This document shows positions 1 to 40,691 of a stretch of 40,691 bases of DNA, piece by piece; positions within the stretch are counted from its first letter, which is position 1; the number at the start of each line of letters is the position of its first letter. The DNA is taken from NCBI GenBank assembly GCA_001788395.1, contig MGBT01000002.1, forward strand, positions 4,192 through 44,882, in the 5' to 3' direction. A model generated the notes under the pieces. It worked only from the letters and a program-made list of their open reading frames with translations, was not told where the DNA came from and made no database searches. A program made the translations under genes and the position numbers. Origin of the DNA: Candidatus Rokubacteria bacterium GWA2_70_23. GTDB taxonomy: Bacteria; Methylomirabilota; Methylomirabilia; Rokubacteriales; CSP1-6.

Positions 1-434
1 CGGACATGCCCCCGCCCAGGATTCCGAGCACGAGCCCCCGCCGCGACTCGAACCAGCGCGCCGCGATGGTCGCGGCCGTCGCCATGCCCATGCCGCCCGC
101 GCCCACCGCCATCAGGACGCCTGCCGTCACGTAGATATGCCAGAGGCTCGTCACGCGGGAGGACAGCATGGTGCCGATCCCGAGGACGGCGAGCGCCAGG
201 ATCATCACGCGACGGCCCCCGGACATGCCCCCGCCCAGGATTCCGAGCACGAGCCCCCGCCGCGACTCGAACCAGCGCGCCGCAATGGTCGCGGCCGTCG
301 CCATGCCCATGCCGCCCGCGCCCACCGCCATCAGGACGCCTGCCGTCACGTAGATATGCCAGAGGCTCGTCACGCGGGAGGACAGCATGGTGCCGATCCC
401 GAGGACGGCGAGCGCCAGGATCATCACGCGACGG
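1..434. repeat. 219-bp tandem duplication inside the MFS gene
   Basis: Bases 1-215 recur at 220-434 with one difference seen (G at about 65, A at about 284). The period is 219 bp, exactly 73 codons, so the frame is kept. The left copy begins at or before the window edge, so more copies could lie outside. Confidence 0.95.
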
Positions 435-664
435 GGCCCCCAGCGATCGGCCAGCCAGCCCACCATGGGACCGACGGCGCCGACGAGCAGAAGCGACAGG
501 GCGGCCGCGCCCGAGAGCGAGGCCCGGTCCCAGCCGAACTCCGCCTCCATGGGCTTGATGTACACGCCGAACACCGAGCGGAGGCCGGAGGCGGTGATCA
601 TGATGAGCACCACCGCGCCGAGCACGATCCAGCCGTAGTGCAGCTTCCCGCGAGACACGGTCAT
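1..664 (-). CDS. MFS transporter, N-terminal part (runs off the window)
   Basis: Major facilitator superfamily membrane transporter; substrate unknown. The ATG at 664-662 has an AAGGAG box five bases upstream. The first helix follows HYGWIVLGAVV, and the loop between helices 2 and 3 carries motif A (GWLADRWGPRRV), which identifies the family. Helices 3-4 follow, with the GMATAATIAARWFESRRG segment seen in oxalate/formate-antiporter-like members. After GILGGGMSGG the sequence jumps back to RRVMILALAVLG, because 73 codons are duplicated in frame. A second copy of helices 3-4 would disturb the 12-helix topology, so the protein as read is probably not functional or the duplication is an assembly error. 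The 3' end lies beyond base 1. The family call is secure; the substrate is not. Confidence 0.85.
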   Translation of the reverse strand, partial: MTVSRGKLHYGWIVLGAVVLIMITASGLRSVFGVYIKPMEAEFGWDRASLSGAAALSLLLVGAVGPMVGWLADRWGPRRVMILALAVLGIGTMLSSRVTSLWHIYVTAGVLMAVGAGGMGMATAATIAARWFESRRGLVLGILGGGMSGGRRVMILALAVLGIGTMLSSRVTSLWHIYVTAGVLMAVGAGGMGMATAATIAARWFESRRGLVLGILGGGMS

Positions 665-783
665 GTCGGCTCCTTGGAGGCGGGCGATGGGCAGCGGGGA
701 CACGATCCCGTGCCCGTTACGATGCCACAGGTGGAGTGGGCGATTCAGCCAGGCCTGGCGGCTGGCAACGACGCGGCGGAAGA

Positions 784-834
784 GCCGGGCCTCTCCTCAC
801 CCACGATACCCCACGGGGTTCGGAGAGACCCGGC
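784..834 (-). terminator. stem-loop downstream of clpB, dispersed-repeat family member 1
   Basis: Arms at 784-796 and 822-834 (13 bp) pair fully in the minus-strand transcript, with one G-U pair. They enclose a 25-nt loop at 797-821. Read on the minus strand the loop begins GAACCCCGTGGGGTATCG. The element lies about 58 bases after the clpB stop. It lacks a U-tract, so it could be a processing or stability hairpin rather than a classical terminator. A loop differing at two positions recurs at 16672-16696 between different arms. Confidence 0.7.
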
Positions 835-891
835 CCTTCCGCCTCGTCTGCGCGACTCGGTTTGCTCGGACTCGCGTCGTGTCCGCTGCGC

Positions 892-3486
892 TCAGGCGGG
901 GTCGGCGGGGACGTGCTTGCGGAAGACGATCTCGTCGCCGTCGGCGTCGGCCACGATCGTGTCGCCCTCGGCGAACTCGCCCTCGAGCAGGCTCATGGCC
1001 AGCGGGTCCTGGACCATCCGCTGGATCGCGCGCTTCAGCGGGCGGGCGCCGTAGGTCGGATCGAAGCCCTCCCGCGCCAGCAGGGCCTCAGCCGCGGGCG
1101 TCAGATCGAGGGCGATGCGCCGGTTGGCCAGGCGCTGGAGCAGGTGCCGCGCCTGGATGCCCACGATGGCCGCGATCTCCTCGCGCCCCAGCGGACGGAA
1201 GACGACCACCTCGTCGATGCGGTTCAGGAACTCGGGCCGGAGCGTTTGCCGCAGCAGATCGAGGATCAGCGGGCGGACGCGCTCGGGCCGCTCCTCCTCG
1301 CGGAAGATGTGGCTGCCGAGGTTGGAGGTCATGATGATCACCGTGTTGCGGAAGTCCACGGTGCGGCCGTGGCCGTCGGTGAGCCGGCCGTCGTCGAGCA
1401 CCTGCAGGAGCACGTTGAACACATCCGCGTGGGCCTTCTCGATCTCGTCGAAGAGGACCACGGAGTAGGGGCGGCGGCGCACGGCCTCGGTGAGCTGCCC
1501 GCCCTCGTCGTAGCCGACGTAGCCCGGGGGGGCGCCGATGAGCCGGGCCACCGCGTGCTTCTCCATGTACTCGGACATGTCGAGGCGGATGGTGGCGCGC
1601 TCGTCGTCGAAGAGGAACTCGGCGAGCGCCCGCGCCAGCTCGGTTTTTCCCACGCCCGTGGGTCCGAGGAAGAGGAAGGAGCCGATGGGCCGGTTCGGGT
1701 CCGACAGTCCCGCGCGCGCCCGGCGCACGGCGTTGGACACGGCGATGATCGCCTCGGCCTGCCCGACCACTCGCTGGCTCAGGCGCTGCTCCATCTTCAC
1801 GAGCTTCTGGACCTCGGCCTCCAGGAGCCGCGAGACGGGGATGCCGGTCCACTTGGCCACGGTCTCGGCCACGTCCTCCTCGTCCACCTCCTCCTTGAGC
1901 ATCTTGCCGCCCTTGCAGATCTCGGCGAGCCGCGCGTTCTCTCGCTCGAGGCGCCGGTCGAGCTCGGGCAGCGTGCCATAGCGGAGCTCCGCCGCCTTCT
2001 GGAGATCGCCGCGTCGCTGGGCATCCTCCATCTGGACCCGCGCGGCCTCGGCGTCCTCCTTGATCCGGCTGAGGGCCATGATCGCGGACTTCTCGGCCTC
2101 CCACTGCGCCTTGAGCCCGGCGGACTTCTCCTTGAGCTCGGCGAGCTCGGCGTCGAGCCGGTGGAGCCGCTCGCGCGACACCTCGTCGGACTCCCGCGCC
2201 ACCGACACCCGCTCGATCCCGAGCTGCATGATCCGGCGCTCGATCTCGTCGATCTCGCCGGGCACGGAGTCGATCTCGATGCGGAGCCGCGAGGCGGCCT
2301 CGTCGATCAGGTCGATGGCCTTGTCCGGCAGGAAGCGATCGGCGATGTAGCGGTGGGAGAGGACGGCCGCCGCCACCAGCGCCGAGTCCTTGATCTTCAC
2401 CTTGTGGTGGACCTCGTACTTCTCCTTGAGTCCGCGGAGGATCGCGATGGTGTCCTCCACCGAGGGCTCGCGGACCATCACGGGCTGGAAGCGGCGCTCC
2501 AGCGCCGGGTCCTTCTCGATGTGCTTGCGGTACTCGTCGAGGGTCGTGGCGCCGACACAGCGGAGCTCGCCGCGGGCCAGCGCCGGCTTGAGCATGTTGG
2601 CCGCATCCACGGCGCCTTCCGCGGCCCCCGCGCCGACCAGCGTGTGGAGCTCGTCGATGAAGCAGACGATCTGGCCCTCCGCCTCGGTGATCTCGCGGAG
2701 GACGGCCTTGAGGCGATCCTCGAACTCGCCGCGGTACTTCGCTCCGGCCACCATGCCGCCGATGTCGAGCCCCACCAGGCGCTTCCCCTTGAGCCCCTCG
2801 GGCACGTCCCCCGCCACGATGCGCTGGGCGAGTCCCTCCACGATGGCCGTCTTGCCCACGCCGGGCTCGCCGATGAGCACGGGGTTGTTCTTGGTCCGCC
2901 TGGAGAGCACCTGGACGACCCGCCGGATCTCCTCGTCGCGCCCGATCACGGGGTCGAGCTTGCCCTTGCGCGCCAGCTCCGTGAGGTCCTTGGAATAGCG
3001 CTGGAGCGCCTGGTACTTCTCCTCGGGATTCACGTCGGTCACGCGCTGGGTGCCGCGCACGTCCACCAGCGCCCGGTAGATTGCCTCCGGCGTCACGCCC
3101 TGGCCCGCGAGGATGCGCGCCGCCGCGCCCGCCTTCTCCTGGGCGATGCCGATGAGCAGGTGCTCGGCGGAGCAGTACTCGTCCTTGAGGCGCTGGGCCT
3201 CGTCCCAGGCGCTGTTCAGGACGGCTTCGAGCCGCGGGGAGATGTACTGGCGCCCGCCGCCACGCACCTTGGGGAGCTTGTCCAGCTCGGCCTGCACCTG
3301 GCGCCGGATGGCCTCGGCGTGGGCTCCGAGCTTGGCCAGGAGCGGGCCCACCACACCCTCCTGCTGCTGCATGAGGGTCAGCAGCAGATGCTCGGGCTCG
3401 AGCCCCTGATGGTTTCCCTGATCCGCGAGGGCCTGGGCGGCCTCGACCGCTTCGCGCGCTTTCACCGTCAGCTTGTCGAATCTCAT
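892..3486 (-). CDS. clpB: ATP-dependent chaperone ClpB
   Basis: Hexameric AAA+ disaggregase that pulls polypeptides out of aggregates together with DnaK/DnaJ in the cytoplasm. At 864 aa it has the usual family length. Visible in order: Clp N-domain repeats (about 1-145), first AAA module with Walker A GEPGVGKT at 206-213 and Walker [15 protein letters not shown], the coiled-coil M domain (about 410-525) that separates ClpB from ClpA, and a second AAA module with Walker A GPTGVGKT and the loop [13 protein letters not shown]. The IGF/IGL loop for ClpP binding is not evident, as expected for ClpB. The ATG at 3486 overlaps the TGA of the upstream J-domain gene (ATGA), so translation is probably coupled. 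No broken motifs seen. Confidence 0.98.
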
Positions 3487-4520
3487 CTGGGCATCTCCGG
3501 GCGGAGCAGCTTGAGCTCCATCAACAATTCCTTCTCCCGCGGGCCGAGCCCCGTGGGGACGGTCACCTGCACCCGCACGTACTGGTCCCCGCCGCCGCCG
3601 CCCTTGAGATGGGGCATGCCGTAGCCCGGGAGGCGGAAGTTGCGCCCCCCCGACGTCTCGGGAGGGATCTTCATGGACACCTGGCCCTTGAGCGTGGGGA
3701 CCTGCACCTCGGCGCCGAGCGCGGCATCCACGAAGGGCACCGGCAGGTCCACGTAGAGGTCGTCGCCCTTCCGCTCGAAGCGCTCATGGGGTCGCACCGC
3801 CACGCGAAGGTACAGGTTTGCCCGCCTGCCGCCTGATCCGCGGGGGCCCTCGCCCGACACGCGGATGCGTGCGCCCGTGTCCACCCCCGCGGGGATCTTC
3901 ACCTCGAGGTGCCGGCGACCCTTGGCCCACCCACTCCCGCGGCACTGGCCGCAGGGCCGGCGGTTCACGTGCCCGGCCCCGCCGCAGGCGCCGCAGGGCT
4001 CGTCGAGCTCCAGCGAGATCGTCTTCCGCGCCCCGTGGAAGGCCTCCTCGAGGGAGAGGTCGATGGCGGCCTCGGCGTCTCCGCCCCGCTCGGCTTCGAG
4101 GTCGCCGCCGAGATCGCCCAGGTCGGTGAACTCGAGGTCGCGGAGCCCCCCGCGCCGGGTATCCCGCACCCGGCCGCCGCCGCGCCCCAGGTCGCCGAAG
4201 ATCGTCCGGAAGAAGTCGGAGACCCCCCGGGGGTCTCCGCCCCGCCGGAAGTGGACCTCGTCCCCCTCGGCAGGGGAGCCGGCGCCCGCGCCGGTCTCCG
4301 CGGAGCGATGCCAGTCGGGGCCGAGGGTGTCGTAGCGCTTGCGTTTCGCGGGATCGGAGAGGACTTCGTAGGCCTCGTTGATCTCCTGGAAGCGGGCCGC
4401 CGACCCCTTGGAGACGTCGGGGTGGTGCTTGCGGGCGAGCCGGCGATAGGCGGTCTTGATCGCCTTGTCGTCGGCGCTCCGGCCGACGCCCAGGATCTTG
4501 TAGTAGTCCTTGTAATCCAT
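3483..4520 (-). CDS. DnaJ/CbpA-type J-domain protein with a half-size zinc finger
   Basis: Hsp40 co-chaperone, 345 aa. The start chosen is the ATG at 4520, where the J domain begins at once ([12 protein letters not shown]); a longer open frame upstream has no family similarity. HPD lies at residues 33-35. A Gly/Arg/Asp-rich linker (about 70-150) replaces the usual G/F region. The cysteine-rich part has only two CxxCxGxG units (Cys176/179 and 190/193), where canonical DnaJ has four units and CbpA has none. The C-terminal substrate-binding domains follow ([22 protein letters not shown] onward). It overlaps clpB by ATGA, so the two are co-produced. It may be a dedicated partner of ClpB (inference). 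Confidence 0.93.
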
Positions 4521-4590
4521 CGTGCGAGACTCCGAAACGGCGCCCTGGCCCGTGCGGCCCAGGCGGACGCCGCTTCGTGTCAATTCTAGC

Positions 4591-5134
4591 AGATGGATGG
4601 GCGCCCCGGCAGGGGAGCGGCTACGTCCTGGCGCGGATGGAGCCCATGGACGAGGCATGGGCGCAGTCCCGTCCCTCGCGGTCGTGGAGCACGGCCTCGA
4701 GGAAGACGACGGGCCGCCCCCGCTCGATGACGCTGCCCTCGCCCAGCACGGGACCCGCCGTCACAGGCACGAGAAAGCTCACGGTGAGCGAGGAGGTGGA
4801 CAACCTCTGGCCGGGCTCGAACCGGGTGTGGGCGGCCAGCGCCATGCACACCTGCTTGGTGTCGAAGTCGGTGATGATGTCGCCCGCCGCGATCCCGGCC
4901 GTCTCGGCGGTGCTGTCGTGGACCACGTCGGAGATCAGCACCCCCTTGGCCTCGCGCAGGCCGAAGCTCTTCGCCAGCTCGGGCGTGAGGGCTGGATGGA
5001 CACGCCGAGCCAGCCCCGCGTCACCTTGCCCTTGGCCACCAGCTCCGTGTAGATGCGCCGGGCCATGTTCGCCGGGATGGCGAAGCCGATGCCGGCGTTG
5101 CCGCCGGAGCGGGAGAGGATGGCGCTGTTGATGC
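4591..5134 (-). pseudogene. decayed chimeric copy of the thioesterase-htrA region
   Basis: This stretch duplicates parts of the intact genes at 10350-10606 and about 11267-11533. On the minus strand, htrA sequence ([16 protein letters not shown] through PDZ-1, AGDIITDFDTKQV) runs directly into the thioesterase C-terminal half (CMALAAHTRFEPGQ to the natural stop at 4621). About 660 bp between the two parts is missing, and the junction is near 4850 at a short shared CAC. By eye the thioesterase part is about 84% and the htrA part about 94% identical to the intact copies. A one-base deletion near 4990 (gtgagggct against gtgagcggct) breaks the htrA frame. There is no protease triad. It is a relic, although a short in-frame fusion from about 4980 down to 4621 could still be read. 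Confidence 0.88.
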
Positions 5135-5339
5135 GGGCGGAGCGCGGGCCCGGGAGGGTTGACGGAGGCCGTCCCTGGCTGAGCGGCGTGTCGGCCAAGC
5201 TGACTGGGCCCGCGGTTCCCGGGCGAGGCGGGCGCCTCGCCGCCGAGCCGGGGCATTCCCTGACGGGGCCGGCAGCCGGCGCGCCGGGAAGAGGGCCTTC
5301 ATCCCGCCTATGCACAACGCGGGAAGTACTACGAGCGCG
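5135..5339. other. intergenic stretch with one GC-rich hairpin
   Basis: No gene recognised. An 8-bp perfect hairpin with a 4-nt loop lies at 5222-5241 (GGCGAGGC / GCCTCGCC), about 100 bases after the CoA-transferase stop on the minus strand. There is no T-tract, so a terminator role is only possible. Similarity to htrA ends abruptly at 5134. Confidence 0.4.
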
Positions 5340-6518
5340 TCAAATCGTACCCCGCTCGCGCATCGCTTGAATGTGGTGGCTATTCATCCCCAAGACCTCG
5401 CCGTAGATGGCCTCGTTGTGCTCGCCGAGGCGCGGGGGAAATGCCAGCTCCGCCCGGCCCTCGTCGCTCACCTCGGCCAGCGGCGGCAGAACGACCTCCG
5501 TGCCGCTTCGAGCGTCCTTCGCGCGAGTGAACGCCTTCTTCAGCAGCGGCTCCTCGAGCACATCGTTCAGCGAATTCAGCTTCGCCACGGGGACACCGAT
5601 GCGGTTCAGCGCCGCCAGCAACTCGATGGTTGTCAGCTGTCGCGTGCAGTCGGCGATGCGCGCGTTGAGGCGGCCCACGTCGGCGATGCGGCCCGCGTTG
5701 CGTTGATACTCCGGCTCGGCCAGGGACTCGAAGCCGGGCAGCCTGGTGACCGCTTCCCACTGCCGGTCGTTGCCGACCGTGACGTACACGTATCCATCGC
5801 GGGTCGGGTACACCGACACCGGCGCGAAGAACTGGTGCGTGTTACCCCGCCGCGTCACCTTCTCGCCGAGCGCCACGAGCATCAGCGGGCTTGCCATCCA
5901 CGTTGCCGCCGAGCGGAACATTGACACGTCAATGCGCGATCCCTCACCCGTGACTGCGCGCTTGTACAGCGCCTTCATCACCGCCCCGTACGCATGTTCC
6001 GCCGCGCCGAGATCCACCATCGGCAGCCCGAACACGAGCGGCGTCCCGTCGGGCTCACCCGTCAGCTCCATCCACCCCGCTCGCGCCTGCAGAACCGGAT
6101 CGTACGCGGCCTCGTCATGCTCGGGTCCAAAGCCCGACACGCCCACCCAGATGAGATCGGGGCGAATGGCCTTCAATGATTCGTACTCGATGCCGAGCTT
6201 GGCATAGCTGGAGACGCGGTTATTGGTGGCAAACATGTCGACAGGGAGTCGAGCAATCAGCTCATGCAAGAGCGCGCGGCCTTCCTCTTCCGCAAGATTC
6301 AGCGTGATCGCCTGCTTGCCGCAGTTGTTCGGCAGGAAATAGCTCGCCATCCCGTCTTCGCCGAGACATTTCCGCCCGACGTGACGGTTGGGGTCGCCGC
6401 GCCCGGGGGCCTCCACGCGAATCACGCGCGCCCCATCACGGGCGAGGCGCTGCGTGAGGAATGGCAGAGTCGTGGCCTGCTCGAGCGAGAGGACGGTGAG
6501 GTTGGAAAGAAGAGGCAT
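5340..6518 (-). CDS. CaiB/BaiF family (class III) CoA-transferase
   Basis: Moves coenzyme A between carboxylic acids through an aspartyl-CoA thioester. The 392 aa match the usual length. Family signs are the N-terminal LSLEQATTLPFLTQRLARDG, the VIRVEAPGRGDPNR segment, RPDLIWVGVSGFGP, and the presumed nucleophile Asp169 in LPMVDLGAAEHAYGAVMKAL. The substrate cannot be read from the sequence; relatives act on carnitine, bile acids, oxalate/formate or dicarboxylates. The ATG at 6518 lacks an obvious Shine-Dalgarno sequence. It is the only intact, full-length metabolic gene in the accessory zone and has no operon partner, so it was probably acquired with that zone. Confidence 0.92.
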   Translation of the reverse strand: MPLLSNLTVLSLEQATTLPFLTQRLARDGARVIRVEAPGRGDPNRHVGRKCLGEDGMASYFLPNNCGKQAITLNLAEEEGRALLHELIARLPVDMFATNNRVSSYAKLGIEYESLKAIRPDLIWVGVSGFGPEHDEAAYDPVLQARAGWMELTGEPDGTPLVFGLPMVDLGAAEHAYGAVMKALYKRAVTGEGSRIDVSMFRSAATWMASPLMLVALGEKVTRRGNTHQFFAPVSVYPTRDGYVYVTVGNDRQWEAVTRLPGFESLAEPEYQRNAGRIADVGRLNARIADCTRQLTTIELLAALNRIGVPVAKLNSLNDVLEEPLLKKAFTRAKDARSGTEVVLPPLAEVSDEGRAELAFPPRLGEHNEAIYGEVLGMNSHHIQAMRERGTI

Positions 6519-6997
6519 GGCGCGGCTATTCGTTGCTCATCACCGGCCAGCGCAGTTCCTTGCCGTTCAGCACCGCCGGCACTTGCGGCGCATGGCAACA
6601 CGAAGCGCCGTCTCGGTCATGGCGGGCCCTTGGTGTCACGGCGTGGATGACGCGGGCGAGCATCGCGCGCCAATCCTGCCATAGCGCGTGGGAGAGGTCA
6701 AACCGCAGCCTCGACGCGAAGGGCAGGGGGCCGCGGGCCGTCCCTCGCACCCGGGAGGGCTTCGCCCGCCGCCGAGCCCTTTCGCGCGCGCGCCGGCCGG
6801 GTAGTGCCCTGATTTGATTTCGGTGGGGGGAAACCCGGCCGAGGCCAACCGCCCCGCCCCTTGCATCCTGAAGGCTGCGCTGTCTCCGCACTTCGCGTGC
6901 TACACCTTCGTCACGGGGCAACGGAGCCTGCTGTCACGACCGCCAGGGCGGCGGGGGTCACCGGCCGAGTGTGGGACTTGCGGGAAGCGCTCGCGCG
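6519..6997. other. non-coding or decayed stretch, no intact gene
   Basis: No frame gives a recognisable protein. Reading the minus strand just before the CoA-transferase start, a short tail ending VLNGKELRWPVMSNE and a stop at 6526 looks protein-like and may be the last codons of a deleted gene. A repeat shared with 7193-7218 lies at 6602-6626. Confidence 0.4.
6602..6626 (+). repeat. direct repeat, copy 1 (possible element end)
   Basis: Contains TCTCGGTCATGGCGGG (6611-6626), exactly repeated at 7203-7218. Both are preceded by GAAGCGCC, and weaker similarity extends further to the left. The two copies bracket the methyltransferase fragment, which suggests they belong to a mobile element or a recombination site. 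No transposase is present. Confidence 0.6.
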
Positions 6998-7155
6998 AAC
7001 ACCCTCTCCCAAGCCGACAACCTCGACGTGCTCCGCGGCCACGTCAAGGGCGAGGCGGTCGATCTCGCCTACCTCGACCCGCCATTACAGGAGCAATCAG
7101 GAGTACAAGGTCCTCTTCCGGGAGCATAGCGGGAGCAAGTCCGCATCGCGGATCT
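6998..7155 (+). pseudogene. fragment of an adenine/cytosine DNA methyltransferase
   Basis: One frame reads NTLSQADNLDVLRGHVKGE and VDLAYLDPP, the N-terminal hallmark of the N4/N6 DNA methylase family (DNLD, then motif IV DPPF). Straight after DPP a one-base insertion shifts the frame, and the expected continuation appears in the next frame as SNQEYKVLFREHSGSKSASRI. Nothing of the rest of the enzyme follows, and similarity stops near 7155 just before a repeat. It is a dead remnant of a restriction-modification or orphan methylase gene, on the opposite strand to its neighbours. Confidence 0.75.
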
Positions 7156-7192
7156 CGCCACCGGCGCATGAGCGGCGGCGCATGAGCGGCAT

Positions 7193-7258
7193 GAAGCGCC
7201 CATCTCGGTCATGGCGGGTCAGTGGTGCCAGAGCCACTTTCCCCCACCGGCCGTGACA
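7193..7258 (+). repeat. direct repeat copy 2, with possible element terminus
   Basis: Carries the 16-bp exact match to 6611-6626 (here 7203-7218) and continues to GCCGTGACA at 7250-7258. This is the inverted complement of TGTCACGGC at 6634-6642, so 6634-7258 could be a small element with 9-bp terminal inverted repeats. htrA similarity begins three bases after 7258, a sharp junction. The mobile-element reading is speculative. Confidence 0.35.
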
Positions 7259-7261
7259 GAG

Positions 7262-7345
7262 GGGCCGCGACTCCAGCCCCAGCAGGCTCTTGCCGCGGGT
7301 GTTGGCCTTGAGGGCGACGGTATCGTCCGGCGTGTCGCCGATGAT
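7262..7345 (-). pseudogene. htrA fragment (region between the two PDZ domains)
   Basis: About 84 bp match the intact htrA at about 11074-11157 with roughly ten differences. The minus-strand frame reads [20 protein letters not shown] and LGLESRPL. It is joined upstream to an unrelated short start at 7432 (MLSPRDDLQELDELQEDD) that has a good GGAGG box six bases before its ATG. The whole looks like a truncated small acidic-protein gene fused in frame to htrA debris. The resulting open frame runs to 7097, but its tail is not protein-like. Confidence 0.75.
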
Positions 7346-7583
7346 CGTTTCGGTGTTCGGCTCGTCCTGCTTGGAGGCGTCATCTTCCTGAAGTTCGTCG
7401 AGTTCCTGCAGGTCATCACGGGGCGAGAGCATGTCTCGCTACCTCCGATTAGCAGGTTCACCTCGGTGGCGCCCCTCGGCGCCGCGGCGTCGACCAGCCC
7501 GCCACAGCCTCCAGGGTCGCGAGGACCTCGTCGAAGCGCTCGCGGAGGTCGCTCAGCACGTGATCGGCGTCGACGCGTCGAGG

Positions 7584-7820
7584 TTAGTGGATCGCAACCA
7601 GGGCCTTCTTGGCTTTCAAGGGCAGCTCGACGGGAACGAACCAACCTCGGGGGTACAGGTAATCTTCGCCCGATTCGTCAAGGACGCGGATGTCAGACAG
7701 CCTGTCGTTGCGCTTCGGCTTCACGACGCGATAAATCTTGCCGACGATAAGGTCGGCATCGTACTCGCCGTTGTGGATGCACACCGCGAACTCCCCCGAC
7801 CTGCCTCCTCGGCTCGTCAT
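7584..7820 (-). CDS. small conserved-looking hypothetical protein (78 aa)
   Basis: Function unknown. The segment EFAVCIHNGEYDADLIVGKI followed by VVKPKRNDRLSDIRVLDESG and EDYLYPRGWFVPVELP reads as a compact beta-rich fold. I recall similar small proteins, annotated as hypothetical, in many bacteria. The ATG is at 7820. It follows the 77-aa gene upstream after five bases, so the two are probably co-transcribed. It lies in the zone of decayed genes beside the integron, and the pair may be passenger genes, although no attC site was found next to it. Confidence 0.7.
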   Translation of the reverse strand: MTSRGGRSGEFAVCIHNGEYDADLIVGKIYRVVKPKRNDRLSDIRVLDESGEDYLYPRGWFVPVELPLKAKKALVAIH

Positions 7821-7825
7821 GATCG

Positions 7826-8059
7826 CTAGTCCAAATTCCTCTTTCGCTTGACGTAGACTCGCCCGATCCCATGGGCTTCAAACCAGTGAAGCTCGGCCCG
7901 GTGGAGCGTTCCGTCGTCGAACCGGATCGTGGCCTCGCCCTTCATCTTACGCCATCGCCCAGCCCCAAACCTCTGGATCAGATGTGTCCGAATCCGGACC
8001 GACCGTCCGGCGCTGATAGCCTCCGCGTTCCTGATTCTGCCGACGATCGTGAAGTGCAT
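7826..8059 (-). CDS. small basic hypothetical protein (77 aa)
   Basis: Function unknown. Starts MHFTIVGRIRNAEAISAGRS, then IRTHLIQRFGAGRWRKMKGE and a GTLHRAELHWFEAHGIGR segment. This pattern occurs in a family of short hypothetical proteins with no assigned role. It is Arg/Lys-rich and has no membrane segment or signal peptide. The ATG at 8059 has only a weak GAG upstream. It forms a pair with the 78-aa gene that follows. The presumed beta-hairpin and basic surface could bind nucleic acid, but that is a guess. Confidence 0.7.
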   Translation of the reverse strand: MHFTIVGRIRNAEAISAGRSVRIRTHLIQRFGAGRWRKMKGEATIRFDDGTLHRAELHWFEAHGIGRVYVKRKRNLD

Positions 8060-8170
8060 CGAGCTCTATTGCTTGAGCGCTTCGCGCGTCTCGTCAAGTG
8101 TCGACGAATTCAGATGGACGGGGCGAGCGCCACGCTGCGCCGCCGCCTTCGTACGCGTGGCCGGTCTTCG

Positions 8171-8262
8171 TTACTCCTGCATCTCCGCCTCCGGCCTCTC
8201 CAGCCAGAAGCGCATGCCCATCTCGCGATACATCGTCGTGGCGATGGCGGGAGGCGGATTCA
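8171..8262 (-). pseudogene. C-terminal scrap, probably of a TPR/adenylate-cyclase-type protein
   Basis: The minus-strand frame gives NPPPAIATTMYREMGMRFWL and ERPEAEMQE then TAA. The MYREMGM.FWLE.AEAE pattern is typical of the extreme C-terminus of large ATPase/TPR adenylate-cyclase-like proteins. Upstream in a different frame is GDPLLDLVAAQEQRMVEE, ending in a stop, so the frame is broken. Only the tail is present. The family link is from memory and tentative. Confidence 0.4.
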
Positions 8263-8369
8263 GCGCGGGACGTCGCCCCAGACGACGTAGCGCCGGCGCG
8301 CACGCCGCTCCCGCCCCTCCTCGACCATCCGCTGTTCCTGGGCCGCCACGAGATCGAGTAGGGGATCGC

Positions 8370-8394
8370 CGAAGTCGGTGATGATGTCGCCCGC
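8370..8394 (-). repeat. 25-bp htrA-derived sequence
   Basis: Identical over 25 bp to 4863-4887 in the chimeric pseudogene, coding GDIITDF of the first htrA PDZ domain; the intact gene differs at two positions. It lies exactly where the second cassette gene loses similarity to its family. Confidence 0.65.
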
Positions 8395-8708
8395 TTTGCT
8401 TCAAGCAACGCGAGACCTGGCTTGCCTGCGAAGTCGCATGCAACAACGAGATCCCAATTGGGCTTGTTGGCTCCCCGCGGATGAACCAGCCACCAGGCGG
8501 CAAGATCATTCCAGCAGTCGGTGCCGGGAAGGAACTGGGCGCCGCAGTCTTCCACGCAGGCCTCTGCGGGTTCGCTGTGACCCCTCGGCTGCCAGACCGG
8601 AGGGCGAGCAACGGCACAATCGCTCAGACCAACGAGCTCCGAGAACTCAGCCGGAAAGCCCCGGCGCGCCGTCCAGTCCAAAATATGCTTTCGGCTGCCC
8701 CGAGTCAT
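8395..8708 (-). pseudogene. integron cassette 2: truncated nuclease-like hypothetical
   Basis: Starts ATG at 8708, 13 bases after the attC core, as expected for the next gene cassette. The N-terminal part reads MTRGSRKHILDWTARRGF, then CWNDLAAWWLVHPRGANKPN, WDLVVACDFAGKPGLALLEAK. The WDL...LLEAK arrangement resembles the D...ExK core of a PD-(D/E)XK fold, and I recall full-length hypothetical proteins of about 230-270 aa with this start. Here the family match ends at the EAK motif, where an htrA-derived 25-mer begins. The gene has therefore lost its C-terminal half. An in-frame continuation exists down to 8094 but is not protein-like. Confidence 0.6.
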
Positions 8709-8720
8709 CGGCTCCAATCC

Positions 8721-8778
8721 GGATAACGGTCGGCGTCAGCGGCGCCGCCTCGGCGACCGCTGCACGCTGTTGTTCGGC
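8721..8778 (-). other. attC recombination site of an integron cassette
   Basis: On the minus strand: R'' GCCGAAC (8778-8772), L'' AACAGCGTGCAGCGG, a short CGCC/GGCG terminal stem, L' CCGCTGACGCCGACC, R' GTTATCC (8727-8721). L'' and L' are complementary except for one extra G in L'', the extrahelical base that orients real attC sites. Total length 58 bp, at the short end of known attC sites. It begins 16 bases after the stop of the gene at 8795 and ends 12 bases before the next ATG. The R boxes each deviate slightly from RYYYAAC/GTTRRRY. Confidence 0.85.
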
Positions 8779-8794
8779 GTCACGCTCGTCACTC

Positions 8795-9379
8795 TCACGG
8801 CTTTCGCCTGGCCAGGAACAGAACATCGGTGGCGATCTCGGGCGCGGAGTATAGCTCTACATCGTTGCCGCATACGGCCGCGAACCTGTCTCGGGCATCG
8901 TGCTTCCACGTCTTGCTGCGTGATTGGTGCTGATACACCGCGAGCCAGTCGCCCGATTGCAAGACCTCCCACACGGCTGCGATGTCCTCCGTCGTGACGT
9001 GCTTGCCTGAGGGCTTGGCTGGAGCGATACCCGTGTAAGGATCCAGCAGGACAATCTTGGAACTCGCCACGCTTCGCACGGACTCGACTACGGCCTGTCG
9101 ATATTGCCGGCGGCGCTGAGGAATGAAGTGCGCGTCAATTACGACGATTCGGCGGTGTAGCAGGTCTCCGAGGCTGCGTACAGCGGTCACCTCCCGAAAG
9201 AAGGACCAGACTGCGGGCGAGATCGGTACTTCGCCCTTGCCGTTTAGCAAAGCGCCACGCTTCCCGGGGCGCAGGTAGGCCACCTGAACAATCGCCGCCA
9301 GCGAGTGGCGCTCTGCAAGGTGGGCCAGCGTACCCCATTTGACCAAGTCACGCTGGTCTGCGTACCAAGTGTCCTTCAC
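8795..9379 (-). CDS. integron cassette 1: hypothetical protein (about 194 aa)
   Basis: Function unknown. The start chosen is the GTG at 9379 (VKDTWYADQRDLVKWGTL) because the frame upstream of it is Arg-rich and unlike protein. Later landmarks are SLAAIVQVAYLRPGKRG, IVLLDPYTGIAP, a DIAAVWEVLQSGDWLAVYQH segment and the end TDVLFLARRKP. I recall hypothetical proteins with DxxDLVKWG near the start and LDPDTG...YQHQ later, common in accessory DNA. The gene is followed at once by an attC site, so it is a complete mobile cassette, read in the same direction as intI. Base composition is visibly less GC-rich than the flanking chromosome. Confidence 0.75.
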   Translation of the reverse strand: MKDTWYADQRDLVKWGTLAHLAERHSLAAIVQVAYLRPGKRGALLNGKGEVPISPAVWSFFREVTAVRSLGDLLHRRIVVIDAHFIPQRRRQYRQAVVESVRSVASSKIVLLDPYTGIAPAKPSGKHVTTEDIAAVWEVLQSGDWLAVYQHQSRSKTWKHDARDRFAAVCGNDVELYSAPEIATDVLFLARRKP

Positions 9380-9608
9380 GCCTGCTGGCCTTTCTTGTAC
9401 GCCGAAGTCTATCTCTCTTGAACTGCGATATCTGGCTGGGTAGGTCTGTATAGCACGACGAACGAGCCCGGCCGAGCTCCGTCGACACTCGCGTTTACGC
9501 GACCTTGCAGGGTACGCCCTCGGTCCCTTGCCGTGATACACCGCGAAGCGCTGCAAGCAATCAGCTGGGCCTCCGCGGCCAGCCCGATGTGTTTCCCGGC
9601 CTCCGAGG
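9380..9608 (-). other. intI-cassette interval, candidate attI region
   Basis: About 230 bases between the intI stop and the first cassette gene. No protein or clear attC fold. A GTTCAAG at 9423-9417, about 38 bases before the cassette start, is a weak match to the GTTRRRY core and is the best candidate for the crossover point, if attI lies at the 3' end of intI here. Confidence 0.3.
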
Positions 9609-10334
9609 TCATGACAGGAACATCCGGTCGGCAGGGCTGCGGACTCCGGCCGGGCCCCGGTTGAGCACGTGGGTGTAGATCATGGTGGTGCTCACGTCGC
9701 GGTGGCCAAGCAACTCCTGGACCGTGCGGATGTCGTGGCTCTCCTCCAGCGGGTGGGTGGCACACGAGTGACGGAAGGTATGGCACGCCGCCTGCTTGGC
9801 AATCCCGGTGCTGCGGACGGCATCCTTCACGGCCCGCTGGAGAACGGATTCGTGGAGGTGGTGACGGCGACGCTGGGCGGTGAGGCGGTCCACGTACATG
9901 CGCGTGGCGGGGAAGACCCATTGCCACCCCCAGTCCCGGCCGGCGTTCGGGTACTTGCGCGTCAGCGCGTTGGGCAGCTCGACCCAGCCGGCGCCGTGCC
10001 GGAGGTCAGCTTGGTGTTGCTCGCGAGCGCGCTCGAGGTGGGCGATCAGCGCGGCCGTGACCGCGGCCGGCAACATCGTCACCCGATCTTTGCCGCCCTT
10101 GCCGTCGCGGATGACGATCTGGTTCGTCGCGAAGTCGACGTCCTTCACGCGTAGGCGACAGCATTCCAGCAGGCGAAGTCCCGCGCCGTAGGGCAGCAGC
10201 GCCCTGAGCCGTGGCACGCCATCGAGCCGCTGGAGGACGGCACGGACCTCATCCCGCGTCAGCACGACGGGCAGATGCTGGGGCCGCTTGGCCCGGACGA
10301 CGTCGTCGAGCCCCGGAAGCTCGACGCCGAGCAC
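9609..10334 (-). CDS. intI: integron integrase IntI, N-terminally truncated
   Basis: Tyrosine recombinase that catalyses attI x attC exchange. Catalytic residues are all present: Arg in GAGLRLLECCRLRVKD, Lys in GKGGKDR, His-x-x-Arg in CHTFRHSCATH, His in LLGHRDVS and Tyr in TTMIYTHV. The IntI-specific insert that separates integron integrases from XerC/D is clear (LPNALTRKYPNAG, WQWVFPA, RRHHLHESVLQRAVKDA), as is the ending GVRSPAD. The remaining frame has 241 aa against about 320-340 for the family. Similarity continues upstream to about 10361 (ALLFLYREVLG), then stops at the thioesterase end, so the N-terminal core-binding domain is missing and the GTG at 10334 is only a fallback start. Probably inactive. 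Its orientation equals that of the cassettes. Confidence 0.92.
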   Translation of the reverse strand: MLGVELPGLDDVVRAKRPQHLPVVLTRDEVRAVLQRLDGVPRLRALLPYGAGLRLLECCRLRVKDVDFATNQIVIRDGKGGKDRVTMLPAAVTAALIAHLERAREQHQADLRHGAGWVELPNALTRKYPNAGRDWGWQWVFPATRMYVDRLTAQRRRHHLHESVLQRAVKDAVRSTGIAKQAACHTFRHSCATHPLEESHDIRTVQELLGHRDVSTTMIYTHVLNRGPAGVRSPADRMFLS

Positions 10335-10376
10335 CTCGCGATAGAGGAAGAGCAGGGCGCCCAGGCGGGGGAGCGG

Positions 10377-10811
10377 CTACCTCCGGGTACGGATGGACCC
10401 CACGGAGGAGGCATGGGCACACTCTCGCCCTTCGTGGTCGCGCAGCATCGCCTCGAGGAAGACGACCGACCGCCCCCGCTTGACGACGTGGCCCTCGCCG
10501 ACCACGGGGCCCGCCGTCACAGGGGCGAGAAAGCTCACGGTGAGCGAGGAGGTGGACAGCATCTGGCCGGGCTCGAACAGGGTGTGGGCGGCCAGCGCCA
10601 TGCACATGTCGACATACGCGCTGATGATGCCGCCCTGCACCCCGCCCCCAGGGTTCAGGAACTCGTCCTTGACGGCGAACTCGATGGAGACGCGACCTTC
10701 GTCCACGGCCAGCACCCGGGCGCCCAGGAGGCGGGCGATGGGCGGGTCGGGGCGGCCGTGGTGATCGGTGATGAGCGAGCGGAGCCGGGCGAGCTGCGCG
10801 CGCTCCCCCAT
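10377..10811 (-). CDS. PaaI-type hotdog thioesterase
   Basis: Predicted acyl-CoA thioesterase of the 4HBT/PaaI family, 144 aa, usual size, cytoplasmic. The central motif is NPGGGVQGGIISAYVDMCMA: the family's [H/Q]GG followed by the active-site Asp on the long helix, here with Gln. The C-terminal strands LSTSSLTVSFLAPVTAG and GRSVVFLEAMLRD complete the hotdog fold. Its ATG shares one base with the htrA stop (TGATG), so it is translated from the ftsH-htrA message. Why a thioesterase follows two membrane proteases is not clear. Its stop codon TAG is also the point where truncated intI sequence begins. A decayed copy lies at 4591-4850. Confidence 0.88.
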   Translation of the reverse strand: MGERAQLARLRSLITDHHGRPDPPIARLLGARVLAVDEGRVSIEFAVKDEFLNPGGGVQGGIISAYVDMCMALAAHTLFEPGQMLSTSSLTVSFLAPVTAGPVVGEGHVVKRGRSVVFLEAMLRDHEGRECAHASSVGSIRTRR

Positions 10812-12279
10812 CAGCCCCGGGCCACGGTGAACGCCACGTAGAGCGCCTGGGACCCGCGCTGGAGCAAGAGCGTCACCCGGTCGCCTTCCTTGAGGTCCCG
10901 GGTGGCGCGCTCGAAGTCCTGCATGGACCGCACCCGCTGCCGGTTGACCTCGCGGATCACGTCGCCGCGCTGGAGCCCGGCCTCGGCCGCCGCGCCGTCC
11001 TCCTCCACCCGGACCACGACGACGCCCTCGGTGCCTCTCAGGTTGAGCTGGCGGGCGACTTCCGGGGTGATGGGCCGCAACTCCAGCCCCAGCATGTTCT
11101 TGCCGCGGTTGTTGGACTTGAGGGCGACGGTGTCGTCCGGCGTGTCGCCGATCTTGATCTCCATGGTCTTGTGCGTCTTGTCGCGCCACACGGTTACCGG
11201 CACGCCCTTGCCCGGCGGGGTGAGCGCGACCACCTTCTGCAAATCCTGTGGGTTGTCCACCTTCTTGGTGTCGAAGTTGGTGATGATGTCACCCGCCGCG
11301 ATCCCGGCCTTCTCGGCGGGGCTGTCCTGGACCACGTCGGAGATGAGGACGCCCTTGGCCTCGCGCAGGCCGAAGCTCGTCGCCAGCTCGGGCGTGAGCG
11401 GCTGGATGGACACGCCGAGCCAGCCCCGCGTCACCTTGCCCTTGGCCACCAGCTCGGTGTAGATGCGCCTGGCCATGTTCGCCGGGATGGAGAAGCCGAT
11501 GCCGACGTTGCCCCCGGAGCGGGAGAGGATGGCGCTGTTGATGCCCACCACCTCGCCGCTCATGTTCACCAGCGGGCCGCCGGAATTGCCGGGGTTGATG
11601 GCGGCATCGGTCTGGAGGAAGTCGTCGAAGGGTCCCCCGCCGAGGGACCGTCCCTTGGCGCTGATGATCCCCGCGGTCACCGTCTGTTGCAGCCCGAAGG
11701 GCGAGCCGATGGCCAGCACCCAGTCGCCGACCTTGATCTTGTCGGAGTCGCCGAGGCTCGCGGCAGGGTACGGGCCGCCGCCCTGGAGGCGCAGGACCGC
11801 GAGGTCCGTGCGCCGGTCCACGCCGATGAGCTTGGCCTTGTGTTTCTTACCGTCGGCGGTGACGGCCTCGATGTCCGTCGCGCGCTCGACGACGTGGGCG
11901 TTCGTGAGCGCGATGCCCGACGGGTCGACGATGACGCCGGAGCCGAGGCTCCGCTGCTGCTGCTCGCGCTCGGGGACCTCGCCGAAGAAGCGGCGGAAGA
12001 ACTCCTCGCCGAAGAACTCCTCGATGGGCGTCCGCCCCAGCGCGCCGCGCGTCACGGTGTTGATGTTGATCACTGCGGGGGCCACCGTCTCGGCGACCTG
12101 GGCGAAGCTCCCGGACGGCACCGGCAGGGCGGCCGGGATCACGCGGGCCTGCATGCCCGCGGGCAGAACGCGGAACGGCTTCCCCACGTCGGCCGTTTCG
12201 GTCCCCCACGTTACGGCGCCGGCCCCGAGCGCCGCTGCCACGAGGAGGAGGACTACCAAAGTGCGGCGCTTGATCGAGA

Positions 12280-12283
<4 letters not shown>
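10811..12283 (-). CDS. htrA: HtrA/Deg family periplasmic serine protease
   Basis: Quality-control protease of the envelope, 490 aa. An uncleaved or cleaved signal helix (residues 8-26, [16 protein letters not shown]) is followed by the trypsin-like domain with His130 (TNAHVV), Asp160 (RRTDLAVL) and Ser234 ([10 protein letters not shown]), so the catalytic triad is intact. Two PDZ domains follow (about 285-375, including [14 protein letters not shown], and about 395-485, including [14 protein letters not shown]). A Gln/Glu-rich loop (REQQQRS, about 106-112) sits before strand 1, like the LA loop of DegP. The ATG overlaps the ftsH stop by ATGA. Fragments of this gene occur at 4851-5134, 7262-7345 and 8370-8394. 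Confidence 0.97.
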
Positions 12284-14181
<1,898 letters not shown>

Positions 14182-14199
14182 TCCGTGCACCCGTACGTC

Positions 14200-14228
14200 A
14201 TGCTAGCGAACCCCCCCAGGGCTGTCAA
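14200..14228 (-). promoter_or_regulatory. sigma70-type promoter of the ftsH operon
   Basis: Minus strand: -35 TTGACA (14228-14223, perfect), 17-bp spacer, -10 TAGCAT (14205-14200). The predicted start leaves a leader of only about a dozen bases before the ATG at 14181. The remaining 14229-14412 shows nothing further. Confidence 0.75.
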
Positions 14229-14412
14229 ACCCGCGCCCTTTTCGACGTCGCGGCGTCAGGCGCTATTCGCTGCTGCCGCCGCCGCCCGTCTCCGTGCCCC
14301 GCTACTATAGACGCGTCCCGTGAGCCCAGGATTCGACAGCGGTGGCTGCGTGGGGAAGGCCGCTACGAGGCGTCCGGGCGGGGGGCGGCGGTGGGCGGGG
14401 TGAAGCGACGGG

Positions 14413-15108
14413 TCAGCAGGGACGTCCGCTCGGGGGCTGGTAGTCCGGGAGCTTGAAGGTGGTCATGAAGGAGTCCTCCCAGACCTCTAGCGGGAGACGC
14501 CCTACCTCTTGCTGGCCGTCAAAGAGCGTGAACTTGGCGCGCGCGGCCAGCTCCGGCGGGGTGAGCTTCCTGGCCAGGAAGTCCAGCAGGCTGGCGCGGT
14601 CCACGAAGACGGCGAGCGTCTCGTTCACCGGCTGCACACCCGGCTTGCCGTTGGTGCCGGGCTTGGGCCAGGTCAGGATGACCCCGAAGCCCTCGAGGGT
14701 GGGCTCCGTCCGGAGGCCCGGCAGGGCCGCCAGCCGCCGCAGCATCTCGACCCCATAGCGGGAGAACATCGCCGACTGGCGGCGCTCCTGGCCCAGCGCG
14801 GCGAATTGCGCCTCTTCGTGCTGGTCGATCTCGAGCCACACCGACAGGTAGCGGTCATCCGCCGCGGCGAAGCGGGGCTTGTTGAAGCCCACACCGTGCT
14901 TCCGGATGTCCACCCACGGCACGCAGCGATAGATCTGCTCGGAGAACTGCCGGAGCTGGGCGTGATAGGCCGTGCCGAGGCTCCTGCCCTTCGGCGTCGA
15001 GTACTTCTCGAGCGACAGAACGGCCTCGTCGGGTGGGACCGCCGAGGCCGGGAACGGCGATGTGCCGAGCAGCACCGCCGCGATCGCCACTGCCGTCCAG
15101 CGCGTCAT
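14413..15108 (-). CDS. secreted hypothetical protein (231 aa)
   Basis: Function unknown. The ATG at 15108 opens a signal peptide (MTRWTAVAIAAVLLGTSPFP then ASA cleavage). The mature part has one conserved-looking block with RCVPWVDIRKHGVGFNKPRF and later EGFGVILTWPKP; a further segment, ETLAVFVDRASLLDFLARKL, looks like an alpha/beta module. The open frame extends much further upstream on paper, but that part overlaps the lipoprotein gene and is unlike protein. It lies 17 bases after the small lipoprotein gene, in the same direction, so the two probably form an envelope operon driven by the promoter at 15430-15458. Confidence 0.75.
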   Translation of the reverse strand: MTRWTAVAIAAVLLGTSPFPASAVPPDEAVLSLEKYSTPKGRSLGTAYHAQLRQFSEQIYRCVPWVDIRKHGVGFNKPRFAAADDRYLSVWLEIDQHEEAQFAALGQERRQSAMFSRYGVEMLRRLAALPGLRTEPTLEGFGVILTWPKPGTNGKPGVQPVNETLAVFVDRASLLDFLARKLTPPELAARAKFTLFDGQQEVGRLPLEVWEDSFMTTFKLPDYQPPSGRPC

Positions 15109-15125
15109 CGGGTCGGTTCTGGCGA

Positions 15126-15383
15126 TCAGTTCTGGAAGATCTGGTCGGGGCTGACGGTGATGGCCTTGCCCCACCAGGTCTCCGCGCGCGCGGCATCGAT
15201 GTCCGAGCGGGCGACGCGCGGCGCCTGGCCCTCCCGGTTGCGCCACGAGAAGCCAATGTGCTTGTCCGAGGCGAAGTGGGTGGTGTGGGCCTTCCACTCG
15301 GCCCACTCCTCGGACGTGGCGCAGCCCCCAGCCAACAGCAGGACCACCAGAGCGAGGGTGGCTCTCCCAAACCGTGCGCGCAT
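15126..15383 (-). CDS. small lipoprotein (85 aa)
   Basis: Function unknown. Signal peptide with a lipobox, LLLAGGC, Cys at residue 21, so it should be acylated and anchored to a membrane. The mature part is 65 aa, Trp-rich (EEWAEWKAHTTHFASDKHIG, RAETWWGKAITV). An ATG at 15389 is in frame, but AGGAGG stands one base from it and seven bases from the ATG at 15383, so 15383 is the likely start. A strong promoter is directly upstream. The next gene, also secreted, starts 17 bases after its stop. Confidence 0.82.
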   Translation of the reverse strand: MRARFGRATLALVVLLLAGGCATSEEWAEWKAHTTHFASDKHIGFSWRNREGQAPRVARSDIDAARAETWWGKAITVSPDQIFQN

Positions 15384-15429
15384 GTTCATGCCTCCTGTGT
15401 GGTAAGCGTGCGGTGTCAGATCCCTCGCT

Positions 15430-15458
15430 ATGATAAGAGAGCGCCCCTGTGCCGTCAA
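15430..15458 (-). promoter_or_regulatory. sigma70-type promoter of the lipoprotein gene
   Basis: Minus strand: -35 TTGACG (15458-15453), 17-bp spacer, -10 TATCAT (15435-15430). One of the best consensus matches in the window; leader of about 40 bases to the AUG. Confidence 0.8.
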
Positions 15459-15614
15459 CCGGCATCGATGGCCCCCTGCGCGCGCCTCGGCCGCTTTTGC
15501 GCTTGCGAGGTCACAGCGGCTGGGGCATCCTCGATGCAGGAGGACAGCCGATGCCCGCCGCCTCGCCCCGAACCTCACTCCTGGTGGACACTGGGACATG
15601 TTAGGGGAGGAACC

Positions 15615-16517
15615 GTGAGCGACCCGCTGACCATCCTGGAGGAGCCCGAGGGTCTGCGCCGGCCGATCCTCATCATGGCGTTCGCCGGCTGGAACGATGC
15701 GGCCGAGTCGGCGACGGGCGCCGCGCGCTACCTGGGCCAGATCTGGCCGGCCCGTTCCTTCGCGAGCATCGATCCCGAGGAGTTCTACCACTTCGGGCTC
15801 TCCCGCCCCTACGTCCGCTTCAAGACCGGCTCGCGCAGCGAGCGCGAGATCGTCTGGCCCTCGACGGAGTTCTCGCTCTCCCAGCCGGAGGCCCTCGACC
15901 GGGACCTGATCGTCGGCGTCGCCGTCGAGCCCCACCTCAAGTGGCGCACCTACTGCGGCGCCGTCCTGGACCTGGCGCAGCGCGCCCGGGCCTCCCTCGT
16001 CCTCACGCTGGGAGCGCTCCTGGCCGAGGTGCCCCACACGCGCCCCGTCAAGCTCGTGGGCGGGGCGCACGATCCGGAGCTGTCGGCCCGGCTCGGGATC
16101 CGCCCAACCCGGTACGAGGGGCCAACGGGCATCGTGGGGGTGCTCAACACCCTCTGCCGCGAGCGGGGCGTGCCGACGGCGAGCCTCTGGGCCAACGTGC
16201 CCCACTACATCTCCGGGATCGAGAACCCGAAGGCCTCCATGGCGCTGGTCCGCCGCGTCCTGTCGCTCCTGAACGCCGAGGCCGATCTCTCGGACCTCGA
16301 GGAGGCGGCGCGCCAGTTCGACCAGAACCTCGAGGAGATCGTCTCGCAGAACGGGAAGATCGCGGAGTACGTCACGAAGCTCGAGCGGAAGAGCCTCGAC
16401 GAGGACGAGCCGGGGCCTGCGCGGCCGGGCGAGTTCCGCGACGAGCTTCCGTCCTCGGGCGATCTCGCGGCCGAGATCGAGCAGTTCTTCCGCCAGCAGC
16501 GCCCCGAGACCTCGTAG
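15615..16517 (+). CDS. PAC2 family protein
   Basis: Belongs to the PAC2 (proteasome assembly chaperone 2) superfamily; in bacteria the role is not established. 300 aa. Family signs: RPILIMAFAGWNDAAESATG near the N-terminus, the DPEEFYHFGLSRPYVRF block, LTLGALLAEVPHTRPV and the segment GPTGIVGVLNTLCRERGVP. A coiled-coil tail (about 225-270) is rich in Glu/Asp. The start chosen is GTG at 15615, preceded by GGGGAGG at a four-base distance. Divergent from the lipoprotein gene. Its stop is followed by the large stem-loop at 16651-16717. No proteasome genes are visible in the window. Confidence 0.88.
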   Translation: MSDPLTILEEPEGLRRPILIMAFAGWNDAAESATGAARYLGQIWPARSFASIDPEEFYHFGLSRPYVRFKTGSRSEREIVWPSTEFSLSQPEALDRDLIVGVAVEPHLKWRTYCGAVLDLAQRARASLVLTLGALLAEVPHTRPVKLVGGAHDPELSARLGIRPTRYEGPTGIVGVLNTLCRERGVPTASLWANVPHYISGIENPKASMALVRRVLSLLNAEADLSDLEEAARQFDQNLEEIVSQNGKIAEYVTKLERKSLDEDEPGPARPGEFRDELPSSGDLAAEIEQFFRQQRPETS

Positions 16518-16650
16518 CGCGGATTGCGCAACCCGGGACACGCGCGCTGCGCACGGGACGAGGGAGGTCCCCTGCGCTCGGCCCCGCGGGGGCTCTCCCC
16601 TGCGCCCCCCGCCCGGTCGCCTGATCGTCCCCTGGGACTCTCGCCGACAT

Positions 16651-16717
16651 CGCCGCCCCGGCATGCCCTCCGAACCCCGTGGGGTTCCGTGGGTGAGGAG
16701 GGCATGCCGGGGCGGCG
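16651..16717. repeat. large stem-loop, dispersed-repeat family member 2
   Basis: Perfect 21-bp arms at 16651-16671 and 16697-16717 enclose a 25-nt loop (16672-16696) that itself can fold through GAACCCC/GGGGTTC. The loop differs at only two positions from that at 797-821, while the arms are unrelated in sequence. It lies 133 bases after the PAC2 stop and 73 before the M23 peptidase start. Confidence 0.85.
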
Positions 16718-16790
16718 ACGACTGGTGACGGTGGCTCCGGGTCCGGTGGCGAAGCTTCGCGCAAGAGGACGGCGCGATTACAATCGGCCC

Positions 16791-17660
16791 ATGGGCGCTG
16801 GCGCCGCGGCTCTCCTCCTGCTGGGTGTTCTGCTGCTCGGCGGCTCCCCGGCCTCGGCGGCACTCGAGGCCCGCGTGGTTCCGCCCGCGCCGCGTCAGGG
16901 CGCCGTGGCCGTGGTCTTCCTGGCGGGCGCGCAGGGCGCGCGCCAGGTCGAGGGAAGCCTGGGCGGGCGCTCGCTGGCCTTTTTTCAGTACGGCGAGGGG
17001 TACGCCGCCATCGCCGGCATCGATCTGGAGGCCCGGCCGGGCAAGACACCGTGGCGCGTTGGCGTCGTGGATTCGGGGGGAGAGGGGCGGCAGCTCCGTG
17101 GCAGCGTGACGATCAAGACGCGCAAGTTTCCCGTCCAGCGGCTCACCCTCCCCACGCACATGGTCGACCTCGACCCCGAAACCACGCGCCGCGCCGAGTC
17201 GGAGTCGGCCCGGCTGAAGACCCTGTACGAGACGGCGACACCGGAGCGGCTGTGGCGAGGGAGCTTCACGCGGCCCGTCGGCGGGGAAGGCAAGGGCGAG
17301 GGGTTCGGCTCGCGGCGCATCATCAACGGCCAGCCGCGACTGCCGCACTCGGGACTCGACTTCTCGGCGGAGCGCGGCGTTCCCGTCGTCGCGGCCAATC
17401 GCGGCCGCGTCGCCCTGGTGGCCGACTTCTTCTTTCCGGGCCGCCTCGTGGCGCTGGACCACGGCCTCGGGCTCTACACGCTGTACATGCACCTGGACCG
17501 CGTGGACGTGTCGGAAGGGACGCTGGTGGAGCGCGGCGAGCCCATCGGTGCGGTCGGGGCGTCCGGGCGCGCCACCGGGCCGCACCTGCACTTCGCCGCG
17601 CAGGTGCGGCAGGCCCGCGTGGACCCCGCCGCCCTCTTCGCTGTGCCCCTCCGCGACTGA
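16791..17660 (+). CDS. M23 family metallopeptidase (LytM domain), exported
   Basis: Predicted zinc endopeptidase acting on peptidoglycan cross-links in the periplasm, 289 aa. Signal peptide at 1-23 (AALLLLGVLLLGGSPASA). The N-terminal half is a beta-rich domain of unknown role. The LytM domain (about 190-289) has the zinc and catalytic residues in HSGLDF (H-x3-D) and HLHF, plus the usual GRVALVADFFFPGRLVALDH and LYTLYMHLDRVDV. So all the M23 active-site motifs are present. ATG at 16791; no strong ribosome-binding site. Convergent with the PhzF gene, three bases between the stops. Confidence 0.92.
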   Translation: MGAGAAALLLLGVLLLGGSPASAALEARVVPPAPRQGAVAVVFLAGAQGARQVEGSLGGRSLAFFQYGEGYAAIAGIDLEARPGKTPWRVGVVDSGGEGRQLRGSVTIKTRKFPVQRLTLPTHMVDLDPETTRRAESESARLKTLYETATPERLWRGSFTRPVGGEGKGEGFGSRRIINGQPRLPHSGLDFSAERGVPVVAANRGRVALVADFFFPGRLVALDHGLGLYTLYMHLDRVDVSEGTLVERGEPIGAVGASGRATGPHLHFAAQVRQARVDPAALFAVPLRD

Positions 17661-17663
17661 GCG

Positions 17664-18560
17664 TCAGGGCAGCCGCAGGCTCCCGCTGAGGACCGTCACG
17701 GCGTGGCCGCCCACCCGCACGCGGGCGGGCTTGCGGCTTGCCACCAGCACGTCGACGAAGAGCCGCCCCGGCCGTCCGAGCATGTCCCCCTGCTCCGCGA
17801 TGAACTCCGCGTGGTCTCGGATCACTGGAACCTGGCGGGCCTCGAGCAGCCAGACGCCCATGGCGGAGTGGACGGAGCCCGTGACGAAGTCCTCCGGAAT
17901 GCCGTAGTGGGGCGCGAAGAAGCGGCAGTGCGTCGTGGAGTCCGGGTCCAGCGTCTGCTTCGACACCACGCAGATGCCACGGAGCTTGTTCCGCTGGCCG
18001 AACGTGGCGACGCGCTCCATGTCGGGCTGGAGCCGGCGGAGCGCCTCGAGCCCCCGGACGGGCACGAGGAGATCGGCGTCGGGAGTGACCGCCGGCGGGG
18101 CCCACCGGCTCAGCTCCAGCTCGGTCAGGCCGAGCGTCTCGAGGAGCGCGGGCATCTGTCCCTCGAAGGGCACGCAACTCGGCAGCGGCGGGATGACCCA
18201 GATGATCGTTCCGCCGACCTTGCGCTCCACCTGGGCCTCGAGGAGGCCCCCCAGGGTGTCGAAGACGACGCGGTCGCCAGGGAGCCGGCCGGCCTCGATC
18301 ATCGCGTGGACGGCGGCGAGCGTCGTGTGGCCCGAGTAGCCCACCTCGCGCGTGGGTGTGAACCACCGGAGGCGCAGGTCCGCGCCCTCGATCCTGGTAC
18401 GCGAGACGAAGGCGGTGCCCGACAGCTTCATCTCGGCGGCGATCCGCTGCATCTGTGCCTCGGAGAGCGCCTCGGCGTCGAGCACGACGGCGGCCGGGTT
18501 CCCGGCGAAGGGAAGGCTGGTGAACGCGTTGATCTGGACGATCGGAATCCAGATGCTCAT
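17664..18560 (-). CDS. PhzF family isomerase-like protein lacking the usual catalytic Glu
   Basis: PhzF/DapF-fold protein, 298 aa. Signs: VQINAFTSLPFAGNPAAVVL at the start, FTPTREVGYSGHTTLA, and the C-terminal PEDFVTGSVHSAMG. In the family the general acid/base is a Glu in a LSET.FV motif (Glu45 in phenazine PhzF); here the motif reads KLSGTAFV, with Gly48 in that place. It may therefore be catalytically altered or have another role. The ATG overlaps the stop of the upstream squalene/phytoene synthase gene by ATGA, so they are co-translated, which does not suggest phenazine synthesis. Confidence 0.9.
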   Translation of the reverse strand: MSIWIPIVQINAFTSLPFAGNPAAVVLDAEALSEAQMQRIAAEMKLSGTAFVSRTRIEGADLRLRWFTPTREVGYSGHTTLAAVHAMIEAGRLPGDRVVFDTLGGLLEAQVERKVGGTIIWVIPPLPSCVPFEGQMPALLETLGLTELELSRWAPPAVTPDADLLVPVRGLEALRRLQPDMERVATFGQRNKLRGICVVSKQTLDPDSTTHCRFFAPHYGIPEDFVTGSVHSAMGVWLLEARQVPVIRDHAEFIAEQGDMLGRPGRLFVDVLVASRKPARVRVGGHAVTVLSGSLRLP

Positions 18561-19606
18561 GGTCGGTCGCTCACGGGCCTCTCGAGCCTGATCCGCTCGC
18601 GGAGCCGCCGCGCCTGGCGGCCCAGCGCGCGAGTGGACCAGACGGTGGTGAGCGACTGCACCATCATGCCGTAGACGCGGACGCGCGGCACCTTGAGCCT
18701 GAGCGCCGGATCGAGCCAGTTCGGCTCCCGCGCGAGGAGGTCGAGCGTGCGCAGCCCGATGAGGAGCGGCCAGGCGCAGGCCAGCCGCATCCGCGCCTCG
18801 GCCCCGGGGATGGCGAACGTGTACTGCCAGCCGGCCTCGTAGTGATCCAGCGCGACATTGAGCAGCTCCACCAGCAGGGGCCGGAGCGCGCGCCCGGAGG
18901 CCGGGTCCAGGAGATCGCGCGGCTCGACGCCGAGGAGGGCCAGGTCATGGCTCGGCAGGTAGCAGCGACCCTGGCGCAGGTCGCGGGGCAGATCGCGGAG
19001 GACGTTGGTGAGTTGAAGGCCCTTGCCGAAGCGGACGCCCAGCGCCTTCATCTTCGCGAGGTCCCAGCCCTTGAGGCGCGGGCGGTGAGCCACATGCACC
19101 TCGGTCCAGAACTCGCCGACGCAGCCGGCCACGAGGTAGGTGTAACGGTCGAGATCCTGGCGCGTCGCGAGCGCCGCGAGCCCCCCCTCGTCCTCGCCGG
19201 GGAAGATCTCGAGGTCCTGGGTCATGCCCTCGATGATGGTGGCGAGCACCGCGCGCACGCGCTCGCGGTCCGCCGGCGGCAGCGCGCGGTGGGCGGCCAG
19301 GCAGTCGGGGAGGCGCTCGAGCAGCGTCCGCTCGGCCCCGAGGGCCTGGGCCTCCCGCGTGGCAGCCGCGATCTCCTCGAGGCGGCCCGGCACGTGGCCC
19401 TCCAGCTCGGCCCGCAGCGCCAGCAGGTGGGCGATCCGGGCGCGACGGGCGATGAGGCGCGAGTCGGCGATGGTGTCGGCGGCGCGGGCCAGGAGATAGG
19501 CGAGCCCGATGGTGGGGCGCACGGCAGCCGGCAGCACCGCCAGCGACAGGAAGAAGGAGCGGCTGACGCGCTTGAGCAGCGCGGAGGCGAGGTCCCCTCC
19601 GCCCAC
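18557..19606 (-). CDS. squalene/phytoene synthase family protein
   Basis: Head-to-head prenyltransferase: condenses two farnesyl or geranylgeranyl diphosphates toward squalene, hydroxysqualene or phytoene. About 349 aa from a GTG at 19606; the frame stays open to 19672, so the start is uncertain. Both Asp-rich motifs are intact: DTIAD (44-48) and RDLPRD (204-209) in NVLRDLPRDLRQGRCYLP. The N-terminal SRSFFLSLAVLPAAVRP and the RYTYLVAGCVGEFW segment are also typical. Whether it feeds hopanoids or carotenoids cannot be told, since no cyclase or desaturase is nearby. Operon with the PhzF gene. Confidence 0.92.
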   Translation of the reverse strand: MGGGDLASALLKRVSRSFFLSLAVLPAAVRPTIGLAYLLARAADTIADSRLIARRARIAHLLALRAELEGHVPGRLEEIAAATREAQALGAERTLLERLPDCLAAHRALPPADRERVRAVLATIIEGMTQDLEIFPGEDEGGLAALATRQDLDRYTYLVAGCVGEFWTEVHVAHRPRLKGWDLAKMKALGVRFGKGLQLTNVLRDLPRDLRQGRCYLPSHDLALLGVEPRDLLDPASGRALRPLLVELLNVALDHYEAGWQYTFAIPGAEARMRLACAWPLLIGLRTLDLLAREPNWLDPALRLKVPRVRVYGMMVQSLTTVWSTRALGRQARRLRERIRLERPVSDRP

Positions 19607-19783
19607 GGGCGCTAGTGCGCCTCCAACGAGTTTCGCCCGCTCCACGCGCGCCCCCGCACGGTGCCGGGCCAAGGAACGAGCCAGACAAGGCCCGAGGGAG
19701 GCGCGGGCGCGAGGCGTACTCGCTGTACCTTGAGCGCCCGCGCCGACCGAGAACGAAGTATGGCGAAGTTCATTGGACCGGCA

Positions 19784-20077
19784 CTAGTCCAGCTCCATGG
19801 GATTGATCGGCCGCTCGTCCGGAGAGTCCTTGGCCTTCTTGAGCCCCTCCTGGAATTTCCGATCCAGCACCTTGCCCTTGCTCTGCTCGGCCTTCATCTG
19901 CTCCTTGAAGTGCTCCTCCCGGCGGGAGGCCTCGCCCTTGAGCGCGGAGAGGGCCCCGCCCAGGTCGAGCCCCGACCGCGGGCGCGGGGGCGCCTCGTGG
20001 GCGATGACGGCCTCGAGCGCCGGGTCGATCGTGAGCCGGCCGTTGCAGCACGGACAGGTCACCGTGAAAGTCGCCAT
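19784..20077 (-). CDS. small zinc-ribbon-like protein (97 aa)
   Basis: Function unknown. Begins MATFTVTCPCCNGRLTIDP, a single CxxC knuckle followed by a strand, as in FmdB-like or half zinc ribbons. The rest is highly charged and probably helical (REEHFKEQMKAEQSKGKVLD, KFQEGLKKAKDSPDERP). One CxxC gives only half a zinc site, so it may dimerise. Stands alone between the squalene synthase and livF genes. The stretch 19607-19783 contains no other recognisable gene. Confidence 0.75.
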   Translation of the reverse strand: MATFTVTCPCCNGRLTIDPALEAVIAHEAPPRPRSGLDLGGALSALKGEASRREEHFKEQMKAEQSKGKVLDRKFQEGLKKAKDSPDERPINPMELD

Positions 20078-20167
20078 GGCAAGACCCTACCAGACGAAGG
20101 CTCCCCCCGCCAGCGCGGCGGCCGGCACTTTATCTTCGGACCTCTGAGACAGAAAACGAGCAGCCTG

Positions 20168-20875
20168 CTACAGCGCGAGGTACTGGTGGCGGATGGACTC
20201 GTCCTCGCGGAACTCGCGGGCCGAGCCCTCGTAGCGGATGAGCCCCTTCTCGAGCACGTAGACCCGGTCCGCCAGGTCCAGCGAGAACTCCACGTTCTGC
20301 TCGGCCAGCAGGATGGTGAGCCCCTCCCGCTTGAGCCGCCCGATCTGCTCCGTCATGTGCTCCACGACCAGGGGCGCGAGCCCCTCGGACGGCTCGTCCA
20401 GCAGCAGGAGCTCGGGGTTGCCCATCAACGTGCGCGCGATGGTGAGCATCTGCTGCTCGCCGCCCGACAGGAAGCCGCCCTGCCGGTCGCGCAGCTCGCG
20501 GAGCTTCGGGAAGAGGTCGTAGACCCGCTCGACGGTCCACCCACCGCTCCGCTGGCGGCGGCTCGCCACGTCCAGGTTCTCCCACACCGTGAGGTCGGCG
20601 AAGATGCGGCGGTCCTCCGGCACGAAGCCGATGCCCAGGCTCACCACCTTGAAGGGCTCCCGGCCCGTGATGTCCTGCCCCTTCCACGCGATCCGCCCCC
20701 GGCGGGGCGGGGTGAGCCCCATGATGCTCCGCATGGTGGTGGTCTTGCCGACGCCGTTGCGGCCCAGGAGGCACACGCACTCGCCGGCAGCGACGCCGAG
20801 GGAGACGCCGAAGAGCACCTGGGAGAGGCCGTAGGCGGTGTAGAGGTCCTCGACGACCAGCACGCGATCCGGCAT
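20168..20875 (-). CDS. livF: LIV-type ABC transporter ATPase LivF (system 1)
   Basis: One of the two ATPases of a branched-chain amino-acid-type (HAAT) importer, 235 aa. Walker A GRNGVGKTT, signature LSGGEQQM, Walker B LLLLDEPSEGLAP and the switch His replaced by Gln in LLAEQNVEF, which is usual for LivF. Last gene of the cluster SMP-30, binding protein, livH, livM, livG, livF. It is separated from livG by 132 bases that include two copies of a 68-bp repeat. ATG at 20875 with AGGA just upstream. The true substrate may be an aromatic or other carboxylate rather than Leu/Ile/Val. Confidence 0.95.
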   Translation of the reverse strand: MPDRVLVVEDLYTAYGLSQVLFGVSLGVAAGECVCLLGRNGVGKTTTMRSIMGLTPPRRGRIAWKGQDITGREPFKVVSLGIGFVPEDRRIFADLTVWENLDVASRRQRSGGWTVERVYDLFPKLRELRDRQGGFLSGGEQQMLTIARTLMGNPELLLLDEPSEGLAPLVVEHMTEQIGRLKREGLTILLAEQNVEFSLDLADRVYVLEKGLIRYEGSAREFREDESIRHQYLAL

Positions 20876-20880
20876 TATCC

Positions 20881-21016
20881 TGGTCGCCTGAACGTCGGGG
20901 ACAGTGGGTGGCGGTTGGGCCTCTTCGCCCTCATCGGGCTCATCGGTCTGGTCGCCTGAACGTCGGGGACAGTGGGTGGCGGTTGGGCCTCTTCGCCCTC
21001 ATCGGGCTCATCGGTC
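20881..21016. repeat. 68-bp perfect tandem duplication between livG and livF
   Basis: Bases 20881-20948 are repeated exactly at 20949-21016. The right copy includes the last codons and stop of livG; the left copy ends six bases before the livF start. It enlarges the intergenic gap in an otherwise tightly packed operon. Confidence 0.95.
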
Positions 21017-21751
21017 GTGCTTCTCCCCCAGGTAGACGCGACGGACGTCCGGGTGCCGGCGCACCTCGGCGGGCTCGCCGTCGGCGATCACGCGGCCCTG
21101 GTGGAGCACCGTGATGCGCTGGGCGATGGAGAAGACGACCTCCATGTCATGCTCCGTGAAGAGGAGCGTGAGGCTGCGCTCGCGGGCCAGGCGCTCGATG
21201 AGCTGGATCGTCTCGCGCGTCTCCGCCCCCGACATGCCGGCCGTGGGCTCGTCGAGCAGCAAAATCTCCGGCTCCAGCGCCAGCGCGATGCCGAGCTCGA
21301 GCTGCTTCTGGTTGCCGTGCGACAGGAACCCCGAGACCTCCCCCGCCTTGGCCAGGAGCCCCACCGAGTCCAGCAGCGCCTCGGTTTCCTCAAGGTAGAG
21401 GCGCTCCACCGGCGCGAACAGGTTCCATCCGCGGCCCCGGTGACAGAGGAAGGCCGCCTGGACGTTCTGGAACACGGTGAGCTTCGGGAAGATGTTGGTG
21501 CGCTGGAACGATCGCCCCATCCCCAGGCGGCAGAGATCGTGGGGCGGGATGCCCGTGACCTCGCGCCCCTTGAACATCACCTGCCCGCTGTCCGGTTTCA
21601 GATGTCCGGTGATCAGGTTGAAGAGCGTCGTCTTGCCGGCGCCGTTGGGCCCGATGATGGCGCTGATGGAGCCCTGCGGCACCGTCAGGCTCACGCCCGC
21701 CACGGCCATGAAGCCGTCGAAGGAGCGCCTCAGATCCCGGACCTCAAGCAC
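21008..21751 (-). CDS. livG: LIV-type ABC transporter ATPase LivG (system 1)
   Basis: Second ATPase of the importer, 247 aa. Walker A GPNGAGKTT, Q-loop region, the LivG-specific insert FQRTNIFPKLTVFQNVQAAF, a degenerate signature SHGNQKQLELG, Walker B ILLLDEPTAGM and H-loop FTEHDMEVV. GTG start at 21751 overlaps the end of livM by eight bases. The last codons lie inside the right copy of the 68-bp duplication. Confidence 0.95.
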   Translation of the reverse strand: MLEVRDLRRSFDGFMAVAGVSLTVPQGSISAIIGPNGAGKTTLFNLITGHLKPDSGQVMFKGREVTGIPPHDLCRLGMGRSFQRTNIFPKLTVFQNVQAAFLCHRGRGWNLFAPVERLYLEETEALLDSVGLLAKAGEVSGFLSHGNQKQLELGIALALEPEILLLDEPTAGMSGAETRETIQLIERLARERSLTLLFTEHDMEVVFSIAQRITVLHQGRVIADGEPAEVRRHPDVRRVYLGEKHDR

Positions 21752-22727
21752 GGCCCAGCCTCCGGCCGATCCAGCGCGCGAAGCCCTGCGCGGTCCCCGC
21801 GATGCCGCCGGGGAAGGCGAAGAGCAGCACGACCAGGATGGTGCCGAGGATCAGCGGCCAGTACTCCGTGTAGGAGACGATCTGCTGGTTCAGCAGGATC
21901 AGCGCCACCGCGCCCACGCCGGGCCCGAAGAAGGTCCCCATCCCGCCGAGGAGCGTCATGATCAGCACCTCGGCGGACTTGGTCCAGTAGGCGAAGTCGG
22001 GGAAGACGCCGCGGTTGAAGATGCCGAAGAGCCCCCCCGCCAGCCCGGCGAAGGTGCCGGCCAGGACGAAGGCCGCCAGCTCGTAGCGGCGCACGTTGAC
22101 GCCAATGAACTCGGCACGCTCGGGATTCTCCCGGATCGTCGTGAGCATGCGCCCGAAGGGCGAGCCGACGATGCGGCGGAGAATCCAGAAACAGGCGGCC
22201 ACCAGGACCACGGTCACGAAGTAGAAGTATTCCGATGTCCGGTAGCCGCCCAGGAAGGGCAGGATGCCGCTGACGCGCTCCACCCAGTCGAAGTCGGGGT
22301 AGGGGATCTCGGGCATGCCCTGCTCGCCGCCGGTGACCTCGTTCCACTTGAAGCAGATGGCCCACACGATCTGGGCGAAGGCCAGCGTCAGCATGGCGAA
22401 GTAGATCCGCGTCAGGCGCACGCAGAAGAAACCGAAGACGAGGGCGAACGTCGCGGTCACGAGTCCGGCGGCCGGGAAGGCGAGGAGGAAGGCGAGGCCC
22501 GCCTTCTTCATGAGGATCCCGGTGGTGTAGGCCCCGATACCGAAGTAGGCCGCATGCCCGAAGGAGACGAGCCCCGTGTAGCCGACGAGCAGATTGAGGC
22601 TCGTGGCGAAGAGCGCCCAGATGACGATGTCGTTGGCCACGAACGTGTAGAAGCGCGAGCCGAGGGCCGGCACGAAGAGCGCCGCCGCGAAGACCAGGAG
22701 CGGCCAGGGGACTCGGCGGAGCATCAC
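21744..22727 (-). CDS. livM: LIV-type ABC transporter permease LivM (system 1)
   Basis: Inner-membrane permease, 327 aa. Contains the family motif GLVSFGHAAYFGIGAYTTGI and GGMGTFFGPGVGAVALILLN, with about nine hydrophobic segments. A long loop (about 130-165, FKWNEVTGGEQGMPEIPYPD) holds the usual TGG..G motif of LivM. Starts GTG at 22727 or ATG at 22724, overlapping the livH stop. Forms the translocation pore with LivH. Confidence 0.95.
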   Translation of the reverse strand: MMLRRVPWPLLVFAAALFVPALGSRFYTFVANDIVIWALFATSLNLLVGYTGLVSFGHAAYFGIGAYTTGILMKKAGLAFLLAFPAAGLVTATFALVFGFFCVRLTRIYFAMLTLAFAQIVWAICFKWNEVTGGEQGMPEIPYPDFDWVERVSGILPFLGGYRTSEYFYFVTVVLVAACFWILRRIVGSPFGRMLTTIRENPERAEFIGVNVRRYELAAFVLAGTFAGLAGGLFGIFNRGVFPDFAYWTKSAEVLIMTLLGGMGTFFGPGVGAVALILLNQQIVSYTEYWPLILGTILVVLLFAFPGGIAGTAQGFARWIGRRLGRA

Positions 22728-23608
22728 TTGAGGGGTTTCCCGAGGAGGCCCCAGGGGCGGATGATGAGCACGGCGGCCATCAGGGCGAACACGGAGAAGA
22801 TGGAGAAGCGTGGGACGAAGAGAATGCCGAAGGAGAGCACCTGGCCGTAGATGAGGGCCCCGAGGAACGTGCCCCAGAAAGAGCCCAGCCCCCCGATCAC
22901 GACCACGATGAAGGCCTCGACGATCATCTCCGTGTCCATGCCGGGGACGATGCTCTTGACCGGGGTGACCAGCGCTCCGCCCAGGCCGCCCAGGAAGGAT
23001 CCGAGCATGAACACGCCGAGGTAGAGGCGATCGACGTTAACGCCCAGCGCCCCGAGCGTCTCCCGGTCGAGCGCCGCGGCCCGGATGAAGCGCCCCGCGC
23101 GTGTCCGACGCAGGACGAACCAGAACCCGAGCGCGATGGCCGGGCTCAGCAGCAGGATGAAGAGGTTGTAATACGGCACCGTGGTGCCGAAGAGCGAGAA
23201 GGAGCCGGTGAGCCCAGGCGGCCGGCTGACCGACTTCTGCTGGGTGCCCCAGAAGATCTTGGCCACGTCGCTCAGGATGAGCACCAGGGCATAGGTGAAC
23301 AGGAGCTGGTAGAGCTCCTCCTTGCCGTAGAGGTAGCGGAAGAGCAGGCGCTCCACGAGACCCCCCAGGATCGCGACGCCGAGGGCCGCGCCCAGCGTCG
23401 CCCACCAGAACCGACCGTGCCCGGTGCCGAGCCACTGGACGAGCTGGTAGGCGCCGTAGGCCCCGAGCATGTAGAAGGACCCGTGGGCGAAGTTCAGCAC
23501 GCGGAGCACGCCGAAGATGAGCGAGAGCCCCGAGGCGATGAGAAAGAGGTACATGGCGGCCGTGAGGCCGCTCAACGACTGGGCGAAGATGAACGACGGA
23601 TCGGGCAT
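22724..23608 (-). CDS. livH: LIV-type ABC transporter permease LivH (system 1)
   Basis: Permease partner of LivM, 294 aa with about eight membrane segments. Family motifs: GLSLIFGVLRVLNFAHGSFYMLGAY near the N-terminus in sections, RAAALDRETLGALGVNVDRL and GGLGSFWGTFLGALIYGQ. The ATG at 23608 follows the binding-protein gene after 115 bases that contain a 31-bp perfect inverted repeat, so the level of permease message can differ from that of the binding protein. Confidence 0.95.
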   Translation of the reverse strand: MPDPSFIFAQSLSGLTAAMYLFLIASGLSLIFGVLRVLNFAHGSFYMLGAYGAYQLVQWLGTGHGRFWWATLGAALGVAILGGLVERLLFRYLYGKEELYQLLFTYALVLILSDVAKIFWGTQQKSVSRPPGLTGSFSLFGTTVPYYNLFILLLSPAIALGFWFVLRRTRAGRFIRAAALDRETLGALGVNVDRLYLGVFMLGSFLGGLGGALVTPVKSIVPGMDTEMIVEAFIVVVIGGLGSFWGTFLGALIYGQVLSFGILFVPRFSIFSVFALMAAVLIIRPWGLLGKPLK

Positions 23609-23630
23609 GGGGGCTATGTCGGACGCACAG

Positions 23631-23713
23631 CCAGCCGGGGCCGGGGGGCGGGGGCGCTCCCGGCGAGTGGGGTATCGAGCAAGGGAGCGCCCCCGCCCCC
23701 CGGCCCCGGCTGG
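23631..23713. terminator. 31-bp perfect inverted repeat between binding-protein and livH genes
   Basis: Arms 23631-23661 and 23683-23713 are exactly complementary, almost all G and C, with a 21-nt loop. It begins 11 bases after the binding-protein stop. There is no U-run, so it is better seen as an mRNA 3'-end stabiliser or partial terminator that favours the binding protein over downstream genes. The loop shares GTGGGGTATCG with the stem-loop at 784-834. Confidence 0.8.
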
Positions 23714-23723
23714 CGGAGGGTCG

Positions 23724-24911
23724 CTAGTCCATGAACTTGGTCGGGTCCACGTACTCCACCGGCTTCAGGATCGGGAAGGGATACTTCGGGTCCTTCACCG
23801 TCTTGCCGTAGAGCTGGCCGCGGTCGGCCTGATGGTCCTTCTCCCGGATCGTCTGCTTGCCGGCTGGCGTGTCGATCGTCAGCCCGAGCAGCGCCCTGGA
23901 CACCTTGTCGGACTCGGTGCTCCCGGCCTTCTTGATGGCCTCGGCGAGGAACTGCATGCCCGTGTAGCCCTGGATGGCCCAGGAGGACGGGTACTCGTCC
24001 TTCGTGAACTTGGCCAGCCTCGCCGTGTAGTCCCTGTGCGCGGGCGTCTCGGCCCAGTAGAAGGCGTCGTACGTGTTGGCCCAGATGCCCACGGGGTAGT
24101 CGGCGCCCATGGCCTTGGTGGACTCCGGCGAGCCCGCCTCCGCCACGGCCATCATGTTGTACTTGATGGCGTCGAAGTAGCCGAGGGGCTTGGCCTGCTT
24201 CACGAAGGTCACGAAGTGGCCGCCCCAGAGCGAGGAGAAGACGGCCTCGGGCTTCTTCGCCATCTGCGCGTTGATGAAGGGCGTGTAGTCCGCCTCGCCG
24301 AGCTTGGGCCACTGCTGATCCACGATCTGCACGCTGGGCTTGATCTTCTTCAGGTGCTCGACGAAGGACCTGGTGACGTCCTGTCCGTAGGCGTAGTCCG
24401 GGCTGATGGTCCCGATCCGCGTCACCGGCCACTTGGCCACGATCTCGGCCGCGCTCCGCCCTTCCATGGTGGTGTTGGCCGCGGTGCGGAACACGTAGGG
24501 ATGGAGCTTGTCCTTGGCCGTGAGCTGGTCGGTCTTGGGGATGGGGGCGATGAAGACGACCTTGTTCTCCTTGGCGACCACGGAGACGGCCGGCCCCTCG
24601 GCCGAGGTGAGCGTCCCCACCAGGAAGTCCACGTTCTCCTTGAGGATGAGCTCGCGCGAGACGCGCACGGCCTCATCGGCACTGCCCTTGGTGTCCCGGG
24701 GCACCAGCTCGATCTTGCGGCCCAGGACGCCGCCCTTGGCGTTGAGCTCCTCCACGTACATCTCGGCGCCCTTGAGCGCAGGCGCGCCGAACAAGGCCCC
24801 GGGGCCTGACAGGATCATCGGGAAGCCGACCTTGATCGGTTTCTGGGCCTCGGCGGCCAGCGGCAGCGCCAAGAGCCCGGCCAGCAGCATTGTCACCATG
24901 CGCATCGTCAT
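23724..24911 (-). CDS. LIV-type substrate-binding protein (system 1)
   Basis: Periplasmic binding protein of the Leu/Ile/Val-binding type (Peripla_BP_6), 395 aa. Signal peptide MTMRMVTMLLAGLLALPLAA ending AEA-Q. Mature start KPIKVGFPMILSGPGALFG, then ELNAKGGVLGRKIELVPRDT and the central LVGTLTSAEGPAVSVVAKEN. The C-terminal lobe includes WAIQGYTGMQFLAEAIKKAG. ATG at 24911 has GGGGG seven bases upstream. Specificity unknown; the neighbouring lactonase and tautomerase point to an aromatic or sugar-acid substrate (inference). Confidence 0.94.
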   Translation of the reverse strand: MTMRMVTMLLAGLLALPLAAEAQKPIKVGFPMILSGPGALFGAPALKGAEMYVEELNAKGGVLGRKIELVPRDTKGSADEAVRVSRELILKENVDFLVGTLTSAEGPAVSVVAKENKVVFIAPIPKTDQLTAKDKLHPYVFRTAANTTMEGRSAAEIVAKWPVTRIGTISPDYAYGQDVTRSFVEHLKKIKPSVQIVDQQWPKLGEADYTPFINAQMAKKPEAVFSSLWGGHFVTFVKQAKPLGYFDAIKYNMMAVAEAGSPESTKAMGADYPVGIWANTYDAFYWAETPAHRDYTARLAKFTKDEYPSSWAIQGYTGMQFLAEAIKKAGSTESDKVSRALLGLTIDTPAGKQTIREKDHQADRGQLYGKTVKDPKYPFPILKPVEYVDPTKFMD

Positions 24912-24973
24912 TGGTAAACCCCCTTTGGCTGCGTGAAGTACCGCCCTCAGCGAAGTGCCCCTTCCGCTCGGCG

Positions 24974-25861
24974 TCAGAAGACCGGGAGGCCGGGGACCCG
25001 GACGCGGACCCGGTACACGGAGGTGGAGGCCGTGATGTAGAGGCTCCGGCAGTCCGCGTCACCCCAGGCCATGTTGGCGGTGTGCTCGGGCACGTGGATG
25101 ACCCCGAGGCACCGCGCCTCCGGGGTGAAGACGTGGATGCCGCCCGGCCCGCAGCAATACACGTTGCCCGCCGAGTCGAGCTTCATCCCGTCCGGGGCGC
25201 CCGGGCCCTCGCCGGTGGTTTCCGCCCACACGCGCCCTCCCCCGAGCGTGCCGTCAGCCTTCACGTCGAAGACGCGGATGTGCTGTCGGGCCGTGTCGTT
25301 GATGAAGAGGCGCCGGCCGTCCAGCGAGAAGCAGAGCCCGTTGGGCCGGTCGAAGTCGTCAAGCAGCAGGGTCGGGCTCCTGGGATCGGCGCCCACGCGG
25401 TACACGCCCTGGAAGGGCAGCTCCTGGTCCCGCTTGACGCCGTAGTACTCGGCCCGGCCGTAAGGCGGATCGCTGAAGTAGATGCCGCCGTCGGCCGCGC
25501 AGACGATGTCGTTGGGGCTGTTGAGCTGCTTGCCCTGGTAATGCGTCGCCAGCGGCGTGATCTGCCCGTCGGCCTCGGTCCGGCTCACCTGGCTCGAGGC
25601 GTGCTCGCAGGCCAAGAGGCGTCCCCGGCGATCCCACGTGAGGCCGTTGGACATGTTGCAGGGCTTGCGGAACGTCGTGACGCCGCCCTTCGCCGACCAG
25701 CGGCGCAGATGGTCACCCGGCATGTCGCTCCAGAGGAGGGAGTGATCCCGGGGATGCCAGAGCGGGCCCTCGGTGAAGAGGCACCCCGTCGCGATCCGCT
25801 CGAAGGCGACGTCCGGGCCCACGACCGAGGCGAACCGGGGGTCGCGGATCTCGACGCTCAC
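24974..25861 (-). CDS. SMP-30/gluconolactonase family protein
   Basis: Six-bladed beta-propeller lactonase, 295 aa, metal-dependent hydrolysis of a lactone. Visible: TEGPLWHPRDHSLLWSDM (metal-ligand Glu in EGP), NMSNGLTWDRRGRLLACEH, LNSPNDIVCAADGGIYFSDP (ligand Asn and the SDPPYG turn), RPNGLCFSLDGRRLFINDT, and GAPDGMKLDSAGNVYCCGPG. Start chosen: GTG at 25861, whose first bases form GTGA with the tautomerase stop. The upstream extension of the frame is an Arg-rich shadow of the tautomerase gene. Cytoplasmic; lies 62 bases before the LIV binding-protein gene. Confidence 0.93.
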   Translation of the reverse strand: MSVEIRDPRFASVVGPDVAFERIATGCLFTEGPLWHPRDHSLLWSDMPGDHLRRWSAKGGVTTFRKPCNMSNGLTWDRRGRLLACEHASSQVSRTEADGQITPLATHYQGKQLNSPNDIVCAADGGIYFSDPPYGRAEYYGVKRDQELPFQGVYRVGADPRSPTLLLDDFDRPNGLCFSLDGRRLFINDTARQHIRVFDVKADGTLGGGRVWAETTGEGPGAPDGMKLDSAGNVYCCGPGGIHVFTPEARCLGVIHVPEHTANMAWGDADCRSLYITASTSVYRVRVRVPGLPVF

Positions 25862-26049
25862 GTCTTCATCCGCTCCCCGGGCTTCCCGGCCACGTACCAG
25901 TCGGGAGGATCGATCTCCTCGATCACCACCCAGATGGCCTCGCGGGGCACCTTGGTCACGTCGGAAATGGCCTCCGTGACCCGTCTCGCGATCTCGTCCT
26001 TCCGCTCCTTGCCGTGGCCTGCGTAGATCCGGATATTCACGAACGGCAT
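25858..26049 (-). CDS. 4-oxalocrotonate tautomerase-like protein
   Basis: Small tautomerase of 63 aa. After removal of Met the catalytic Pro1 is exposed (MPFVNIRIYAGHGKERKDEI). Other family signs are TEAISDVTKVPREAIWVVIE, where the Arg of the active site is in place, and DWYVAGKP at the end. ATG at 26049 preceded by a G-run. First gene of a run leading through the lactonase to the LIV transporter; together they suggest uptake and ring-cleavage-type catabolism of an aromatic or lactone compound. Confidence 0.92.
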   Translation of the reverse strand: MPFVNIRIYAGHGKERKDEIARRVTEAISDVTKVPREAIWVVIEEIDPPDWYVAGKPGERMKT

Positions 26050-26219
26050 CGCGTCCCCCCTGGTGCCAATGCACCCGTGCGGTTGTCGGGGCCGAAAACG
26101 CCGCGAGACTAGCACGCGGGCGACCCCGTCGCAAGGCCCCGGGGGTCGTCCGAGGACAGCGCGACGCGTCAGGAGTGAGAGTGCGTCCGGCCGGGTGCCG
26201 CTCCTGCTATGCTGGGCTC

Positions 26220-27194
26220 GTGGCCGATCTCGTCAACCAGTTTTCCTGGTCCCGCACCCGGGACAATGTCTTCCAGGAGTGCCGGCGCCGCTACTACTTC
26301 CACTACTACGGCGCCTGGGGCGGGTGGGGCCAGGCCGCAGATCCGGCGACGCGCACCCTCTACGTCCTCAAGCAGCTCGGCACGCGCCAGATGTGGGCCG
26401 GCCGGCTCGTCCACGAGGCCGTCGAGCGGGTGCTCCTCGCGATGCGCGACGGGTATGCGCTCTCGGAGGCCTCGCTGATCGAGGACACCGTGCGCCAGAT
26501 GCGCGAGGAGTGGAAGGGCTCGCGCGACGGCGTGTACCGGCAGACCCCGAAGCGCACGGGGCTCTTCGAGCACGAGTACGCGGTGCCGATCAAGGACAGC
26601 GAGTGGCAGACCCTCCGCGACCACGTGGTCCGCTGCCTCCGTAACTTCCACCGGCTGCCGTTGCTCGCCGACATCAAGCGCATCCCCACCGACCGCTGGA
26701 TCCTCATCGAGGATATCGGCTCCTTCGCCTTCGAGGGCACCCTGGTCTACGCCGCGCCTGACTTCGGCTACTGGAGCGAGGCGGGCCGGCTCCAGCTCGT
26801 GGACTGGAAGACGGGCGGCAGCGGCAACAACGTGGCGCTCCAGCTCGGCGGGTATGCGCTGTACGCCCTCGAGGTCCTCGCCGCGGCGCCTGACCGGGTG
26901 GACCTCCTGGAGGTCAACCTGCGCGAGGGACGGCTCACCGCCCATCCCTGCGACGAGTCGATCCTCGAGCGCGTGCGGGAGCACATCCGGCTGTCGGTGC
27001 GGGCCATGAGGGCGTACCTCGAGGATGCCGATCGGAACCTGGCCGAGGAGGAGAACTTCGAGAAGACCGAGGACCTGCGTCTCTGCCGCTGGTGCAACTT
27101 CCGGGCGGTTTGCCGTCCGGAGCTGCCGCCCTTCGCTGCGGCCGCGGCCCCCGCGGAGGAGGACGCGCCGGCCGAGAGGAGCGAGCCGGCATGA
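26220..27194 (+). CDS. stand-alone PD-(D/E)XK nuclease with Fe-S cysteines (AddB/Cas4-like)
   Basis: RecB-family nuclease-like protein, 324 aa, GTG start at 26220 (VADLVNQFSWSRTRDN). Active-site pieces: His65 in GRLVHEAVE, the Asp181 region (YAAPDFGYW), Asp195 and Lys197 in LQLVDWKTGG, then Gln208 and Tyr212 in LQLGGYALY. One Cys near the N-terminus (Cys21, FQECRRRYYFHY) and three near the C-terminus (289, 292, 298, LCRWCNFRAVC) match the four-Cys iron-sulfur staple of AddB and Cas4. No helicase domain, CRISPR array or AddA gene is present here. The exact role is unknown; DNA repair is the usual guess. Confidence 0.9.
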   Translation: MADLVNQFSWSRTRDNVFQECRRRYYFHYYGAWGGWGQAADPATRTLYVLKQLGTRQMWAGRLVHEAVERVLLAMRDGYALSEASLIEDTVRQMREEWKGSRDGVYRQTPKRTGLFEHEYAVPIKDSEWQTLRDHVVRCLRNFHRLPLLADIKRIPTDRWILIEDIGSFAFEGTLVYAAPDFGYWSEAGRLQLVDWKTGGSGNNVALQLGGYALYALEVLAAAPDRVDLLEVNLREGRLTAHPCDESILERVREHIRLSVRAMRAYLEDADRNLAEEENFEKTEDLRLCRWCNFRAVCRPELPPFAAAAAPAEEDAPAERSEPA

Positions 27195-27210
27195 AGGCGC
27201 TGCTGGCGGA

Positions 27211-28542
27211 TCAGCGGGCGGGCGGTCTGGCGATCACCGTCCGCAGCGTCTGAAGGTAGCGCCGGGCCACGCGCTGGACGTCCTCGGCCGTGACCTGGCG
27301 CACCTGCGCCACGTGGCGGTCGAGGAACTCGTAGCCGACACCGGCAGCCTCGAACGAGGCCAGGTACCAGGCCTGCCGTGCGTTCGTCCGCCGGTCCATG
27401 GCGAGGTTGCCGAGCAGGTACGCCTTGGCGACCCTCAGATCCTCGGCCGACACCGGCTCCTGCTGGATCCGCGTGAGCTCGTGCCGGAGGGCAGCCTCGG
27501 ACTTCTCCAGGTTCTCGGGTGCCGTGCCGATCTGCGCGAGGATGTGGCCCCGATCGATCCGCGTGGGGTACTGCACGGCCGTGGTGTAGGCGAGGCCCTG
27601 CTTGTCCCGGAGCTCGGAGAAGAAACGTCCCGCCATGCCGCCGCCCAGCACGGCGCTCAGCACCTTCACGGCCGGGTAGTCGGGATCGGTGAGCGCCGGT
27701 GCCGGGCCTCCCGCCAGGATCTGTGCCTGCGCGCCCGGCACCTCGATCACGTCGCGGGCGCTTGACGGCGGGGGGAGCGGCGCCGGGGCCAGGGGCGGCG
27801 CGGGGCCGGCCGGTACGGCGCCGAAGAGCCGCCCAGCCTGGGCGCCCACCTCCGCCGCCTTCACTCGCCCGCTCACGGCCAGCACCATCTGCCCCGGCAC
27901 GTAGTGGCGGCGGTACTGGGCCAGGAGGGCCTCGCGGTCGAGCCGCTCGACGCTCTCCTTGAGCCCCAGCGGGTTCCAGGCGTAGCCGTTCTCGCCGAAC
28001 AGGTGGGCGCCGAGCGTGTCGAGGGCGACATCGTACGGTTTGTCGCCGCGGTTCCGGATCTGGCGCACGAGGAAGTCGCGCACGGCCTGGACGGTGCCCT
28101 CGGGGAGGGAGGGGCGGAGCGCCACGTCGGCCACCAGCTCGAGCATCTCCACCCAGTGGCGGGAGAGCGCCGTGGCCGCGATCTCGGAGAAGTCCACGTC
28201 GCCGTAGGCGTCGATGCTGCCTCCCATGCGGTCGGCGGCCTCCACGATCTGGCTGCCGTTGAGCCTCGCCGTGGCCCGCACCACCATGAGCTGGAGGAGA
28301 TTGGAGATCCCGGCGTTCGCCCGGGTCTCCCAGCGGGTGCCCATGCGCACCCCGAGAGAGATGGCGACCACGGGGGCCGTCGGGTTCTCGCGCACGAGCA
28401 CGGTCATCCCGTTCGCGAGCCGGATGCGTGACACCGCCGGCGACGGGACCTGCGCCCAGGCCTGGACCGCCCCCAGCAGCGCCAAGAGCATGACGAGGCC
28501 GACGGCGATACGGCGGCGCGCGCGGGGACGCCGCGGCGTCAT
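27211..28542 (-). CDS. M16 peptidase family protein, inactive-type subunit
   Basis: 443 aa, signal peptide at about 12-31 (IAVGLVMLLALLGAVQAWAQ). The fold is M16: RIRLANGMTVLVRENPTAPV at the start, a PGQMVLAVSGRVKAAEVGAQ segment and GGGMAGRFFSELRDKQGLAY near the end, where the substrate-binding R/Y region is kept. The zinc motif HxxEH is absent: the corresponding place reads NAGISNLLQLM. So it is the non-catalytic partner. Its ATG shares one base with the stop of the active M16 gene upstream (TGATG), so the two are made together, as in mitochondrial processing peptidase-like dimers. Confidence 0.93.
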   Translation of the reverse strand: MTPRRPRARRRIAVGLVMLLALLGAVQAWAQVPSPAVSRIRLANGMTVLVRENPTAPVVAISLGVRMGTRWETRANAGISNLLQLMVVRATARLNGSQIVEAADRMGGSIDAYGDVDFSEIAATALSRHWVEMLELVADVALRPSLPEGTVQAVRDFLVRQIRNRGDKPYDVALDTLGAHLFGENGYAWNPLGLKESVERLDREALLAQYRRHYVPGQMVLAVSGRVKAAEVGAQAGRLFGAVPAGPAPPLAPAPLPPPSSARDVIEVPGAQAQILAGGPAPALTDPDYPAVKVLSAVLGGGMAGRFFSELRDKQGLAYTTAVQYPTRIDRGHILAQIGTAPENLEKSEAALRHELTRIQQEPVSAEDLRVAKAYLLGNLAMDRRTNARQAWYLASFEAAGVGYEFLDRHVAQVRQVTAEDVQRVARRYLQTLRTVIARPPAR

Positions 28543-29906
28543 CACTGCCCCGCCTTTTTCGGCACGAACGCGAGCCGCGCGTAATCGGTGCGAGAGAGGA
28601 CGCGGCGGGCCGCGTCCCGGATCTGCTCCCGCGTGACCTGCCGGAGCCGCTCCACGTAGCGGAGCTCCTCCTCGAGGGCCCAGGTGGTCTCGGCGATGCC
28701 GTAGGCATTGGCGAGCCCCTCGGAGGTCTCGATGGTGAAGGCGTGCTCGGACTCGGCCTTGGTCACCGCCAGCTGGCGCTCCTCCTCGGTGGGCCCGCTC
28801 TCCTGCATCCTGGCGATCTCTTCCAGGACAATCTGCTCGACCCGCTCGAGGTCCTTCGCCTCCAGCTCCGCCCTGAGGCTCAGGATGCCGCCGCCCATGA
28901 GCGCGGCGTAGCTCATGGTGATGCTCGACACGAGGCGCTCCTCGTCGCGGAGCCGCTGGGCCAGCCGCGAGCTCTCCGCCCCGGCCATGATCGAGGCCAG
29001 GAGATCTACCGCGAAGCCATCGGTGTCGTCCGCGCGCGGCGCGAGCCACCCCAGCGCCAGGTGAGCCTGCTGCTCGGCCCGCTCGACCTCGCGCCGCAAC
29101 CCGCCCGCGAGCGGTCGGGGCGCGGGGACGGGCGCGGGGCGGTAACCCGACGCGGGCACCCGGCCGAAGATCTTCGCCACGGACGCGCGCACGGCGCGTG
29201 GATCCACGGGCCCCACCACCACGACGGACATGTTCTCGGGGGTGTAGTACCGCCGGTTATACGCCTTCAGTCGCTCGCGGGTGGCGGCCGTCATGGTCTC
29301 GCGCGTGCCGAGGACGGGGCGGCCGTAGGGATGGCCGTCGAACACGAGCCCGTAGAGCTGGCGGACGATCGCGGTGCGTGGATTGTCGGCCTCGATCCGG
29401 GCCTCCTCGAAGATGACCTCGCGCTCGCGCGGGATCTCCTCGGCGTCGAAGGTGGAGCGGAACGCCATGTCGGCGAGGAGATCGATGGCCGTGTCCATGG
29501 CCTCGGACGGGACGACGATGTAGAAGGTCGTGTAATCGAAGGAGGTCACGGCGTTGGAGCGGCCGCCGACCCCTTCGACCGCGCGGTCGATGTGGCCAGG
29601 CCCCCACTTGTCCGTGCCCTTGAAGAGCATGTGCTCCTGGAAGTGGGAGAAGCCCAGCTCGTCGAGCTTCTCGTAGCGCACGCCCACGCCCACCCACAGG
29701 TACACGGCCACGATGTCCGCGGCGCGGTGGTCCTGGATGATGAGACGGAGCCCGTTGGGGAGCACCTCACGCGTCGGAGACGGGAGGTCGTCCTCGCTGC
29801 CGGCGGAACGGGGCATCACCCTCACGGCAGGCGCCGCCACGCTGCAGCCGGCGACGAGCGCAGCGAGCCAGACCGCCGCGAGGGCCGCGCGCCAGGACCG
29901 GGTCAT
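28542..29906 (-). CDS. M16 zinc metallopeptidase, catalytic subunit (lipoprotein)
   Basis: 454 aa. Lipobox AALVAGC with Cys21, so it should be membrane-anchored outside the cytoplasm. Zinc motif HFQEH at 88-92 in GFSHFQEHMLFKGT, with the distal Glu expected in VIFEEARIEAD. The repeated half-domains typical of M16 follow (YYTPENMSVVVVGPVD, MAGAESSRLAQRLRDEERLV). ATG at 29906. Upstream of and coupled to the inactive partner. Substrate unknown; such pairs degrade short peptides or process secreted proteins. Confidence 0.95.
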   Translation of the reverse strand: MTRSWRAALAAVWLAALVAGCSVAAPAVRVMPRSAGSEDDLPSPTREVLPNGLRLIIQDHRAADIVAVYLWVGVGVRYEKLDELGFSHFQEHMLFKGTDKWGPGHIDRAVEGVGGRSNAVTSFDYTTFYIVVPSEAMDTAIDLLADMAFRSTFDAEEIPREREVIFEEARIEADNPRTAIVRQLYGLVFDGHPYGRPVLGTRETMTAATRERLKAYNRRYYTPENMSVVVVGPVDPRAVRASVAKIFGRVPASGYRPAPVPAPRPLAGGLRREVERAEQQAHLALGWLAPRADDTDGFAVDLLASIMAGAESSRLAQRLRDEERLVSSITMSYAALMGGGILSLRAELEAKDLERVEQIVLEEIARMQESGPTEEERQLAVTKAESEHAFTIETSEGLANAYGIAETTWALEEELRYVERLRQVTREQIRDAARRVLSRTDYARLAFVPKKAGQ

Positions 29907-29941
29907 GGGACGAAGTATACAGGGGTTCACAGGGAGCGCGA

Positions 29942-30970
29942 TCAGACCGGGATGGCGGCGCCCGAAACGCCGCCGGCCTCGTCGGAGGCGAGGTACCCGA
30001 CGACGCCGGCGACGGTGTCCGTCGAGACCCAGCCGGAGCGATCCGCCCCGGGCATGGCGGCCCGGTTGGCGGGAGTGTCCATGGTGCCCGGCAACACGGC
30101 GTTGACCGTGATACCGCGCCCCTTCACCTCCTGGGCGAGCGCCTGGGTCAGCGTGATGACGCCGGCCTTGGCCACCGTGTAGGCGATGAAGCCTCCTGCG
30201 GGCGGAACGACCGCGCGCGAGGCGATGTTGACGATCCGCCCGTGGCCCGCCGCGAGCATGGTCGGGAGCACCGCGCGGCAGCCCACCACCACCGAGATGA
30301 GGTTGAGCCGCAGCATGCGCTCCCACTCGGCGAGGGGGGTTGAGGCGAGGTCGCCCCCGGCGAAGCCTCCCACCGCATTGACCAGGACGTCCACCCGGTG
30401 GTGACGCTCGAGGACGCCGGCGACGAAGGCTGCGACCGCCGCCTCGTCGCTAGCGTCGGCCGGGGCCACGTGCAGGCGGGCGCGCTCCGCGTCCCCGAGG
30501 CGGCCGCGCAGCGCCTCGAGCCCGTCGCTCCCGCGGTGCGGGACGCAGACGGTGGCTCCAGCCGCGAGGAGCCGCCTGCAGATCGACTGTCCGAGCGCCC
30601 CCGCGCCCCCCGTCACCACCGCCACGCGGCCGGCGAAGGACACGAACCCCGGTGCGCCGACATCCCCGTGCGCCGCGGGCTCGGCGGCGAGGGCGTCTAG
30701 CCGGGCCGCGAGCGCGAAGTCGGTTGCCGTGATCCCCCCGGCCTCGTGGGTGAACAGGTCCACCGTCACCCGGTTGTAGGCGTTGGACCAGTCGGGGTGA
30801 TGACCCAGGGCCTCGGCCTCGCGGGCCGCCGCCGTCATGAAGGCGAAGGCGTCGACGAAGTCACGGAACGTGAAGACACGGTGGAGCCCTCGGTCGAGGG
30901 CGGTCCACCCGGGGAGCGTCGCGAGCCGCCCGACGATCTCGCTCTGGCTGAGCCGCTCGGGTCGAACCAC
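29942..30970 (-). CDS. fusion: pterin-4a-carbinolamine dehydratase + dihydropteridine reductase-like SDR
   Basis: 342 aa in one frame. Residues 1-97 are a complete PCD/DCoH domain (LPGWTALDRGLHRVFTFRDF; catalytic HHPDW at 57-61; YNRVTVDLFTHEAGGIT). Residues 112-342 are a short-chain dehydrogenase (VVTGGAGALG, cofactor site; VNAVGGFAGG; Tyr264-x3-Lys268 in AYTVAK). The end AVLPGTMDTPANRAAMPGAD followed by SGW closely follows the AVLP.T.DTP.NR..MP.AD pattern of quinonoid dihydropteridine reductase. The two domains catalyse consecutive steps: loss of water from 4a-hydroxytetrahydropterin, then NAD(P)H reduction of the quinonoid product. GTG start at 30970. No aromatic amino-acid hydroxylase is in the window. 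Confidence 0.92.
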   Translation of the reverse strand: MVRPERLSQSEIVGRLATLPGWTALDRGLHRVFTFRDFVDAFAFMTAAAREAEALGHHPDWSNAYNRVTVDLFTHEAGGITATDFALAARLDALAAEPAAHGDVGAPGFVSFAGRVAVVTGGAGALGQSICRRLLAAGATVCVPHRGSDGLEALRGRLGDAERARLHVAPADASDEAAVAAFVAGVLERHHRVDVLVNAVGGFAGGDLASTPLAEWERMLRLNLISVVVGCRAVLPTMLAAGHGRIVNIASRAVVPPAGGFIAYTVAKAGVITLTQALAQEVKGRGITVNAVLPGTMDTPANRAAMPGADRSGWVSTDTVAGVVGYLASDEAGGVSGAAIPV

Positions 30971-30981
30971 GGCGGGGGTCC

Positions 30982-31892
30982 TCAGGATGGGGCAGGCGCG
31001 GCCATCAGGCCTGCCCGCTGGATGTCTTCGTAGCGGACGTGGCTCACGTCGAACGACTCCAGGTTCTCGCTGAGCTTCTTGAAGGTCTGGTCGAAGCTCG
31101 GCAGCGTCTTGCGCTGGCGGGTGAGGGGCGTGGTGCGCGCGAGCACGAAGTTCTTCACGTAGGGGTGGCTGATGCCGCGCTTCTTGAGCCGGGCCACGAC
31201 CCTGGCGAGGGCCTCGTCCGCCTCCGCGACGCGCGCGGCGCGCTCCTCCCGCTCCGCGAGCGTCTTCGGGAACGTCCCCTTGAGGAACTTGTCCACGCGG
31301 CGGAGGATCGGGGCGAAGGCGCCGCCGGAGAAACGCTTGTTCCCCTCGTAGAGGAGCCCCAGCGTGACGAAGTGGGCGGCCTCGAAATGGAAGGCGTAGT
31401 CCTCCTCGCCGCTCGCGGGCTCCGCGGACACGAGCCCCCGGTACATCCCCGGATCACCTCCAGCGACTTCTCCTTGAGGTTGTGCGCCTTCTCCGTGTTG
31501 AGCGAGAGGATCTGGAAGGCCACCTCCGCCTCGGGCACGAGGATGGCGGGAATCATTTTCGCCTTGAGCTTCTCCAGCGCTGCCCGGCGGTGGTTGCCGT
31601 TGGGCGTCCAGTACACGCCGGGGCTCGGGGACATGGCGACGATGGGGTCCACGAAACGGTCGATCTTCCTGACGACCTCCTGGAGCCGCTTGACGTGGGT
31701 GGGGGAGAGGTCGCGCTGATAGGGGGTGGGCTCGACCTTTGCCATGGGGAGCAGGCAGAAGATCTGCCAGTGCTCGCCCACCGGGTCGCGATAGAGGGCC
31801 AGCGCCCGGCCGCCGTCCTTCTCCACCTGCTCGGCGAGCGCCTGCGCCTGCTTCGCGGGTTCCTGCTCGGGATGCACCACCCACCGCGGCAT
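30982..31892 (-). pseudogene. ParB-like nuclease-domain protein, frameshifted
   Basis: Two adjoining frames together make one protein of about 300 aa. The first (from ATG 31892, GAGG box six bases upstream; another ATG at 31904) has the ParB-type domain: TPYQRDLSPTHVKRLQEVV, then VYWTPNGNHRRAALEKLKAK with the GNHR motif. The frame breaks near 31447-31450, a run of four C; adding one base would give EVIRGMYRGLV and restore the frame, which continues VSAEPASGEEDYAFHFEAAH to the stop at 30982. Either a recent one-base loss or a sequencing error in a homopolymer. It is not a plasmid partition gene by context. Lies between the LIV system 2 and the pterin fusion, all in one direction. Confidence 0.82.
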
Positions 31893-31953
31893 GACGGGCC
31901 TCATTATGCCTCAGGCGCCGGCCGCCAGCAGCCGGAGATGGACCGCCCGCGTG

Positions 31954-32949
31954 CTACGCCGGCGCGGCCCGCCTCCGGGCCATGCGGCGCGCGATGGCGG
32001 CGCGGAGGCTGCCGTAGATGCCCGCGGGCAGGAAGATGATGCAGAGGATCAGCACCAGCCCGTAGATCGTCTCGGCCATGCCAATGAACTTGAGCCCGAA
32101 GAGCACGCGGAGGTACTCGGACAGCGCGATGGTGAGCGCGCTGCCGACGGTCGGGCCCAGCAGGGAGTACATGCCGCCGAGGACGACGGCGAACACGATC
32201 CGGAGCGACACCCCGATGCCGGAGAGCGTGTCGGGGTTCACGTAGGTGAAGTACTGGGCGTAGAGGACGCCGCCCACGGCGGTCAGCGCCGCCGAGAGCA
32301 CGGTGATGGCGAGCTTGAAGCGCGTGACGTGGATGCCCACCGACGCGGCCGCCGTCTCGTCCTCCCCGATGGCTTCCAGCGCCGAGCGCGCCATGCTCCG
32401 GTCCACGCGGCGCCACACCCAGAGCCCGCCGAGCCACACGACCACGGAGGCGTAGTAGAAGACGCGCTTGTCCGCGAACTGGATGGCGGCGAGGCTCGCC
32501 TCGCCTGCTGACGCCTTGAGCGTGACGCCCAGCGAGCCGCCCGTCCAGTCGCGCTCGGCGATGACGAGGAGCCGGACCACCTCGCCCACCGCGAGCGTCA
32601 CGAGGGCGAAGTAGTGGCCCACCACGCGGAAGCGGAAGCACGGATAGCCGAGCACCAGCCCAATCACCACGGCGCCCGCCACGGCCACGAGCACCCCCAG
32701 CCACGGCGTGAGGCCCCAGAAGTTCCAGAGGAGCGTGGTGGTGTAGGCGCCGGCGCCCAGGAAGGCGCCGTGGCCGAGGGAGATCAGCCCGAAGCGCCCC
32801 ATGAGAGACCACGCCCCACCGATGAACGACCAGATGAAGATCTGCACCAGGACGTGGAGCGCGTACTGGCGCATGCCGCCCATGGGCAGGAAGGGGGCGG
32901 CGGCGATGATGGCGAGGACGGCGGCGGCGGTGAGTCGCGCCACGGTCAC
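31954..32949 (-). CDS. livM: LIV-type ABC transporter permease LivM (system 2)
   Basis: 331 aa, about nine hydrophobic segments. Family motifs GRFGLISLGHGAFLGAGAYT, AERDWTGGSLGVTL, GEDETAAASVGIHVTRFKL and GGMYSLLGPTVGSALTIALS. Basic C-terminus (ARRMARRRA). GTG at 32949 overlaps the livH stop (GTGA). Gene order here (binding protein, livG, livF, livH, livM) differs from system 1, so the two systems are not a recent duplication. Confidence 0.95.
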   Translation of the reverse strand: MTVARLTAAAVLAIIAAAPFLPMGGMRQYALHVLVQIFIWSFIGGAWSLMGRFGLISLGHGAFLGAGAYTTTLLWNFWGLTPWLGVLVAVAGAVVIGLVLGYPCFRFRVVGHYFALVTLAVGEVVRLLVIAERDWTGGSLGVTLKASAGEASLAAIQFADKRVFYYASVVVWLGGLWVWRRVDRSMARSALEAIGEDETAAASVGIHVTRFKLAITVLSAALTAVGGVLYAQYFTYVNPDTLSGIGVSLRIVFAVVLGGMYSLLGPTVGSALTIALSEYLRVLFGLKFIGMAETIYGLVLILCIIFLPAGIYGSLRAAIARRMARRRAAPA

Positions 32950-33812
32950 TCCCGCTTCGCGAGGATGCCGCCCGGGCGCGCGAACATCATCACGATGAAC
33001 AGCACGAAGGCGATCACGTAGCCCATCTCGGTGGACATCATGACGCCGCCCACCGAGATGATCTCGCTCATGATGACCGCCGCCACGACGGCGCCCACCA
33101 TGTTCCCGAGACCGCCGAGGACGCAGATCATGAAGGTCAGCGGACCGAACGCCGCGCCGAAGTACGGGTGCACCGAGTACTGGATGATGAGCAGCGCCCC
33201 CGCCAGCCCGGCCATGGCCCCCCCCACGGCGGAGGTGACGACGTAGACCCGCTGCGGGTTGGCGCCCATGAGCCGCATGGCGTCCCGGTCCTGGGAGACG
33301 GCCCGGATGGCGGTGCCGATGAAGGTGTGCCTGAGGAAGAGGTACAGGCCGATCATCGCCAGGATCGCCACGACGAAGGCGATCAGCCGAGCGAAGGAGA
33401 GGAACATCCCGGCCACCTCGATGATGGGCAGATTCAGACGCACCGTCCGGTGGTCGGTGGTCCAGAGAAAGGTGGCGAAGGACTGGAGGAAGAAGAGGAG
33501 CCCCCCGGTGGCCAGGAACTGGTTGATGGCGGCGCTGTTCAGGAGCGGGGAGATGATCAGCAGGTGCACGGCGACACCCAGGACGGCCCCGAATGCCACC
33601 GAGGCGAGCCCGCCGAGCCAGATCGGCCAGCCGTAGCCCGTCACCAGGAAGTAGACCAGGTACATGCACAGCATGACGAGCTCCACGTAGGCGATCCAGA
33701 CGATGTCGAGGACACCGAAAATCAGGTTGAGGCCCAGCGCCAGGAGCGCCATCACCCCGCCCAGCAGGATGCCGTTGAGCGCCGCCTCCGCGATGAAGAT
33801 CGGATCGATCAT
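32946..33812 (-). CDS. livH: LIV-type ABC transporter permease LivH (system 2)
   Basis: 288 aa. Signs: GLNLIFGVLDIVWIAYVELV, RAVSQDRDAMRLMGANPQRV and GGLGNMVGAVVAAVIMSEII. At the first motif the usual NFAHG of the family is replaced by DIVWIAYVE, where the His and Gly of the canonical turn are missing. ATG at 33812, five bases after the livF stop. Confidence 0.94.
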   Translation of the reverse strand: MIDPIFIAEAALNGILLGGVMALLALGLNLIFGVLDIVWIAYVELVMLCMYLVYFLVTGYGWPIWLGGLASVAFGAVLGVAVHLLIISPLLNSAAINQFLATGGLLFFLQSFATFLWTTDHRTVRLNLPIIEVAGMFLSFARLIAFVVAILAMIGLYLFLRHTFIGTAIRAVSQDRDAMRLMGANPQRVYVVTSAVGGAMAGLAGALLIIQYSVHPYFGAAFGPLTFMICVLGGLGNMVGAVVAAVIMSEIISVGGVMMSTEMGYVIAFVLFIVMMFARPGGILAKRE

Positions 33813-33817
33813 CGGGG

Positions 33818-34546
33818 TTAGAGGCCCACGTACGCTTTCCTGACGAAGTCCTGCTCGGAGAGCTCGTCGGCGCGGCCCTCCATCTTGATGCGCCCCACCT
33901 CGAGGAGGTAGGCCCGGTCCACGAGCTTGAGGATCTGGCGCACGTTCTGCTCGACCACCAGGATCGTGTACCCCTCCTCCCGCACGCGCCGGATCAGATC
34001 GAACAGCCGCAGGACCATCACGGGCGCCAGCCCCATCGAGGGCTCGTCGAGCAGGATGATCTTGGGGCGCGACATGAGCGCCCGCCCGATGGCGAGCATC
34101 TGCTGCTCGCCGCCCGACAGGCTGCCCGCCCGCTGCTTCTGCCGCTCCGCGAGGGCGGGGAAGAGCGTGTAGACGCGCTCCAGGCTGTCGCGGTAGCCGC
34201 GGCGGGCGCTCCGCAGGAAGGCGCCCATCTTCAGGTTGTCGGCCACCGTCAGCATCGGGAAGATCCGGCGCCCCTCGGGGACATGAGCGATGCCGTGGGC
34301 CACGATCTCGTGGGCGGGCAGGCGGGCGAGCGACTGCCCCTCGAAGGTGAGGTCGCCCTCGCGCGGCGAGACGAGCCCCGAGATGACGCGCATGAGCGTG
34401 GTCTTGCCGGCGCCGTTGGGCCCGACCACCGCCACGGCCTCGCCGGCCGACACGCGCAGGCTCACCCCCCACAGCGCCGTGAACTGGCCGTAGCCCGCGG
34501 TGACGCCGCGCAGCTCCAGCATGCCGGTCGGTGGGGCCGCCGTCAC
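33818..34546 (-). CDS. livF: LIV-type ABC transporter ATPase LivF (system 2)
   Basis: 242 aa from GTG 34546, which overlaps the livG stop by GTGA; an ATG eight codons in is an alternative. Walker A GPNGAGKTT, LivF-type EGRRIFPMLTVADNL, signature LSGGEQQM, Walker B IILLDEPSMGLAP and Gln in the switch position (VVEQNVRQIL). Energises LivH/LivM of system 2. Confidence 0.95.
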   Translation of the reverse strand: MTAAPPTGMLELRGVTAGYGQFTALWGVSLRVSAGEAVAVVGPNGAGKTTLMRVISGLVSPREGDLTFEGQSLARLPAHEIVAHGIAHVPEGRRIFPMLTVADNLKMGAFLRSARRGYRDSLERVYTLFPALAERQKQRAGSLSGGEQQMLAIGRALMSRPKIILLDEPSMGLAPVMVLRLFDLIRRVREEGYTILVVEQNVRQILKLVDRAYLLEVGRIKMEGRADELSEQDFVRKAYVGL

Positions 34547-35274
34547 GCCAGCACGATCTTCTCGCCGAGGTAGGCCTCGATGACCTTCGGATCCTCGGCC
34601 ACGTCGACCGGCCGGCCCTCGGCGAGCTTTTCGCCGTGGTCGAGCACCACGACCCGGTCCACCACGCGCATGAGGGTCGCCATGATGTGCTCCACCCACA
34701 CGATGGTGATCTTGATCTCCTGGCGGATCCGCTTGAGCATCTCCGCGGCGCTCGCCATCTCGCCCGGATCGAGGCCGCCGAGGATCTCGTCGGCGAGGAG
34801 CAGCGTCGGCCGCGTGGCGAGCGCTCGGGCCAGCTCGAGCTTCTTGAGCCCCGCGGCGCCCAGGAGCGCCGTGGACGCGGAGTCGTCGGCGGGCAGGCCC
34901 ACCAGCGCCAGCATCTCGCGGGCGTGACGCCGCGCCTCGCCCTCCGTGCTGGGCTCGTTGCTCCCGTAGTGGGCGGCGACGGCCACGTTCTCCAGGATCG
35001 AGAGCTTGCGGAAGGGGCGCGGGATCTGGAAGGTCCGGGCGATCCCTCGGTGGCAGATCTTGTCGGGGGTCAGCGCGGAGATCTCCTCGCCCCGGAACAC
35101 GATGGAGCCGGCGGTGGGAGGGAAGGCCCCGGAGATGCAGTTGAACATGGTGGTCTTGCCGGAGCCGTTGGGGCCGATGAGGCCGAGGATCTCTCCCCCC
35201 GCCACCTCGAAAGAAACCTGGTTCAGGGCGGTGAAGCCGCCGAACCGCTTCGTGAGTCCGGAGACGGTCAGCAT
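34543..35274 (-). CDS. livG: LIV-type ABC transporter ATPase LivG (system 2)
   Basis: 243 aa. Walker A GPNGSGKTT, the LivG segment ARTFQIPRPFRKLSILENVA, a diverged signature (GAAGLKKLELA), Walker B LLLADEILGGLDP and H-loop WVEHIMATLM. ATG at 35274. The signature loop AAGLKK instead of SGG is common among LivG proteins. Follows the binding-protein gene after 55 bases. Confidence 0.95.
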   Translation of the reverse strand: MLTVSGLTKRFGGFTALNQVSFEVAGGEILGLIGPNGSGKTTMFNCISGAFPPTAGSIVFRGEEISALTPDKICHRGIARTFQIPRPFRKLSILENVAVAAHYGSNEPSTEGEARRHAREMLALVGLPADDSASTALLGAAGLKKLELARALATRPTLLLADEILGGLDPGEMASAAEMLKRIRQEIKITIVWVEHIMATLMRVVDRVVVLDHGEKLAEGRPVDVAEDPKVIEAYLGEKIVLA

Positions 35275-35329
35275 GCGGGACGCATGGGCGCCAGGGGGCA
35301 GGGCCCCCCGGCGCGCACCGGACGTCAGA

Positions 35330-36655
35330 TCAGCGGGCTGCCCACGGCGAGGAGGCCGGAAGCGGGAGAATCGGTGGCGCGGTGGCCACGCTCTTGGGGT
35401 AGACGATCTCGAACTTGCCCCCGACGACCTGGAAGACCGCCACGAAGGCGCGTTCGTTCTGGCCGCGCATGGGCTGGCCCTCACCGTAGAACTTCACGCC
35501 GTAGCCCATCATCGTGCCGCCCTCGGGGATGTCGGTTTCCCGGGCGGCCTTGGCGAGCGCGTCCGGGCCGAAGCCGCCATGCTTCTGGATGGCGCGCGGC
35601 AGCACGTCGTTCAGCAGGATCCACAGGTTGCTGAAGCCCATGGAGACATGCGGGGCGATCGCGGCCACCGCCATGTTGGGCTCGAACTCCGCCTTGTAGC
35701 GCTTGACCATCTCGGCCGTCAGAGCGCCCACGCCGGGCTTGAGGGTCTTCGGGTCCAGGAGCTGCGCCGCCACCGGGTCGACCGTGTGGAAGGCCTCGAT
35801 CTCGTTGCCAAAGGCCTCCTTCAGCTTGTCGAGCTGGCTGTGGCCGGCGCCGTGGCCCACGTACGCTTTGACGCGCAGGCCCTGCTCCTTGGCCTGGCGC
35901 AGGAAGAGGGCGATGTCGGGGTTGTAGCCAGTGTGAAAGAGCACGTCGGCTCGGGCCGCTCGGAGCTTGGTCACCAGCGAGGACAGGTCGGGGGCGCTCA
36001 CCGAGTAGCCTTCCTTCAGCACCACCTGCATTCCGAGCTTCTTGGCCTCCGCGTCGTTGGAGGCGGCCACCCCGGCGCCGTAGGGGCCGTCCTCGTAGAT
36101 GATGGCGACGCGCAGGTCCTTGGGCGCCTTCTTGAGCTTCTCCTGCGAGTAGGCCGCGATGTACTGGACCGAGACGGCCCCGAAGAGCCCGCTGTTCGGC
36201 TGGGGGCGGAAGACGTACTGGAGGTTTCGGTCCTTGAAGACAGCGTCCGAGATGGCAATCGTGATCCAGAAGAACTTCTTTTGCTTCTCCATCTTCTCCG
36301 CCAGCGGCACCGCGTGGGCGCTGGAGTAGACGCCCGCCAGGATGTCCACCTTCTCCACGTTCAGCAACCGTTCGGCTTCGTTGATGGCCACCTCGGCCTT
36401 GGACTGGCTATCGCCGTCCACGCGGACGATCTTGTACTTGCCCATCACGCCGCCGCGCTCGTTCACGTAGTCGATGATCATCTTGGTCCCGCGCCAGCCG
36501 TTGAGCGATCCGGCCGCGGAGAAGGGACCGGTCTGGTCGAACAGGATGCCGATCTTGATGGTCTGGGGCTGGGCCCGGGCCGGCTGCTGGGGCCCCGAGA
36601 GCAGGACCAGGGCTCCGACGAGCATGAGGGCGAAGGCGATCCGGAGAGCTCTCAT
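35330..36655 (-). CDS. LIV-type substrate-binding protein (system 2)
   Basis: 441 aa Peripla_BP_6 protein. Signal peptide to about residue 28 (FALMLVGALVLLSG...ARAQ). Mature start IKIGILFDQTGPFSAAGSLN, then NERGGVMGKYKIVRVDGDSQ and VDILAGVYSSAHAVPLAEKM. C-terminal lobe with YGVKFYGEGQPMRGQNERAF. ATG at 36655 is preceded by GAGGGAGG at a seven-base distance. First gene of an operon running through livG, livF, livH and livM. About 90 bases upstream lie between it and the cspA terminator, enough for a promoter, but no clear boxes were found. Substrate unknown. Confidence 0.94.
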   Translation of the reverse strand: MRALRIAFALMLVGALVLLSGPQQPARAQPQTIKIGILFDQTGPFSAAGSLNGWRGTKMIIDYVNERGGVMGKYKIVRVDGDSQSKAEVAINEAERLLNVEKVDILAGVYSSAHAVPLAEKMEKQKKFFWITIAISDAVFKDRNLQYVFRPQPNSGLFGAVSVQYIAAYSQEKLKKAPKDLRVAIIYEDGPYGAGVAASNDAEAKKLGMQVVLKEGYSVSAPDLSSLVTKLRAARADVLFHTGYNPDIALFLRQAKEQGLRVKAYVGHGAGHSQLDKLKEAFGNEIEAFHTVDPVAAQLLDPKTLKPGVGALTAEMVKRYKAEFEPNMAVAAIAPHVSMGFSNLWILLNDVLPRAIQKHGGFGPDALAKAARETDIPEGGTMMGYGVKFYGEGQPMRGQNERAFVAVFQVVGGKFEIVYPKSVATAPPILPLPASSPWAAR

Positions 36656-36791
36656 GTGTCAACCTCCCTCGGGCAGCGCGTGCCCGCGCACGGAAGACCA
36701 CGTCGGCGGAAAAGTGTCCAACCTTAGCATGGGGTCCCGGGGGGGTCAACGGGGCCCGGCGCCCTACAGATCTTGGGCTGCCGGAAACGCA

Positions 36792-36829
36792 CGAAAGGCC
36801 GGGCCCCTGAATCGGGACCCGGCCTTTCG
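36792..36829 (-). terminator. terminator hairpin of cspA
   Basis: Perfect 12-bp stem CGAAAGGCCGGG (36792-36803) with CCCGGCCTTTCG (36818-36829), 14-nt loop with a further 3 bp possible. Lies 19 bases after the cspA stop. A short T-containing stretch (TGCGTTT) follows on the minus strand. Fold is symmetric, so it may also act on plus-strand transcription. Confidence 0.85.
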
Positions 36830-36848
36830 CGTGACGTTGGGGGCGCTG

Positions 36849-37049
36849 CTAGGCCTTGCGAACGTTGGCGGCCTGGAGCCCCTTCGGGCCCTTGGTCACC
36901 TCGAACTCGACCTTATCGCCCTCGGCCAGGCTCTTGAAGCCCTGGGCCTGAATGGCGTTGAAATGCACGAACACGTCCTCGCCACCCTCCTGGGAAATGA
37001 AGCCATACCCCTTCGCATCGTTGAACCACTTGACTGTACCCTGTGCCAT
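36849..37049 (-). CDS. cspA: cold-shock protein, CspA family
   Basis: Single-stranded nucleic acid chaperone of 66 aa with one OB-fold cold-shock domain. RNP-1 is KGYGFISQ and RNP-2 is DVFVHF, both complete; starts [17 protein letters not shown]. Single-copy in the window, monocistronic: own promoter at 37240-37268, own terminator at 36792-36829. The leader is about 180 nt long and structured, as is usual for cold-shock mRNAs, and here contains an intrinsic-terminator-like hairpin. AGAGG lies nine bases before the ATG. Confidence 0.97.
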
Positions 37050-37112
37050 AGACCGTTACCTCTTTCTGTCGAGGCCTTCGCCTCGGTGAAACCCCGCCAC
37101 CATGGCGAGGGC

Positions 37113-37171
37113 GTCCTCCGACAATGGAGGACAAACAAAAACGCCGCTGGACTTGAGGTCCTCGCGGCGTT
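37113..37171 (-). promoter_or_regulatory. structured cspA leader with internal terminator-like hairpin
   Basis: In the minus-strand transcript, AACGCCGC pairs with GCGGCGTT (37171-37164 with 37147-37140), with an inner GGAC/GTCC, and is followed at once by TTTGTTT: a textbook intrinsic terminator shape inside the leader. Next comes a second hairpin, GTCCTCC with GGAGGAC (37132-37113). GAGGAC in the first stem can instead pair with GTCCTC of the second, so the two structures compete. This suggests attenuation or a temperature-dependent switch (inference). Confidence 0.6.
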
Positions 37172-37239
37172 GATCTCGACCTTCGCGACGTTTTGTCCGC
37201 TACCAATCGGCTGACCGGGTGAACCTGCAACCACGGCTC

Positions 37240-37268
37240 ACAGTACAGGCGGTTCTCCCTGCTGTCAA
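37240..37268 (-). promoter_or_regulatory. promoter of cspA
   Basis: Minus strand: perfect -35 TTGACA (37268-37263), 17-bp spacer, weak -10 TACTGT (37245-37240). The predicted leader is about 180 nt. It is back to back with the promoter of the EamA gene. Confidence 0.65.
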
Positions 37269-37285
37269 GAAACATTTCCGAGGGA

Positions 37286-37314
37286 TTGTCCGACCGGGAA
37301 CAGCCCCCTACACT
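37286..37314 (+). promoter_or_regulatory. promoter of the EamA transporter gene, leaderless transcript likely
   Basis: -35 TTGTCC (37286-37291), 17-bp spacer, -10 TACACT (37309-37314). The start would fall at about 37321, essentially the ATG at 37322, so the mRNA would have no leader; no ribosome-binding site is seen. Confidence 0.5.
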
Positions 37315-37321
37315 GTTGCGG

Positions 37322-38188
37322 ATGTCCGTCTCCGCCCTTGCCCTGGTCCTGTCTGCCGCGCTCTTCCACGCCGCCTGGAACGCGCTCACGAAGCGGGGCC
37401 GCGATCCGCTCGCCTTTCTCTGGTCGGCCAACACCCTCGGCGGGGTCCTCCTCCTGCCCTGGGCCGCGCGCGAGCTCGCGTTGACAGGGGTCCCGGCGGC
37501 GGCCTGGCCCTTCGTGTCGGCGACCATCGCGCTGCACGCCATCTACTTCTATTTCCTCGGACGGGCGTACCGGTCGGGCGACTACTCGCTCGTCTACCCC
37601 ATCGCCCGCGGTGTGAGCGTCGGGCTCGTGCCGATCCTGGCCTTCTTCCTTCTCGGCGAGCGCCTCTCCCCGCTCGGGAGCGTCGGGGTGGCCCTCGTTG
37701 TCCTCGGGCTGGTGGCCCTTCAGCTCGCCGGCCGTGGCGCCGGGTCCTCGGAGGGCGCGCGGTGGCCTCTCCGCACGGGGACCGGGTGGGCGCTGCTCAC
37801 CGGGCTCACCATTGCCAGCTACTCGCTCGTGGACAAGGCCGGGGTCGCCCGCCTGCATCCGGTCCCGTATCTCGCCTTCATCGGCTTCGGCCAGACGCTG
37901 CTCCTGCTGCCGCCGCTGCTCCGCCGGCCGGGCGTGCTCCGGCGCGAATGGGCCGCGAACTGGCAGACCCTGCTGGTCGCCTCGGTGCTGACCCTCGGCG
38001 GGTATCTGCTGGTCCTCTTCGCCTTCCGGCTGTCGAAGGCCGGCTACGTCGTGGCCGCCCGCGAGGTGTCCATCGTGTTCTCGGCCATCATCGGCAGCGT
38101 GTGGCTCGGGGAAGGACGGCTGGGCCCGCGCTTGCTCGGGGCGGGGGTGATGCTGGCGGGCGTCACCTGCGTGGCCTTCGCCCGCTAG
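37322..38188 (+). CDS. EamA/DMT superfamily transporter
   Basis: Inner-membrane transporter, 288 aa, with ten predicted helices in two EamA repeats. Signs: ALFHAAWNALTKRGRDPLAF, GDYSLVYPIARGVSVGLVPI at the end of repeat one, and GYVVAAREVSIVFSAIIGSV with WLGE in repeat two. Substrate unknown; relatives export amino acids or metabolites. The stop codon shares the palindrome CTAG with the stop of the convergent methyltransferase gene (38185-38188). Confidence 0.92.
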   Translation: MSVSALALVLSAALFHAAWNALTKRGRDPLAFLWSANTLGGVLLLPWAARELALTGVPAAAWPFVSATIALHAIYFYFLGRAYRSGDYSLVYPIARGVSVGLVPILAFFLLGERLSPLGSVGVALVVLGLVALQLAGRGAGSSEGARWPLRTGTGWALLTGLTIASYSLVDKAGVARLHPVPYLAFIGFGQTLLLLPPLLRRPGVLRREWAANWQTLLVASVLTLGGYLLVLFAFRLSKAGYVVAAREVSIVFSAIIGSVWLGEGRLGPRLLGAGVMLAGVTCVAFAR

Positions 38189-38796
38189 AGGCGGCGGGCG
38201 AGCACGAGCCACTCGAGACCGCGCCGTCGCTCGGCCGACTCGGCCGGGGGCCCGGCCTCGACGATTCCAAACCACGGCGACAGCACAACCTCGATCTGCG
38301 CCTCCGACACCGGGAAGGGCGGGCCGTCGGTCCCCTCGCGCAGCGGATAGAAGCAGCCGAGCAGTCGCCCGCCCGGTTTCAGGATGGCGTGGACGAGGCG
38401 GACGTACTCCTCGCGGCGGGCGGGATCGATGGCGCAGAAGCACGTGTACTCCCACACCCCGTCGAAGGAGCCGCGGTGGTCGCCTTCCAGCGTGAAGATA
38501 TCCCGCTGCTCGAAGCTGACGGTGAGACCCTCTGCCTGCGCCAGGGCGCGGGCCTCGGCGATCGCGACCTCGGCAAAGTCGAAGCCCGAGACCCGGTAGC
38601 CCTGGCGCGCCAGCAGGCGGGCATCGTGACCCCGTCCACAACCGGGAATGGCGACGCGCGCCGGCTCTCCGGAATCCGGCGCGGGGAAGACGCCGCCGGC
38701 GGAGAGCCAGGCGGCGAGGGGTGGGGCGGGATGACCCAGCTCCCAGCCGTCGCTCCGGGAGGCGTAGAGCCCCTCCCAGAACGCAGACGTGCTCAC
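38185..38796 (-). CDS. TPMT-like SAM-dependent methyltransferase
   Basis: Class I methyltransferase resembling the thiopurine S-methyltransferase family, 203 aa. N-terminal FWEGLYASRSDGWELGHPAP, SAM site VAIPGCGRGHDARLLARQGY, acidic loop GFDFAEVAIAEA, then FEQRDIFTL and the substrate-side VWEYTCFCAIDPARREEYV. Start chosen: GTG at 38796, giving a GTGA overlap with the HAD gene; an ATG seven codons earlier is possible. Substrate unknown; relatives methylate thiols, selenium/tellurium compounds or halides. Confidence 0.9.
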   Translation of the reverse strand: MSTSAFWEGLYASRSDGWELGHPAPPLAAWLSAGGVFPAPDSGEPARVAIPGCGRGHDARLLARQGYRVSGFDFAEVAIAEARALAQAEGLTVSFEQRDIFTLEGDHRGSFDGVWEYTCFCAIDPARREEYVRLVHAILKPGGRLLGCFYPLREGTDGPPFPVSEAQIEVVLSPWFGIVEAGPPAESAERRRGLEWLVLARRL

Positions 38797-39446
38797 GGGC
38801 GGGCGATCGAGTCCCATTCGAGCCCCTCGAAGTCGCCAATGACCACTTCCGCCCCGGCCGCGCGCAGCTCCTCCTCGCCGTATGCCGTCGTCACCCCGAT
38901 GGCCCGCATGCCCGCCCGGCGCGCGGCCTGGATTCCCACCACGGAGTCCTCGAAGACGACGCAGGCGCCGGGCGCGGCGCCGAGCCGCCGCGCGGCCAGC
39001 ACGTACACCTCGGGATCGGGCTTGCCGAGCCTGACGTCCTCGGAAGTGACGACCACCTCGAAGTGCCGCCTGAGGCCGACGCCCTCGAGCATCCGCTCCA
39101 CGTCCATCCTTGAGGCCGAGGTGCCCACGGCTCGCGGGATGCCCCGGCGCGCCAGGTGCTCGATGAAGGCCGGCGCGCCCTGGACGGCGCGGAGGCCCCC
39201 GCGCGCCAGCTCGACGTAGAGATCGCGCTTTCACCGCGCCAGGCGCCGCGCCTCACCGTCCGGCAGCGTCTTTCCGAGGAGCAGCGGCACGGCCTCCTCG
39301 CCGGGCCGGCCGATCGTGAGCCGCCAGAAATCGGGCCGCGCCGGATCGAGACCCACTTCCACGAGCAGCGCCTGCCAGGCGGCCCGGTGCCAGACGCCGC
39401 TGTCGATCAGGACGCCGTCCATGTCGAAGATGCACGCCTCGCTCAC
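38793..39446 (-). pseudogene. HAD-family phosphatase/phosphoglucomutase interrupted by in-frame TGA
   Basis: A beta-PGM-like HAD hydrolase of about 217 codons. Motif I is FDMDGVLIDSG (GTG start at 39446), the cap includes VGLDPARPDFWRLTIGRPGE, motif II is around VGTSAS, Lys motif III RLGKPDPEVYVLAARRL and motif IV VVFEDSVVGIQAA. All motifs are in the same frame, but codon 72 is TGA (39233-39231), between RRLAR and KRDLYVEL, where the family has a sense codon. One base change (for example to CGA) would repair it. As read, only a short cap fragment and a truncated core could be made. Its end overlaps the methyltransferase start. Confidence 0.85.
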
Positions 39447-39465
39447 ACCGACCCGCCCGTGTCCA

Positions 39466-40095
39466 CTACCGCAGCCGGTACAAGGGCGCCAGCAGGTGGA
39501 AGGTCTCGCGCGCCGCTCGGGCGTAGTCCGCGGGCTTCCAGCGGGCGGCCTCCTGCGCCGTGACGGCGCGGCCCAGGACGATCTGGCCGTCCCGCGTGCG
39601 CAGGAGCTCTTCGCCCAGGCGAGTCACGGCCTCTGCCGGGAGATCGCTCAGGATGGCCGCGGGCGCCTCGTCGTGCTCGTTCTTGAACCACGCGAGGCCC
39701 TTGGCGCGCCGCAGGACGGGCACCACCTTGGGCGCGTCCCGCTTCCACGCCGCGACCCACCGCTTCTTGTCGGCGTGCTCGGGGCCCGCCTCGAAGAGGA
39801 AGCGCACCGCCCCGCGCGACACGGCGACCTTGAAATGGCAGTGCTGCTTGTACCCGCGCTTGTCGGCGGCGAAGGCCACCCAGGTGTCGTCCGGTGGGTT
39901 CACGGTGCGACGGGCGTGCTTGGCCACGTGCGCGAACGCTGGAGCCGCGCCGACCCGCGTCACGTCGGTCAGGAGCTCGCGCCCCGCCTGCTCGAGCTTG
40001 GGGCGAATGCGCCGCTTGATGGCCTCCATGCGGGGGGCGAAGCCGTCGATCTCGAACACCTTGAAGTCCGCTGCGGTGAAGCCGGGGAACGCCAT
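39466..40095 (-). CDS. DUF1054 (UPF0637/YktB-like) protein
   Basis: Conserved protein of unknown function, 209 aa, no signal or membrane segment. The start MAFPGFTAADFKVFEIDGFA, then RMEAIKRRIRPKLEQAG, and the hallmark FAHVAKHARRTVNPPDDTWV followed by KRGYKQHCHF are typical of DUF1054, best known from Firmicutes. The KHARRTVNPP...H..F pattern suggests a ligand-binding pocket. ATG at 40095. Stop at 39466, 19 bases before the HAD start. Confidence 0.88.
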   Translation of the reverse strand: MAFPGFTAADFKVFEIDGFAPRMEAIKRRIRPKLEQAGRELLTDVTRVGAAPAFAHVAKHARRTVNPPDDTWVAFAADKRGYKQHCHFKVAVSRGAVRFLFEAGPEHADKKRWVAAWKRDAPKVVPVLRRAKGLAWFKNEHDEAPAAILSDLPAEAVTRLGEELLRTRDGQIVLGRAVTAQEAARWKPADYARAARETFHLLAPLYRLR

Positions 40096-40120
40096 CGCGG
40101 ATCTCCTCGCTACGTCGGGC

Positions 40121-40516
40121 TCACTGGGCCGGGTCGAGATGGATGGCCAGCGCCCGGGCCGGGCCCGGACCGAGGTTCCTCACGTTGTGCTCGTTGCGCG
40201 CGGGGCGCCAGACCGCCTGCCCCTGCTTGAGGGTGTTCGGCCCCTCTCGCGTGGCCTCGGACAGCTCTCCCTCCATGACATAGAGGATGGTCGGCCCGGG
40301 GTGGCGGTGCCAGCCGCCCTCGGCGCCGGGATCCCAGTGGTCGTCGTTGACCCGGAGGGACACCGTGCGCGGGATCTCGCTCGTGGTCCGCGTCAGGAGC
40401 ACATCCGCCCACATCCGTGGCGTGGACGCGGAGAGCGCGCTCCCGGCAACGAGCCCTACGACGGCGCCCGCCGCGAAGACCGCAAGCGTCCAGAGAACGC
40501 GCCGGTCGCGCCTCAT
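40121..40516 (-). CDS. cupin-domain protein with N-terminal membrane anchor
   Basis: 131 aa. An N-terminal helix (about 7-30, VLWTLAVFAAGAVVGLVAGS) anchors or exports it. A single cupin follows: motif 1 HWDPGAEGGWHRHPGPTILY and motif 2 NTLKQGQAVWRPARNEHNVR; His residues of both motifs (HRH and the later NEH) could bind a metal. Reaction unknown. ATG at 40516 overlaps the stop of the MlrC-like gene (ATGA), so the two are co-translated. Confidence 0.88.
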   Translation of the reverse strand: MRRDRRVLWTLAVFAAGAVVGLVAGSALSASTPRMWADVLLTRTTSEIPRTVSLRVNDDHWDPGAEGGWHRHPGPTILYVMEGELSEATREGPNTLKQGQAVWRPARNEHNVRNLGPGPARALAIHLDPAQ

Positions 40517-40691
40517 GGGTACGTCGTCTCCGCGTCGAGCGGGAAGATGGGGCGGCGGACGCGCTTGAAGTCGAAGCGCTCGAGATTCGACGAGGACAGC
40601 CCCGGGGCGTCCACCTCGATGATCTCCCGGGCGATGGGCTCGAAGGCCGCCCGGTAGTGGATGGTGGACTTGACCACGAGGATGTTGTGGT
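40513..40691 (-). CDS. C-terminal end of an MlrC/M81 family protein (runs off the window)
   Basis: Only the last 59 residues are present: HNILVVKSTIHYRAAFEPIA, then REIIEVDAPGLSSSNLERFD and FKRVRRPIFPLDAETTYP. The vKs..H.raaF.p.a.eii.vd.PG...RP.wPLD pattern is the C-terminus of the M81 (microcystinase MlrC) metallopeptidase family. The start and the zinc site lie beyond the window. Overlaps the cupin gene by ATGA. Confidence 0.82.
   Translation of the reverse strand, partial: HNILVVKSTIHYRAAFEPIAREIIEVDAPGLSSSNLERFDFKRVRRPIFPLDAETTYP

Follow-up and report, generated by a model that had tools for sequence, protein, structure and literature searches.

A single open frame on the minus strand of the window (the whole stretch of DNA analysed, 40,691 nucleotides from Candidatus Rokubacteria bacterium GWA2_70_23) joins an N-terminal pterin-4a-carbinolamine dehydratase (PCD) domain to a short-chain dehydrogenase/reductase (SDR) domain that is akin to quinonoid dihydropteridine reductase (QDPR, DHPR). 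Rokubacteria are soil and groundwater bacteria, and DHPR is the pterin-recycling enzyme of animals. We consider the chances evenly balanced that the fusion protein would be a bifunctional enzyme, regenerating tetrahydropterin in two steps for a client other than an aromatic amino acid hydroxylase.

The fusion gene and its dehydratase domain

The fusion gene, its parts and its neighbours are listed below (positions are those of the window; aa, amino acids).

29942 to 30970, minus strand: PCD-SDR fusion gene, single open frame, 342 aa
30689 to 30955, minus strand: PCD domain (aa 6-94), PF01329 at 105.7 bits, catalytic motif at aa 53-84
30638 to 30688, minus strand: linker (aa 95-111), sequence not conserved, with a disordered segment (aa 100-105)
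29945 to 30637, minus strand: QDPR-like SDR domain (aa 112-342), PF00106/PF13561, SDR motifs
30982 to 31904, minus strand: conserved upstream gene, about 300 aa, weakly ParB/Srx (SbnI)-like
28542 to 29906, minus strand: M16 peptidase, next downstream; also downstream in G001, G002, L005 and L022
27211 to 28548, minus strand: second M16 peptidase

The earlier note had claimed that a PCD is joined to an SDR in one open reading frame. This is borne out: the frame runs exactly from 29942 to 30970 and Pfam finds both domains in it. The gene starts with GTG at 30970, preceded a few bases 5' by AGGA, and stops with TGA; the fusion of species G001 has ATG in place of this GTG. Two more species of the same genus (G001 and G002) carry the fused frame uninterrupted by any stop, at 87-88% identity. 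The linkers of the three fusions are equal in length and diverged in sequence. Pairwise dN/dS is 0.26-0.34 for the PCD and 0.25-0.31 for the SDR, and by these ratios both domains are under purifying selection. The intact frame in three species, taken with this selection, excludes a fusion by chance, frameshift or artefact. A sequencing or assembly error that joined two genes, towards which a frameshift in the adjoining upstream gene of the same assembly could point, is hardly credible when the in-frame fusion recurs in the assemblies of three species with diverged linkers of equal length.

Most Rokubacteria loci with the SDR have the upstream gene next to it. Its frameshift, of one base, lies between '...SLEVIR' and 'MYR...'; in nearly all relatives, G002 included, the gene is in a single frame. 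It contains the motif 'TPNGNHRR', matches no Pfam family, and its predicted structure is of low confidence (pLDDT 60.7).

Structure prediction agrees with the two-domain reading of the fusion: AlphaFold2, with the loci gathered in this analysis as input alignment, gave two well-formed and confident domains (mean pLDDT 93.5), and within the linker pLDDT falls below 50 only at aa 100-105.

Pterin_4a (PF01329) matches aa 6-94 at 105.7 bits (cut-off 26). The motifs HHPDW and DTPANRAAMPGAD are present as the earlier note had stated, at aa 57 and aa 298, respectively. The PCD pattern of the literature is [EDKH]-x3-H-[HN]-[PCS]-x5,6-[YWF]-x9-[HW]-x8,15-D. The fused PCD has it complete as E-x3-HHP-x5-Y-x9-H-x8-D (aa 53-84), and it was also found in 29/29 related PCDs scanned. 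By sequence, the N-terminal domain is thus a canonical PCD, alike in full-length domain and catalytic pattern to PhhB (COG2154, PF01329), and differs from it in its covalent link to an SDR and in occurring where the genome has no phenylalanine hydroxylase. The PCD part might instead be a protein-binding or dimerisation module that stabilises the SDR tetramer and is not an enzyme. PCDs are generally known to moonlight, as DCoH does in animals, and the PCD and SDR families are both commonly tetrameric, which makes a fusion sterically reasonable. We regard such a module as very improbable, since the whole catalytic pattern is kept in fused and linked PCDs and the GWA2_70_23 genome has no PCD other than the fused one.

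Kinship of the reductase domain

The C-terminal part matches adh_short (PF00106) at 164 bits (cut-off 26.6; aa 115-304) and adh_short_C2 (PF13561) at 133.7 bits. Besides the C-terminal motif at aa 298, it has the SDR motifs TGGAGALG (aa 120), NAVGGFAGG (aa 198), NIAS (aa 248) and YTVAK (aa 264). The earlier note had called this reductase a DHPR. Kinship with QDPR is supported by profile, tree and rat query; identity with QDPR in the strict sense is not, on account of a serine where QDPR has alanine.

The six best PDB matches of its C-terminal 53 residues are all QDPR (8b5u, 8b5t, 9dtw, 1hdr, 1dhr and 1ooe; E 2e-6 to 1e-3). With rat QDPR as query (sequence checked against 1dhr), 24 genomes were searched, and in 12/12 genomes of relatives with any match the best one was a member of the SDR family to which the fused domain belongs. 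A QDPR profile scored 157-176 against three parts of this family, whereas its scores against other SDRs, in four groups, were 52-73. From the side of the family, ordinary SDR profiles scored 280-322 and QDPR 147-157. In a tree of 55 rows, QDPR and the family stand together against all other SDRs (support 99/97.9), and the grouping is kept when the motif columns are left out (67/95.6). The earlier note had set its reading against a clustering of the SDR with 3-oxoacyl-ACP reductases; no such clustering is seen, and a clade of QDPR with FabG is rejected (p-AU 0.0009). QDPR, a long branch in this tree, may lie inside the family or beside it (p 0.076).

The family has members in Rokubacteria, Acidobacteria, Nitrospira, Dormibacteria and Anaeromyxobacter, and nearly all of them carry the block DTPANR..MP.AD..W; the other SDRs of the same genomes are without it. 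Some of the family loci were retrieved by a pattern inside this block, and those from the genome search were not. The tyrosine, lysine and asparagine of QDPR, which we take from general knowledge of its structure to be active-site residues, are conserved in the family (the asparagine of DTPxN corresponds to rat Asn186). The classical SDR serine at -13 from the tyrosine, which QDPR lacks, is present in the GWA2_70_23 protein and most relatives; L017, L043, L044 and L052 have alanine there, as in QDPR.

Compared with known QDPRs (rat 1dhr, C. elegans 1ooe, Dictyostelium 3orf, 8b5t/8b5u), the fusion SDR shares the GG[WF]AGG loop, Tyr-x3-Lys and the DTPxNR..MP.AD..W block with the active-site asparagine, and its family is their nearest SDR kin by profile and tree. 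It differs in having about 25-27% identity, the classical serine for alanine and phenylalanine for Trp86, and in being bacterial, fused to a PCD in one genus and encoded in a genome without hydroxylase. Because most members keep the serine and ordinary SDRs are nearer by profile than the fast-evolving QDPRs, the domain is called QDPR-like and not QDPR; on this comparison, it belongs to an unnamed bacterial family that is probably a sister group of QDPR rather than proven QDPR.

FabG and other classical SDRs have the same fold and, in most members of the family, the same catalytic tetrad, and they supply the nearest automatic models. The fusion SDR nevertheless stays below the cut-offs of these models (best NCBIfam model FabG, 205.8 bits against 288; further FabG models, 121.1 against 332 and 120 against 297.75), lies on the other side of the tree, and has the QDPR-type C-terminal block where FabG has its substrate loop. 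The best PDB matches in Foldseek are ordinary SDRs; all matches shown are other SDRs, and QDPR is not separated by this comparison. FolM, PTR1 and TmpR are likewise SDR reductases of pterins. The cofactor motif TGX3RXG of the FolM/PTR1 pteridine reductases (PMC1971073) is, however, absent from the fusion SDR, which has TGGAGALG instead, and against the TmpR model, which asks for 325 bits, the SDR from sister locus L022 scored 107.9.

Origin and distribution of the fusion

The earlier note had raised the case of relatives with the two domains as separate genes. This holds for the sister genera, with two overlapping genes, and does not hold inside the fusion genus. In genera g3 and g19 the stop of the PCD gene and the start of the SDR gene overlap as GTGA (L004, L005/L103, L022/L104, L106 and L107); in genus g30 a short gap separates them (L102, L108); genus g15 has a PCD without SDR (L105); and of the other Rokubacteria most have the SDR immediately after the conserved upstream gene, with no intervening PCD. 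A full-length match to the fusion was found in 3/95 genomes of the phylum, all of one genus. A scan of species genomes by short patterns, which distant fusions can escape, gave L021 as the only fused locus, apparently the same locus as L003 of G001. Plasmid records yielded no further fusion; none of them matches 80% of the query at a single locus. In the G001 protein (L003/L021), the near-invariant MP.AD of the SDR C-terminus reads MLRADRLAW, possibly a sign of relaxed constraint.

Since PCD and SDR are separate and often overlapping neighbours in the sister genera, the fusion, judged from these gene arrangements, arose recently, in one Rokubacteria genus, from a coupled PCD-SDR gene pair. In the simplest history, the ancestral order would have been upstream gene and SDR; a PCD would have been inserted between them; PCD and SDR would then have come to overlap, with translational coupling; and loss of the stop/start overlap of this pair in one genus would have given the fusion. 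The linker retains an in-frame GTG (30643-30641) at the position where the SDR of the sister genera starts; it is a possible internal start, from which the SDR may still be produced on its own. The open-licence literature searched yielded no report of a PCD fused to an SDR or to DHPR, which is weak evidence of novelty; the fusion is apparently undescribed.

Most relatives have the SDR without an adjoining PCD. Within the phylum the presence of PCD does not follow that of SDR, PCD being about as common in members without SDR, so co-occurrence lends no support to a functional link and the argument was dropped. Among distant genomes with the SDR, 19/20 have a PCD and only 6/20 a hydroxylase. Conserved SDR neighbours in Acidobacteria show no pterin context. 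Shinella has a PCD gene next after an SDR of quite another type; PCD-SDR pairing can thus be incidental.

These arrangements bear on the possibility that the SDR is a FabG-like or other carbonyl or alcohol reductase with an unrelated substrate, which a PCD came to adjoin by chance and to which it was joined by neutral read-through of overlapping genes. The scarcity of PCD neighbours and the Shinella pair fit such a history, as do the FabG model, the Foldseek matches and the retained serine. It would nonetheless leave as coincidence that the PCD settled, of all SDRs, beside a relative of QDPR; the FabG cut-off is not reached, pterin reductases are indicated as kin by motifs, profile and tree, and selection acts on both domains. 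We judge an ordinary reductase to be rather unlikely.

Pterin context and proposed function

Aromatic amino acid hydroxylase (PF00351) was found neither in the GWA2_70_23 genome nor in a single one of the 57 genomes of the family, which thus lacks the classical source of 4a-hydroxypterin. A phenylalanine, tyrosine or tryptophan hydroxylase is thereby ruled out as client; the phenylalanine hydroxylase that the earlier note had considered as a partner is not there, and a role of the fusion with this enzyme is unsupported. PCD itself occurs in 33/35 good family genomes.

The stand-alone PCDs of relatives (L134-L145) form a different subgroup, about 40% identical, and lie in a conserved neighbourhood with molybdopterin enzymes of the xanthine-dehydrogenase and sulfite-oxidase types. 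The same block also encodes a lytic transglycosylase and a protein with NHL repeats. For PCDs, a role in relation to Moco has been reported (Naponelli et al. 2008, cited in PMC3223725).

On the folate side, FolA (PF00186) was found in 0/35 good family genomes and ThyX in 31/35, which keeps a folate-linked role for the fusion possible. The only match to canonical dihydrofolate reductase is in G001 (6% contamination). In many Rokubacteria genomes (for example G000:C113:3045-4307), ThyX consists of two tandem Thy1 domains in one frame of about 530-600 codons, which suggests a tandem-fused ThyX in Rokubacteria. The distribution of FolA and ThyX would suit an SDR that is a 7,8-dihydropterin or dihydrofolate reductase, in function like FolM or PTR1, and helps to replace FolA, with the PCD keeping the reduced pterin pool clean. 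Against it stand the missing TGX3RXG motif, the lack of the SDR in several FolA-less relatives (G008, G010 and G014, for example) and the existence, as is generally known, of FolA-less ThyX organisms without such an SDR, and we consider it improbable.

In the preferred reading, that of two-step tetrahydropterin regeneration, the N-terminal PCD would dehydrate 4a-hydroxy-tetrahydropterin to quinonoid dihydropterin, and the tethered SDR would use NAD(P)H to reduce this, or another dihydropterin, to tetrahydropterin. The client would more likely be a pterin of the molybdopterin or folate type, or else an unknown oxygenase that uses pterin. Channelling between the two sites can be conjectured.

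As a Rosetta-stone hint, a PCD fused or coupled to a QDPR relative would suggest that PCDs of organisms without hydroxylase take part in pterin regeneration, and it gives a concrete guess at the substrate of a bacterial SDR family that spans several phyla and whose nearest models are FabG. It is a tentative proposal, which we hold to be somewhat doubtful, that a bacterial one-polypeptide PCD-QDPR regenerates tetrahydropterin in organisms without aromatic amino acid hydroxylase. If true, it would mean that pterins are oxidised by a reaction so far unrecognised, or that 4a-adducts of molybdopterin or folate are repaired, and a widespread SDR family that is now named FabG would be assigned a function with pterins.
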